Source: a virus
Length of the DNA: 37,138 nt
IMG/VR virus record: IMGVR_UViG_3300025117_000157
Location: 1-37,138 of that record
Reading direction: 5' to 3' (one strand)
Part shown: in pieces, positions 1 through 37,138 of the stretch
Position numbering within the stretch: position 1 is the first letter of the stretch
Layout of the letters: every line of letters starts with the position of its first letter
The notes under the pieces: generated by a model
The model's database searches: none
What the model was told of the DNA's origin: nothing
The model's input: the letters and a program-made list of their open reading frames with translations, nothing else
Made by a program: the position numbers and the translations under genes

Positions 1-79
1 AGGTCGGAATTGGAAAGGTTGGAATTGGAAAGGTCGGAATTGGAAAGGTTGGCTTCGGAAAGGTCGGTTTCGGAAAGGT
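1..79 (+). repeat. 79-bp exact direct repeat shared with the right end (37022-37100)
   Basis: Bases 1-79 equal 37022-37100. They first differ at base 80 (C) against 37101 (T). The right copy continues with further repeat units, so this is not a clean terminal redundancy. The likely cause is that the assembly of a circular or permuted genome was opened inside the array, and the true number of repeats may differ. Confidence 0.85.
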
Positions 80-105
80 CGGCTTTGGAAAGGTTGGCTT
101 TATGT
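1..105. repeat. 15-bp tandem repeat array (pentapeptide codons), left end
   Basis: Degenerate tandem copies of the 15-bp unit AGGTCGGAATTGGAA and variants. On the minus strand each unit encodes one pentapeptide. The array is coding, so its length can change in frame. It continues at the right end of the window. Confidence 0.9.
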
Positions 106-188
106 TGTTCCACAAACTTCACAAAAGATTCTGCTTCGCCTTTAAACATTACTTCATTTGTAAATCTTTTTTTAATTTGGTATTTCAT
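1..188 (-). CDS. Pentapeptide-repeat protein, N-terminal part (gene runs off the window start)
   Basis: This reads on the minus strand from an ATG at 188. The N-terminus (MKYQIKKRFTNEV...) is a short non-repeat head of about 29 residues. It is followed by pentapeptides of the type ANLSK, ADLSE, NSDLS and NSNLS, which continue past base 1. Such A(D/N)LxX repeats form right-handed quadrilateral beta-helices; known members include DNA mimics, but the function here is unknown. A weak purine-rich GGGGAAAG lies about 15 nt upstream. The C-terminal part of what is probably the same gene is at 36904-37138, so the gene spans the ends of a circular map. It is the first protein-coding gene downstream of the minus-strand promoters at 0.5-0.9 kb. 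Confidence 0.75.
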   Translation of the reverse strand, partial: MKYQIKKRFTNEVMFKGEAESFVKFVEQHKANLSKADLSETDLSEANLSNSDLSNSNLSNSD

Positions 189-516
189 ATATTTTATTTA
201 TTACTTTCCCCTATTGCCCCCCAATCTGTTTTGCATCTCAAATTAGGGGATAGGGCATTAAAATACTTGCTAATGTTTGCAAGACATATTTATAATTGAA
301 GTTCCTGAAGGGTAGGGCGGGCAAGTTTGATTGCTAACTTGTTTGCCCGTAGAACTTATTTCCATAAACCCTTGCAATCTTTTCCGCCCCTTTAGAAACT
401 CCAATTTTCAATGTGCCTTACTCTTGGCGACAACCCTGTATGGATTATCTATGAAAGTGTTTGTGGGTGGTTTGCAGATTTTTAATCCACTTGCTCCCTT
501 ACCCTTTCGTAATTGG
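189..516 (-). ncRNA. Long structured leader or candidate noncoding RNA upstream of the pentapeptide gene
   Basis: About 330 nt lie between the promoter at 517-545 and the ATG at 188, with no convincing minus-strand ORF. Several inverted repeats are visible on the minus strand: CGGGCAA with TTGCCCG, nested inside AAGTTC with GAACTT (about 300-355); TGGATTA with TAATCCA; CCAATT with AATTGG about 100 nt apart; and CTTGC with GCAAG. This could be a regulatory 5' leader or a separate RNA. No T-rich terminator is evident before the gene. The structural claim rests on pairing by eye. Confidence 0.35.
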
Positions 517-561
517 AGTATATACCTTGTTCGTTTGTTCGTCAAGTAATTATGTGGATAA
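517..561 (-). promoter_or_regulatory. Minus-strand promoter with upstream DnaA-box-like site
   Basis: The -35 is TTGACG (540-545) and the -10 is TATACT (517-522), with a 17-bp spacer. TTATCCACA (553-561, read on minus) lies 7 bp upstream of the -35. Six nt after the -10 there is an ACG rather than ATG, so unlike its relatives this one appears to drive the long leader RNA and the pentapeptide gene. Confidence 0.75.
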
Positions 562-675
562 CTTTTCTTCTGTTTTAACCTTTAATAGTATTGCCTTTTT
601 TCGGCTTTCCCAAGATTTCTGCCCTAATTTCTTAAAATGTTCACTTATTTCTTTAGGTATTTTTTTAGTTTTCAT
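550..675 (-). CDS. Small basic protein, 41 aa
   Basis: The ATG at 675 opens a 41-residue, lysine-rich protein (starts MKTKKIPKEISEHF). Its centre, KKLGQKSWESRKKAILL, resembles small KGG/LGxKxWxxR-type phage proteins of unknown function. Its last codons and stop overlap the DnaA-box-like site at 553-561: the box is read as Leu-Ser-Thr just before TAA. A promoter with perfect 17-bp spacing lies at 704-732. No Shine-Dalgarno is evident. I recognise no specific family, and the main support is the promoter context and the amino-acid composition. Confidence 0.55.
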   Translation of the reverse strand: MKTKKIPKEISEHFKKLGQKSWESRKKAILLKVKTEEKLST

Positions 676-685
676 ATTTTTTAAA

Positions 686-732
686 TCATATCTCCATAAA
701 GAAAGTATATATCAAACGAACGAAGATGTCAA
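686..732 (-). promoter_or_regulatory. Minus-strand promoter followed at 6 nt by a three-codon mini-ORF
   Basis: The -35 is TTGACA (727-732) and the -10 is TATACT (704-709), with 17 bp between. Exactly 6 nt later an ATG at 697 reads Met-Glu-Ile-stop (686-697). No box is upstream; a G-run lies there instead. The mini-ORF may be a leaderless leader peptide, or the remnant of a start, ahead of the 41-aa gene at 675. Confidence 0.6.
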
Positions 733-758
733 GCAACCCCCCTTCTAAAAGTCTATCC

Positions 759-821
759 CTAAAAAGTTATATCTTTTAATTTAACAATTTTATTTATATC
801 TAATGAGCTTTCACGGAACAT
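759..821 (-). CDS. Possible 20-aa ORF behind the divergent minus promoter
   Basis: The ATG at 821 encodes 20 residues (MFRESSLDINKIVKLKDITF). It lies directly downstream of the -10 at 843-848. The codon exactly 6 nt after that -10 is ATA (834-836), in frame with the ORF, so an AUA-initiated 25-aa product is conceivable. I recognise no homology, and it may equally be an untranslated leader. Confidence 0.25.
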   Translation of the reverse strand: MFRESSLDINKIVKLKDITF

Positions 822-842
822 CAGTGCGGGGTTTATATTTAT

Positions 843-923
843 AATATAGCAAATTCTTCCCGTAAAGTCAATAAAAAGTTATTCACATTAGTTATTGACT
901 AAATAACTAAAAAGATTTAGTAT
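843..923. promoter_or_regulatory. Divergent promoter pair sharing one central DnaA-box-like site
   Basis: The central box is TTATTCACA (879-887). Plus promoter: TTGACT (895-900), 17 bp, TAGTAT (918-923), then 6 nt to the ATG at 930. Minus promoter: TTGACT (866-871), 17 bp, TATATT (843-848). The box is exactly 7 bp from each -35. This is where the plus arm and the leftward minus arm diverge. Confidence 0.75.
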
Positions 924-929
924 AATGGT

Positions 930-1277
930 ATGCCTGACCCAAAACAATTCAAAACCCATAAAGAATATCTTTTGTGGTATAAAAATTATCGGGAACGAAA
1001 TGCTGAAAAGTTAAGAGAATATAATCGCAGGTATAATAAAGAATGGCGAAGAAGTTTTGGTTACCATAATGAGAGAAATTCAAAAACAAAATATCCTAAA
1101 AAAAACAAAGCTAGAAGATTACTTCAGTATGCGGTAAAAATAGGTGTCATAAAGAGACAAAAATGCGAAACCTGTGGAAAAGAAAATGCCCAAGCACATC
1201 ATTTTGATTATAACCAACCATTAAGAGTAAACTGGTTCTGCCCACTATGCCACACCGATATACATAAATCAAGATAG
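930..1277 (+). CDS. HNH-like zinc-binding endonuclease, 115 aa
   Basis: The N-terminal half is highly basic, with many Lys, Arg and Tyr residues (10-62), as in phage HNH or endonuclease-VII-like proteins. The C-terminal half has C79-x2-C82, H90-H91, N101 and C104-x2-C107-H108 with H112, a zinc-bound beta-beta-alpha-metal nuclease arrangement. The start is fixed by the promoter: the -10 ends 6 nt before this ATG, so the mRNA is predicted to be leaderless. The gene stands alone as a probable self-contained accessory unit. It could be a small zinc DNA-binding protein without nuclease activity. Confidence 0.75.
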   Translation: MPDPKQFKTHKEYLLWYKNYRERNAEKLREYNRRYNKEWRRSFGYHNERNSKTKYPKKNKARRLLQYAVKIGVIKRQKCETCGKENAQAHHFDYNQPLRVNWFCPLCHTDIHKSR

Positions 1278-1292
1278 TTTTTCAGGGTTGGG

Positions 1293-1337
1293 TTTTCCAC
1301 AGGGCATATTGTTGCAATTTTTCTTTTAATCTTATAT
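1293..1337 (+). promoter_or_regulatory. Plus promoter with DnaA-box-like site upstream of a structured region
   Basis: A variant box TTTTCCACA (1293-1301) is followed by 7 bp, TTGTTG (1309-1314), a 17-bp spacer and TTATAT (1332-1337). The layout matches the other box promoters, although both hexamers are weaker. No gene starts 6 nt downstream. The inverted-repeat-rich region begins there instead. Confidence 0.45.
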
Positions 1338-1745
1338 GATGGAGGTATGGTTGAAAGGAAAATAAACAATTGCATATTTTCACGCCCTTGCTTTTTGAGC
1401 AATGGTATGGTAGTGTTTAATTGTTTCTTTCAGCCAGAAACCAGACGCTTCGCTTTTAATTAAGTGGGGCGTTTTGCGTTTATAACTGACGGGAATGGTG
1501 GGCGAAATCCGAGCCACTCCGTTGGAAGCCACTTAATTCGGAGAAGGACAGAAACTTCAACCTCATCGGTAGTCGGCATAATGTCCATCGTTTGATACTT
1601 TACATAGAATTGTTTTTGAGTATCAAGGAGTCGGGTGTTCTGGGTAGTGATAAAGGCAATTTTGCCCAATTATTAGGAACATTACAGAAAAACAAAAATG
1701 TGTGCCGAGATTAAAACGGAGTTTCACCATTTATATTTACTAGCT
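1338..1745 (+). ncRNA. Candidate large structured RNA
   Basis: About 400 nt without a credible ORF and with many long inverted repeats. GGTTGAAAG (1349-1357) pairs with CTTTCAGCC (1427-1435, one G-U), stacked on AAACAATT (1364-1371) with AATTGTTT (1419-1426) and an inner TTGC/GCAA hairpin. AATTAAGTGG pairs with CCACTTAATT (about 1458-1537), enclosing a further GC-rich hairpin. TTGATACT pairs with AGTATCAA (about 1592-1626), and GGCAA with TTGCC near 1655. Strand and 5' end are inferred from the promoter at 1293-1337. The 3' end is not defined. Large phage RNAs such as ROOL or GOLLD come to mind, but I cannot assign a family. Confidence 0.4.
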
Positions 1746-1810
1746 TAATTCTATGGCTAGGAGCATTTCTTTACCTTTCGGTGATGAGGTGAAGGGAGAT
1801 ACATAACACT

Positions 1811-2122
1811 ATGACTAATATACAAGAATTATTAAGTAAGTATAGAGAAGGAAATTATAACGAACAAGATCGGGAAGAAAAATTGCCGATTTCCGAACGA
1901 CACGAACTTGTAAAAAAATTTGCGGACAAAATCAACGCCAACAGAATACGAGATAATATGAAACCTTTACAAAATGCTTATTTGAATAAAAAAATGGCGG
2001 ATGCTGGTCTTAAAAGTAATTTTGACTTATATTGGTTTTATAAGTATTGCGATGAAACTAAAAATTTTGACAAAACTTGGTGGTTTGCATTAAATCCTAA
2101 AAATGCTACAATTAAGAAATGA
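1811..2122 (+). CDS. Hypothetical protein, 103 aa
   Basis: Not recognised. The protein is charged and helical, with a C-terminal aromatic segment (DLYWFYKYCDE, then KTWWFALNP). That pattern recurs in small phage proteins I have seen but cannot name. A GGGAGA sequence about 13 nt upstream of the ATG may act as a ribosome binding site, unlike most genes here. It follows the candidate structured RNA and overlaps the next small ORF by ATGA, suggesting translational coupling. Confidence 0.65.
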   Translation: MTNIQELLSKYREGNYNEQDREEKLPISERHELVKKFADKINANRIRDNMKPLQNAYLNKKMADAGLKSNFDLYWFYKYCDETKNFDKTWWFALNPKNATIKK

Positions 2123-2235
2123 TACTGAAATGTAAAATCTGTAGTAGTAGTTATCAGAGAACGAAATCGGCCACGGAATATCGTCATATTTTGATTTTAT
2201 ACTTGACTTCCCCTTTCAAAGAAACAACTAAATGA
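2119..2235 (+). CDS. Possible 38-aa protein with one CxxC pair
   Basis: The ATG at 2119 overlaps the preceding stop (ATGA). It encodes 38 residues with C5-x2-C8 and no second pair, so any zinc site would be incomplete or intermolecular. It may be a truncated zinc-ribbon gene. Support is limited to the ATGA overlap. From 2236 to 2280 I see only AT-rich sequence plus a degenerate box-like TTATCCCCC. Confidence 0.3.
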   Translation: MILKCKICSSSYQRTKSATEYRHILILYLTSPFKETTK

Positions 2236-2280
2236 ATTATATCATATTCTACATTAAAAGTTATCCCCCTGTTAATGGAG

Positions 2281-2325
2281 TTGTCCACAGAAATGCTTGA
2301 CTTCTAGTATAGTATGATATAGAAT
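2281..2325 (+). promoter_or_regulatory. DnaA-box promoter of the DNA methyltransferase gene
   Basis: Box TTGTCCACA (2281-2289), 7 bp, TTGACT (2297-2302), 17 bp, TAGAAT (2320-2325), then 6 nt to the ATG at 2332. All spacings equal those of the plus promoter at 879-930, and the box-to-ATG distance is 51 bp in both. Confidence 0.8.
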
Positions 2326-2331
2326 AGGGGT

Positions 2332-2943
2332 ATGGAATTAAAGAAACACTATAAGTCAGTTTTTGAAAATGAACAGGAACTTTTGAAAGCTCTTATTGAT
2401 ATTCATTTAGGCGGAAAAGATATTGAGTGCGACCCGATGTATTTCAAGGGAAAATTTTATAAAGACGGAGTAAATAGACCAAAATATATTTGTGATATAA
2501 ATCCACAAGTCCCAGAATGCATTAAAGGTGATGCTTTTGAAGTTGCAAAAACATTTAATTTTCAATATGGAACACTTAATTCTATCATACTTGACCCACC
2601 TTTCCTATTTGGTATTCACGGAAAAACAAAAGAGTATTATTCATCGCAAACACATACAATTTTTTCAAACTTCAATGAACTTTATAATACATATTTTTGT
2701 ATATTACTTGAAGCAAAATCGTGTCTTAAAAAAGGTGGCGTAATTATATTCAAATGCCAAGATTATACTGATAGTAAAACTACAATGACACATTGTATGG
2801 TATATGAATTAGCAGAAAAATTAAAATTATATGCAAAAGATTTGGCGATACTCGTAAAACCAAACAAAATTACTAACCCTAATTTAACCCAAAGACATTT
2901 AAGAAAAATACACACTTATTTTTGGGTATTTATAAAACAATGA
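2332..2943 (+). CDS. DNA methyltransferase (amino-MTase type, DPPF motif), 203 aa
   Basis: The catalytic motif IV is DPPF (residues 88-91), the (D/N/S)PP(Y/F) signature of N6-adenine or N4-cytosine methyltransferases. A later strand, GGVIIFKCQD (about 134-143), fits motif V/VI. No clear FxGxG SAM motif is visible; a conserved-looking ECDP (32-35) sits N-terminally instead. At 203 aa it is short, but similar small DPPF proteins are common in phages. Probable role: methylating phage DNA against host restriction. The mRNA is predicted to be leaderless. The stop overlaps the next start (ATGA). Confidence 0.75.
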   Translation: MELKKHYKSVFENEQELLKALIDIHLGGKDIECDPMYFKGKFYKDGVNRPKYICDINPQVPECIKGDAFEVAKTFNFQYGTLNSIILDPPFLFGIHGKTKEYYSSQTHTIFSNFNELYNTYFCILLEAKSCLKKGGVIIFKCQDYTDSKTTMTHCMVYELAEKLKLYAKDLAILVKPNKITNPNLTQRHLRKIHTYFWVFIKQ

Positions 2944-3071
2944 AACCAAAACCAAACAAAAGATACGACTATCTCGGCTTTGAAGAAAAAATCGTCCAAG
3001 AGTTCAAAAAAAAGAAACCAATAGGTATGACAAATACTGAATACCTAGTTTCCCTCCTTAAAAGTAGTTAA
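2940..3071 (+). CDS. Small basic protein, 43 aa
   Basis: The ATG at 2940 overlaps the methyltransferase stop (ATGA), implying coupled translation. Residues 1-30 are rich in Lys and Pro (MKPKPNKRYDYLGFEEK), and the end reads NTEYLVSLLKSS. No recognised family. Its last codons form part of the recurring intergenic motif (AAAAGTAGTTAATAA) that precedes the following genes. Confidence 0.55.
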   Translation: MKPKPNKRYDYLGFEEKIVQEFKKKKPIGMTNTEYLVSLLKSS

Positions 3072-3082
3072 TAAATAAAATG
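3060..3082 (+). promoter_or_regulatory. Recurrent translation-start motif, copy 1
   Basis: AAAAGTAGTTAATAA followed by ATAAA and the ATG at 3080. It is the divergent first copy of a motif repeated before the next genes, and overlaps the stop codon of the 43-aa gene. Confidence 0.5.
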
Positions 3083-3481
3083 AAAATATACAAAACACAA
3101 AAAGAAATAGAAGCAGATATTAAAGATGATGTTTTAGTAGTAGATGGAGATGTAAAGTTTGAAGTGTCGTTTAGTATTAGTGCTTCATTAAAAATCGCTG
3201 GGGACATTAACGCTTGGGACATTAACGCTTGGGACATTAACGCTTGGGACATTAACGCTTGGGACATTAACGCTTGGGACATTAACGCTTGGGACATTAA
3301 CGCTAGGAACATTAACGCTTGGGACATTAACGCTAGGGACATTTTATATTACGCCTTTTGTGGAGTTTATAATTCAATCAAATGTCTATCTATTAAAGCA
3401 AAACGAGAAAAACACAACGAACCAATTTGCCTTAATGGGAAACTTGAAATAAAAGACAAAAGTAAAAGAAGAATTTATTAA
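3080..3481 (+). CDS. INAWD pentapeptide-repeat protein, 133 aa
   Basis: The N-terminal 40 residues form an alternating hydrophobic beta segment. Nine near-perfect pentapeptides follow (about residues 42-86), mostly DINAW with DINAR and NINAW variants. The C-terminal domain is conserved-looking (CGVYNSIKCLSIKAKREKH..., then ICLNGKLEI). The whole looks like a parallel beta-helix capped at each end. I recall this layout in uncultured phages and candidate-phyla genomes, function unknown. Codons are also nearly identical between repeats, pointing to recent expansion. The motif at 3060-3082 precedes the start. Confidence 0.8.
   Translation: MKIYKTQKEIEADIKDDVLVVDGDVKFEVSFSISASLKIAGDINAWDINAWDINAWDINAWDINAWDINAWDINARNINAWDINARDILYYAFCGVYNSIKCLSIKAKREKHNEPICLNGKLEIKDKSKRRIY
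3203..3337 (+). repeat. 15-bp tandem repeat, nine units, inside the INAWD gene
   Basis: Nine consecutive copies of GACATTAACGCTTGG with rare changes (T to A giving Arg; one G to A giving Asn). Most copies are identical at all positions including third codon bases, so the array is young and probably length-variable by slippage in steps of five residues. Confidence 0.95.
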
Positions 3482-3498
3482 AAGTAGTTAATAATATG
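3480..3498 (+). promoter_or_regulatory. Recurrent translation-start motif, copy 2
   Basis: AAAAGTAGTTAATAATATG, ending in the ATG at 3496. Here the motif lies wholly between genes, so its conservation is not explained by coding. It has no Shine-Dalgarno character. Confidence 0.6.
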
Positions 3499-3822
3499 AG
3501 AACAAAAAAAGAATTAAATAGTAAAGAATTTAGAGAAGATATGATGCCTCTTTATCATCTTTTAGTTAGCCGAAAAATTCCCTGTAAAATGCAGTTGCAC
3601 ACTGGGGCGAAAAATGAAGAAGTAAAAAAGCTGATTGGTTACTTTCCTACGGGAACACATCAGATTTTAATTGAAATGGATGGAACTACCTACTCGGTTA
3701 TTCGTGGAATGGCAAGTTTCGGCAATTATGAAATTATGAATATCGGCAAGGGCAAAAAATTTGCCGAACCTGAAAGATTTGAAACACCTGAAGAATTATT
3801 GGAAGCATTATCAACCAAATAG
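3496..3822 (+). CDS. Hypothetical protein, 108 aa
   Basis: Not recognised. A soluble alpha/beta protein with a basic N-terminus and the segment GTHQILIEMDGTTYSVIRG (about 53-71), which looks like a two-stranded sheet. The C-terminus (ETPEELLEAL) is a typical closing helix. There are no membrane segments or metal-binding clusters. It starts at the ATG of the shared TAGTTAATAATATG motif and ends immediately before the next copy, so it belongs to the small accessory operon downstream of the methyltransferase. Confidence 0.65.
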   Translation: MRTKKELNSKEFREDMMPLYHLLVSRKIPCKMQLHTGAKNEEVKKLIGYFPTGTHQILIEMDGTTYSVIRGMASFGNYEIMNIGKGKKFAEPERFETPEELLEALSTK

Positions 3823-3833
3823 TTAATAATATG
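3819..3833 (+). promoter_or_regulatory. Recurrent translation-start motif, copy 3
   Basis: ATAGTTAATAATATG, overlapping the TAG stop of the upstream gene and ending with the ATG at 3831. Confidence 0.55.
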
Positions 3834-4133
3834 AAAGAAGTAAAAACTCAAAAACGATATAAATGTGATTTTTGTAAAAGGCGTTCTACTAAAAGCTCTA
3901 TGGAAGCTCACGAGAAAATATGCTATAGAAACCCTAAAAGATTTTGCGAACTTTGTAAGAATAAAGGAGTTGTTAGAGAATACATCAATGATGACGGAAG
4001 TTTATACGTAGACGAACCTTGTATTTATTGCTCAAAGTTTGACCCAAAAATGAAAGCAGAAATAGAAGCACGAGAGAAAAAAGAAATTCCGCCTATAATG
4101 GAAATTATAAATAAAGAAATAATACCTTTTTAG
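3831..4133 (+). CDS. Zinc-finger protein, 100 aa
   Basis: There are two metal sites. The first is C2HC/C2H2-like: C11-x2-C14, then H25 and C30. The second is a DnaJ-like or ribbon pair, CELCKNKG (about 37-44) and CIYC (about 60-63), with an EYINDDGSLY beta-hairpin between. No catalytic motif is visible, so a DNA- or protein-binding adaptor is plausible. The start follows the shared intergenic motif. No specific family can be named. Confidence 0.65.
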   Translation: MKEVKTQKRYKCDFCKRRSTKSSMEAHEKICYRNPKRFCELCKNKGVVREYINDDGSLYVDEPCIYCSKFDPKMKAEIEAREKKEIPPIMEIINKEIIPF

Positions 4134-4135
4134 TC

Positions 4136-4150
4136 GTAGTTAATAATATG
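4136..4150 (+). promoter_or_regulatory. Recurrent translation-start motif, copy 4
   Basis: GTAGTTAATAATATG immediately after the upstream TAG, ending with the ATG at 4148. Confidence 0.55.
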
Positions 4151-4303
4151 AGAGAAAGAAAAGAAATAGAAGAAGAAGTAAGAAAGGACTCCATAGATGA
4201 GGAGAGGTTTACTGAACTAACACTTAATTATTATACAAGAACAACGATAGAATTATTACTAGACATTAGAGATTTATTAGATAAAAAGATAAAAAGTAGT
4301 TAA
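4148..4303 (+). CDS. Small charged helical protein, 51 aa
   Basis: Begins MRERKEIEEEVRKD and ends LLLDIRDLLDKKIKSS. The protein is almost entirely helical by composition, with alternating charge suited to a short coiled coil or dimer. No recognised family. The start is the ATG of motif copy 4. The final codons (AAA AGT AGT TAA) form motif copy 5, as in the 43-aa gene at 2940. Confidence 0.55.
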   Translation: MRERKEIEEEVRKDSIDEERFTELTLNYYTRTTIELLLDIRDLLDKKIKSS

Positions 4304-4310
4304 TAATATG
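4292..4310 (+). promoter_or_regulatory. Recurrent translation-start motif, copy 5, with mini-ORF
   Basis: AAAAGTAGTTAATAATATG. The motif's ATG at 4308 opens only Met-Leu-stop (ATGTTATGA), whose TGA overlaps the real ATG at 4313. The same ATGTTATGA string recurs at 4626 and 4984. Confidence 0.55.
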
Positions 4311-4312
4311 TT

Positions 4313-4621
4313 ATGAAAATAACACACAACGATAAAGAAATAACATTTACCTTTGACCGCTTTCAACAGCGTTATAATCCTTACATGGAAGATGAAGACC
4401 AGAAATTACTAGGGAAATATCCTACATTTACAGGACTTATCGTGCGACATAAAAAGAATGGTGATTATGAAGAATTTGGTTTTGCTAATACGATAGATAT
4501 GGATTACAAAGGAAAGGCCGACCAAGTAGGGAATTTTGTAGTAATGTGGCACGGCGAAGAAAACACTTTTAGAGAAATGTGTAAAATTTTAGAAATAGGA
4601 ATACACGAAATTGAATGTTAG
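4313..4621 (+). CDS. Hypothetical protein, 102 aa
   Basis: Not recognised. It is predominantly beta (EITFTFDRFQQRY, then FTGLIVRHKKNGDYEEFGF) with a C-terminal helix (ENTFREMCKILEIGIHEIE). No membrane segments or cysteine clusters. Start choice: the ATG at 4313 gives the long frame, while the motif ATG at 4308 is out of frame and stops after two codons, so ribosomes may terminate there and reinitiate through the ATGA overlap. Confidence 0.6.
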   Translation: MKITHNDKEITFTFDRFQQRYNPYMEDEDQKLLGKYPTFTGLIVRHKKNGDYEEFGFANTIDMDYKGKADQVGNFVVMWHGEENTFREMCKILEIGIHEIEC

Positions 4622-4630
4622 ATATATGTT

Positions 4631-4849
4631 ATGAAAGAAACATTTACAATTAACGCAATGATGGAAGATGATATGTTTAAGTCCCTTGAAAAGTGGGGAT
4701 TTATGGGAGCTTTAGAAAATGGCAATTTGAAATGTGCTTGTGGCGAAACTATTACGAAAGAAAATTTAACCGCAATGAAACCGATAGACAAAAAGATACA
4801 CTTTTATTGTAGCATAATTTGTTTATATGAAAGAAGAAGACTTAACTAA
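4631..4849 (+). CDS. Small zinc-binding protein, 72 aa
   Basis: The helical N-terminus (EDDMFKSLEKWGFMGALENG) is followed by C-x-CGE (about 36-39) and a second cysteine pair near 60-64 (FYCSIICLYE), consistent with one zinc site. Function unknown. The start is preceded by another Met-Leu-stop mini-ORF (ATG at 4626) overlapping the real ATG. Its 3' end overlaps the next gene by 23 nt in another frame. Confidence 0.6.
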   Translation: MKETFTINAMMEDDMFKSLEKWGFMGALENGNLKCACGETITKENLTAMKPIDKKIHFYCSIICLYERRRLN

Positions 4850-4979
4850 TTTAGAAGAAATATACAATCAATTAACTTCCTATAAATGCGGAAAACATTT
4901 AAAAGTTCGGCAGAAACTTTATGAAGAAATTAAAAGAGTAAGAAAATTATTAGGGTATAAGAAAATGAAAATTAACTAA
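4827..4979 (+). CDS. Small helical protein, 50 aa
   Basis: The ATG at 4827 lies within the end of the upstream gene. The protein starts MKEEDLTNLEEIYNQL and contains a basic helix (KRVRKLLGYKK). One cysteine only, no recognised domain. Composition fits a small helical accessory protein. Support comes from compact operon packing and codon use like its neighbours. Confidence 0.5.
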   Translation: MKEEDLTNLEEIYNQLTSYKCGKHLKVRQKLYEEIKRVRKLLGYKKMKIN

Positions 4980-5014
4980 CCCTATGTTATGATTAAAGAA
5001 ATGAAGGTAAATAT

Positions 5015-5167
5015 ATGAAAATACAAATTACATTGGAAGACGAAGACCATGATTATTTAATTGCCGTACTTGAAAGGTATCTTGAGAAACTTACCGATGG
5101 TGGAAAAATAAGAAAAGTCGCCAAACTTATAGAAAAATTAGATAATGATTATAAGGAAGTAAATTAG
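5015..5167 (+). CDS. Small phage protein, 50 aa
   Basis: Reads MKIQITLEDEDHDYLIAVLE then a helix ending EKLDNDYKEVN. This beta-then-helices pattern (ITLEDED..LI..LE.YLEKL) resembles small phage proteins of unknown function. A short frame from 4989 (MIKEMKVNI) overlaps the ATG by ATGA and is itself preceded by the third ATGTTATGA. It is the last gene of the plus operon. Confidence 0.5.
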   Translation: MKIQITLEDEDHDYLIAVLERYLEKLTDGGKIRKVAKLIEKLDNDYKEVN

Positions 5168-5202
5168 CAACCCCCTATTCTAACTTTACTCTTTTAGAAG
5201 TG

Positions 5203-5230
5203 AAAACAAAAACCACCAATTAAAGTGATT
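5203..5230 (-). terminator. Intrinsic terminator of the minus-strand RNA (possibly bidirectional)
   Basis: On the minus strand AATCAC, an 8-nt loop and GTGGTT (one G-U) are followed by a T-rich tract, TTTGTTTT. On the plus strand the same hairpin has a mismatch but is followed by CTTTT, so it may also stop the converging plus operon. Confidence 0.5.
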
Positions 5231-5570
5231 CTTTTAGTGTCCTTGATAAAATGTGGACGGGGTTAATGTTTCCCGTAAAGATGGAGTGGATTTTAGAGTT
5301 TATTTTTGAAAACTTTGGACTCGCCTATCGTCCATCATAATCGGCTACCTACCCACTAAAGGTTTATTGCCGTAAATAGGAGAATATAAAATCTCAATGC
5401 ATATCAACTTTATATCCTTTATTCCTATTGGCTGGTTCTACAGCCACTTTTTGAGGTAATTATTGATGTTAATCATTCCACCTTACTATCTTCCCAAGGC
5501 CCACCCTGGATCAATATAGTTTATCCTCCCTCAAGGATTTTTCACTCACCACACTTTATCAAGGAAGCTC
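5203..5570 (-). ncRNA. Candidate structured noncoding RNA, about 370 nt
   Basis: The region between the convergent operons holds no credible ORF but has its own minus-strand promoter (5577-5605) and a terminator-like end (5203-5230). Hairpins visible on the minus strand include GGCTG/CAGCC with a 6-nt loop, TGGAC/GTCCA with a 9-nt loop, ACGGG/CCCGT with a 10-nt loop, AGGT/ACCT, and a purine-rich 5' end with two GAGGGAG copies. A discrete phage RNA is the simplest reading, but I cannot place it in a family. An untranslated remnant of a lost gene is the alternative. Confidence 0.45.
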
Positions 5571-5576
5571 CCTCTA

Positions 5577-5605
5577 AACATAGCGGATTACAAATTAAAA
5601 GTCAA
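5577..5605 (-). promoter_or_regulatory. Promoter of the candidate RNA
   Basis: TTGACT (5600-5605), 17-bp spacer, TATGTT (5577-5582) on the minus strand. No box lies upstream. The -35 abuts the T-tract of the upstream terminator, insulating this unit from the late operon. No start codon occurs 6 nt downstream, unlike the leaderless promoters. Confidence 0.6.
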
Positions 5606-5607
5606 AC

Positions 5608-5640
5608 AAAAACCACCCTCGGAAGGATGGTCTTTGGTGG
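5608..5640 (-). terminator. Second terminator behind the late operon
   Basis: CCACC and GGTGG enclose an 18-nt loop on the minus strand, followed by TTTTTG. It is weaker than the terminator at 5678-5704 but lies in series with it. Confidence 0.45.
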
Positions 5641-5677
5641 CAAAGAAAAAACCGCAAGTAGGTTATACTACAAATTG

Positions 5678-5704
5678 AAAAGGGAGCGATGTTTGGTCGC
5701 TCCC
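5678..5704 (-). terminator. Strong intrinsic terminator of the late operon
   Basis: A perfect 8-bp stem, GGGAGCGA with TCGCTCCC, a 7-nt loop, then TTTT on the minus strand. It begins 14 nt after the stop codon of the last late gene. Confidence 0.85.
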
Positions 5705-5718
5705 TGCCCTTACGGGAC

Positions 5719-5901
5719 TTAATGAATTGTCTGTTTGTGAGAGGACTCAACGGCAAACCATTGGGCGAGGACGGATGCTTCGTGAATCATCACTAGCAAT
5801 TCGTCTTCGGTCGCTTTGCGGATTTCTTCCTCCCTTCCGATGCAAAGCATTCCTCGTTTGGTCTCCACAAAAGCCATTCCGCCTTTCAAGAAGACATCCA
5901 C
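5719..5901 (-). CDS. Last gene of the late operon, 60 aa
   Basis: It has a GTG start at 5901, chosen because a full AGGAGGT Shine-Dalgarno sits 5 nt upstream, the best in the window. The protein is MDVFLKGGMAFVETKRGMLCIG followed by an acidic helix (REEEIRKATEDELLVMIHEASVLAQW). No membrane segment or known domain. Position after the lysis genes suggests a late role, but function is unknown. The strong SD contrasts with the AT-rich, SD-less starts of most genes here. Confidence 0.7.
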   Translation of the reverse strand: MDVFLKGGMAFVETKRGMLCIGREEEIRKATEDELLVMIHEASVLAQWFAVESSHKQTIH

Positions 5902-5930
5902 GATTTACCTCCTATCGAAGAACTATTCTA

Positions 5931-6212
5931 CTAATTATACTCTTGTGATGGCGTTATTTTGAAATAAATAGCAAGCAATCCCAATATCCCATCAACAAAA
6001 GGCAATAAACTTACTGGAATTGAATCGTGTATTCCCGACACTCCATTCACTACAAACAATACAATCAATGTCCAAACAGTGCGACTTGTAAAAATCTGTT
6101 TTATTTTATTCATTTTATTTTTGTTAAGTTTATAAACATCATCAATGGCGACCTCATTGAAATCAATTTCTTCATACACTCTTTTATTTTGTGATGCCCA
6201 GTTTTGCCGCAT
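5931..6212 (-). CDS. Holin-like membrane protein, 93 aa
   Basis: A polar N-terminus of about 40 residues precedes two hydrophobic segments, VWTLIVLFVVNGVSGI (about 46-61) and LLPFVDGILGLLAIYF (about 70-85), and a short charged tail. With the adjacent amidase this fits a small two-span holin that permeabilises the cytoplasmic membrane. The ATG at 6212 overlaps the amidase stop (TAATG). An internal ATG at 6113 would give a 60-aa form that keeps both spans; dual starts are known in holins, though I cannot show them here. Confidence 0.6.
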   Translation of the reverse strand: MRQNWASQNKRVYEEIDFNEVAIDDVYKLNKNKMNKIKQIFTSRTVWTLIVLFVVNGVSGIHDSIPVSLLPFVDGILGLLAIYFKITPSQEYN

Positions 6213-6796
6213 TATAATAATTTCACTAAAGTTTTTAATTCATCTATCCGTTTAAGTATAACATCTTTGCTATTTACTGGGTTCATTCTTTTCAACACTT
6301 CGGTTCGGACGGCATTCACGTCTTCTTTATACGAAGCAATATCGTTATGACTGAGTATATAGTCGTTTTTGAAGCCAAAATGGCTTAAAAGGGCTTGTAG
6401 CCCCTTATACTGCCATTCTGTAACGCTATACTCGCTTGGTTCTACCACGCCATCTCTGTCAATATCATATCCTGTGGCTAACTCAATTCCTATAAGATAC
6501 TGGTTGGGATTTTTATAAGTTCCATCTAAATTTTTAAGAGCTATTTTTTTAAATCGTTCTGTGGGGTTGAATATGTTACCCGCGTGCCACGCCACATCTT
6601 TGTCTTTAACGAGTTGGATAATTTCTCCTTCGTTTCTGCCGATTACATAATGAACCGAAGTTCTGTTGGGGCGATTGCCGTTTTTTAACCAAGAAATTGC
6701 ACCTGAATAGTTACCAAGCGTAAAATGAAGCACGCATCCTATCTTTTTTAACAATCCTATAGAATAATTAGGACTTTTATCAAATTTTATCTCCAT
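6212..6796 (-). CDS. Endolysin: N-acetylmuramoyl-L-alanine amidase (Amidase_2), 194 aa
   Basis: Zinc amidase fold of the T7-lysozyme/PGRP family, cleaving the lactyl-peptide bond in peptidoglycan. Likely metal and catalytic residues are H24 (VLHFTLG), H71 (AWHAG), H150 (SHNDIA) and acidic residues near 159. GIELATGY (103-110) is the usual substrate-groove strand. Directly after it is a 12-residue DxDxDG...E loop (111-122) matching the EF-hand calcium consensus. No separate cell-wall-binding domain or signal peptide, so export relies on a holin. It sits between two small membrane proteins. Confidence 0.9.
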   Translation of the reverse strand: MEIKFDKSPNYSIGLLKKIGCVLHFTLGNYSGAISWLKNGNRPNRTSVHYVIGRNEGEIIQLVKDKDVAWHAGNIFNPTERFKKIALKNLDGTYKNPNQYLIGIELATGYDIDRDGVVEPSEYSVTEWQYKGLQALLSHFGFKNDYILSHNDIASYKEDVNAVRTEVLKRMNPVNSKDVILKRIDELKTLVKLL

Positions 6797-6811
6797 TTTT
6801 TTTTGTTTCCA

Positions 6812-7048
6812 TTATTCTTTTAATTCTATAAGTTTATCTAATTTTTTTTCAACACGATTAAGAGATTCTTTTAATTCTAAATATCTGTTATTTTCTCTTT
6901 CTTCCACCACTTGGACTTTTGTGTCTATCATATTTACTCTTGAGCTGGCGGTCGCCCAGGCGCCCAAAGCCGAAGCAATGATAGTTGAGCTTGCTATCAA
7001 TATCGTGGTTAGTATTGAAATTTGACCCATTTGTCCTTTGTTTTTCAT
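6812..7048 (-). CDS. Small membrane protein with coiled coil (holin/XhlA-like), 78 aa
   Basis: The ATG at 7048 gives MKNKGQMGQ, a single membrane segment (ISILTTILIASSTIIASALGAW), then a charged helix (SSRVNMIDTKVQVVEERENN...KLIELKE) likely to form a coiled coil. This topology is seen in XhlA-like phage lysis proteins. An upstream GTG at 7081 would add 11 residues but falls inside a DnaA-box-like site, so I prefer the internal ATG. It lies just upstream of the amidase in the lysis cassette. Confidence 0.6.
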   Translation of the reverse strand: MKNKGQMGQISILTTILIASSTIIASALGAWATASSRVNMIDTKVQVVEERENNRYLELKESLNRVEKKLDKLIELKE

Positions 7049-7073
7049 ATTATTTTTGTCTGCCGAAGGGTAG

Positions 7074-7093
7074 TTATCCACATTTGCTTGACT
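7074..7093 (+). promoter_or_regulatory. DnaA-box-like site with adjacent TTGACT, plus orientation
   Basis: TTATCCACA (7074-7082), 5 bp (TTTGC), TTGACT (7088-7093). The segment from TAGTTATCC through TTGACTTTT matches the promoter at 25436-25455, but no good -10 follows at 16-17 bp. It may be a degraded or very weak promoter for the 32-aa ORF at 7140. Confidence 0.45.
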
Positions 7094-7139
7094 TTTTATC
7101 TTTACTTTTTTCTTTTAAGGTGGTAATATATATTACATT

Positions 7140-7238
7140 ATGGATTGGATTATAGCATTTATAGTTTTTGCATTTTTTGCAGTCGGAAATTTGGTATATT
7201 TCTTTCTTTTTATGGGGCGGGAGTACGACCAAGATTAG
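7140..7238 (+). CDS. Possible 32-aa single-pass membrane peptide on the plus strand
   Basis: The ATG at 7140 encodes a hydrophobic segment (WIIAFIVFAFFAVGNLVYFF) with a short polar end (GREYDQD). AAGGTGG about 16 nt upstream may be a ribosome site. It runs against the late operon and overlaps the 3' end of the convergent gene by 29 bp. Support: the hydrophobic profile and the box plus TTGACT upstream. Against: small size and no clear -10. Confidence 0.35.
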   Translation: MDWIIAFIVFAFFAVGNLVYFFLFMGREYDQD

Positions 7239-8712
7239 ACCCTTTTGCCGTCTGCTGAATAATAATCTTTTGTAAAGCGTCTTTGACTGCTGGTGAAGCG
7301 GATTCTATTGCTTTCATAAATGCCGTTCTTTGTACTGAAGTTTGTTTTGCCAAAAGACTAGCAATCCTTGTTTTTACAGCTGTGCTTCCAATAACTTTAT
7401 CTAGTCCAGCAGCAGACAGGCCAACTAGAATTGATGGAATTGCAGATCCACCAGTAGAAATAGCAGTAATGAGAGCTGCAGTTATGCCAGCCGTCCTCGG
7501 CCCAAATCCTATTAAATTTTGCCTTTGAATTATTTCATTTCTATATTTTGTGGCAATTTGGGCTGAAGTTAGGTCAGCATATTTTTCATTAAGTTGAGCA
7601 ACACCCGGTACTGCCCGATTGATTTTTTCTTTTACTTTTCCATATAATTGCTTTAGAGCTTTATTGACCATTCCATCATCTGAGGCGTTTCCTGTGAATT
7701 TCGTCAAATCACCTATCAATTTTTTAATTTCTAGTGCTTCATTTGGGCTGATACCACTTAATTTTCGTGTCATTGTTATTTCACCTTCGGCATTTACTAC
7801 TTCACCAAGAATATCAGATTTCAAAGATTCAAGTCTTGAAATAAGTGTGGCATTTGTGCGAGGAGCCTTATTAGCGACACTGATAGCATCATCCAATGGT
7901 GCTGTAAAACCTGACAAATTAACCTTTTTAGAACTAGTGGAAAGTTTTGAGCCTATTTTTTCACCAATTGATTGTCTACGCTCTGTTATTCTATCAAGCA
8001 AATCATCCATATTGTTTGCTACAATTCCTTCTTCCGCAACCGCTCTGCCTGGATTTTTTCCATAACTAAAATCTTTCTTGAGAGGCTTTATTAAACTATT
8101 CACAATTCTCGGCGCGCCCGATCGCACACTTTTTGAAACGGCATCTTTAGCAATACCGGCTACTGGAAGCGCCCCGCCTATTACCGTGCCAAGTCCCGGC
8201 TTAAATGCTTCTGCGCCTTCGCCAGATTGCAAACCTGCCGCAACATCAAATAAATAACCTTGACCAACTCCCGCGCCAATTTTGCCGAGCGGTTTTGCAA
8301 CTTTGGCCGATGCTCCGAATGTCCTAGCGATTACAGATGCGCCTTTCGCCACTTTTGATACAGGAATACCGAAAGCAACCGTTTCAAAGCCACGCCCAAT
8401 ATCTTTCACGACATCAGACCCGCTTTTAGGCACAGGCGCGACAAATCCACCTAGCTTTTCCTTACTAAATTTGTCTAATGTTTCTTGTGAAACACCCCCA
8501 AGAGCCGCAACTGCTTGGAATGGCCGGGCAACAATTGTGGCAGGAGCAGAAACAAGACTTTTCACGAATCCACCAAATCCACCCTGTTTTCGCTCCTCTA
8601 TAGCTTGTATTTCTTCCTGCGAAAGCGGCTGAAGTTTAGACAAGTAATTAGGCACAGATTTTTTACTCTGTGTTATATCTATTGGTGGTTGTAATTTATC
8701 TAAATACGACAT
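7210..8712 (-). CDS. Putative internal virion / ejection protein, 500 aa
   Basis: The ATG at 8712 (MSYLDKLQPP) lies 4 nt after the upstream stop and is preferred over the in-frame TTG at 8724. N-terminal repeats of YLDKLQP/YLSKLQP are followed by several Gly/Ala-rich hydrophobic stretches (about 75-210), an acidic/helical middle, and a hydrophobic C-terminal block (ITAALITAISTGGSAIPSILVGLSAAGL). Alternating amphipathic and hydrophobic segments are typical of podovirus proteins ejected to cross the envelope. There is no catalytic motif. Assignment rests on composition and position before lysis. Confidence 0.5.
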   Translation of the reverse strand: MSYLDKLQPPIDITQSKKSVPNYLSKLQPLSQEEIQAIEERKQGGFGGFVKSLVSAPATIVARPFQAVAALGGVSQETLDKFSKEKLGGFVAPVPKSGSDVVKDIGRGFETVAFGIPVSKVAKGASVIARTFGASAKVAKPLGKIGAGVGQGYLFDVAAGLQSGEGAEAFKPGLGTVIGGALPVAGIAKDAVSKSVRSGAPRIVNSLIKPLKKDFSYGKNPGRAVAEEGIVANNMDDLLDRITERRQSIGEKIGSKLSTSSKKVNLSGFTAPLDDAISVANKAPRTNATLISRLESLKSDILGEVVNAEGEITMTRKLSGISPNEALEIKKLIGDLTKFTGNASDDGMVNKALKQLYGKVKEKINRAVPGVAQLNEKYADLTSAQIATKYRNEIIQRQNLIGFGPRTAGITAALITAISTGGSAIPSILVGLSAAGLDKVIGSTAVKTRIASLLAKQTSVQRTAFMKAIESASPAVKDALQKIIIQQTAKGSNLGRTPAP

Positions 8713-8716
8713 AAAT

Positions 8717-10072
8717 TTATTCAATATATTCTACCGTGTTTCCATCATTGACAGCTTCAAAAATATCTTGTCCGTTTAATTCACCTTGCCCTATAACCTT
8801 TCCGTTTGTATCTTTCACAATCACTTTAGTTTCTAATCCATTATTGGTTTGCAAAACACCCCTAGCTTTTAATAATGCTTCTTTCATTTGCGATTCATTT
8901 GTTAATCTACTTAAAGAAGACGATGCCTCTGCCAGTATTCTGCCTTCGTAGTCTGAGACCTGACCTTGACCTTTTATAAGTCCACGAATACCGAGTTTAA
9001 GTATTCCAGTTAATTGATTATATTCCGCCACCGCCGCTCTATCTCCCAAAAATGGAATAGAACCAGTTTGAATTGCGCCAGAAATTGCTTTATATCTATC
9101 GCCACTTAAAAGACTATTTATGTTTCCAATAGCTAGGGATGATTGTTGCTGTGTCGCTTGTTGTTTTTCTGTCTTTGCGATTTCCGCAGTTTCTTGCGCT
9201 TGCGATAGTGGTTTTGGCACGTTCGCTTTTTGTTGTTCTAGGGCGTATTCAATCCCAAATTGCCTTTTATCTTCTTCAAATTTATCTTGAGCGAGTGATT
9301 GTTGTTCATTAAATCGTCTTGCGCTTTCCGCTTCCGCTCTGGCTGTTGTGGCAGTCCCCCTCTCCGTCTCTAATTGCTTATCAATTCTTGAAAGGGCGAA
9401 TTTACTAGCTTCCAACGAAGCCGTCCTGGCGGCCTGCAGTCTGGCTAGCTTCGCTTCAAGTGGTTGGGCTAGGTTAAGCGCGCGCTGTTCTGTGGAGCGC
9501 AATTGGCCAGTGATAAATTCCATCGGAATCACTTTGTCTTTGATGGCTTGGTATCCTTTGTTAGTGGATTCAATCAAGCGGTCAAGATCACCTTGCGTTG
9601 AGAGTTCTTCGGGGCTGATATTCAAGCTTCTTTCATAGGCGCTCTGCGCCAATTCTAGGGCTTTTGTGGATTCAGGGGATATAGTGGGCGCTGGGGGTGC
9701 AGAATCGCCACCTCGGTCATCCTGTGGCGTTTCACCGCCTATCCTCAGGCCTGTGTTGCGGTCGAATAGGGCGCCTGGGGGGTTTATGAGCAGACCTTGG
9801 GCATCTCTGTCGTCTTTTACTTCAGGAACGGCCATGGGCGTGAATGTTGGTGAAGTTGGAGTCACTTTTGGCGCAGTTGGCGTAACCGCAGGTTTTGGTG
9901 CCAGCGGACCCACTTGACCAGTTCCTGTCATGCTTGTGGGAGTTGCAAAAGAAGGAACAGATGGAGGAGCACCCGTTGGAGTCGGATAGAGTGGAGTTAC
10001 AGGTTTCTTTTTACCAAAAGCCTGGCTAAAATCTGATTTTAATTTTGAAAATGCTTGTGCAAATGGGTTCAT
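8717..10072 (-). CDS. Putative structural/internal virion protein, 451 aa
   Basis: There is a Pro/Thr/Ser-rich N-terminus (residues 25-95), then long helical coiled-coil segments rich in Ala, Gln and Glu (about 130-310). A compact C-terminal domain contains GILKLGIRGLIKGQGQVSDYEGR, then a small beta tail. The ILK..IRG..KGQGQVSD block recurs in uncultured podoviruses downstream of tail genes. I infer an internal virion or ejection role. The start overlaps the previous stop by 4 nt, indicating coupled late expression. Confidence 0.55.
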   Translation of the reverse strand: MNPFAQAFSKLKSDFSQAFGKKKPVTPLYPTPTGAPPSVPSFATPTSMTGTGQVGPLAPKPAVTPTAPKVTPTSPTFTPMAVPEVKDDRDAQGLLINPPGALFDRNTGLRIGGETPQDDRGGDSAPPAPTISPESTKALELAQSAYERSLNISPEELSTQGDLDRLIESTNKGYQAIKDKVIPMEFITGQLRSTEQRALNLAQPLEAKLARLQAARTASLEASKFALSRIDKQLETERGTATTARAEAESARRFNEQQSLAQDKFEEDKRQFGIEYALEQQKANVPKPLSQAQETAEIAKTEKQQATQQQSSLAIGNINSLLSGDRYKAISGAIQTGSIPFLGDRAAVAEYNQLTGILKLGIRGLIKGQGQVSDYEGRILAEASSSLSRLTNESQMKEALLKARGVLQTNNGLETKVIVKDTNGKVIGQGELNGQDIFEAVNDGNTVEYIE

Positions 10073-11226
10073 AATTTTATTGTCAAATTTGGGTTTACGA
10101 TGGAGTCGACTTCTCCATCATCTATAACCATACTTAAATCGTTAAAGCCATACGATGTGAATAAATCGGACACTCCTTCGTCTAATAATGCTTTGAATCC
10201 GTTCGCCCTTTCATCTTTTTCCTTCGCCCAGTATCGATACGCTCCGTAGATTTCAGGCAAGTCGTGGAACGCTTCGGGCAAGAGTGGCATCTGTCCGATT
10301 GTGTATGAAGCCGCCGCGCCAGTGGTTAGCGACCTTCCGCCATATGGCCGGTCAAGATAGAGAACTGTGGTGCTTTCAACTGCCGCAATGCGATACCATT
10401 CTCCATCGCCCGAAGAAGCAGCCGTGTTGGAATGCGTTACTCTTAACCATCTTCCGACCATCGGAGTTGTCCAAGCTGGGGATGTTGCACCGGTTACTTT
10501 TACGCTTCCATTGGTGATTATATCTATGTTGCCGGTAGTATAGTCTGCGATATTCAAATCAGGAACTCTTATTTTTGTATTGAGTTCAATGATATTTCCG
10601 CTTGTCGCAGGTCTTGGCCAGAGAGCGAACTTTCCGTCCCGCACAAACCATTTTGTGGGAATATCCGATGTGTAATCCGTGTAATGCAATTTGTCCCATT
10701 CCTTTTTACTTGGCGAAGGGTCGGGAGTGTATAGTGTATCGCTGACATCCACCGAAACGCTTTCCACTAAATCAACATCGTAAGGCAAGAGTTGGAATTC
10801 GTCTTTGACTTCAACCGTATGCGTTCCTGTGCCAGTGTCGGTTATATCAACGGCAGTCCCGGCAAATGCGTTGGCAAGAGAAGTGGCAACCTTGAACGTT
10901 GTGGCGCTTTGAAAAATGAGATAGTAGTCTGTGTCTGTTGAAAGTCCCGCAGGCAAAGTGTCGGTGGTTGTAAATCGCACTTTGGTTCCGGTGAAAGTTA
11001 GAATAGTATCCGTTGCGGTGCAGATGTCTGTTGTCGCCGCCGTAAAAACAGAGTCGGGATCGTATGTTGTCATCGTTCGCGGACGATGTAAAAACGGCCA
11101 ATCGGCTTTGGCTAGGATTTTTCGGTGGAAGTCGTTCATAATTTGGTCACCAAAAGAAAGATTAGCCGTTGCGGTATTTTTAGTGTCTATGCCAAATAAA
11201 TTTCTAAGTTCAGTGAATGATTTCAT
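10069..11226 (-). CDS. Tail tubular / head-tail connector-like protein, 385 aa
   Basis: The N-terminus (MKSFTELRNLFGIDTKN...MNDFHRKILAKADWPF) and C-terminus (AYRYWAKEKDERANGFKALLDEGVSDL) resemble adaptor proteins that join the portal to short tails. Between them is a beta-rich insertion at about 68-142 (GLSTDTDYYLIF...TFKVATSLANAFAGTAVDIT) of a kind common in phage structural proteins; a related stretch occurs in the 592-aa protein at 11843. No enzymatic motif. Function is inferred from composition and position. Confidence 0.6.
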   Translation of the reverse strand: MKSFTELRNLFGIDTKNTATANLSFGDQIMNDFHRKILAKADWPFLHRPRTMTTYDPDSVFTAATTDICTATDTILTFTGTKVRFTTTDTLPAGLSTDTDYYLIFQSATTFKVATSLANAFAGTAVDITDTGTGTHTVEVKDEFQLLPYDVDLVESVSVDVSDTLYTPDPSPSKKEWDKLHYTDYTSDIPTKWFVRDGKFALWPRPATSGNIIELNTKIRVPDLNIADYTTGNIDIITNGSVKVTGATSPAWTTPMVGRWLRVTHSNTAASSGDGEWYRIAAVESTTVLYLDRPYGGRSLTTGAAASYTIGQMPLLPEAFHDLPEIYGAYRYWAKEKDERANGFKALLDEGVSDLFTSYGFNDLSMVIDDGEVDSIVNPNLTIKL

Positions 11227-11447
11227 TTTATTTTTCTTCTATCATTACCTTCTAATAAATTCTTGTCCTTGAATTTTTCTTGTTGGGTTAGGGCTTTATA
11301 CCAAGCTATTTGCTTTTTCGTCATTCGCAGTTCAGAAATTCCTATCTTGGAAGCAATAGAGCCGGCAATGGATTTTTCCATATGCTCCAAATCGCGGAAA
11401 TCGCAATCGGTTACATCCAGTATTTTTTCTTTTCTAAAGTATTGCAT
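11223..11447 (-). CDS. Hypothetical late protein, 74 aa
   Basis: A soluble, charged, mostly helical protein (MQYFRKEKILDVTDCDFRD... KKQIAWYKALTQQEKFKDK). It overlaps the downstream connector gene by 4 nt and follows the previous gene directly, so it belongs to the tail module. No recognised domain. A small chaperone or minor virion component are both possible. Confidence 0.6.
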   Translation of the reverse strand: MQYFRKEKILDVTDCDFRDLEHMEKSIAGSIASKIGISELRMTKKQIAWYKALTQQEKFKDKNLLEGNDRRKIK

Positions 11448-11448
11448 A

Positions 11449-11838
11449 TTATTCTATAAACTTTTTAATGACAATAATTCTCCAAGTGCCTGATGTCAAA
11501 TTGACTGTTGCCGCGCCCTCGTTTTGGATTCGTATTTCCACCGTGTCTTGCGCTTGGACATATCCCGTAACCGTAATGTCTTGCAAGTCATAAGGTGCGG
11601 ACACTAAAACAAAGTCGCCCAGATTCACTCCCTCAATCGTGACTGATTGTGTTTCACCTGCGCCATCTACTAGACTGCCGGGGTCTATCGTGGTCTCCGT
11701 GTATGTAATCGTGCCAAGGTCTTTGAAAAGAACTTTCTGCACATCCAATCCAGTATGCAAGTGTTGCTTGTATTTGCTTTCCAAATCAGTTAAACGTTTC
11801 GTCAATCCATCTATTATTTTTTTTGTTTCTGTATCCAT
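11449..11838 (-). CDS. Trimeric-looking small virion protein, 129 aa
   Basis: An N-terminal coiled coil (IIDGLTKRLTDLESKYKQH) contains an HxH turn (HLHTG). A beta-sandwich follows: DPGSLVDGAGETQSVTIEG, LGDFVLVSAPYDL, then VEIRIQNEGAATVNLTSGTW. The coiled coil plus short beta head suggests a small trimeric fibre, spike or decoration protein. The same beta motif recurs in uncultured phages as an accessory structural domain. Function is inferred from architecture only. Confidence 0.6.
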   Translation of the reverse strand: MDTETKKIIDGLTKRLTDLESKYKQHLHTGLDVQKVLFKDLGTITYTETTIDPGSLVDGAGETQSVTIEGVNLGDFVLVSAPYDLQDITVTGYVQAQDTVEIRIQNEGAATVNLTSGTWRIIVIKKFIE

Positions 11839-11842
11839 TATA

Positions 11843-13621
11843 TCATTTTACTATACGAACCTCTATTAATGGGACAAAAGATGGATTAGAGTTCGTAGAG
11901 GTCAGTATTGCTCGTATCTGTATCCATTCTACATTTTCAAAGTCGGCATCTTCCGACGCGGAAATATCTCCAGCGGTGCTGTGAGTAAATATCGTCGTAA
12001 AGCTATCATTAAGATTGCTTCTCTGTTGAAGCTCTACCGACTCACCACTCACCAGTGGCTTGCCGAGTTTGAATTCAATATGCCCGATTGTTCGCTGATT
12101 TCTATTCGTTCCAAAAGGAATAATGTCGGAGTCAATTATCGTTTCACCGCCTGAATATGGGTTGCTTGAACCCTTGTCTATGCCGTATGTTGAAGTTGAA
12201 CTCTCCCAACCTAGGTATAATCCGATTCCTGCTGGAGTTTCAGAAAGAACATTTTCAGCAATTAACGAAACTTCTCCGTCAGTGCCGTGCGATGCTTCAA
12301 GAATGTGACGAAATGAGTTAGATAAAAAATCGATTGCCCAGACACCATCCATGTCGCCAATAGCCGTTGCATCATTTTCAGTCGCTGTAATTGAAAAGTA
12401 TAGTTGATTTCTATCGGCTGTGGCGTAATTAATTGTTAGATATGGATTTATTTTACCAGTTATATGGTCTGGTATTTTTCTAAACAATTCAACTGTTGAA
12501 CCATTTGTATAATAAATATTACCCCGATTTCCGGCAAATATGTAAACACCATTATTGACCGAAACAATATGTTGTATGTTTCTTTCAGGCAATAAAATAG
12601 GAAAATAAAAACTGGAACTAATTCTATCCCATGGATATAATTTTCCGTTATTGCCACCCACTATTAAATTAGTACCCAATTCGCTGATTATCATATTAGC
12701 GTTGGCTTCCGCCACTGGTAAATCCAAAGCGTTAACATTGTTTGTAAAGCTTGTTGAATCATCAAGATCTAAAGTGTCGCCGGCAGTTTCCGAAATTGAA
12801 CCAATGGTTTGAGCATTATTGAAATAATACAATATATCGTCTTCGCCAACTAAAACACTTCTTTTGGTTTTCCCGGTGTTAGCTATGGAGTTAGGGGTTG
12901 TCCAACCATATGACCAACCACCTTCCACCGAATCTACATAAGCAGAATCAGGGTCAGCCGTTTCCATTACAAATCCAATTCCATCAACGGCGGCAGCTCT
13001 AAAAACAAGTAAATGCTGTTTGAATGTAATTATGGCTCGTCCAGCGCTTCCTGTTAAAGTATCATTTCCAAGATATATTAAATTATCGGTAAGTGTTCCA
13101 CCTGTGTTGTCTAGCCACCAAGCTCTGCCGTTATCATCAAGAATAAAGAAATATTTACGAGACAAACCGGCACCTTGCCCAAAAGTCCAATCAACTGGTT
13201 TCCCGAGAGTGTAAGAAGATATAGTTCCGCTTCCTGCGAGTGTTACATTTACCAAAAGACTACCTTGACGCGCGGGATTTTTATAGAGTTTGAAAGTATT
13301 GCCCGATAAATCGCCTACCCAGTAGACACGACCGGTTGCTAGTCCTGTGCCATCAACGAGGGTATTAAGAACGACAGCCATTCCATTATACCAGCCAGTC
13401 GTTGAGGAAACTGTCAGGATGTCGGTTGTTTCTACTGTAAAAGCAACTGCGGATACTGTGGGCGGTTTTGTCAAGGCGGTTGTTTTTAGAGCCACGCCTA
13501 CTTCACCGGGAACGGACAGGTCTACATTTTTAAGACCAGAAATTCCAGCATAAGGAGAACTGGCAATCCCTTGTTCCCAACCATCTATCACTATGTCATT
13601 GTTTTCGTATCGATAGCTCAT
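11843..13621 (-). CDS. Beta-propeller-like tail/stabilisation protein, 592 aa
   Basis: The start reads MSYRYENNDIVIDGWEQGIASSPYAGISGLKNVDLSVPGEV, a conserved opening in uncultured podoviruses. It is followed by repeated beta blades containing GNNGKLYPW, NNGVYIFAGNRGNIYY and DMDGVWAIDF, then a C-terminal beta domain. It is probably a multibladed propeller in the tail, comparable in role to the stabilisation/tail proteins of short-tailed phages. An early insertion (about 60-130) resembles the insertion in the 385-aa connector protein. No catalytic residues recognised. Confidence 0.6.
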   Translation of the reverse strand: MSYRYENNDIVIDGWEQGIASSPYAGISGLKNVDLSVPGEVGVALKTTALTKPPTVSAVAFTVETTDILTVSSTTGWYNGMAVVLNTLVDGTGLATGRVYWVGDLSGNTFKLYKNPARQGSLLVNVTLAGSGTISSYTLGKPVDWTFGQGAGLSRKYFFILDDNGRAWWLDNTGGTLTDNLIYLGNDTLTGSAGRAIITFKQHLLVFRAAAVDGIGFVMETADPDSAYVDSVEGGWSYGWTTPNSIANTGKTKRSVLVGEDDILYYFNNAQTIGSISETAGDTLDLDDSTSFTNNVNALDLPVAEANANMIISELGTNLIVGGNNGKLYPWDRISSSFYFPILLPERNIQHIVSVNNGVYIFAGNRGNIYYTNGSTVELFRKIPDHITGKINPYLTINYATADRNQLYFSITATENDATAIGDMDGVWAIDFLSNSFRHILEASHGTDGEVSLIAENVLSETPAGIGLYLGWESSTSTYGIDKGSSNPYSGGETIIDSDIIPFGTNRNQRTIGHIEFKLGKPLVSGESVELQQRSNLNDSFTTIFTHSTAGDISASEDADFENVEWIQIRAILTSTNSNPSFVPLIEVRIVK

Positions 13622-13641
13622 TGTATGTTTGTTAAGGGGGG

Positions 13642-15906
13642 TTAAATATCCATTGTGTAATAAGTAAGGTGCAGTTCGATAGTTGAATTTCCATCAGCAA
13701 AATTAGCCCCACCTGCAGTAGAAACAGTCACGCTTGTGTTTGCCGCCATTGTAGTATTGATTACAGCATAATATGTTCGCACAAAGTCAGCTGCTCCATT
13801 TATAACTGCCGCCACAGGACCAGTAAGCATTGTTGTCCCAGCAGTTCCTTGCCTTATTTGAAGTGTCCCCCCGCCTGTAAACTGAGCCGAATTATAATTC
13901 ATACTAACGGTTAATTGATTGACCATAATAATCTTATTTGCACCAGGGGCGGCAATTAGTTCAATGGGGGAACCTCCCATCGCAATTATGTCTGCGGCAG
14001 ATAGTGAGCGAGTAACTGTGGTATAAGACCCTCCCCCAGCCGCCGCCTGAAATGTCGGAGCTGCACCTGCACCATTAGAGGTAAGGACTTGACCTGAAGT
14101 TCCGATTGCAATCTGTCCGATAGAAGTTGTTGTTGCCGCATAAGGAATTAAGTATTGAGTCCAAGAAGATAAACCTGTTCCACCATCTGCAAAAGCTACA
14201 TCTGTTCCACCTGCTACATAAATGTTTTTACCTTCAATACTCGCCACCCCAGCACTTACTCTAGCGATTGTTGTGTCGGAGGCGTGTCCAAGTTCTATAC
14301 TTCCTACTCCTAAAGCAGTTACTGTGGAAGCAGTAAGACCTGCTATTGGAAGCCCTGTGGCATTTGTCAGCGTGGCAGATGATGGAGTGCCTAAAGCTCC
14401 GCCAGAAACAAGATTTCCTGAAGCTGTGCCAGTTAATGCTCCCACAAAAGTCGTGGAAGTTATTGAAGTCGCTCCTGCAATAACTCCAGCATCTAAAGTA
14501 ATTGTTCCATCAAAAGTTATAGCCTGCCCAGCAGTAGGGTTTATTGCTAAAGTGGAAGCTCCAGCGGAAGAGATTGTATTTCCATTGATTGTAATATCAT
14601 CAACTGTAAGTGTTGTGAGGGTTCCAAGAGAGGTTATAGCCGCTTGAGCCGCACCTGTTACTGTGGCGGCAGTCCCTGAAACATTACCAGTTATATTTCC
14701 AGTAAGTCCTCCAGTAGCCGTAGCCGTTCCAAGAGCAATCGTTCCTCCAGCAAAAGTAAGAGTTTCAGCACTATGGGTCAAAGTTAAATCAGCAGTTGAG
14801 GGTGCGGAGTTCCAAGTAATTACTGCTCCACTTCCAAGGAATAAATCAGACCAAGCGATAGCGGAAGTTCCAAGAGCATCGATGTTATCGGTGTCTGAAA
14901 CTAGGGTGGTGTTTATGGCAACCGAAGCCAAGTTTGAAAGTGCTGGTAAAGCGTTGCCTGAAGCTATTCCTGTCAAGGCTCCTGCGAAAGTTACGGAAGT
15001 TAGCGTGTCAGTAGTTGCGTCATAAGTTAAAGCCGCATCGCCTTCTAAAGTTCCATCTCCAGTCCAGACACCGACTTGATTATTTACTGGCGTGCCTACT
15101 TTTGAAACATCTCCCGAACCTGCAGGCGTTGCCCAAGTCAATACCCCATCTCCAGCCACATCTTTAAGGAAAGTTCCTGCTCCTCCGACTGTTGGAGGTA
15201 GGGAGTAGGTGATATCTGCCGCTTGAGCTACCGCCTTAAAAGCGGTGTAATTTGTGCCTGAACCTGATGGCTCTAATAATCGAAATTCTGCGGCAACAGT
15301 TCCACCTCCAAGGATTAGATTTCCTGCCGAGGTAAGTCTCATCTTCTCGGTTGCTGTTTCCGATACTGCGGTGGCGAAAACTAAATCCGCTGTATTTACT
15401 GTGGTGGAAAAAGTTGCGTCTGCTTCACTCCATATACTGCCGGCGACGAGAATAGCGTCAAAGCCATCGCTTTCTAAAGGAGCATTGAAGTTAATTTGTC
15501 CGAGTTTGTCTCCGTCTACTACCGTCAGTTCCTTAGTGGCAAGGTAAAGAACTCCGGGAGCTCCTGCCACACCTTGCACATCAAGTAAACCCTGCGGCAC
15601 CGTCGTCCCGATGCCGACGTTGCCGGCATTTAAAATGGTCATCGCTTCCGTAGCGCCGTTGTTGCCCACCAGAAAATGCATATCGGCACCGGTTGCTCCC
15701 ACACCGGAAGTGGTTTGAAGCGTTAAGTCGGAAGTTGTGGCAGTCCCACCGATTAGCTTACTTACAAGAACATTCCAGGTGGTCAATACAGGTCGTAATG
15801 CAGTACCTGTGAAAATCCATAGACTAGAACTTTGTGCATATGCGATTCCCGACAATGAAAGAAATAATCCAATTGCTATTAAAAATTTAAATAATTTAGT
15901 TTTCAT
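13642..15906 (-). CDS. Tail fibre / receptor-binding-like protein with a signal peptide, 754 aa
   Basis: Residues 1-25 form a textbook Sec signal peptide: basic MKTK, hydrophobic FLIAIGLFLSLSG, and an AYA-Q cleavage site. Repetitive Gly/Thr/Ala-rich beta sequence follows, including LLDVQG-, NVGIGTT- and ATVTGAAQAAITSLGTLTTL-type repeats typical of trimeric beta-helical fibres, and a C-terminal beta domain (residues about 650-754). No S74 chaperone motif is evident. A signal peptide on a virion fibre is unexpected, because assembly is cytoplasmic. The protein could instead be a phage-encoded surface protein exported by the infected cell. Confidence 0.7.
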   Translation of the reverse strand: MKTKLFKFLIAIGLFLSLSGIAYAQSSSLWIFTGTALRPVLTTWNVLVSKLIGGTATTSDLTLQTTSGVGATGADMHFLVGNNGATEAMTILNAGNVGIGTTVPQGLLDVQGVAGAPGVLYLATKELTVVDGDKLGQINFNAPLESDGFDAILVAGSIWSEADATFSTTVNTADLVFATAVSETATEKMRLTSAGNLILGGGTVAAEFRLLEPSGSGTNYTAFKAVAQAADITYSLPPTVGGAGTFLKDVAGDGVLTWATPAGSGDVSKVGTPVNNQVGVWTGDGTLEGDAALTYDATTDTLTSVTFAGALTGIASGNALPALSNLASVAINTTLVSDTDNIDALGTSAIAWSDLFLGSGAVITWNSAPSTADLTLTHSAETLTFAGGTIALGTATATGGLTGNITGNVSGTAATVTGAAQAAITSLGTLTTLTVDDITINGNTISSAGASTLAINPTAGQAITFDGTITLDAGVIAGATSITSTTFVGALTGTASGNLVSGGALGTPSSATLTNATGLPIAGLTASTVTALGVGSIELGHASDTTIARVSAGVASIEGKNIYVAGGTDVAFADGGTGLSSWTQYLIPYAATTTSIGQIAIGTSGQVLTSNGAGAAPTFQAAAGGGSYTTVTRSLSAADIIAMGGSPIELIAAPGANKIIMVNQLTVSMNYNSAQFTGGGTLQIRQGTAGTTMLTGPVAAVINGAADFVRTYYAVINTTMAANTSVTVSTAGGANFADGNSTIELHLTYYTMDI

Positions 15907-15907
15907 A

Positions 15908-16327
15908 TCAATTTTCGAAATAATAAGTTACTCCCTCTCCACTGACCGACGCGTCAATGTATAAAAGATTTGTGTTAGTAATAAAAAATTGTTGTGATTG
16001 AGTGGCAAATAATAATACTCCCCTAGCAGTTACATCTAAAGCCGCTACCACATTTACATCTCCAACAGCAATTATTCCCGTGTTGTCTGGCAAGGCGGTA
16101 ACTATTACGCGCTTGCAGGCATTAGACGCTAACTGTTCTTCAGAACCGGCAGTTGTAACTAAATCAATGACTGTTCCGACAGCGCCATGACCATCTTCTT
16201 CTACAACAGCATCCACGAGCAGACGATGAGTCGTTGGATCTCCCCATAAAACTACATCCGCATCATCTGAGGCATTGCTTTTTACCTGCATTGAAGGGAC
16301 ACTATTCGCTGTTCTCTCTGTGGCCAT
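15908..16327 (-). CDS. Small beta-rich virion protein, 139 aa
   Basis: Ala/Val/Thr-rich sequence with many short strands (HRLLVDAVVEEDG..., KRVIVTALPDN, FFITNTNLLYID) and a C-terminal VTYYFEN. It lies between the fibre gene and a coiled-coil protein. It looks like a decoration, fibre-cap or fibre-base beta-sandwich. No named family recognised. Spacing of 1-4 nt to its neighbours supports one late transcript. Confidence 0.6.
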   Translation of the reverse strand: MATERTANSVPSMQVKSNASDDADVVLWGDPTTHRLLVDAVVEEDGHGAVGTVIDLVTTAGSEEQLASNACKRVIVTALPDNTGIIAVGDVNVVAALDVTARGVLLFATQSQQFFITNTNLLYIDASVSGEGVTYYFEN

Positions 16328-16331
16328 TGTT

Positions 16332-17084
16332 TTATAGGGTTATTTTTATATTATGCTTTTTTCTGGCTTCTTCTATCGCTCGACCAAGAGTGCGATATCT
16401 ATCCGCTATTTGCCTATCGTGTTCAGTCTGTTCTTTTTCTTTTTTATCCAAAGATTTCTTAAAGTTTTCATTAACCCGACGAGCATTTTCTATCTCTATT
16501 TCACGATATGAAGTGCTTTTGTTTAGTTTATGGATTTCTGCGTGAAATTTCACCCATTCTGCACTTAATTTTTCGGTGGATTCTTTAAGCCTTTTTTCTT
16601 CCGCAAGGGCGAGGTTGTGTTTCCTTTCGGACTCAGCATCTCTTTGTAAAATATCTTGTTCTTTATCAACCAAATCTTCAACCCTTTTTGAAAAGTCCTC
16701 CTTTGTCTCAGAAAGTGATAATCTCAATTCCTGCGTTTCGGATATCATCCTTTTGGCATCTTCAAGTTTCTTTTCCGCTTTTTTCTGTATTTCATCAATA
16801 GGTTTTAACGCTTCTAATTTTCGGACTTCGAGTTCTTCTATATCAAGCAAGAGCAATGACTTTCTAACTCCCAATTCAGTCTCAGTTTCAGGCACAGCTT
16901 CCGCTTCTCTGGCTCTTTTTAGCGAGAGAAAGCGAGCCGACTCTTTTGTCTCAAAATCTCGCAACTGATTTAACCGCTTATTTATAATTATTTCCGCCTC
17001 GTTCAGTTTAGCAACTCTTTTGATGCGGTCTTGGGTAGACTGCTTCGTTTCCTCCTTCACTTTTTCCGCCTCTAAGAGTTTCAT
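16332..17084 (-). CDS. Long coiled-coil protein, 250 aa
   Basis: Nearly continuous helix rich in Glu, Lys, Arg and Leu with heptad-like spacing from residue 1 to about 230 (EEIEVRKLEALK, KKAEKKLEDAKRMI, ENFKKSLDKKEKEQ). Only one proline lies in the first 90 residues, and there is no membrane segment. Among virion genes this could be a fibre shaft, an internal scaffold-like protein or a small length-determining rod. I do not recognise a family. At 250 aa it is far too short for a siphovirus tape measure. Confidence 0.6.
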   Translation of the reverse strand: MKLLEAEKVKEETKQSTQDRIKRVAKLNEAEIIINKRLNQLRDFETKESARFLSLKRAREAEAVPETETELGVRKSLLLLDIEELEVRKLEALKPIDEIQKKAEKKLEDAKRMISETQELRLSLSETKEDFSKRVEDLVDKEQDILQRDAESERKHNLALAEEKRLKESTEKLSAEWVKFHAEIHKLNKSTSYREIEIENARRVNENFKKSLDKKEKEQTEHDRQIADRYRTLGRAIEEARKKHNIKITL

Positions 17085-17087
17085 AAA

Positions 17088-17543
17088 TTAAGCGGCAACT
17101 ATATTTGCATTGCTACTCAATGGACGCCATAAACAATAGTGGTTTATCGTTCCATCGGTTACATCAGCAACGCCAATTGTCTCAATGATGTCTGCGCCGC
17201 CTGTCAAGATAAATGCTCCTGGAAGAGCCTGTGTTTCGTCAGGGGAAGCGTCTATCCATACCATGTTTGCATCTATATCCGTTGCCGTTGTTTGAGCAAC
17301 AAGTCCAGCGGTAGCACTAGCGACTCCTATTTCAAGAGTAGTTGCGCCCACAAGAGATTCGGAACACACGCCAAACACATGCACAATAACATCGCCCGTT
17401 ACTGTGAAAAGAGTGATAGTTTCACTTGCGTTGCCTAAACCAGCGGTGCCGTCATATACAATTGATTTAGATATAATGAGACCATCAGTAGTAATTGGCA
17501 CGCTATTTGCATCTCGGAAAAATGATGCTTCAATTATAGCCAT
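17088..17543 (-). CDS. Beta-rich virion protein, 151 aa
   Basis: Ala/Thr/Val-rich strands run throughout (ETITLFTVTGDVIVHVFGVC, TLEIGVASATAGLV, GTINHYCLWRPLSS). I have a general memory of this opening (TDGLIISKSIVYDG) in phage structural clusters near capsid genes. A decoration or fibre-associated beta-sandwich is likely. There are two cysteines and no catalytic motif. Confidence 0.6.
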   Translation of the reverse strand: MAIIEASFFRDANSVPITTDGLIISKSIVYDGTAGLGNASETITLFTVTGDVIVHVFGVCSESLVGATTLEIGVASATAGLVAQTTATDIDANMVWIDASPDETQALPGAFILTGGADIIETIGVADVTDGTINHYCLWRPLSSNANIVAA

Positions 17544-17565
17544 ATTTATTTTTTAGATTAAATTT

Positions 17566-18048
17566 TTAATCTTCTTCCTTGTCGACTGGCTCCTTTGGTT
17601 TGCCTTCAAAGGAAGATTCATCATCTTCGTCAAAGTCGGGTGGTAAGATTACTTGCAGTTCTTTAGGGTTTTGTTCTCCAGTTTTTTTCTTACTGGACAA
17701 CTCTTTTGTCTTGTTTCTATTCAACACATCAATCTCTGTGTCAAGATCACTTTTCTTTTCAGGGGTTTTATCTTCATCGGGCGTGTATGCCTTATTGAAG
17801 AGTTCCATATACAATGGCACCTCTTCGGGTTTCTTGGGCGATGTCATTTTCTCGCCGTCTTTGTAAATCGGCTGACCGTTTTTATTTGTCCTCAATAATT
17901 CGCGGTTCGTGAGAGTACCGGCGTAGTGTCGGGCAAGATAGTCGGGCACATAGAGGGATTGACCAGGTTTGAATATCCTACCCTTACCATCCCAATACCC
18001 TGTAAATTCTTCGTCTGTCCAATTAGTGAACAATGCGGTTTTTGACAT
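17566..18048 (-). CDS. Hypothetical virion-module protein, 160 aa
   Basis: I prefer the ATG at 18048 (MSKTALFTNWTDEEFTGYWDGK) over the upstream in-frame ATG at 18075. The N-terminal 60 residues form a compact domain with the segment GQSLYVPDYLARHYAGTLTNREL, common near phage capsid genes. The C-terminal half is highly charged and low-complexity (Lys/Glu/Asp/Pro) ending EPVDKEED, probably disordered. Upstream (18049-18132) are two small hairpins, CCAGCG/CGCTGG and CGGGA/TCCCG. Confidence 0.6.
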   Translation of the reverse strand: MSKTALFTNWTDEEFTGYWDGKGRIFKPGQSLYVPDYLARHYAGTLTNRELLRTNKNGQPIYKDGEKMTSPKKPEEVPLYMELFNKAYTPDEDKTPEKKSDLDTEIDVLNRNKTKELSSKKKTGEQNPKELQVILPPDFDEDDESSFEGKPKEPVDKEED

Positions 18049-18132
18049 AAATTTTTTATGCAAGGCGGGAATCACTTGCTTTTAATCCCGAAGCCATCCA
18101 GCGAATGGCGTTATTTATTAAGCGCTGGGGTG

Positions 18133-18170
18133 TTCCTCGCCTTATCGCTGTGCTAATCCATTGTTCTTTG
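18133..18170. repeat. Left arm of an inverted repeat flanking the HNH gene
   Basis: 21 bp (18150-18170) are the exact reverse complement of 18713-18733. An outer part (TCCTCGCCTTA, 18134-18144) also pairs with the right arm with one mismatch after a 5-bp unmatched gap. The arm overlaps the 3' end and stop of the HNH gene. Confidence 0.9.
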
Positions 18171-18687
18171 CTACAGATACACACAACTGAATATATAAAT
18201 CTTTACTCATTATTCCTTTCAATTTATTGCATGACCAGCATGCAGAAACAATGTTTGTAATACAATAACCAATCTTGTTATTAACCCTATCTAGACCAAG
18301 TTTCGTTTTTGAACCACAGTAGAAACATTTTACGCTAGAAGAAAATAAAATTTCACTAAATTGGTTAAGGGATAACTCAAATTTGTATCCTCTTTCTTTA
18401 GCGCTCCTTTTATATTTACCATATCTAGACTTTGGAGTAAGTCTATATCGTCTACTGTATTCTCTGGTTTTCTCTTTATTTCTTATCTTCCAATTCCTGT
18501 TTATTTCACTAACTTTTTCTTTGTTTTTCTTTCTGTACTTTCTTGCATATTCTCTTTGGTAACAACGATACTTTTCAGCGTTTTTTTTCCTATAAGTATT
18601 ATTATACAACCTTTCTTTATCGAGATTGTTTTTGCGCCACTTACGCTTATACTTATTTATTTTACTTCTATCAGTTGTATATGTCAT
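18142..18687 (-). CDS. HNH homing-type endonuclease, 181 aa
   Basis: The very basic N-terminal two thirds contain YRKKNAEK/YARKYRKKNKEK-like repeats, followed by an HNH core: CFYCGS, LGLDRVNNKIGY and a second cysteine pair, CWSC, then NKLKG. The LDR-containing active strand places it near intron/homing HNH enzymes. I choose the ATG at 18687 (MTYTTDRSK) because a -10 TATAAT ends exactly 6 nt upstream. The upstream in-frame ATG at 18705 lies inside the promoter. The gene is bounded by 21-bp inverted repeats, so it looks like a recent self-contained insertion into the late operon. Confidence 0.85.
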   Translation of the reverse strand: MTYTTDRSKINKYKRKWRKNNLDKERLYNNTYRKKNAEKYRCYQREYARKYRKKNKEKVSEINRNWKIRNKEKTREYSRRYRLTPKSRYGKYKRSAKERGYKFELSLNQFSEILFSSSVKCFYCGSKTKLGLDRVNNKIGYCITNIVSACWSCNKLKGIMSKDLYIQLCVSVAKNNGLAQR

Positions 18688-18693
18688 GAGGTA

Positions 18694-18722
18694 ATTATAC
18701 CTCATTCTGTTTCAAAGAACAA
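18694..18722 (-). promoter_or_regulatory. Leaderless promoter of the HNH gene
   Basis: TTGTTC (18717-18722), 17 bp, TATAAT (18694-18699), 6 nt, ATG at 18687. The -35 lies inside the right inverted-repeat arm. The -10 lies in the loop of a perfect hairpin, ATGAGGTA with TACCTCAT. Confidence 0.7.
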
Positions 18723-18751
18723 TGGATTAGCACTAGAGTAAAGCGAGGAGT
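18713..18751. repeat. Right arm of the inverted repeat flanking the HNH gene
   Basis: 18713-18733 exactly reverse-complements 18150-18170, with further partial pairing to 18750. It starts 4 bp before the stop of the 242-aa virion gene and supplies the HNH promoter's -35. Confidence 0.9.
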
Positions 18752-18755
18752 TTTC

Positions 18756-19484
18756 TTAACTTAAAGTTAAGTAGACGAGCGCGTACTCCGCTGAAATACC
18801 CGTCGCCATGTGGTAACCAATGATGTTGGTTGCCGCAATAGCCGGAGCCACAGAGCCGGAAGTTCCACCTGAAAGTGAACCGACTGCCTTACCTGCTACT
18901 CCTGTTCCTGTAAAGAGAACCGAGCATGCGCCTCTTGTCTGAATCCAACCATACTCATTTGCCGTAATAATGTGAGTGGCTACCCCTGCGATATTCGCAG
19001 TTGGCGTGCCTGGCTCTATTACAAGGCCAGAATATGGATGCGCTACCCAGATAACCCTTGAAGAAGTAGTCAAAGCTACCTGAATTGGGTCTTCCAAATT
19101 CATGGTAACCACAGCGGCTGTTGCCGCTAAGTGACCCTTGATTCTGTAAGTATATCCCTCTCCTGGAGTAACTGCGACCGATAGATAACCGCCGGCAAAC
19201 TCATCTGCCGTAACTGTAAGAGTAGCTGTGGTAACGACCGCAGTATCGTCAATAGCCGCCGCCGCTACCGCATGACCGCCCGAAGGCTGGTCGTTGGTAG
19301 CATCAAGGGCTTTACCTTGATAAACTTTCCCAGCAACTGTGGCTGTGGTTCCTATTTTGGAATAACGGAATCCTCTTCCATCATTGGTTTCCATATAGGT
19401 GCCAAGGACATGAAGCTGGTCTGCGGACGAGTCTAATACGCCTTGCGCGGCGATTTGAGCGAATCCTGATAATGAAGTGGTCAT
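18756..19484 (-). CDS. Capsid-module structural protein, 242 aa
   Basis: Ala/Thr/Gly/Val-rich beta protein (MTTSLSGFAQIAAQGVLDSSADQLHVLGTY...), with segments such as RVIWVAHPYSGLVIEPG and ITANEYGWIQTRGACSVLF. This type of gene recurs one or two places after the major capsid gene in uncultured podoviruses and is thought to be a capsid-associated or decoration protein. There are no enzymatic motifs. The inverted-repeat HNH unit begins immediately after its stop codon. Confidence 0.6.
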   Translation of the reverse strand: MTTSLSGFAQIAAQGVLDSSADQLHVLGTYMETNDGRGFRYSKIGTTATVAGKVYQGKALDATNDQPSGGHAVAAAAIDDTAVVTTATLTVTADEFAGGYLSVAVTPGEGYTYRIKGHLAATAAVVTMNLEDPIQVALTTSSRVIWVAHPYSGLVIEPGTPTANIAGVATHIITANEYGWIQTRGACSVLFTGTGVAGKAVGSLSGGTSGSVAPAIAATNIIGYHMATGISAEYALVYLTLS

Positions 19485-19521
19485 AGATTTTTGAAATTAA
19501 AATTATAATAATACTCGACCT

Positions 19522-20502
19522 CTAGGTAATGTTATTTACTCCAATACCCAAGAATGTCTTTGGATTGGTATCTTCGCCTTGACTAACATGCCACATAAAG
19601 TTTGACGCGGTTGCTTCCCAATCATCAAACCCGACGCACATATTTTGACCTGTCATCAGAATGTCGGCTGTTCCTGTTTGCGCTGAAATATCAAATACTG
19701 CGTTCACCTTTGCGGTGTGGTTAGTGTAGAAAGCGTAGAAGAAGCAATCTTTGAATTCTGTCCATCGGTCAAGACCTGAAGTCCCTGTTGATAGAACATG
19801 GAGTTGTGTTTCATTGGTATCAGCGTGCATTACGAACCGACAATTATCAAAGACATTGCGTTTTGAACCACCTTCCATTTCTAACGAAGCATTGGCGCCT
19901 GCGCGAGTCATCGTATCAGCGCCGAATGTGCATCCGCCGAAGTAATTTTCCTCAGCGCCATTCAAGTTGAGCGCGCGCCAAGGCGTGGAATCGGCAGAGG
20001 TGGCATTGGATGTTCCCTTGAAATCAACTCCCTGAAAGGAATTGTAATCTCCGCTGACTGATACTGTTTCGTCAATATCAGCTGAACTGGTGAAAGTTAG
20101 TGTCTTAAACAGACATCCGTTTTCACTAATTATAATCGAACCGCCTGTCGAGAACCCAATACCAGCTCGAGAGTTCTGCGCTGTTGGAGCGGCGCTACCC
20201 ACAAGGTGAGTAAAGCGCTTGTCCCACGCAATCGCAGTGGTCTCGGCTGTTCGACCGGTGCCGCCAGTAGGCACGATAAGAACCACATCATGTTGACTAC
20301 CAGTTGTATGGTCTTCGGCTTCGGCGACTGTTTTGAAAGCGTCTTCAAGTGAAGAACCTCCACCATCATCGTCTCCACCGCTCGGGTCAACATAAAATAT
20401 ATTGCCGACATACGGAAGACCAATCAATCCCGCAATATCCTGCGGATAGATTTTTGCTCCGTATTTCAAAGCTGGAACATAATCTCTAAGTTTTGAACTC
20501 AT
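19522..20502 (-). CDS. Right-handed beta-helix virion protein, 326 aa
   Basis: The ATG at 20502 (MSSKLRDYVPALKYG) is preferred over an upstream start at 20544 that would overlap the inter-gene region. The N-terminal adaptor is followed by NIFYVDPSGGDDDGG...SLEDAFKTVAEAE, the usual entry to a pectate-lyase-like beta-helix. Coils follow with CLFKTLTF, YNSFQGVDFKG, ENYFGGCTF, RNVFDNCRF and FKDCFFYAF. No polysaccharide lyase residues are identifiable. Next to the capsid gene, it is probably a head fibre or decoration protein. Confidence 0.65.
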   Translation of the reverse strand: MSSKLRDYVPALKYGAKIYPQDIAGLIGLPYVGNIFYVDPSGGDDDGGGSSLEDAFKTVAEAEDHTTGSQHDVVLIVPTGGTGRTAETTAIAWDKRFTHLVGSAAPTAQNSRAGIGFSTGGSIIISENGCLFKTLTFTSSADIDETVSVSGDYNSFQGVDFKGTSNATSADSTPWRALNLNGAEENYFGGCTFGADTMTRAGANASLEMEGGSKRNVFDNCRFVMHADTNETQLHVLSTGTSGLDRWTEFKDCFFYAFYTNHTAKVNAVFDISAQTGTADILMTGQNMCVGFDDWEATASNFMWHVSQGEDTNPKTFLGIGVNNIT

Positions 20503-20562
20503 ATTGTTTTTGTAATTTAACCCTCTCCCGTTACTCGGGGTCAAGGGGAAACTTGGTATAGA

Positions 20563-21585
20563 CTAAATACCAGTGATTCCTGTTAATTTTCCGCTCCTCT
20601 TCGGATTGGTCGTAATAAACTGTCCCCCGAAGTAGATGTGTCCGACTTGAGCGGCCGCATTGGATGGAATTATCCAATCAGACCAACTAAATCCGAGACC
20701 GACAGGAGCATCGTAATCGTTTCCTTCAATCTGCGACTTGTAGCTCACTGGACTTGCTCCTTTGTATGGAAGAGCATACCAGTCAACGAAATTCTCGTTG
20801 AGGGCGATGAATGCGCCAGAGGTGCATTTCTCGTCCATAATCACTGGGCGGCCAGCATAATCAAGCGCTGTGAAACCGGTTGAACCGAATAATCCACCTT
20901 TCATTTTACTTGCTTCTTTGTTGATTCTCTCTTGCGGGCGAAGCAATTGCCCATAGAGGTTAAAGACTGTTTCAGTCGTAAATACCGCAGTCGGCTTTTG
21001 AGCGCCTGAGGTTACAGCCGCGAACAGGGTATCTATCTTTGCAAGGGTAAGAGTGCCGCCTGATGCAGTAACCGTTGACTTAAGAGTCGTATAAGTTGCC
21101 CGTGAAAGTCCGCCAAGTGTTGCAACGGAATCCCCGTTGTCAACCAAAGCCGCAAGACCTAGTGGGTCTTTTGAGCCGTTGCCAGTTCCATCACCGTAAA
21201 AAATATCGCCAAGGTTATCAGCCATATCTTCCGAATCGGACTGGATTGTGAGTCTCATTAAATCAAGCACTTTGTCCTCGGTGTCAGCTACTGAAAGCTC
21301 ATCACCGGGCAAAGCAACTGTAATTTGGTAGAAACTCGGAGTGTACTCAAGAAACTGGCGGTTATCAGTCGCGGCGGTTGAAAACGTATCAAAGCCACGG
21401 AATGATTGACCGGTAGTATTCTTGGACACCTTGATAGGAGCGCGAAGCACCCTACCGCTCCACTTTTTTGCTCCGCGAACTATTCGCTGGAACAAAACAT
21501 TGGAGTCTAGAATCTGATCAACCACATAAGGCAAGTATTTCTCCTTGACTGTGGTTTGGATTCTCTGTCCATAAAGTTCAGTCAA
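20563..21585 (-). CDS. Major capsid protein (HK97-fold type), 340 aa
   Basis: Position (scaffold upstream, portal before that), size and sequence fit. The N-arm is MTELYGQRIQTTVKEKYLPYVVDQ. An axial/peripheral core follows with YEYTPSFYQITVALPGDEL-like strands and a helix with DSEDMADNLGDIFYGDGTGNG. The end contains GFSWSDWIIPSNAAAQVGHIYFGGQ. It should form the icosahedral shell around the 257-aa scaffold. There is no protease gene nearby, so the N-arm may stay uncleaved, as in P22-like phages. HK97 fold is inferred rather than shown. Confidence 0.85.
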   Translation of the reverse strand: MTELYGQRIQTTVKEKYLPYVVDQILDSNVLFQRIVRGAKKWSGRVLRAPIKVSKNTTGQSFRGFDTFSTAATDNRQFLEYTPSFYQITVALPGDELSVADTEDKVLDLMRLTIQSDSEDMADNLGDIFYGDGTGNGSKDPLGLAALVDNGDSVATLGGLSRATYTTLKSTVTASGGTLTLAKIDTLFAAVTSGAQKPTAVFTTETVFNLYGQLLRPQERINKEASKMKGGLFGSTGFTALDYAGRPVIMDEKCTSGAFIALNENFVDWYALPYKGASPVSYKSQIEGNDYDAPVGLGFSWSDWIIPSNAAAQVGHIYFGGQFITTNPKRSGKLTGITGI

Positions 21586-21655
21586 TTTATTGTAAGATTA
21601 TCAAGGGCTACTTTTTAGATAGTCAATGACAATTTTTAATTAAGTGAATAATGTT

Positions 21656-22429
21656 TTAGAGTGAACCCCAGCTCTTTCCTTTGAAGTCTGCGCTGGTTTT
21701 CACATTTGAAACTTTCGTTTCAGCTGTCTTTTCAGAGGTTGTGGCGGCGGCGATCTTTTTCTTTTCCTCGGTAGAATCGTTTTTGACATTGGTTACACCG
21801 GCTTTCATTAGTTTGAAGGCCGCTTTGTAGTTCCAACGCCCTTTACTATCTACAAGATCGTTGTCCATCGTGAACTTGAGGAGCTTGTTGCGATCAACTT
21901 TTCCTTCGGGATTTAATTCCTTATCGGATTCAAGGGCTTTTACCTCATCATTGAAGTAACCAGTCGCCTCATCGATTGCCTTCTGCTGTTTTTCCGCCTT
22001 TTCCTCTAGCCGTTTGATAGCGTTATTCTCCGCTTGGGTAAGTCGAGCGTCTTCGTGGGCTTTGTATTGCGCCCATGCTTTTGCATCGCCTCCGAACCAT
22101 TCAGGGACATCGGCATCGGCTAGATCCTCCCGCTTCTTTTCGAACCTAGTCTCTATATCCTTGCGGATAGTGTCAATTTCTTGAACGTGTCGAATTTCTT
22201 GTTCGTTGAAGCGCTTAGTCCAATCATTCTCCCGTTCTTTCCAGCGAGGATGATCTGCTAAGTTTTCACTATCTTTTTTATTTTCCGTCTGATTTTTATC
22301 CTGTTCAGACGATTCATCAGTCGAGTTAGTGTCGGTTGTTTCCGTTGACGACTCGGTGGAGTTGTCCTTCTCCTTGGAATTGTCTAGATTTTCATCTGAC
22401 TTTTCCTGCGTCTGTGTATTTTCTGTCAT
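21656..22429 (-). CDS. Scaffolding protein, 257 aa
   Basis: A very acidic, Ser/Thr/Asn/Glu-rich, probably disordered N-terminus (residues 1-60) precedes long charged helices (ETRFEKKREDLADAD, AIKRLEEKAEKQQKAIDEAT). A basic C-terminal tail (NVKTSADFKGKSWGSL) is suited to binding coat protein. This composition and its place between portal and capsid genes are classical for phage scaffolds. The upstream sequence is AT-rich without a Shine-Dalgarno, and a DnaA-box-like site lies 31 nt upstream. Confidence 0.8.
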   Translation of the reverse strand: MTENTQTQEKSDENLDNSKEKDNSTESSTETTDTNSTDESSEQDKNQTENKKDSENLADHPRWKERENDWTKRFNEQEIRHVQEIDTIRKDIETRFEKKREDLADADVPEWFGGDAKAWAQYKAHEDARLTQAENNAIKRLEEKAEKQQKAIDEATGYFNDEVKALESDKELNPEGKVDRNKLLKFTMDNDLVDSKGRWNYKAAFKLMKAGVTNVKNDSTEEKKKIAAATTSEKTAETKVSNVKTSADFKGKSWGSL

Positions 22430-22459
22430 TATATTATATTTTCAATTAAACTGCTAATA

Positions 22460-22468
22460 TGTGGATAA
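22460..22468 (-). promoter_or_regulatory. DnaA-box-like site upstream of the scaffold gene
   Basis: TTATCCACA on minus, directly abutting the TAG of the 45-aa gene and 30 nt from the scaffold ATG. There is no good -35 at the usual distance; a TATAAT overlaps the start region. A regulatory role is uncertain. Confidence 0.55.
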
Positions 22469-22606
22469 CTAAACTTTTGGTTTGGGTCTTTTTTTTACAT
22501 GCTCAGGGAGATTTTTAATACTCAAAGTTTTTTTCTCAAACTCTCGCGCAATTTCGGGGTGATGGACCCACATATAACCCCTTTGCGATTTGGATTGCCA
22601 TGGCAT
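22469..22606 (-). CDS. Small conserved phage protein, 45 aa
   Basis: The ATG at 22606 encodes MPWQSKSQRGYMWVHHPEIA, then EFEKKT, NLPEHVKK and a Lys/Pro tail. The pattern MP(F/W)xSKxQxxYMxxxxPEIAxxFxxKT is recurrent in phages just after the portal gene; function unknown, perhaps a head-assembly factor. It starts 4 nt after the portal stop and ends against the box at 22460-22468. Confidence 0.75.
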   Translation of the reverse strand: MPWQSKSQRGYMWVHHPEIAREFEKKTLSIKNLPEHVKKRPKPKV

Positions 22607-22610
22607 ATAT

Positions 22611-24566
22611 TTACCCACCCTTTACGGGAACTTCTCTTAACATCGACCTTTTGTTTTCGCTTCGGATTATTTCTTTTTCAATATCTATGGCGCCCTTGCG
22701 TTCCGTAGCCAGTCGGTCTGCATCTTTTTTAGCTTGGTCTTCTTCTTGTATTCCTTGCTGTTCTGCTTGCGCCGCTTGTTGTTGCATAGCGATAACTTCT
22801 TGCACTAATGGGTTGTCTTTGAATAGTAGTTGAGGGGCCTTTGCTTCTAACCAAACATTAGCGGCCACTTCTTTGGCGTTCGGCCATTCCAGACGCTCAT
22901 AGAGGTCTATGTTGGATATGCGATTCAGTGAGGCAAGCTCTAACGCTTGGTTGGCGATTGAAGTGCTGTCTTTTGGCAATAGGGAACCTTCTTTAACAGA
23001 AACAATAACTTTGGGCGGTATTGCGCCTTCAATGAATTGAAAGTCTTTGTCATAGACATAGAGCAGTTGCAGATACCAGTTATACCAATCGTCAGCCCAT
23101 TGCTCTAGGTATTCGGTAACACCGCCACCGATGCGGTCAGTGTCAAGACCTCGGCTCATTATCTTGCCCCGGACTGTTTCCTCGCCTTTTAGCCCAGCTT
23201 GAGATGAACCGCTTACGCCAAAAATATCTCTCATTCGCATTCTAATGTCATTTCGGTCGTTAAATACATCGGCTGGAAGTCCGACAGGGTTGTATTGGTC
23301 AATCGCTTCGCGCGGGGCGCCGTCGGGAATACAGACAACACCGCCTTTGCGTAGCGCTCGGGTAACACCAGTCGCTTGCTCTTTTGTAAGTCCCGCTCGG
23401 GCGAGAGAGACGACAAGACCGCCATTCATTCTGTCGGCGTTTTTGTCTATTTGTTTATCTCTTTTATTTATCCTGTCTTGATTGGCGAGGTTTTGACCGA
23501 TGAGAGATGTTTTATCCATTGGTTGGTCGCCTAGATTAAAGACTGACAGGAACGAGTATGGCATTTTTGGCACATTGAAATGGTTGATGCCTTTTGTTTC
23601 AACTGGTTCAGCCGTTGCATTGCCATAGTCGTCAACTGAAACGCCTTCGGAAGCAAGGTCGGTTACTTCGGGTATCTCTGTCTTGTCATAGTTCCAATGC
23701 GGATTTTTCTTTTTGAGAAGTATTGTTGATTCAAATTTCCAACACATGTATGTCGGAGTCCACCATTCCACAAATTGGATTTCAGTCGCTAGGTCGTCTT
23801 TTACTTTTTCTTTCAGTTTGGTAATTGCTTCGCCATTGCCTTTTTTTACAATCTTGCCTGTCTCAGGGTCTAGTTCGTCTTCTTGCTGTCCGATGGTGTT
23901 TAAGATTTTACTTGCTTCAAGTTTTCGGTATTCGCCTATTCGATTGCCGGTGTAGCCATCCTCGTCAATGGTTGCGCTAGGGTCAAGAATCATTTTCTTT
24001 GGGCGAACGATGCGATTGGTTGGTATGTCGTTATCCAAGTCCCAGCCGAACTTTGAAACACCGAGCTGATAAATAGCCCAGTGTCGCGCGCCTTTCTTTA
24101 GTTTCAAGCGTATTTTATTTTTGTCCGCTAGGTCGGCAAGACGATTCTTTACTTTCTCAACGAATTTTTCTTTTACAGGGTCGGATATTTCTGTGGCGTC
24201 TAGTGTGATAAGAGGGTCAGGGTTGCGTCTGGTTGCTTGGGGTAGAAATGTCTCAAGGGATTCAAAGACGAGGTTGTCCACCATCGCTCTTTGTTTATCA
24301 ACTCTCGGGCCTTCAAATTGTTTTCCGAGCCAGTATTTTTCGTTTTCTTCTATTTGTCTTTCCCATTCTGATTTTACCGGCGAATCTTTCCAGTCTTTTT
24401 CCCACTTGTCCGCCAATTTGACTATGTCCTCATCGGACATATTGAGCGTTAGCTCCGGGAGTTTTTCAGAGACGATGCCTTCTTTATTTTCAGAATCTAA
24501 AGACTTGGAGATTTTATTTATTCCATCTCCAAGAGAACTATAACCTGCTGTGTTTGGGTCATACAT
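22611..24566 (-). CDS. Portal protein, 651 aa
   Basis: The length suits podovirus portals. The N-terminal half has EENEKYWLGKQFEGPR, NLVFESLETFLPQATRRNP and a DPSATIDEDG beta-turn. The middle has PYSFLSVFNLGDQPMDKTSLIGQNLANQDRINKR, the long helical portal core. GVSGSSQAG and ETVRGKIMSRGLDTDR follow, then a C-terminal Gln/Glu-rich helix (about 595-645). It forms the dodecameric DNA channel that docks the terminase. The ATG at 24566 is preferred because a -10 TATACT ends 7 nt upstream, again suggesting a leaderless or near-leaderless late mRNA. Confidence 0.9.
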   Translation of the reverse strand: MYDPNTAGYSSLGDGINKISKSLDSENKEGIVSEKLPELTLNMSDEDIVKLADKWEKDWKDSPVKSEWERQIEENEKYWLGKQFEGPRVDKQRAMVDNLVFESLETFLPQATRRNPDPLITLDATEISDPVKEKFVEKVKNRLADLADKNKIRLKLKKGARHWAIYQLGVSKFGWDLDNDIPTNRIVRPKKMILDPSATIDEDGYTGNRIGEYRKLEASKILNTIGQQEDELDPETGKIVKKGNGEAITKLKEKVKDDLATEIQFVEWWTPTYMCWKFESTILLKKKNPHWNYDKTEIPEVTDLASEGVSVDDYGNATAEPVETKGINHFNVPKMPYSFLSVFNLGDQPMDKTSLIGQNLANQDRINKRDKQIDKNADRMNGGLVVSLARAGLTKEQATGVTRALRKGGVVCIPDGAPREAIDQYNPVGLPADVFNDRNDIRMRMRDIFGVSGSSQAGLKGEETVRGKIMSRGLDTDRIGGGVTEYLEQWADDWYNWYLQLLYVYDKDFQFIEGAIPPKVIVSVKEGSLLPKDSTSIANQALELASLNRISNIDLYERLEWPNAKEVAANVWLEAKAPQLLFKDNPLVQEVIAMQQQAAQAEQQGIQEEDQAKKDADRLATERKGAIDIEKEIIRSENKRSMLREVPVKGG

Positions 24567-24573
24567 TATTATC

Positions 24574-24615
24574 AGTATAATCTTTTTTCAGTTTGTCAAC
24601 AAGAGATGTGGATAA
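24574..24615 (-). promoter_or_regulatory. Late promoter with DnaA-box-like site ahead of the portal gene
   Basis: Box TTATCCACA (24607-24615, minus). Possible -35 is TTGTTG (24597-24602) with 17 bp to TATACT (24574-24579). The overlapping TTGACA (24594-24599) is a better hexamer but only 14 bp from that -10. The ATG is 7 nt downstream. It is probably the main start of the late operon. Confidence 0.6.
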
Positions 24616-24648
24616 CTACCACCCCCTTTTACCTCCCCTTTTACCTTA

Positions 24649-24885
24649 TTATCTTAAACTTCTAAAAAAACTTTCTTGTCTCTCGGATTCAATCCATTCC
24701 GAGCTTTTATATTTCTCTTCAAAATAAACAGCATTGCACTTTTTACAGAAATCCCATTGTTTATAATAAAATGTTTTATTTCTTGGTGGTGTAGTTCTTT
24801 TTCTTATAACACAATTACCATTACATTTTGGACAAATTCTTCCTAAACCTATTTCTATTTTTTTATTCCAAGCTACTTTGCTCAT
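24649..24885 (-). CDS. Zinc-ribbon protein, 78 aa
   Basis: CPKC (about 18-21) with a further C near 25, and CKKC (about 47-50), frame a four-cysteine ribbon. The sequence between is basic (VIRKRTTPPRNKTFYYKQWDF). It may be a nucleic-acid-binding adaptor. It starts 1 nt after the stop of the ribbon-helix-helix gene, so the two are co-transcribed. Downstream (24616-24648) is a pyrimidine-rich spacer before the portal promoter. Confidence 0.65.
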   Translation of the reverse strand: MSKVAWNKKIEIGLGRICPKCNGNCVIRKRTTPPRNKTFYYKQWDFCKKCNAVYFEEKYKSSEWIESERQESFFRSLR

Positions 24886-24886
24886 T

Positions 24887-25015
24887 TTATTTTTTCTTTA
24901 ATAATTCTAATAAAAACATATTCCAAGAAAGTCCCGACTTCTTTCTTTTGTCTTTTAACCTTTTCCAAGTTTTGTCGTCTATTCTTAAACATTTATTTGT
25001 ATAATGTTTGTCTCT
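24887..25015 (-). CDS. Ribbon-helix-helix-like DNA-binding protein, 42 aa core
   Basis: The ATG at 25015 gives MRDKHYTNKCLRIDDKTWKRL..., with a KCLRIDDKTW strand followed by two helices ending SGLSWNMFLLELLKKK, the Arc/MetJ/CopG ribbon-helix-helix pattern. An in-frame TTG at 25081 would add 22 residues that do not look like part of the fold. Probably a small dimeric transcription regulator. It sits at the join between the early arm and the late operon, so control of the early/late switch is a reasonable guess. Confidence 0.55.
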   Translation of the reverse strand, partial: RDKHYTNKCLRIDDKTWKRLKDKRKKSGLSWNMFLLELLKKK

Positions 25016-25081
25016 CATAATTGTAATGCTATTGCATATGCTAAAACCCAACTCCCAAGCCGTTTTCCACTCCGAGTTCAA

Positions 25082-25280
25082 GTTAATTAAGATACTGTCC
25101 TTGATTGAAGTATTACCCCTTGTATTCCCTTTAATTAAAAGGAATTAAGAGAAAGTATTAAAATAAAAAGAGCAAAACTGGAAACTTGAACTGCGGAGAC
25201 TTGAATCCGTATTGCTTACTTTCCCCATACATTTAAAGTCCTATGGTATCTAGTAAAAAGATTTGGGCGACTGTGAACAC
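25082..25280. other. Intergenic stretch with T-arm-like motifs
   Basis: No ORF worth calling. On the minus strand GGATTCAAGTCTCC and CAGTTCAAGTTTCC occur in tandem. Both resemble tRNA T-arms, but no acceptor or anticodon stems can be completed. CCATA/TATGG and GGAAA/TTTCC pairings are also present. It may be a tRNA relic or part of a structured RNA extending past the terminator at 25281-25313. Confidence 0.3.
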
Positions 25281-25313
25281 AAAAATCGCCTTCCTAATAA
25301 AAGGTCGGCGACT
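25281..25313 (-). terminator. Intrinsic terminator after the 37-aa ORF
   Basis: On minus, AGTCGCC pairs with GGCGATT (one G-U) across a 16-nt loop and is followed by TTTTT. The stop codon of the 37-aa ORF lies in the loop. Confidence 0.65.
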
Positions 25314-25407
25314 TCTGGTTCTGGTTAAAAGAACAGTTATACACTAACATATCTGCGGAAATTCCGCAAGGTAGAAAACATACAATTGTTCTTTTTCTTT
25401 TAACCAT
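25294..25407 (-). CDS. Possible 37-aa leaderless ORF (or small RNA)
   Basis: The ATG at 25407 lies exactly 6 nt after a -10 (TATGAT). It encodes MVKRKRTIVCFLPCGISADM and ends in the terminator loop. The transcript contains TGCGGA/TCCGCA and a long-range GGTTAAAAG/CTTTTAACC pairing, so it may act as RNA rather than protein. A complete unit is visible (box, promoter, start, terminator), but no protein family is recognised. Confidence 0.4.
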   Translation of the reverse strand: MVKRKRTIVCFLPCGISADMLVYNCSFNQNQKSPTFY

Positions 25408-25413
25408 ATCCAC

Positions 25414-25455
25414 ATCATATTCTCTATAAAATAAAAGTCAAGCAAATGTGGATAA
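25414..25455 (-). promoter_or_regulatory. DnaA-box promoter of the 37-aa unit
   Basis: Box TTATCCACA (about 25447-25455), 5 bp TTTGC, TTGACT (25436-25441), 16-bp spacer, TATGAT (25414-25419), 6 nt, ATG. The box abuts the TAG of the HTH gene. Coordinates may be off by one base. Confidence 0.75.
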
Positions 25456-25797
25456 CTAATCTATTGGCGAGCGGGCAATATCACTTCTTTTTTTCCAATT
25501 CCTTGCTTTTTCTTCGGCGACATAATCTTTGTAACTCTTGCTGGGATTTATGACCTCGCCATCATCATCTGGGTTTGAAATTCTCTCTGCCCTATCCCCA
25601 ACTTCTATGTGAAGTATTTTTGGTCTTTTCTTTTGTGTTCTAATTTGGGTAATTCCAGCTTTTTGGCAATGATATAATATCGTGGTATGGTCTTTCCCGA
25701 AGAATTTTCCGATTTCAATAGAAGAATACCCTTGTCGCCTCATTTCTATGGCTTCTTTAATACTTTCTTTATTCATCCTGTGTTGTCCTAGTTTCAT
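25456..25797 (-). CDS. HTH protein with DnaA-domain-IV-like signature, 113 aa
   Basis: Residues about 12-48 form a helix-turn-helix: SIKEAIEMRRQGYSSIEIG, then KFFGKDHTTILYHCQKAG. The string FGKDHTT matches the FGxRDHTT signature with which DnaA domain IV reads TTATNCACA, although the basic loop and AAA+ domain of DnaA are absent. The C-terminal half is charged with no recognised fold. TTATCCACA boxes occur throughout this genome, one touching this gene's stop codon. I infer a phage regulator of those boxes. Its position after the large terminase and overlap of 4 nt show co-expression with it. The alternative is a generic phage HTH protein. Confidence 0.7.
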   Translation of the reverse strand: MKLGQHRMNKESIKEAIEMRRQGYSSIEIGKFFGKDHTTILYHCQKAGITQIRTQKKRPKILHIEVGDRAERISNPDDDGEVINPSKSYKDYVAEEKARNWKKRSDIARSPID

Positions 25798-27443
25798 AAT
25801 CGCCAGTCATCGTTATCTTCAGCTTCCATTTCATCAAATTGCTTGTCAAACATTTTCTTGGGGTTGAAGTCCACCGTCTGGTCGGGGTTTATCTCGTAGC
25901 TGTTGGACTTTCTTTCGTCTGTCGGCTCTACAATCATTCCCATACCCGCGAAACGGCTCATACCAGCCCTCCAAGCGACCGATGCGAGAACCAAATGGTC
26001 GCGACCGCTTCTGACCCACTTATAGCCCTTTACTTGGTTAGTGTCGGGGTCTAGCACTTTCATTTTTGATAAATTGTTCCAATCAAGCCAATAGGAATAC
26101 CAGTCTTCTTCAGTTCCGTGAACAGGTATTCGTTTGTTTCTAAATTCATCCACCACCAATTGTATGCCTCTGTTGCGTTCCACTTTGACTGTTCTATGGT
26201 CATCGCCTTTTCCGAATGTGAAGATTTCCTCTTGATTGCGGTCGCCTACGAAGTAAACAAGAAACACACGACCAACCCAGCGTTCAGCGAATGCCCGGGA
26301 GCCGATGAGATCGCCACCGGCGTCTATAAATGCAATACACTTTTTCCAACGTTCCATTATGTCATCAAGAGCTTTGTAATCGGTGCAATCGCCTTGAAAG
26401 AACAAGCCCTGTCTATTTCCCAGCACATAATCCAAGCGAAGTCCGGTGTCTATGCCCATTACGATACGCTCGTCAGTGTCAGGCGCCCATATCTTGCCCG
26501 TTAGGTTTTGGAAGAAGCTGTTGCGAAGCAGTTTTGAGGAGCCGTCAGCATATGGCAGTCCGAGTATTTTGGTATAAAAGAATTCAGGCGTGGTATCTTT
26601 GTTTTGGTATTTATCAACTATGTATTCGGCGGAAATCCATGGGGCAATGAGTAGTGGCACCCAGTATCCCGATATGGGTCTGTCGGGATATTTCGCCACC
26701 CATTGACCCTCTCGTCTTACATAATTTGGCAACTCTTTTCGGCACTTTTTGCATATAAATATTTTCTTTTCAAGGTCTATGGACATCTTCTTCGGTTCTT
26801 CCGTGTTCCATGAGAGGTATTGCCAATGGTTGCAGTGAGGACATTTGACAAACCAATGTTTTTGGTCTGACGCAAGCCACCAATTATGTACACCGGTTTC
26901 AGGAAGCGAGGGATGAGAGAAGACATGAGTTTGTTTCAACTTGGAGTGTTGCAAACGGGCTTGATAGTCAGCGATAATGTCCAACCTGCTTGCATCCAAC
27001 TCATCATGAATTAACCTATCCGCAGGAGTCATCATCGCGCTTTTTTTTGTCCAACTTCCACGATAATATATCATCGCATCGCCAACCTGCTTTGATTCTA
27101 CCGAGTCCTTATCTTTCACATCTTTGAGCATGCAAGGATTATTTGCAATGATACGATTAGTCTTTCCGCCAACCATTACTCTAACATCGCTATCTGTCGG
27201 AAGAGTGTAGACTTGGTCTATATTATATTTCTTGGCATCAAAATGACTCTTCAACATTTCGCAGGTTGTCATTCCAATCTGCGCCGCTTTCATCACGACA
27301 AGGTTCTGCGCTTGGTCGCCGTATATGTCAAAGAGAAAAGGGTGATTGTCAAATTCAATCGGCTCGCCTTTTTCGTTCTTTATCTTTTCGGTGATGAGCC
27401 AATCGTGTATGTCCAAAAAATTTTCTTCAGAATTTGCCAGCAT
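25794..27443 (-). CDS. terL: Terminase large subunit (GpA-type), 549 aa
   Basis: Packaging motor with an N-terminal ATPase and a C-terminal nuclease. Walker A-like MKAAQIGMTT (51-60) has the GpA-family form; Walker B is LIHDEL (144-149). The zinc-finger insertion typical of GpA has CPHC (201-204) and CKKC (231-234). Nuclease acids are D332 (GIDTG), D374 (AFIDAGGD) and probably D482 (RDHLVLA). Full length for the family. It cleaves concatemers and docks to the portal encoded downstream. GpA-type enzymes often make cohesive ends, but here the map suggests circular permutation, so the end type is open. Confidence 0.92.
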   Translation of the reverse strand: MLANSEENFLDIHDWLITEKIKNEKGEPIEFDNHPFLFDIYGDQAQNLVVMKAAQIGMTTCEMLKSHFDAKKYNIDQVYTLPTDSDVRVMVGGKTNRIIANNPCMLKDVKDKDSVESKQVGDAMIYYRGSWTKKSAMMTPADRLIHDELDASRLDIIADYQARLQHSKLKQTHVFSHPSLPETGVHNWWLASDQKHWFVKCPHCNHWQYLSWNTEEPKKMSIDLEKKIFICKKCRKELPNYVRREGQWVAKYPDRPISGYWVPLLIAPWISAEYIVDKYQNKDTTPEFFYTKILGLPYADGSSKLLRNSFFQNLTGKIWAPDTDERIVMGIDTGLRLDYVLGNRQGLFFQGDCTDYKALDDIMERWKKCIAFIDAGGDLIGSRAFAERWVGRVFLVYFVGDRNQEEIFTFGKGDDHRTVKVERNRGIQLVVDEFRNKRIPVHGTEEDWYSYWLDWNNLSKMKVLDPDTNQVKGYKWVRSGRDHLVLASVAWRAGMSRFAGMGMIVEPTDERKSNSYEINPDQTVDFNPKKMFDKQFDEMEAEDNDDWRL

Positions 27444-27444
27444 T

Positions 27445-28461
27445 TTATTTGGTGTATTTAAGTATGTGTGCTATAACTTCCACATTAAACGCATTTCCAA
27501 GAACTTTATATCTCTGCGTATTGCTGACCCCTTCCGTATAATTATCGGGCAAGGACTGCAATCGCTCGCACTCCACTGGCGTTAATTTCCTGATAATTTC
27601 ATTCTCTGAAAGTTTGTTGTTGTATTCCCAAGAAGAAGAAAGTGTAGGCACTTTCCCATTCAACGCTCTTTTGCCATCAGCGTTCTTTCCTCGAGGGGTT
27701 TGGACAATGTAAAGCCCTGTTTTAGGCCCCCTACCGCCACCGAGAGCGGAAAGTCCGACGGACTTTCCTTCAGGCGAGTATATCCTGTCTCCCTGACCGC
27801 CCTTGTTTATACTTCCGATACGGATTGTGTCCCAATTATGCTTATTGTATATTCCACTTCCTCTGCCAGAAGAACGAACAGTATTTGATTTCGGTCTGAT
27901 TGTAAAAGTATCGTCCACGCTCGGCTCTAAAATATCTTTCAAGAAGATACCTCTATCGTCTGGCAATTTCACATTCGGGATATTCGTCCAAAACAAGCGT
28001 TTTCTATTTTGAGCAGACACCAATGCGGCGTTTATCATTATTGGCTCTACTCCAAGCTCTTTAGTGATAATGTCCTTCGCTTCTTTAGGCATTGAGGCGA
28101 CATTCTCAAGAATAAACCACTTCGGTTTCACTTCTTTGAGAATACGGACATACTCCCAAAACAAACCACTTCGTTCGCCGTCTAATCCTTTCCTATTTTT
28201 TTGAGCAATGGAAAGGTCTTGGCAGGGACTTCCACCAATTAAAAGGTCAATTCTCGGACGACTTACTCCGTGGAAAGTTAGTCCATTTACTTCTTTCACA
28301 TCCCCAAGCTGTATCGTATCGGGATAGTTCTTTTGGGCAATCTGGATAGCATACTTGTCCACTTCACTGGCATAGTAAAGTTCAACAGGAATACCCGCCC
28401 TTTCTAGGGCTACTCTGGCACAAGAAATTCCATCAAAAATACTTAAAATTTTCATATTCAT
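27445..28461 (-). CDS. dcm: DNA (cytosine-5) methyltransferase, 338 aa
   Basis: All main C5-MTase motifs are present: I (IFDGISC, 8-14), IV with catalytic Cys80 in GGSPCQDLS (77-84), VI FILENV (116-121), VIII QNRKRLF (151-157) and IX/X at the C-terminus (LTPVECERLQSLP and YKVLGNAFNVEV). The target-recognition region between about 160 and 270 is short. No restriction endonuclease is beside it, so it is an orphan enzyme that probably protects phage DNA. It lies between the terminase genes, overlapping none and spaced 1 nt from both. Confidence 0.93.
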   Translation of the reverse strand: MNMKILSIFDGISCARVALERAGIPVELYYASEVDKYAIQIAQKNYPDTIQLGDVKEVNGLTFHGVSRPRIDLLIGGSPCQDLSIAQKNRKGLDGERSGLFWEYVRILKEVKPKWFILENVASMPKEAKDIITKELGVEPIMINAALVSAQNRKRLFWTNIPNVKLPDDRGIFLKDILEPSVDDTFTIRPKSNTVRSSGRGSGIYNKHNWDTIRIGSINKGGQGDRIYSPEGKSVGLSALGGGRGPKTGLYIVQTPRGKNADGKRALNGKVPTLSSSWEYNNKLSENEIIRKLTPVECERLQSLPDNYTEGVSNTQRYKVLGNAFNVEVIAHILKYTK

Positions 28462-29073
28462 TTATCGTTCTCCATCTTGTTTAGCTTTATTTTTGCTTCG
28501 CTCCAGCATTCGTTGTTTTAGTTTTTCTCGGAATTCTTGGACAAGTTCTTGGTCTTCTTGGTGGAGTTCTTCACTTGGCTCTCTTTTTACCATTACTCCC
28601 TCTGTGGGTTCACCAAGTTCCGCTTTTATCATATCCCAAGCTGTTTTTATTTCTTTATAAAAAGGCAGTTTTTCTACAATGACAGGATTTCCTTCTTCAT
28701 CAAAGACCTGTGTGCCGCCTTTTCTAAACACAATTTGATATTGTGGCTCTAAAAGTTTCTGCGCCACTTGTAATGCTTTTATTTTAGAGTCTTCAAGTGA
28801 TTCAATGACTTTTTCCGCTCTTTCTTTTCTAATTTTTGCTAATTTTTTCTGAAAATCATATTTATGCTTATAAAAACCAATCTGAACATTTGACTTAAAT
28901 AGACATTCTCTATCTAAAATCATAGAGGAGACATTGCCACTGTGCTTATCATATATTGCAAAGAGCATTCCTTGTTCTTCTTCAGAAAGTTCTCTATAAA
29001 CTGGCGCTTTTGGCTTTTCTTTTTTTTTAACTTCCTTCTTTGGCTCTATTAAGTTTTCTTGCGGTGTGTTCAT
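28462..29073 (-). CDS. Candidate terminase small subunit, 203 aa
   Basis: The N-terminus is Lys/Glu-rich. A helical region (ELSEEEQGMLFAIYDKHSGNVSSMIL) follows, with the helix-turn-helix feel of small terminases that bind the packaging site. Next is an oligomerisation-like helix (KLAKIRKERAEKVIESLEDSKIKALQVAQKLL) and a basic, disordered C-terminus. No strict family match can be claimed. Assignment comes from size, architecture and placement before the large terminase, split from it by the methyltransferase gene. The start overlaps the previous stop (ATGA). Confidence 0.6.
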   Translation of the reverse strand: MNTPQENLIEPKKEVKKKEKPKAPVYRELSEEEQGMLFAIYDKHSGNVSSMILDRECLFKSNVQIGFYKHKYDFQKKLAKIRKERAEKVIESLEDSKIKALQVAQKLLEPQYQIVFRKGGTQVFDEEGNPVIVEKLPFYKEIKTAWDMIKAELGEPTEGVMVKREPSEELHQEDQELVQEFREKLKQRMLERSKNKAKQDGER

Positions 29074-29312
29074 ACTTCATATTTTATAGTTCCCTTGTGA
29101 ATTATAACACTTACCAATCCAGTAGCATAGAGTTTTCGGACTTGCCCGCACCAGCAACAGCCGATTACAACATGAGCGGAGTTATGAACCGGTCGGAATG
29201 AAACATCATTGTCTACATCTTGCTTTATTGGAAAGAAATTATGCTTACAATCGTTTTTTTGGGGGTTATTATTATGTTGTGGAGTATCTCCACCAGTAGT
29301 TTGATTATTCAT
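29070..29312 (-). CDS. Small cysteine/histidine protein, 80 aa
   Basis: A polar N-terminus rich in Asn and Gln (1-20) precedes a domain with CKHNFF, then VHNSAHVVIGCCWCGQVRKLYATG. CCWC with upstream Cys and His could bind one zinc ion. Function is unknown. It overlaps both neighbours by a few bases within the minus-strand operon. Confidence 0.6.
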   Translation of the reverse strand: MNNQTTGGDTPQHNNNPQKNDCKHNFFPIKQDVDNDVSFRPVHNSAHVVIGCCWCGQVRKLYATGLVSVIIHKGTIKYEV

Positions 29313-29712
29313 TTGCTTTATCTTTTATCATTTTATAAGCCGCGTTTGACCCTATTATACTACCATATGTCGGACTTGACAATATCGTTGCCATATTGCG
29401 AAGCACTTTGTCTCTGCGGTTTCTGTCTTTTTGGATTTGGCATATAAATTTGTATTGGTTGGCGTAGGCTTCCACTTCTTGCTGAATGCGGAATAGTCCG
29501 TCATTTAGGTATCTGTCCCACCAGCCATCAGGGTCGTTGCCTTGCTGTATGCAGTGCGTTTCCTCGTGAATCATCAGGTCGGGTGTGATACTTCCACCAC
29601 TTCGGTTGTAAATTGTGTCCCCGTAGGTGTATATGGCATTGTCAGTCGGTTGCATGCCAGCTTGTAGGATTTTGTCGTATATTGGCGGGCATTCGTTTGC
29701 TATAATTTTCAT
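29305..29712 (-). CDS. Putative zinc metallopeptidase-like protein, 135 aa
   Basis: HEETH (49-53) is an HExxH zinc motif, with a downstream glutamate in QQEVEAYANQY (about 77-87) as possible third ligand, a gluzincin/peptidase arrangement. The surroundings (TYGDTIYNRSGGSITPDLMIHEETHCIQQG) are conserved-looking in uncultured phages. It lacks a signal peptide and a propeptide, so it would act in the cytoplasm, perhaps in maturation or host takeover. Enzymatic activity is unproven. It overlaps the GroEL gene end by 4 nt. Confidence 0.65.
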   Translation of the reverse strand: MKIIANECPPIYDKILQAGMQPTDNAIYTYGDTIYNRSGGSITPDLMIHEETHCIQQGNDPDGWWDRYLNDGLFRIQQEVEAYANQYKFICQIQKDRNRRDKVLRNMATILSSPTYGSIIGSNAAYKMIKDKANE

Positions 29713-31256
29713 TTTTCTTTCTCGTTATATTCCACCAGTATTCCCGACGAAGTTAAGAGTATCGATGCAATTGAGACCGCACTCTCAACACCGGCAATAA
29801 GCACATCAACAGGGTCAACCACTCCGACTTCCATAAACTTGCCTATCTTATCGGTTACCACATTCAGGGCTTCGCCATCTTTCAGGTCAGGTTCTTCAAT
29901 TCCCATATTTTCAAGCAACTGGCGGTTTGGATATTTAAGGGCTTCGTTGAGAATTGCACTTGTCGTTTTAATGTTGGCGAGAGCAAGACCGGAGCCGGGG
30001 ACTACTCCGTGTTTATACGCGGACTTCACGGCATTGACAGCATCTTCCACCTTATATTTGAGAGTTTTCTGTTCGTTTTCGGTGGCGGCGCCTACTTTGA
30101 TTACCGCAAGAGTATTGGTGAAAAATCCGAGACGGCGCTGATGTTCTTTCTTTTTGGCTTCAACTTTTTCGTTTTCAATCGCTTGGCGGAGTGAAGTTAT
30201 TGCCATCGCCCGGTCGCCCTTTTTTCCTTTGGGGTCTATGACGATGGATTCTTTTTCCCTGCAGATAAACTTCTCGCATCTGCCAAGGTCTTTAATTTCT
30301 GCGTTTTCCAACTTGTCGCCTTTTGCTTGGGTGAATACTTTAGCGCCAGTTAAGAGCGCGAGGTCTTCAAGGATAACTGTTCTATTGTCTCCCGACGGTG
30401 CTACGATGGCCACGCCCCGGAAACTGCCATTTTTGCCGGTTTCTGCGTTGCGAACATGAGAAAGATTTACCATAAATGTTGCCAGCGCGCTTTGCTCAAC
30501 ATTGTCGGCAATGACTACGATGCTTCTTTTGTTTTCTTTCGCTAGTTTATCGATAATTGGGAATATATCGGCTATTTCCGTCAGCCGGTAGTCGGTGATG
30601 AGGATGTACGGTTTCTCCACGACTGTTTGCATACGACTCGGGTCGGTTACCATATAGGGGCTGATGTAGCCGTTGTCCAATTTAATGCCTTCAGTCGTTT
30701 CAACTGTGGTTTCCATAGTGGGAGATTTGTCTATGGTGATGATGCCGTCTCTGCCAAGTTTGTGATAAGTGTCGGCAAGCAGTTCGGCAATCTTTTCATT
30801 ATCAAAAGCAACTAGAGCCACCTTTTTCAAGTCTTCCTTTGTTTTAATTTCTTTAGCGGATTTTGTAAGGGCTTTTTTGACTTCCTCAAGACCTTTCTTT
30901 AGTTCTTTTTCTATTTTGTGTCCGTCAAATTGACTTTTCTTGGCGACTTCGTTGATGATGGCTTGGAGTATGATAAGAGCGCCAGTGGTGCCGTCTCCAG
31001 CCCTGTCATTAGTTTTTATCGCCGTTTCGCGGATAAGGTTAACAATAGCGTTCTCCGCAGGGTTGTCAGTGATTTGAAAGTCCCTTGCGATTTGAACACC
31101 ATCATCAAGTCCTCCGAGTTTATATGCAAATTTGTCTATAATTACCTTATTACTCGCGGGCCCGAAAGTGAGACGAACCATATTACACAATTTGTTGGTG
31201 GCTGATTTGATTACTTCAAAGACTTCTTTTTCATTTATGATTTTTATTTCTGACAT
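29709..31256 (-). CDS. groEL: Phage chaperonin GroEL (Hsp60), 515 aa
   Basis: A group I chaperonin over nearly full length (E. coli about 548). The ATP site GDGTT (87-91) contains the catalytic-type Asp88. The equatorial DAVNAVKSAYKHGVVPGSGLA (about 393-413) keeps the second key Asp. VGAATENE and the apical-domain segments are present. The usual TLGPKGRNV is replaced by TFGPASNKV (30-38), and the Gly-Met-rich C-terminal tail is missing. It should form a folding ring for phage proteins, working with the GroES-like protein 500 bp upstream. Two small Cys/Lys-rich genes separate them. Confidence 0.95.
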   Translation of the reverse strand: MSEIKIINEKEVFEVIKSATNKLCNMVRLTFGPASNKVIIDKFAYKLGGLDDGVQIARDFQITDNPAENAIVNLIRETAIKTNDRAGDGTTGALIILQAIINEVAKKSQFDGHKIEKELKKGLEEVKKALTKSAKEIKTKEDLKKVALVAFDNEKIAELLADTYHKLGRDGIITIDKSPTMETTVETTEGIKLDNGYISPYMVTDPSRMQTVVEKPYILITDYRLTEIADIFPIIDKLAKENKRSIVVIADNVEQSALATFMVNLSHVRNAETGKNGSFRGVAIVAPSGDNRTVILEDLALLTGAKVFTQAKGDKLENAEIKDLGRCEKFICREKESIVIDPKGKKGDRAMAITSLRQAIENEKVEAKKKEHQRRLGFFTNTLAVIKVGAATENEQKTLKYKVEDAVNAVKSAYKHGVVPGSGLALANIKTTSAILNEALKYPNRQLLENMGIEEPDLKDGEALNVVTDKIGKFMEVGVVDPVDVLIAGVESAVSIASILLTSSGILVEYNEKEK

Positions 31257-31257
31257 A

Positions 31258-31521
31258 CTAAATTTTAATTATTAAAGCTGATGGTTTATATATGCGGTGA
31301 TAGACTCTTTTTGTTAAACCGCTTCTTTGGGCATATTGTCTCAAGTGGGCTTTCAAATACTCAGCATTATTCACTCTACCTCTGTATCCTTTATTAAATC
31401 TGAATTTCCTGTTACAGATGTGGCACACCTCAATTTTGATTTTCATATTTTGAAATATGATATGCAAGTCGTGAGGTATGCCTCTGTATTTACAGCCGAG
31501 ATTTCCCGTGTAGCGAATCAT
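31258..31521 (-). CDS. Small zinc-finger-like basic protein, 87 aa
   Basis: Begins MIRYTGNLGCKYRGIP and has a VCHICNRKFRFNKG segment (about 32-45) that could be half of a zinc finger. The rest is rich in Arg, Lys and Tyr. The remaining ligands are not obvious. Its start overlaps the upstream stop by ATGA and it lies 1 nt from groEL, so it is translated within the chaperonin cluster. It could be an RNA- or DNA-binding accessory protein; no family recognised. Confidence 0.6.
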   Translation of the reverse strand: MIRYTGNLGCKYRGIPHDLHIIFQNMKIKIEVCHICNRKFRFNKGYRGRVNNAEYLKAHLRQYAQRSGLTKRVYHRIYKPSALIIKI

Positions 31522-31754
31522 TTTGACTTCTTGCCTTTCTTTGCGACCTTTTTGACTACTTTCACTGGCGCCTTTTTTGCCTTTGCCTTTGCCTTTGCCT
31601 TTGGAACTGCAGTTTCTTCATCATTGACATTATCAAGTATTTCTTCTGCTTGGACTTCGGGTGCTTTCACTTCTTCCACTGGTTCCTCCCAATTATCCCT
31701 TGCGCACTTGTTTCCAACATACACGTGTCCGTTTGGACATACTTTGTCTGCCAT
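31518..31754 (-). CDS. Zinc-knuckle plus Lys/Ala-rich tail protein, 78 aa
   Basis: The N-terminal MADKVCPNGHVYVGNKCARD has a C-x3-H...C mini-knuckle. An acidic linker (EEPVEEVKAPEVQAEE) follows, and the C-terminal 30 residues are an alternating Ala-Lys tail (KAKAKAKAKK...KKGKKSK) resembling histone-H1-like DNA-binding tails. It may coat or condense nucleic acid. It sits between groES and groEL genes, in the same operon. Confidence 0.6.
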   Translation of the reverse strand: MADKVCPNGHVYVGNKCARDNWEEPVEEVKAPEVQAEEILDNVNDEETAVPKAKAKAKAKKAPVKVVKKVAKKGKKSK

Positions 31755-31765
31755 AAATTTTTTGG

Positions 31766-32047
31766 TTAATCTTTTAATGTTGCGATTACTTCATCGTTAT
31801 GAAGCAACATATATTCGACCTTTTCTAACTCGATTTTGTCTCCCGCCAATAGCGCGAAAACGACTTTATCTCCTTTTTTGATGTCGTCTATTTCACTGCC
31901 GACTGCTATCACTTCCCCGTATGCTTTCGGTTCTTCCTCGGTGTTGTCGGGTTTGAATACTCCGTGTTCGCTCACTTGGGTTTTCTTATCGTCTGGTTTT
32001 ACGAGTATATAGAGTTTTCTCGGAATTATTTTAGGTGTTTTTTTCAT
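31766..32047 (-). CDS. groES: GroES-like co-chaperonin, 93 aa
   Basis: The length is near the family norm (about 97). The ATG at 32047 (MKKTPKIIPRKLYIL) lies just after the upstream stop. The core GEVIAVGSEIDDIKKGDKVVFALLAGDKIELEKVEYMLLHNDEVIAT (44-90) matches the GroES beta-barrel and C-terminus. The mobile loop (about 19-36) reads EHGVFKPD where bacterial GroES has GGIVLTG, so the GroEL-contact tripeptide has changed. It probably caps the phage GroEL ring, as T4 gp31 does for host GroEL. Confidence 0.88.
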   Translation of the reverse strand: MKKTPKIIPRKLYILVKPDDKKTQVSEHGVFKPDNTEEEPKAYGEVIAVGSEIDDIKKGDKVVFALLAGDKIELEKVEYMLLHNDEVIATLKD

Positions 32048-32048
32048 A

Positions 32049-32288
32049 TTACTGCAATTCACTTATACGAGTATCTCGACCCTTTCGTCTATTTTCCGCA
32101 ATAATTTGATTTCGGGCTTCGTCTGCTTCCTCTTCGGCTTCTATAATAAATCCTTTGGGTTTCGGGCCTTTGGCTTCAATCTGCTTGCTTGTAATTTCCA
32201 CTTTGTGTTCTATCACTCTGCGGAAGTAAGTCAGGGTTGCTACTATGAGGATTGCAATGAGCAGTCCGAGTATAATTCCTATAATCAT
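32049..32288 (-). CDS. Single-pass membrane protein with helical tail, 79 aa
   Basis: One N-terminal membrane span (MIIGIILGLLIAILIVATLTYF) with a basic stop (RR), then a charged helix (ITSKQIEAKGPKPKGFIIEAEEEADEARNQ) ending ISELQ. An early membrane-anchored factor is plausible, such as one for host takeover or superinfection exclusion. It could also be an extra lysis protein, though it is far from the lysis cassette. The stop precedes groES by one base. Confidence 0.65.
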   Translation of the reverse strand: MIIGIILGLLIAILIVATLTYFRRVIEHKVEITSKQIEAKGPKPKGFIIEAEEEADEARNQIIAENRRKGRDTRISELQ

Positions 32289-32584
32289 TTTTTATTTAAT
32301 TCTAGCCACAATTCTGCTACCGCTTCTTCGGGGGTTGAGCCTGTAAATACTTCATTGCCATCATTATCAACATAAGTATCTTCATAACCAGTTTCACCTT
32401 TTGCGCAATGCCATCGCTTATCAAAATGACTTTTCCATAAGGAAATATAATCCCCACACGCTTCTATGAGTTCGGAAAGAGCGGGAAGCAGAATAGGTGT
32501 TCCGTCTATTAAAAAATCCCTAGGTTCTCCAATCTTTAGTGGAAATCCGGCATCTTTTAATTTTTTGACAAGGTCGTAGTTCAT
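32285..32584 (-). CDS. Conserved phage hypothetical protein, 99 aa
   Basis: Contains DAGFPLKIGEPRDF, PALSELIEACGDY and a C-terminal GSTPEEAVAELWLELNKK. The pattern (PtLseLIeacG ... TPEeAVa.LWLaLn) is widespread in phages and prophages as an uncharacterised small protein. No catalytic residues can be proposed. It overlaps both neighbours by 4 nt in the minus operon. Confidence 0.75.
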   Translation of the reverse strand: MNYDLVKKLKDAGFPLKIGEPRDFLIDGTPILLPALSELIEACGDYISLWKSHFDKRWHCAKGETGYEDTYVDNDGNEVFTGSTPEEAVAELWLELNKK

Positions 32585-32856
32585 ACTTGTGGAATAGTGT
32601 CATCGCTTTCTGATTCTTTATTATATGACGAAGATATTGGTTTTTCAGCGACCTTTTCTTTTGGTTTGTTATCGTCAAAGTATATCGCTCTGGCAAGGAC
32701 TCTGCCGTCAGGTGTTATAAATGGAACTGCTCCTAGACCCAGCTTGTTTTTGGCAAGCGAAGGGATTGCGACTTCGTTGTGGGCTTTTACTCGCTTTTGG
32801 AAGTCTATTTCTTGCGCTTTAATTTCTTCGGATGTTGGTTTTTCTTCTTGTTGCAT
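32581..32856 (-). CDS. Hypothetical protein, 91 aa
   Basis: Starts with an acidic helix (MQQEEKPTSEEIKAQEIDFQKRVKAHNE), has a small beta core (LGLGAVPFITPDGRVLARAIYFDD) and ends with a low-complexity Ser/Glu/Lys tail. The GAVPFITPDGR strand-turn recurs in phage early proteins I cannot name. It overlaps the next gene by 4 nt and lies 10 nt after the LGRKGG gene. Confidence 0.6.
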   Translation of the reverse strand: MQQEEKPTSEEIKAQEIDFQKRVKAHNEVAIPSLAKNKLGLGAVPFITPDGRVLARAIYFDDNKPKEKVAEKPISSSYNKESESDDTIPQV

Positions 32857-32866
32857 GGTTTTATTG

Positions 32867-33013
32867 TTAATTTTTAATCTTCTTTTTTGGCCAGCGAGCT
32901 TTCACGGCTAGTTTACTGATTCGTCTCATGTGTGCCCGGTCTTTAGACACAGCAAGACCACCTTTACGGCCAAGAGATACTGCGGCTGGATTTTTTTGAG
33001 GTTTTGATTTCAT
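32867..33013 (-). CDS. Small LGRKGG-motif basic protein, 48 aa
   Basis: The ATG at 33013 encodes MKSKPQKNPAAVSLGRKGGL, then a basic helix (SKDRAHMRRISKLAVKARW) and a Lys tail. The NPAAVxLGRKGG motif with ARW marks a common family of tiny phage and plasmid proteins, probably nucleic-acid binding. A promoter ends 6 nt before the start (-10 TATAAT), so the mRNA is predicted to be leaderless. Confidence 0.75.
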   Translation of the reverse strand: MKSKPQKNPAAVSLGRKGGLAVSKDRAHMRRISKLAVKARWPKKKIKN

Positions 33014-33019
33014 TGGTTA

Positions 33020-33065
33020 ATTATAATCCAAGCGGTTGGTATTTGCAATATCTATATGTGGATAA
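33020..33065 (-). promoter_or_regulatory. DnaA-box leaderless promoter of the LGRKGG gene
   Basis: Box TTATCCACA (33057-33065), 8 bp, TTGCAA (33043-33048), 17 bp, perfect TATAAT (33020-33025), 6 nt, ATG at 33013. It is embedded in the 3' end of the pentapeptide gene, where the box reads Leu-Ser-Thr. Confidence 0.75.
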
Positions 33066-33287
33066 CTTATACCACGCACAAATTCTTAAATCAGGAACTA
33101 CCCACGTCTTTTCCTTAAACTCTGAATATATTATATCGCTATCTTTGTTAAAGAAACGCATTTTAGGTTCGCTAGTGTTAAACCAGCCTGAATTGAAGTA
33201 GCCTGAATTGCGGTCGCCTGAATTGTTACAACCAGTATTTTCTTTTAAGTGTTCTTTTTCACAATACTCACATATTTTTTTATTCAT
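33021..33287 (-). CDS. NSG-type pentapeptide-repeat protein, 88 aa
   Basis: An N-terminal CEYC knuckle precedes about four NSGxx repeats (NNSGDRNSGYFNSGWFN, about 21-37). A conserved cap follows (TSEPKMRFFNKDSDIIYSEF) and a C-terminal extension. The repeats-plus-FNTxxPxxRxFNKD arrangement is frequent in phages and candidate-phyla genomes, function unknown. This copy has few repeats compared with typical members, so it may be contracted. Its last 15 codons coincide with the promoter at 33020-33065. Confidence 0.75.
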   Translation of the reverse strand: MNKKICEYCEKEHLKENTGCNNSGDRNSGYFNSGWFNTSEPKMRFFNKDSDIIYSEFKEKTWVVPDLRICAWYKLSTYRYCKYQPLGL

Positions 33288-33475
33288 AATTATTTATTTA
33301 TTATTTGTAATAAATCTTTTTTTATTTGTTCATCTCTTTTTAAGGTTATTGATAATTACCACTCTTTCGTGAATACAATTTCTTCAAAGCCGAACGATTT
33401 GGCTTTTGCCTTCTCGCATTTGTCTTCCGCCGTGCCGATATACTTGTTTCATATTTTTTCTAGTTATGCTTGTAA

Positions 33476-33673
33476 TTACGACATAAACTCTTGCTCTAAA
33501 CCATTTAACCTTTCCTTTGCTTTTAATAATTTGAACCTAGCGGATTTTTTGGCTTCTTGGGCTTCAACTATGGCTCTGCCGGCTTTGATGTTCTCTAACA
33601 TAGCCACTTCAATTTCGGCAATGGCTTCCCTTACTTGGTCTTCGGTTGGTTGTTCGTCTTTTAAATTATTCAT
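33476..33673 (-). CDS. Small coiled-coil protein, 65 aa
   Basis: Reads MNNLKDEQPTEDQVREAIAE, then one long amphipathic helix (IEVAMLENIKAGRAIVEAQEAKKSARFKLLKAKERLNGLEQ). Probably a dimeric coiled coil. Function is unknown. From 33288 to 33475, between this gene and the pentapeptide gene, the minus strand has an open stretch ending ...KSFGFEEIVFTKEW with no start codon, possibly a decayed gene. Confidence 0.6.
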   Translation of the reverse strand: MNNLKDEQPTEDQVREAIAEIEVAMLENIKAGRAIVEAQEAKKSARFKLLKAKERLNGLEQEFMS

Positions 33674-33684
33674 ATTTTATAATT

Positions 33685-34203
33685 CTAATGTTCATCTATC
33701 CTTTTGTAAAGCTGTAATTCCTTACGAAGTGCGACTATTTCCATAGACCAATCCATCTTATAAGTTTTGTGGGAACGCCTGTCCTGTTCGCATTTGTCCC
33801 AAAGTTGTAATGTCTTATGGTCTATGACATTGTGCCGAATTAGGTCGTTATATTCCGCTTCGTGATACTTTTTCCATAAATGGCAACCTTTACACAAACA
33901 GACAATTAAACGAGTATCGGCGAAGGTGGCGGAATTGGCGCGGGTTATCAAATGGTCGGCTTGGATTATACTATTACTGATAATTTTTCCATCTACCACC
34001 CCCGCCCCATCACTACAACCCCGCAATTTCCTTAAAACACAACCGCCGTCCCTATGACAAACTATCAGCCGGACTAAATCTTGTATCTCTTTTTTCTTGG
34101 TAGCCGTATCGTTATCGCCCACTACTCGCAACTTCCCTCTCTTTAATCCCTTTCTCGGCTTTATGAAACCTGATTTTCTTTTAAGCCACGACCTTTTTAA
34201 CAT
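33685..34203 (-). CDS. NinG/HNH-like recombination nuclease, 172 aa
   Basis: A strongly basic N-terminus (WLKRKSGFIKPRKGLKRGKLR) precedes a zinc-nuclease core: CHRDGGCVLR (49-58), QADHLITRANSATFADTRLIVCLCKGCH (81-108) with the DH pair at 83-84 and Asn90, then KKYHEAEY. The layout resembles lambda NinG (Rap), a Holliday-junction endonuclease, and related HNH proteins. It overlaps the upstream HNH gene by 7 nt. Next to the RecB-like nuclease and SSB it may act in phage recombination. Confidence 0.7.
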   Translation of the reverse strand: MLKRSWLKRKSGFIKPRKGLKRGKLRVVGDNDTATKKKEIQDLVRLIVCHRDGGCVLRKLRGCSDGAGVVDGKIISNSIIQADHLITRANSATFADTRLIVCLCKGCHLWKKYHEAEYNDLIRHNVIDHKTLQLWDKCEQDRRSHKTYKMDWSMEIVALRKELQLYKRIDEH

Positions 34204-34691
34204 ATAAAACTTTTTATTTTATCGTGTTTGCGACAATTACACGATTTACATAATGGTTGTATATTCTCTATGTTGTCCGAACCACCTTTACTAACTGGGA
34301 TTATATGGTCTTCAGTAAGTTTAATTTGTGGTTCTACTTTCTTACAACACGGACAAGTCCAGTTATATTGGGCTTTTAATGTTTCCCAATCACCGAGAGT
34401 ATGCGAACCACCATTACCAGTTTTCATTATCCTTCTTTTTCGGTTATGCCATAACTTTTTTTCATAATTATTTTTTAACCATTCTTTGTTATACTTTTTC
34501 CTATCAAATCCTCCTTTCCAACTATGACTAAATTGTCCCATTTTCCCATAATTCCAATTTTTATCTCCTTGTAATCCTAAACTAATTTTATCTTTAGTTT
34601 CCTTTGACGGAGATTGTCTTTTATGAGGTCTGTGTGGGACTTTGAAAGCATTTCTATGATATTCTGTTCTTTTATAAACTCCTGATGGCAT
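34197..34691 (-). CDS. HNH endonuclease with NUMOD-like basic N-terminus, 164 aa
   Basis: The N-terminal MPSGVYKRTEYHRNAF and SKETKDKISLGLQGDKNWNYGK are typical of phage homing HNH proteins (DNA-binding NUMOD-like part). The HNH core has CPCC (113-116), EDHIIPVSKGGSDNIENIQPLC (127-148), C151 and H156, complete ligands and catalytic His. The -10 TATAAT ends 6 nt before the ATG, again predicting a leaderless message. Probably a selfish insertion, followed in overlap by the NinG-like gene. Confidence 0.9.
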   Translation of the reverse strand: MPSGVYKRTEYHRNAFKVPHRPHKRQSPSKETKDKISLGLQGDKNWNYGKMGQFSHSWKGGFDRKKYNKEWLKNNYEKKLWHNRKRRIMKTGNGGSHTLGDWETLKAQYNWTCPCCKKVEPQIKLTEDHIIPVSKGGSDNIENIQPLCKSCNCRKHDKIKSFIC

Positions 34692-34697
34692 AAATGT

Positions 34698-34703
34698 ATT
34701 ATA
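34698..34703 (-). promoter_or_regulatory. -10 element of the HNH gene, leaderless spacing
   Basis: TATAAT on minus, followed by 6 nt and the ATG at 34691. The hexamer 17 bp upstream (GAATTA) is a poor -35 and there is no box. Promoter strength is uncertain. Confidence 0.5.
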
Positions 34704-34779
34704 CTACCTTTTCATCAATATAATTCAGAACTTTTACTAATAAACTTCGGCTATCCTTGTCTTCAGTATTATCTAGCAT
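34699..34779 (-). CDS. Possible 26-aa ORF
   Basis: The ATG at 34779 encodes MLDNTEDKDSRSLLVKVLNY plus six residues, a short acidic-then-hydrophobic helix. Its stop overlaps the -10 of the downstream HNH gene. No family recognised. Support is only the open frame and composition. Confidence 0.2.
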   Translation of the reverse strand: MLDNTEDKDSRSLLVKVLNYIDEKVV

Positions 34780-34820
34780 TTCTACAGTCCTTTACAATTT
34801 CGGCAAGTATCTGGCACAAA

Positions 34821-34913
34821 TCATAGCATTATTTTAGCAATTATCTCCATACGATTTTTTCTTTCTCTGAAGTAAGTGTTTATTTCCAATTCTCTTAAAA
34901 TATCTTGTTTCAT
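34821..34913 (-). CDS. Possible 30-aa helical peptide
   Basis: The ATG at 34913 follows the previous stop at 34915 directly (the same AAAATG junction seen at other operon starts). It encodes MKQDILRELEINTYF, then ERKNRMEIIAKIML. A single amphipathic helix. A short downstream frame overlaps its stop by ATGA. Low confidence because of size. Confidence 0.35.
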   Translation of the reverse strand: MKQDILRELEINTYFRERKNRMEIIAKIML

Positions 34914-34914
34914 T

Positions 34915-35271
34915 TTAATTCGCTTGTAATTCTTTATCTACACTCCCTGCAAGTTTTTTGGATAGATTGACCATTTCATAAATAAGTTTTATAAATAGTT
35001 TTGCCTTAATCCATTCTTTATAAAATGAAGTGGCTTTTGCTTTTGTTTCACAATATGCTCCTGTAAGTTTTTTCTCACCGTCTTTTTCATCTATCAGTCC
35101 AGCTTCAAATTTTCTGTATTCACTTTCCTGTTCTACGGAGTAATTTATAAGTTTAGACATAAATTCCAATAATGCTTCAGCATTAACCATCAAAGTTAAA
35201 TAATCATTACTCTGACGAGCTTTCTTTTGATGTTGAAGTATTAAATCTATTGTTTTATAAATCTGTTCCAT
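34915..35271 (-). CDS. Hypothetical helical protein of the recombination module, 118 aa
   Basis: The ATG at 35271 (MEQIYKTIDLILQHQKKARQ) lies 4 nt after the SSB-like stop and replaces a longer frame with an unlikely N-terminus. All-helical; recurring features are NDYLTLMVNAEALLEFMSKLINYSVEQESEYRKFEA and AYCETKAKATSFYKEWIKAKLFI. Proteins like this sit beside SSB/recombinase genes in siphoviruses and podoviruses, suggesting a recombination or replication accessory, but no function is known to me. Confidence 0.65.
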   Translation of the reverse strand: MEQIYKTIDLILQHQKKARQSNDYLTLMVNAEALLEFMSKLINYSVEQESEYRKFEAGLIDEKDGEKKLTGAYCETKAKATSFYKEWIKAKLFIKLIYEMVNLSKKLAGSVDKELQAN

Positions 35272-35275
35272 AAAA

Positions 35276-35683
35276 TTAAAATGGGATGTCTTCGGGAGCA
35301 ATATCTCCATCTTCGTGAACTTCCGTGCTAGGTAATACAAAACCATTTTCTGTTAATTCGGCTTCGGGATGTGCAAAGTAATAAACATCTATAAATTTAC
35401 CAGAAACATTTTGTTTTATCTTAACCACTTTAACTTTCTTTCCTATCCAATTAGTGGCTTCTTTTCCAAAAGCATCTACAAAACCATTTATAGAAGTTTG
35501 GTTGATACTTATATTTCCCTCTTTACCACTTGCGGTTTTAATTAAGAAAACATCCTGTGTTCCAAATTGACCCTCTACTTCTTTTCCCTCATTAGCAATC
35601 TCTACTAATTCTCCATCTTTAATATCAACACCTTTTTTAAGAAACTGACCAACTGTTATTCTTTTTTCGTATATTTTTGACAT
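35276..35683 (-). CDS. Single-stranded DNA-binding protein-like, 135 aa
   Basis: The ATG at 35683 (MSKIYEKRITVGQFLKKG) is chosen, as the upstream in-frame TTG overlaps the nuclease gene. Beta-rich OB-fold-like body (GQFGTQDVFLIKTASGKEGNISIN, then WIGKKVKVVKIKQNVSGKFIDVYYF) and an acidic C-terminus ending DIAPEDIPF, the DxIPF tip by which SSBs recruit repair proteins. It probably protects ssDNA for recombination or host-driven replication. It follows the RecB-like nuclease by 1 nt. Confidence 0.7.
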   Translation of the reverse strand: MSKIYEKRITVGQFLKKGVDIKDGELVEIANEGKEVEGQFGTQDVFLIKTASGKEGNISINQTSINGFVDAFGKEATNWIGKKVKVVKIKQNVSGKFIDVYYFAHPEAELTENGFVLPSTEVHEDGDIAPEDIPF

Positions 35684-35684
35684 T

Positions 35685-36431
35685 TTATTTTCCAATTACA
35701 TTATTAAATTTTTCTTGTAAACGATACACAGATACACAAGCCAAGAAGAAGTTTTTAGCGTCTTCTGTGCTTACCGACCTTTTTTCTTGAAATGTTCCGT
35801 CTTTTTTAAGATTAAGAATTATATGTCCTTTTATTTCTTTACCATAACCCATTTCTTTTAACATTAGTTCATATCCAGCACATTGTGCAAAGTGTTCGGG
35901 ATAAATTCCACTACCAGTTTTTATGTCCCCAATATAAATTTCCCCGTCAATTTCAAAAACCAAGTCCACAATTCCACCTAAAAATAAAGATTTTGAATAA
36001 AGTCCTTTTTCAGTTTCTAGAAACTTAACTTTATTTTTAACTGCCCAATCTATAAAATACTGAACTTGCGGATATTCGGACTTAGTATCCTTGTCTATAA
36101 TCCCCCCCCAAGCCCCTATAACGCCCGCCACAAGTTTTTCTATCTCGGAATGAATATCTGTGCCTTTTTGACCCGCTTCTTCCTTTTTGCGCCTGTGGGC
36201 AGTTTTAGCTCTCTCAAAAATTCCATCTAACATATTCTTTGGAGGCATTAAAGACTTGTCGTAAAGTTCACCTTTAATGTATTCTACCGCCATATTCGCA
36301 GACCACTGAATCAACATCGGCTTGGATAAAATTCCAAGTATAGTGGTGCAACCTGTAAGAGACTTCCATTTATTATCCACCAATAATTCGTGTAAGTGTT
36401 TTTCTTTATTAAATCGGTATTCTTTATCCAT
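35685..36431 (-). CDS. PD-(D/E)XK nuclease (RecB/Cas4-like exonuclease), 248 aa
   Basis: Key residues are GTDIH (90-94), Asp156 in GGIVDLVFE, and GDIKT (168-172) giving the D-x-K pair, followed by the Q-containing helix (EHFAQCAGYELM). These are the RecB-family motifs, without an iron-sulfur cysteine set as in Cas4. At 248 aa it fits phage exonucleases that resect dsDNA for recombination. Together with the SSB-like and NinG-like genes it forms the only recognisable DNA-processing module, and there is no polymerase. Confidence 0.85.
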   Translation of the reverse strand: MDKEYRFNKEKHLHELLVDNKWKSLTGCTTILGILSKPMLIQWSANMAVEYIKGELYDKSLMPPKNMLDGIFERAKTAHRRKKEEAGQKGTDIHSEIEKLVAGVIGAWGGIIDKDTKSEYPQVQYFIDWAVKNKVKFLETEKGLYSKSLFLGGIVDLVFEIDGEIYIGDIKTGSGIYPEHFAQCAGYELMLKEMGYGKEIKGHIILNLKKDGTFQEKRSVSTEDAKNFFLACVSVYRLQEKFNNVIGK

Positions 36432-36432
36432 T

Positions 36433-36564
36433 TTATTTAATCGGCGTTAGCAAACTTAATAATAACATCCCAGCCAGAAATATCGTAGCACTTAAAAACT
36501 TTCGGTTCTCTGTTTTCTGGGCGGCCTCTTTCTCTATTCGCCAGCGTGATGGTGTATAGGTCAT
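36433..36564 (-). CDS. Small membrane protein, 43 aa
   Basis: The ATG at 36564 overlaps the stop of the preceding gene (ATGA). A basic/acidic N-terminus (MTYTPSRWRIEKEAAQKTENRK) and one C-terminal membrane span (FLSATIFLAGMLLLSLLTPI) predict a tail-anchored protein. The stop lies 1 nt before the nuclease start. Function unknown. Confidence 0.6.
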   Translation of the reverse strand: MTYTPSRWRIEKEAAQKTENRKFLSATIFLAGMLLLSLLTPIK

Positions 36565-36734
36565 TTTAGTTTTGTTATTTCTTCCCAATCTTCCCGAAGG
36601 ATTTTGTTAAACTCTTGGAAAGATTCAAAAAACATTTTTTCCATTTCCTCCCTATCACGAACAATACTATCCGCTATCTTTACTTGAAGGTCGCTTATGG
36701 CTTTGCTTAAAATTTGATATTCTTTAGTTGTCAT
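36561..36734 (-). CDS. Small helical protein, 57 aa
   Basis: The ATG at 36734 (MTTKEYQILSKAISDLQVKI) is preferred over one 15 nt upstream that overlaps the previous gene. The protein is a single run of amphipathic helix with heptads (IVRDREEMEKMFFESFQEFNKILREDW), probably a coiled coil. No recognised family. It overlaps the membrane gene by 4 nt. Confidence 0.6.
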   Translation of the reverse strand: MTTKEYQILSKAISDLQVKIADSIVRDREEMEKMFFESFQEFNKILREDWEEITKLK

Positions 36735-36735
36735 T

Positions 36736-36897
36736 TTATTGTTCAGCATCTGCCTTTAATTCTTGCTCATGGTCAAACTTGATAAAATCAAAGTAATCCA
36801 CTAAATGAGAAACTTGGTCTCGGACATACTCGCCCGTGCCGGTAATGTATATTCCTAATGGGCTTGTTCGTGTAATTGTGCGATTTGTTATTTCCAT
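36736..36897 (-). CDS. Hypothetical protein, 53 aa
   Basis: The ATG at 36897 encodes MEITNRTITRTSPLGIYITG, then VRDQVSHLVDYFDFIKFDHEQE. A small beta-then-helix protein with acidic C-terminus. No family. It begins 6 nt after the stop of the pentapeptide gene with the AAAATAAAATG context typical of this operon. Confidence 0.55.
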   Translation of the reverse strand: MEITNRTITRTSPLGIYITGTGEYVRDQVSHLVDYFDFIKFDHEQELKADAEQ

Positions 36898-36903
36898 TTT
36901 ATT

Positions 36904-37138
36904 TTATTCTAAAATTTCTATTTTAAGAGCCTTTAATAAATCTTCTTTTTGAGTAATTTTTATTTTGGCTTTGTAAAGGTCGGAATTGGAAAGGTCGGAA
37001 TTGGAAAGGTCGGAATTGGAAAGGTCGGAATTGGAAAGGTTGGAATTGGAAAGGTCGGAATTGGAAAGGTTGGCTTCGGAAAGGTCGGTTTCGGAAAGGT
37101 TGGAATTGGAAAGGTCGGAATTGGAAAGGTCGGAATTG
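36904..37138 (-). CDS. Pentapeptide-repeat protein, C-terminal part (gene enters from the window end)
   Basis: On the minus strand the frame is open from 37138: eleven pentapeptides (mostly NSDLS, with ETDLS, EANLS and NSNLS), then YKAKIKITQKEDLLKALKIEILE and TAA at 36904-36906. It is in the same repeat class as the N-terminal part at 1-188. The exact join is unresolved, since simple end-to-end ligation would break the 15-bp phase by 3 nt (still in frame). It is the first gene of the early minus-strand arm. Confidence 0.75.
   Translation of the reverse strand, partial: NSDLSNSDLSNSNLSETDLSEANLSNSDLSNSNLSNSDLSNSDLSNSDLSNSDLYKAKIKITQKEDLLKALKIEILE
36977..37138. repeat. 15-bp tandem repeat array, right end
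   Basis: About eleven units of AGGTCGGAATTGGAA and variants. Contains the second copy (37022-37100) of the 79-bp repeat found at 1-79. Coding for pentapeptides on the minus strand. Confidence 0.9.

Follow-up and report, generated by a model that had tools for sequence, protein, structure and literature searches.

A promoter-coupled DnaA box common to phages and one Patescibacteria order, and a phage helix-turn-helix protein with a DnaA-like recognition helix

The terL-portal locus and its helix-turn-helix gene

The window examined here is the whole of a 37,138-nucleotide stretch of phage DNA from IMG/VR. In it, the gene of a 113-aa helix-turn-helix (HTH) protein lies between terL, whose 3' end it overlaps by 4 nt, and a portal-like gene (Table 1). 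A C5-cytosine methylase gene (27445-28461, minus strand) is found directly upstream of terL, between terL and a 203-aa ORF which, judged by position only, may be the small terminase subunit. The phage also encodes GroEL-like (Cpn60; 29709-31256, minus strand) and GroES-like (Cpn10; 31766-32062, minus strand) proteins, and the segment 3080-3342 consists of in-frame tandem repeats giving (INAWD)n pentapeptides, or (MSQAL)n on the other strand. When the phage DNA was compared with phage records by blastn, only the cytosine methylase gave matches, and the only phage tblastn matches of the HTH protein were ones overlapping terminase small subunit annotations.

Table 1. Coordinates of the genes and boxes discussed, in window positions
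Feature	Positions	Strand	Basis or context
Terminase large subunit (terL)	25794..27443	-	GpA_ATPase E 2.2e-19; phrog_675 E 2.6e-88
Portal-like gene	22611..24566	-	Position; weak PHROG matches to head-tail adaptor/portal
113-aa HTH protein gene	25456..25797	-	ORF, ATG start; profile matches; AlphaFold model
FGKDHTT, recognition-helix start, residues 33-39	25681..25701	-	Translation
TTATCCACA box abutting HTH stop codon	25447..25455	-	Promoter downstream TTGACT-16-TATGAT (25441-25414)
TTATCCACA box before portal gene	24607..24615	-	ATG 49 nt from box start
TTATCCACA box before scaffold-like gene (21656-22429)	22460..22468	-	ATG 39 nt from box start
TTATCCACA box before small ORF MKSKPQKNP...	33057..33065	-	Promoter TTGCAA-17-TATAAT (33048-33020)
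TTATCCACA box	553..561	-	Promoter TTGACG-17-TATACT (545-517)
TTATCCACA box before 32-aa membrane-like ORF	7074..7082	+	-35/-10 match weaker than elsewhere
TTATTCACA (AGTTATTCACAT) box before ORF starting at 930	879..887	+	Promoter TTGACT-17-TAGTAT (895-923)

The AlphaFold model of the protein shows a three-helix HTH (helices 10-21, 26-33 and 37-46, pLDDT ~90), followed by a disordered linker and by an isolated helix (89-108) at the C-terminal end. FGKDHTT does not vary across homologues of 50-64% identity, among which divergence affects the linker but not the recognition helix. An earlier note on this DNA had placed FGKDHTT inside an HTH, in a protein without the ATPase of DnaA whose gene ends against a box, and each of these statements holds: KDHTT occupies residues 35-39, at the start of the confidently predicted recognition helix (37-46); the Pfam profile search found no ATPase domain in the protein; and the stop codon shares bases with the AG of AGTTATCCACAT at 25446-25457 (minus strand). 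The box touching the stop codon is part of the promoter for the transcription unit that follows.

Extent of the likeness to DnaA

The top Pfam family of the HTH protein was Bac_DnaA_C (E 2.2e-5, 24.8 bits against a gathering threshold of 31.5), with HTH_38 a close second at 22.4 bits, also below its cut-off. The Bac_DnaA_C match spans profile positions 45-68 of 69 and protein residues 24-46; no whole-domain match above the gathering threshold was obtained, and the likeness to DnaA is confined to about 25 residues. The top sequence match in the PDB was the DNA-binding domain of E. coli DnaA (1j1v, E 0.027), with M. tuberculosis DnaA also among the matches, and hhalign paired the protein with DnaA domain IV at 94% probability over 27 columns, the target being eight domain IV sequences from one Patescibacteria order. 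Furthermore, a regular expression for the extended recognition helix, run over about 3 Mb of DNA, matched nothing but DnaA genes, the HTH protein with its homologues, a further DnaA-C protein that stands alone, and an open frame of 106 aa that lacks HTH context. Because the Pfam, PDB, hhalign and regular-expression results agree on it, the earlier observation of a DnaA-like helix is sound.

DnaA reads its box with the HTH together with a basic loop, the contact residues being taken in part from the 1J1V structure. The PRQ helix start of DnaA (R407/Q408), invariant in eight aligned DnaAs of the Patescibacteria order, is not conserved in the phage protein and its homologues, which read ES, KQ or SE there. 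The basic loop with R399, which makes a minor-groove contact, is absent: ahead of the first helix there are only some nine residues (MKLGQHRMN), with no SRKKE-like loop among them, whereas the DnaAs of the order show SRKKE...PRQ...RDHTT. In a Foldseek search of the PDB, M. tuberculosis DnaA (3pvp) came at rank 14 behind generic HTHs (35 residues, rmsd 2.1, 34% identity, E 0.98), and, with generic HTHs ranked first, structure comparison does not by itself discriminate. Since PRQ and the basic loop are missing, there is no room for the loop, and DnaA ranks only 14th by structure, we regard the protein as having a DnaA-like HTH, not DnaA domain IV. Thus the domain IV recognition signature that the earlier note proposed stands for the KDHTT helix and for DnaA as top sequence match, but it concerns the HTH part only and stays below the Pfam cut-off; likewise, the structure prediction and alignment that it called for gave an HTH, 27 aligned columns and a superposition on 3pvp of 35 residues. 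The assignments of R399, T435 and the other DnaA contacts come from papers cited in PMC9638019. A one-residue shorter turn (GKDHTT against GGRDHTT in E. coli) was considered as a separation from DnaA and rejected, M. tuberculosis DnaA (FGRDHTT) having the same turn length as the HTH protein.

In comparison with DnaA domain IV (Bac_DnaA_C, PF08299; 1J1V, 3PVP), the protein shares an [RK]DHTT HTH with 41% identity over 27 columns and differs by the lack of the PRQ helix start, the basic loop and the AAA+ domain and by its score below the family cut-off. It is a new member of a kind already known, the small phage HTH proteins whose recognition helix resembles that of DnaA. GafA, and a small DnaA-like protein whose gene precedes gafA in Hyphomicrobiales, take part in the regulation of gene transfer agents, and the DnaA-like HTH of GafA, without an equivalent of R399, can drive capsid genes (PMC9638019). 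The DnaA-like segment of GafA (about residues 15-55) is small and near the N terminus, as is segment 24-46 of the phage protein, and GafA-type systems are, like the HTH protein, linked to phage-type structural genes. The Pfam search found no DUF6456/sigma4-like region, the omega-binding part of GafA, in the HTH protein or in adjacent small ORFs, and TTATCCACA is nowhere to be found in the paper on GafA (PMC9638019). The idea of a stand-alone DnaA-like phage regulator is consequently reasonable biologically, but, given the GafA precedent, it is not new in kind, although the earlier note had thought it possibly undescribed. Other stand-alone phage 'DnaA C-terminal' proteins (BFVD A0A6J7X3X7; L375) have, as the HTH protein does, a DnaA-C-like domain without the ATPase; in L375 nearly all of the domain is matched, at a score above the Pfam cut-off, which is not so for the 113-aa protein.

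Boxes and promoters in the phage, its relatives and Patescibacteria

Exact AGTTATCCACAT occurs six times in the 37-kb window and in none of 200 shuffles, a seventh site being AGTTATTCACAT; TTATCCACA is likewise found six times, against a mean of 0.34 in shuffles. When one mismatch is allowed there are 43 boxes against 41.8 by chance, no excess, and therefore only the exact, promoter-coupled boxes are meaningful. All seven AGTTAT[CT]CACAT sites are oriented towards promoter-like sequence and lie just upstream of -35 regions, and at six of the seven a start codon follows 39-66 nt from the box start, box 553 (minus strand) having no clear start codon nearby. The distance from box to -35 is about 5-8 in the phage genome, shorter than the 8-11 of the chromosomes. 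At several of these promoters (24566, 22429 and the 33013 region) the ATG is no more than about 7 nt from the -10 hexamer or overlaps it, a closeness that suggests leaderless transcripts. A one-mismatch inverted box, ATATCCACA, at 25406-25414 (plus strand) on the -10 side of promoter 25441-25414, leaves that promoter flanked by two boxes; the inverted box was not seen in L008.

Relatives were taken from IMG/VR by TerL, and many of them are fragments. The HTH gene was present only in L007-L010 and L022, whose TerL is at least 91% identical. In others (L011, L013, L016, L017, L018, L023, L025 and L035) a promoter-coupled box lies downstream of terL and the gene after terL is unrelated, the replacement in relatives without the HTH gene being either an acidic protein of zinc-ribbon-like type or another small protein. 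The box in these relatives is mostly upstream of portal, and in L016 and L026 it is visibly just before it. The relatives without the gene (TerL ~64-73% identity) hold 13 distinct boxes against 1.45 expected; in more distant TerL relatives there are 7 against 4.45, near background. Since many of the contigs are fragments, it is only for the terL-portal locus that the gene can firmly be called absent. Among 50 box-bearing viral records, four had Bac_DnaA_C matches, of which two are homologues of this HTH gene, one is L375 (37.7 bits, a real stand-alone DnaA-C protein), and one is weak, with internal stops. The phages with the gene, all from one branch of the phage tree, carry three boxes in the late region, where relatives without it have one or two; this difference hints that the HTH protein may bind the same sites and leaves room for a role of the protein.

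The pattern GTTATCCACA-N3-12-TTGAC-N17-20-TATAAT was found in 86 stretches of IMG/VR, and with the box inverted in 75, compared with 2 for the reversed-box control. The spacing to TTGAC was 8-10 bp for 55 of 70 forward boxes and 4-6 bp for 30 of 53 inverted ones; such orientation-specific spacing would be expected if an oriented box-bound protein contacted RNA polymerase from a defined position. In GTDB genomes, among the matches listed, the pattern was mostly in Patescibacteria contigs, and several of the Bacillota contigs listed carry dnaA itself. Counts per genome compared GTTATCCACA-N4-9-TTGAC with the reversed pattern. In 287 Patescibacteria genomes there were 64 matches against 2 for the control, 26 of the 64 in the single genome G002; the order of G002, with 26 genomes, gave 58 against 1, and a Bacillota-type control phylum, with 101 genomes, gave 6 against 4. 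In G002, 25 of 40 boxes were followed by a promoter that agrees at 10 or more of 12 positions, the -35 mostly starting 9 bp after the box, and the reversed-sequence control, with few sites available, had no box-plus-promoter. The G002 and G323 stretches were partly picked for having matches, so the abundance of boxes in them, and to some degree the promoter share, is biased upward. Genes of several kinds, named by eye, follow the chromosomal boxes: a CDC48-like ATPase, quinolinate synthase, a LexA-like repressor and toxin-antitoxin genes. A promoter-coupled DnaA-box element is thus common to phages and one Patescibacteria order, and targeted literature searches found no description of such an element.

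The earlier note had further presented the protein and the boxes as a matched system and had asked whether box-bearing relatives always encode the protein. At the terL-portal locus they do not: relatives have the boxes and another gene after terL. With boxes in phages lacking the HTH gene and in Patescibacteria chromosomes, the HTH gene is not what explains the boxes, and the matched system is not supported. The boxes are the more interesting part of this genome, more so than the HTH protein.

The factor reading the boxes

DnaA-dependent promoters include nrdAB, ori-lambda and others (reviewed in PMC8203912), and at ori-lambda host DnaA activates transcription, possibly through contact with the beta subunit of RNA polymerase (PMC8203912). 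These promoters share with the present ones a DnaA box beside a sigma70 promoter and provide a precedent for a phage using host DnaA in transcription; what differs here is that many promoters, in phages and in a Patescibacteria order, have a stereotyped distance from box to -35. We infer that host DnaA is the box reader, that activation is the effect, and that the phage host is a patescibacterium. The reading we prefer, a little likelier to be right than wrong in our judgement, is that the boxes are upstream promoter elements read by a host factor, most probably DnaA as an activator, and that the HTH protein was acquired later. The oriented box would sit just upstream of the -35 of a sigma70-type promoter, where the host-encoded factor, most probably DnaA, would read it, touch RNA polymerase from a fixed position and activate. 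Phage promoters, the late portal and scaffold-like ones included, would in this way be tied into a promoter code that is also found in Patescibacteria chromosomes, and the boxes would exist with no need of the HTH protein. The latter would have joined one narrow phage branch afterwards, and its DnaA-like helix may bind the same boxes, or half of each, as a competitor or co-regulator; specific binding of TTATNCACA would be expected of a true domain IV.

A host protein other than DnaA but sharing its TTATCCACA specificity could in principle be the reader. DnaA was not detected in G002 (AH-259-L07) and G323 (probably AH-259-L05), the two box-richest single-cell genomes, although both have dnaN. 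Gene loss is, however, common to single-cell assemblies, and incompleteness is the simplest, if not a proven, reason for the undetected DnaA. Divergent forms of DnaA in the two genomes were considered and rejected, the weak PF00308 matches being other ATPases by eye. Furthermore, 23 of the 26 genomes of the order of G002 have a DnaA with complete domain IV (basic loop, PRQ, RDHTT), hence with all the contact residues, and the 9-mer is an exact high-affinity DnaA box, which together make a non-DnaA reader unlikely. Use of the boxes as replication or DnaA-titration sites, as their DnaA-box sequence might lead one to expect, is extremely improbable, since they occur singly, with an orientation and a fixed distance to the -35, and the reversed-box control is near zero. 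Searches with the HTH family in the box-rich order gave weak matches only, three of them to DnaA itself. Besides the two genomes in which DnaA was not detected, three results count against the preferred reading: the distance from box to -35, shorter in the phage than in the chromosomes; the larger number of late-region boxes in phages with the HTH gene; and the search for a host through TerL, in which relatives were found in only 5 of 380 Patescibacteria genomes, at just 35-37% identity.

As for the HTH protein, it might be an ordinary phage HTH (terminase-, transposase- or GcrA-like) with a convergent DHTT and nothing to do with the boxes. The near equality of the HTH_38 and Bac_DnaA_C scores, the many generic HTHs above DnaA in the Foldseek ranking and the terminase small subunit annotations under its sole phage tblastn matches all point that way, but the sequence and profile matches favour DnaA, and in the 3-Mb sample few proteins other than DnaA have the extended recognition helix, so that we find this reading rather doubtful. 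A stand-alone DnaA-like regulator of the boxes in this phage, activator or repressor of late genes, would fit the domain IV sequences as top relatives, the constant recognition helix beside a diverging linker, the box abutting the gene in lineages that bear it, the three boxes across late promoters and the precedent of GafA, a DnaA-like DNA-binding domain driving capsid genes (PMC9638019). Relatives and chromosomes nevertheless have boxes without the gene, and DnaA completes its reading of the box with the basic loop and PRQ, neither of which is conserved here; we consider this role improbable. A wider scheme strikes us as quite improbable: in a Patescibacteria lineage and its phages, dozens of promoters would have the DnaA box as their standard upstream element, a single branch of the phages would have acquired a small DnaA-mimic HTH reading the same element and taking over or switching late transcription, and the element may persist in some members without recognisable DnaA.

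If the boxes are indeed upstream elements read by host DnaA, they would offer a case, open to direct testing, in which DnaA serves widely as an activator. Patescibacteria promoters are little known; through the box-plus-promoter signature the transcription of phages and bacteria would be connected with the replication initiator, and the signature would serve as a sequence handle for matching uncultivated phages to their hosts. In virus record G453, a box-bearing phage, L375 (1462-1779) is a DnaA-C protein that stands alone, exceeds the Pfam cut-off and has a cluster of four TTATCCACA near it; for the idea of a stand-alone DnaA-like regulator it is a better case than the 113-aa protein.
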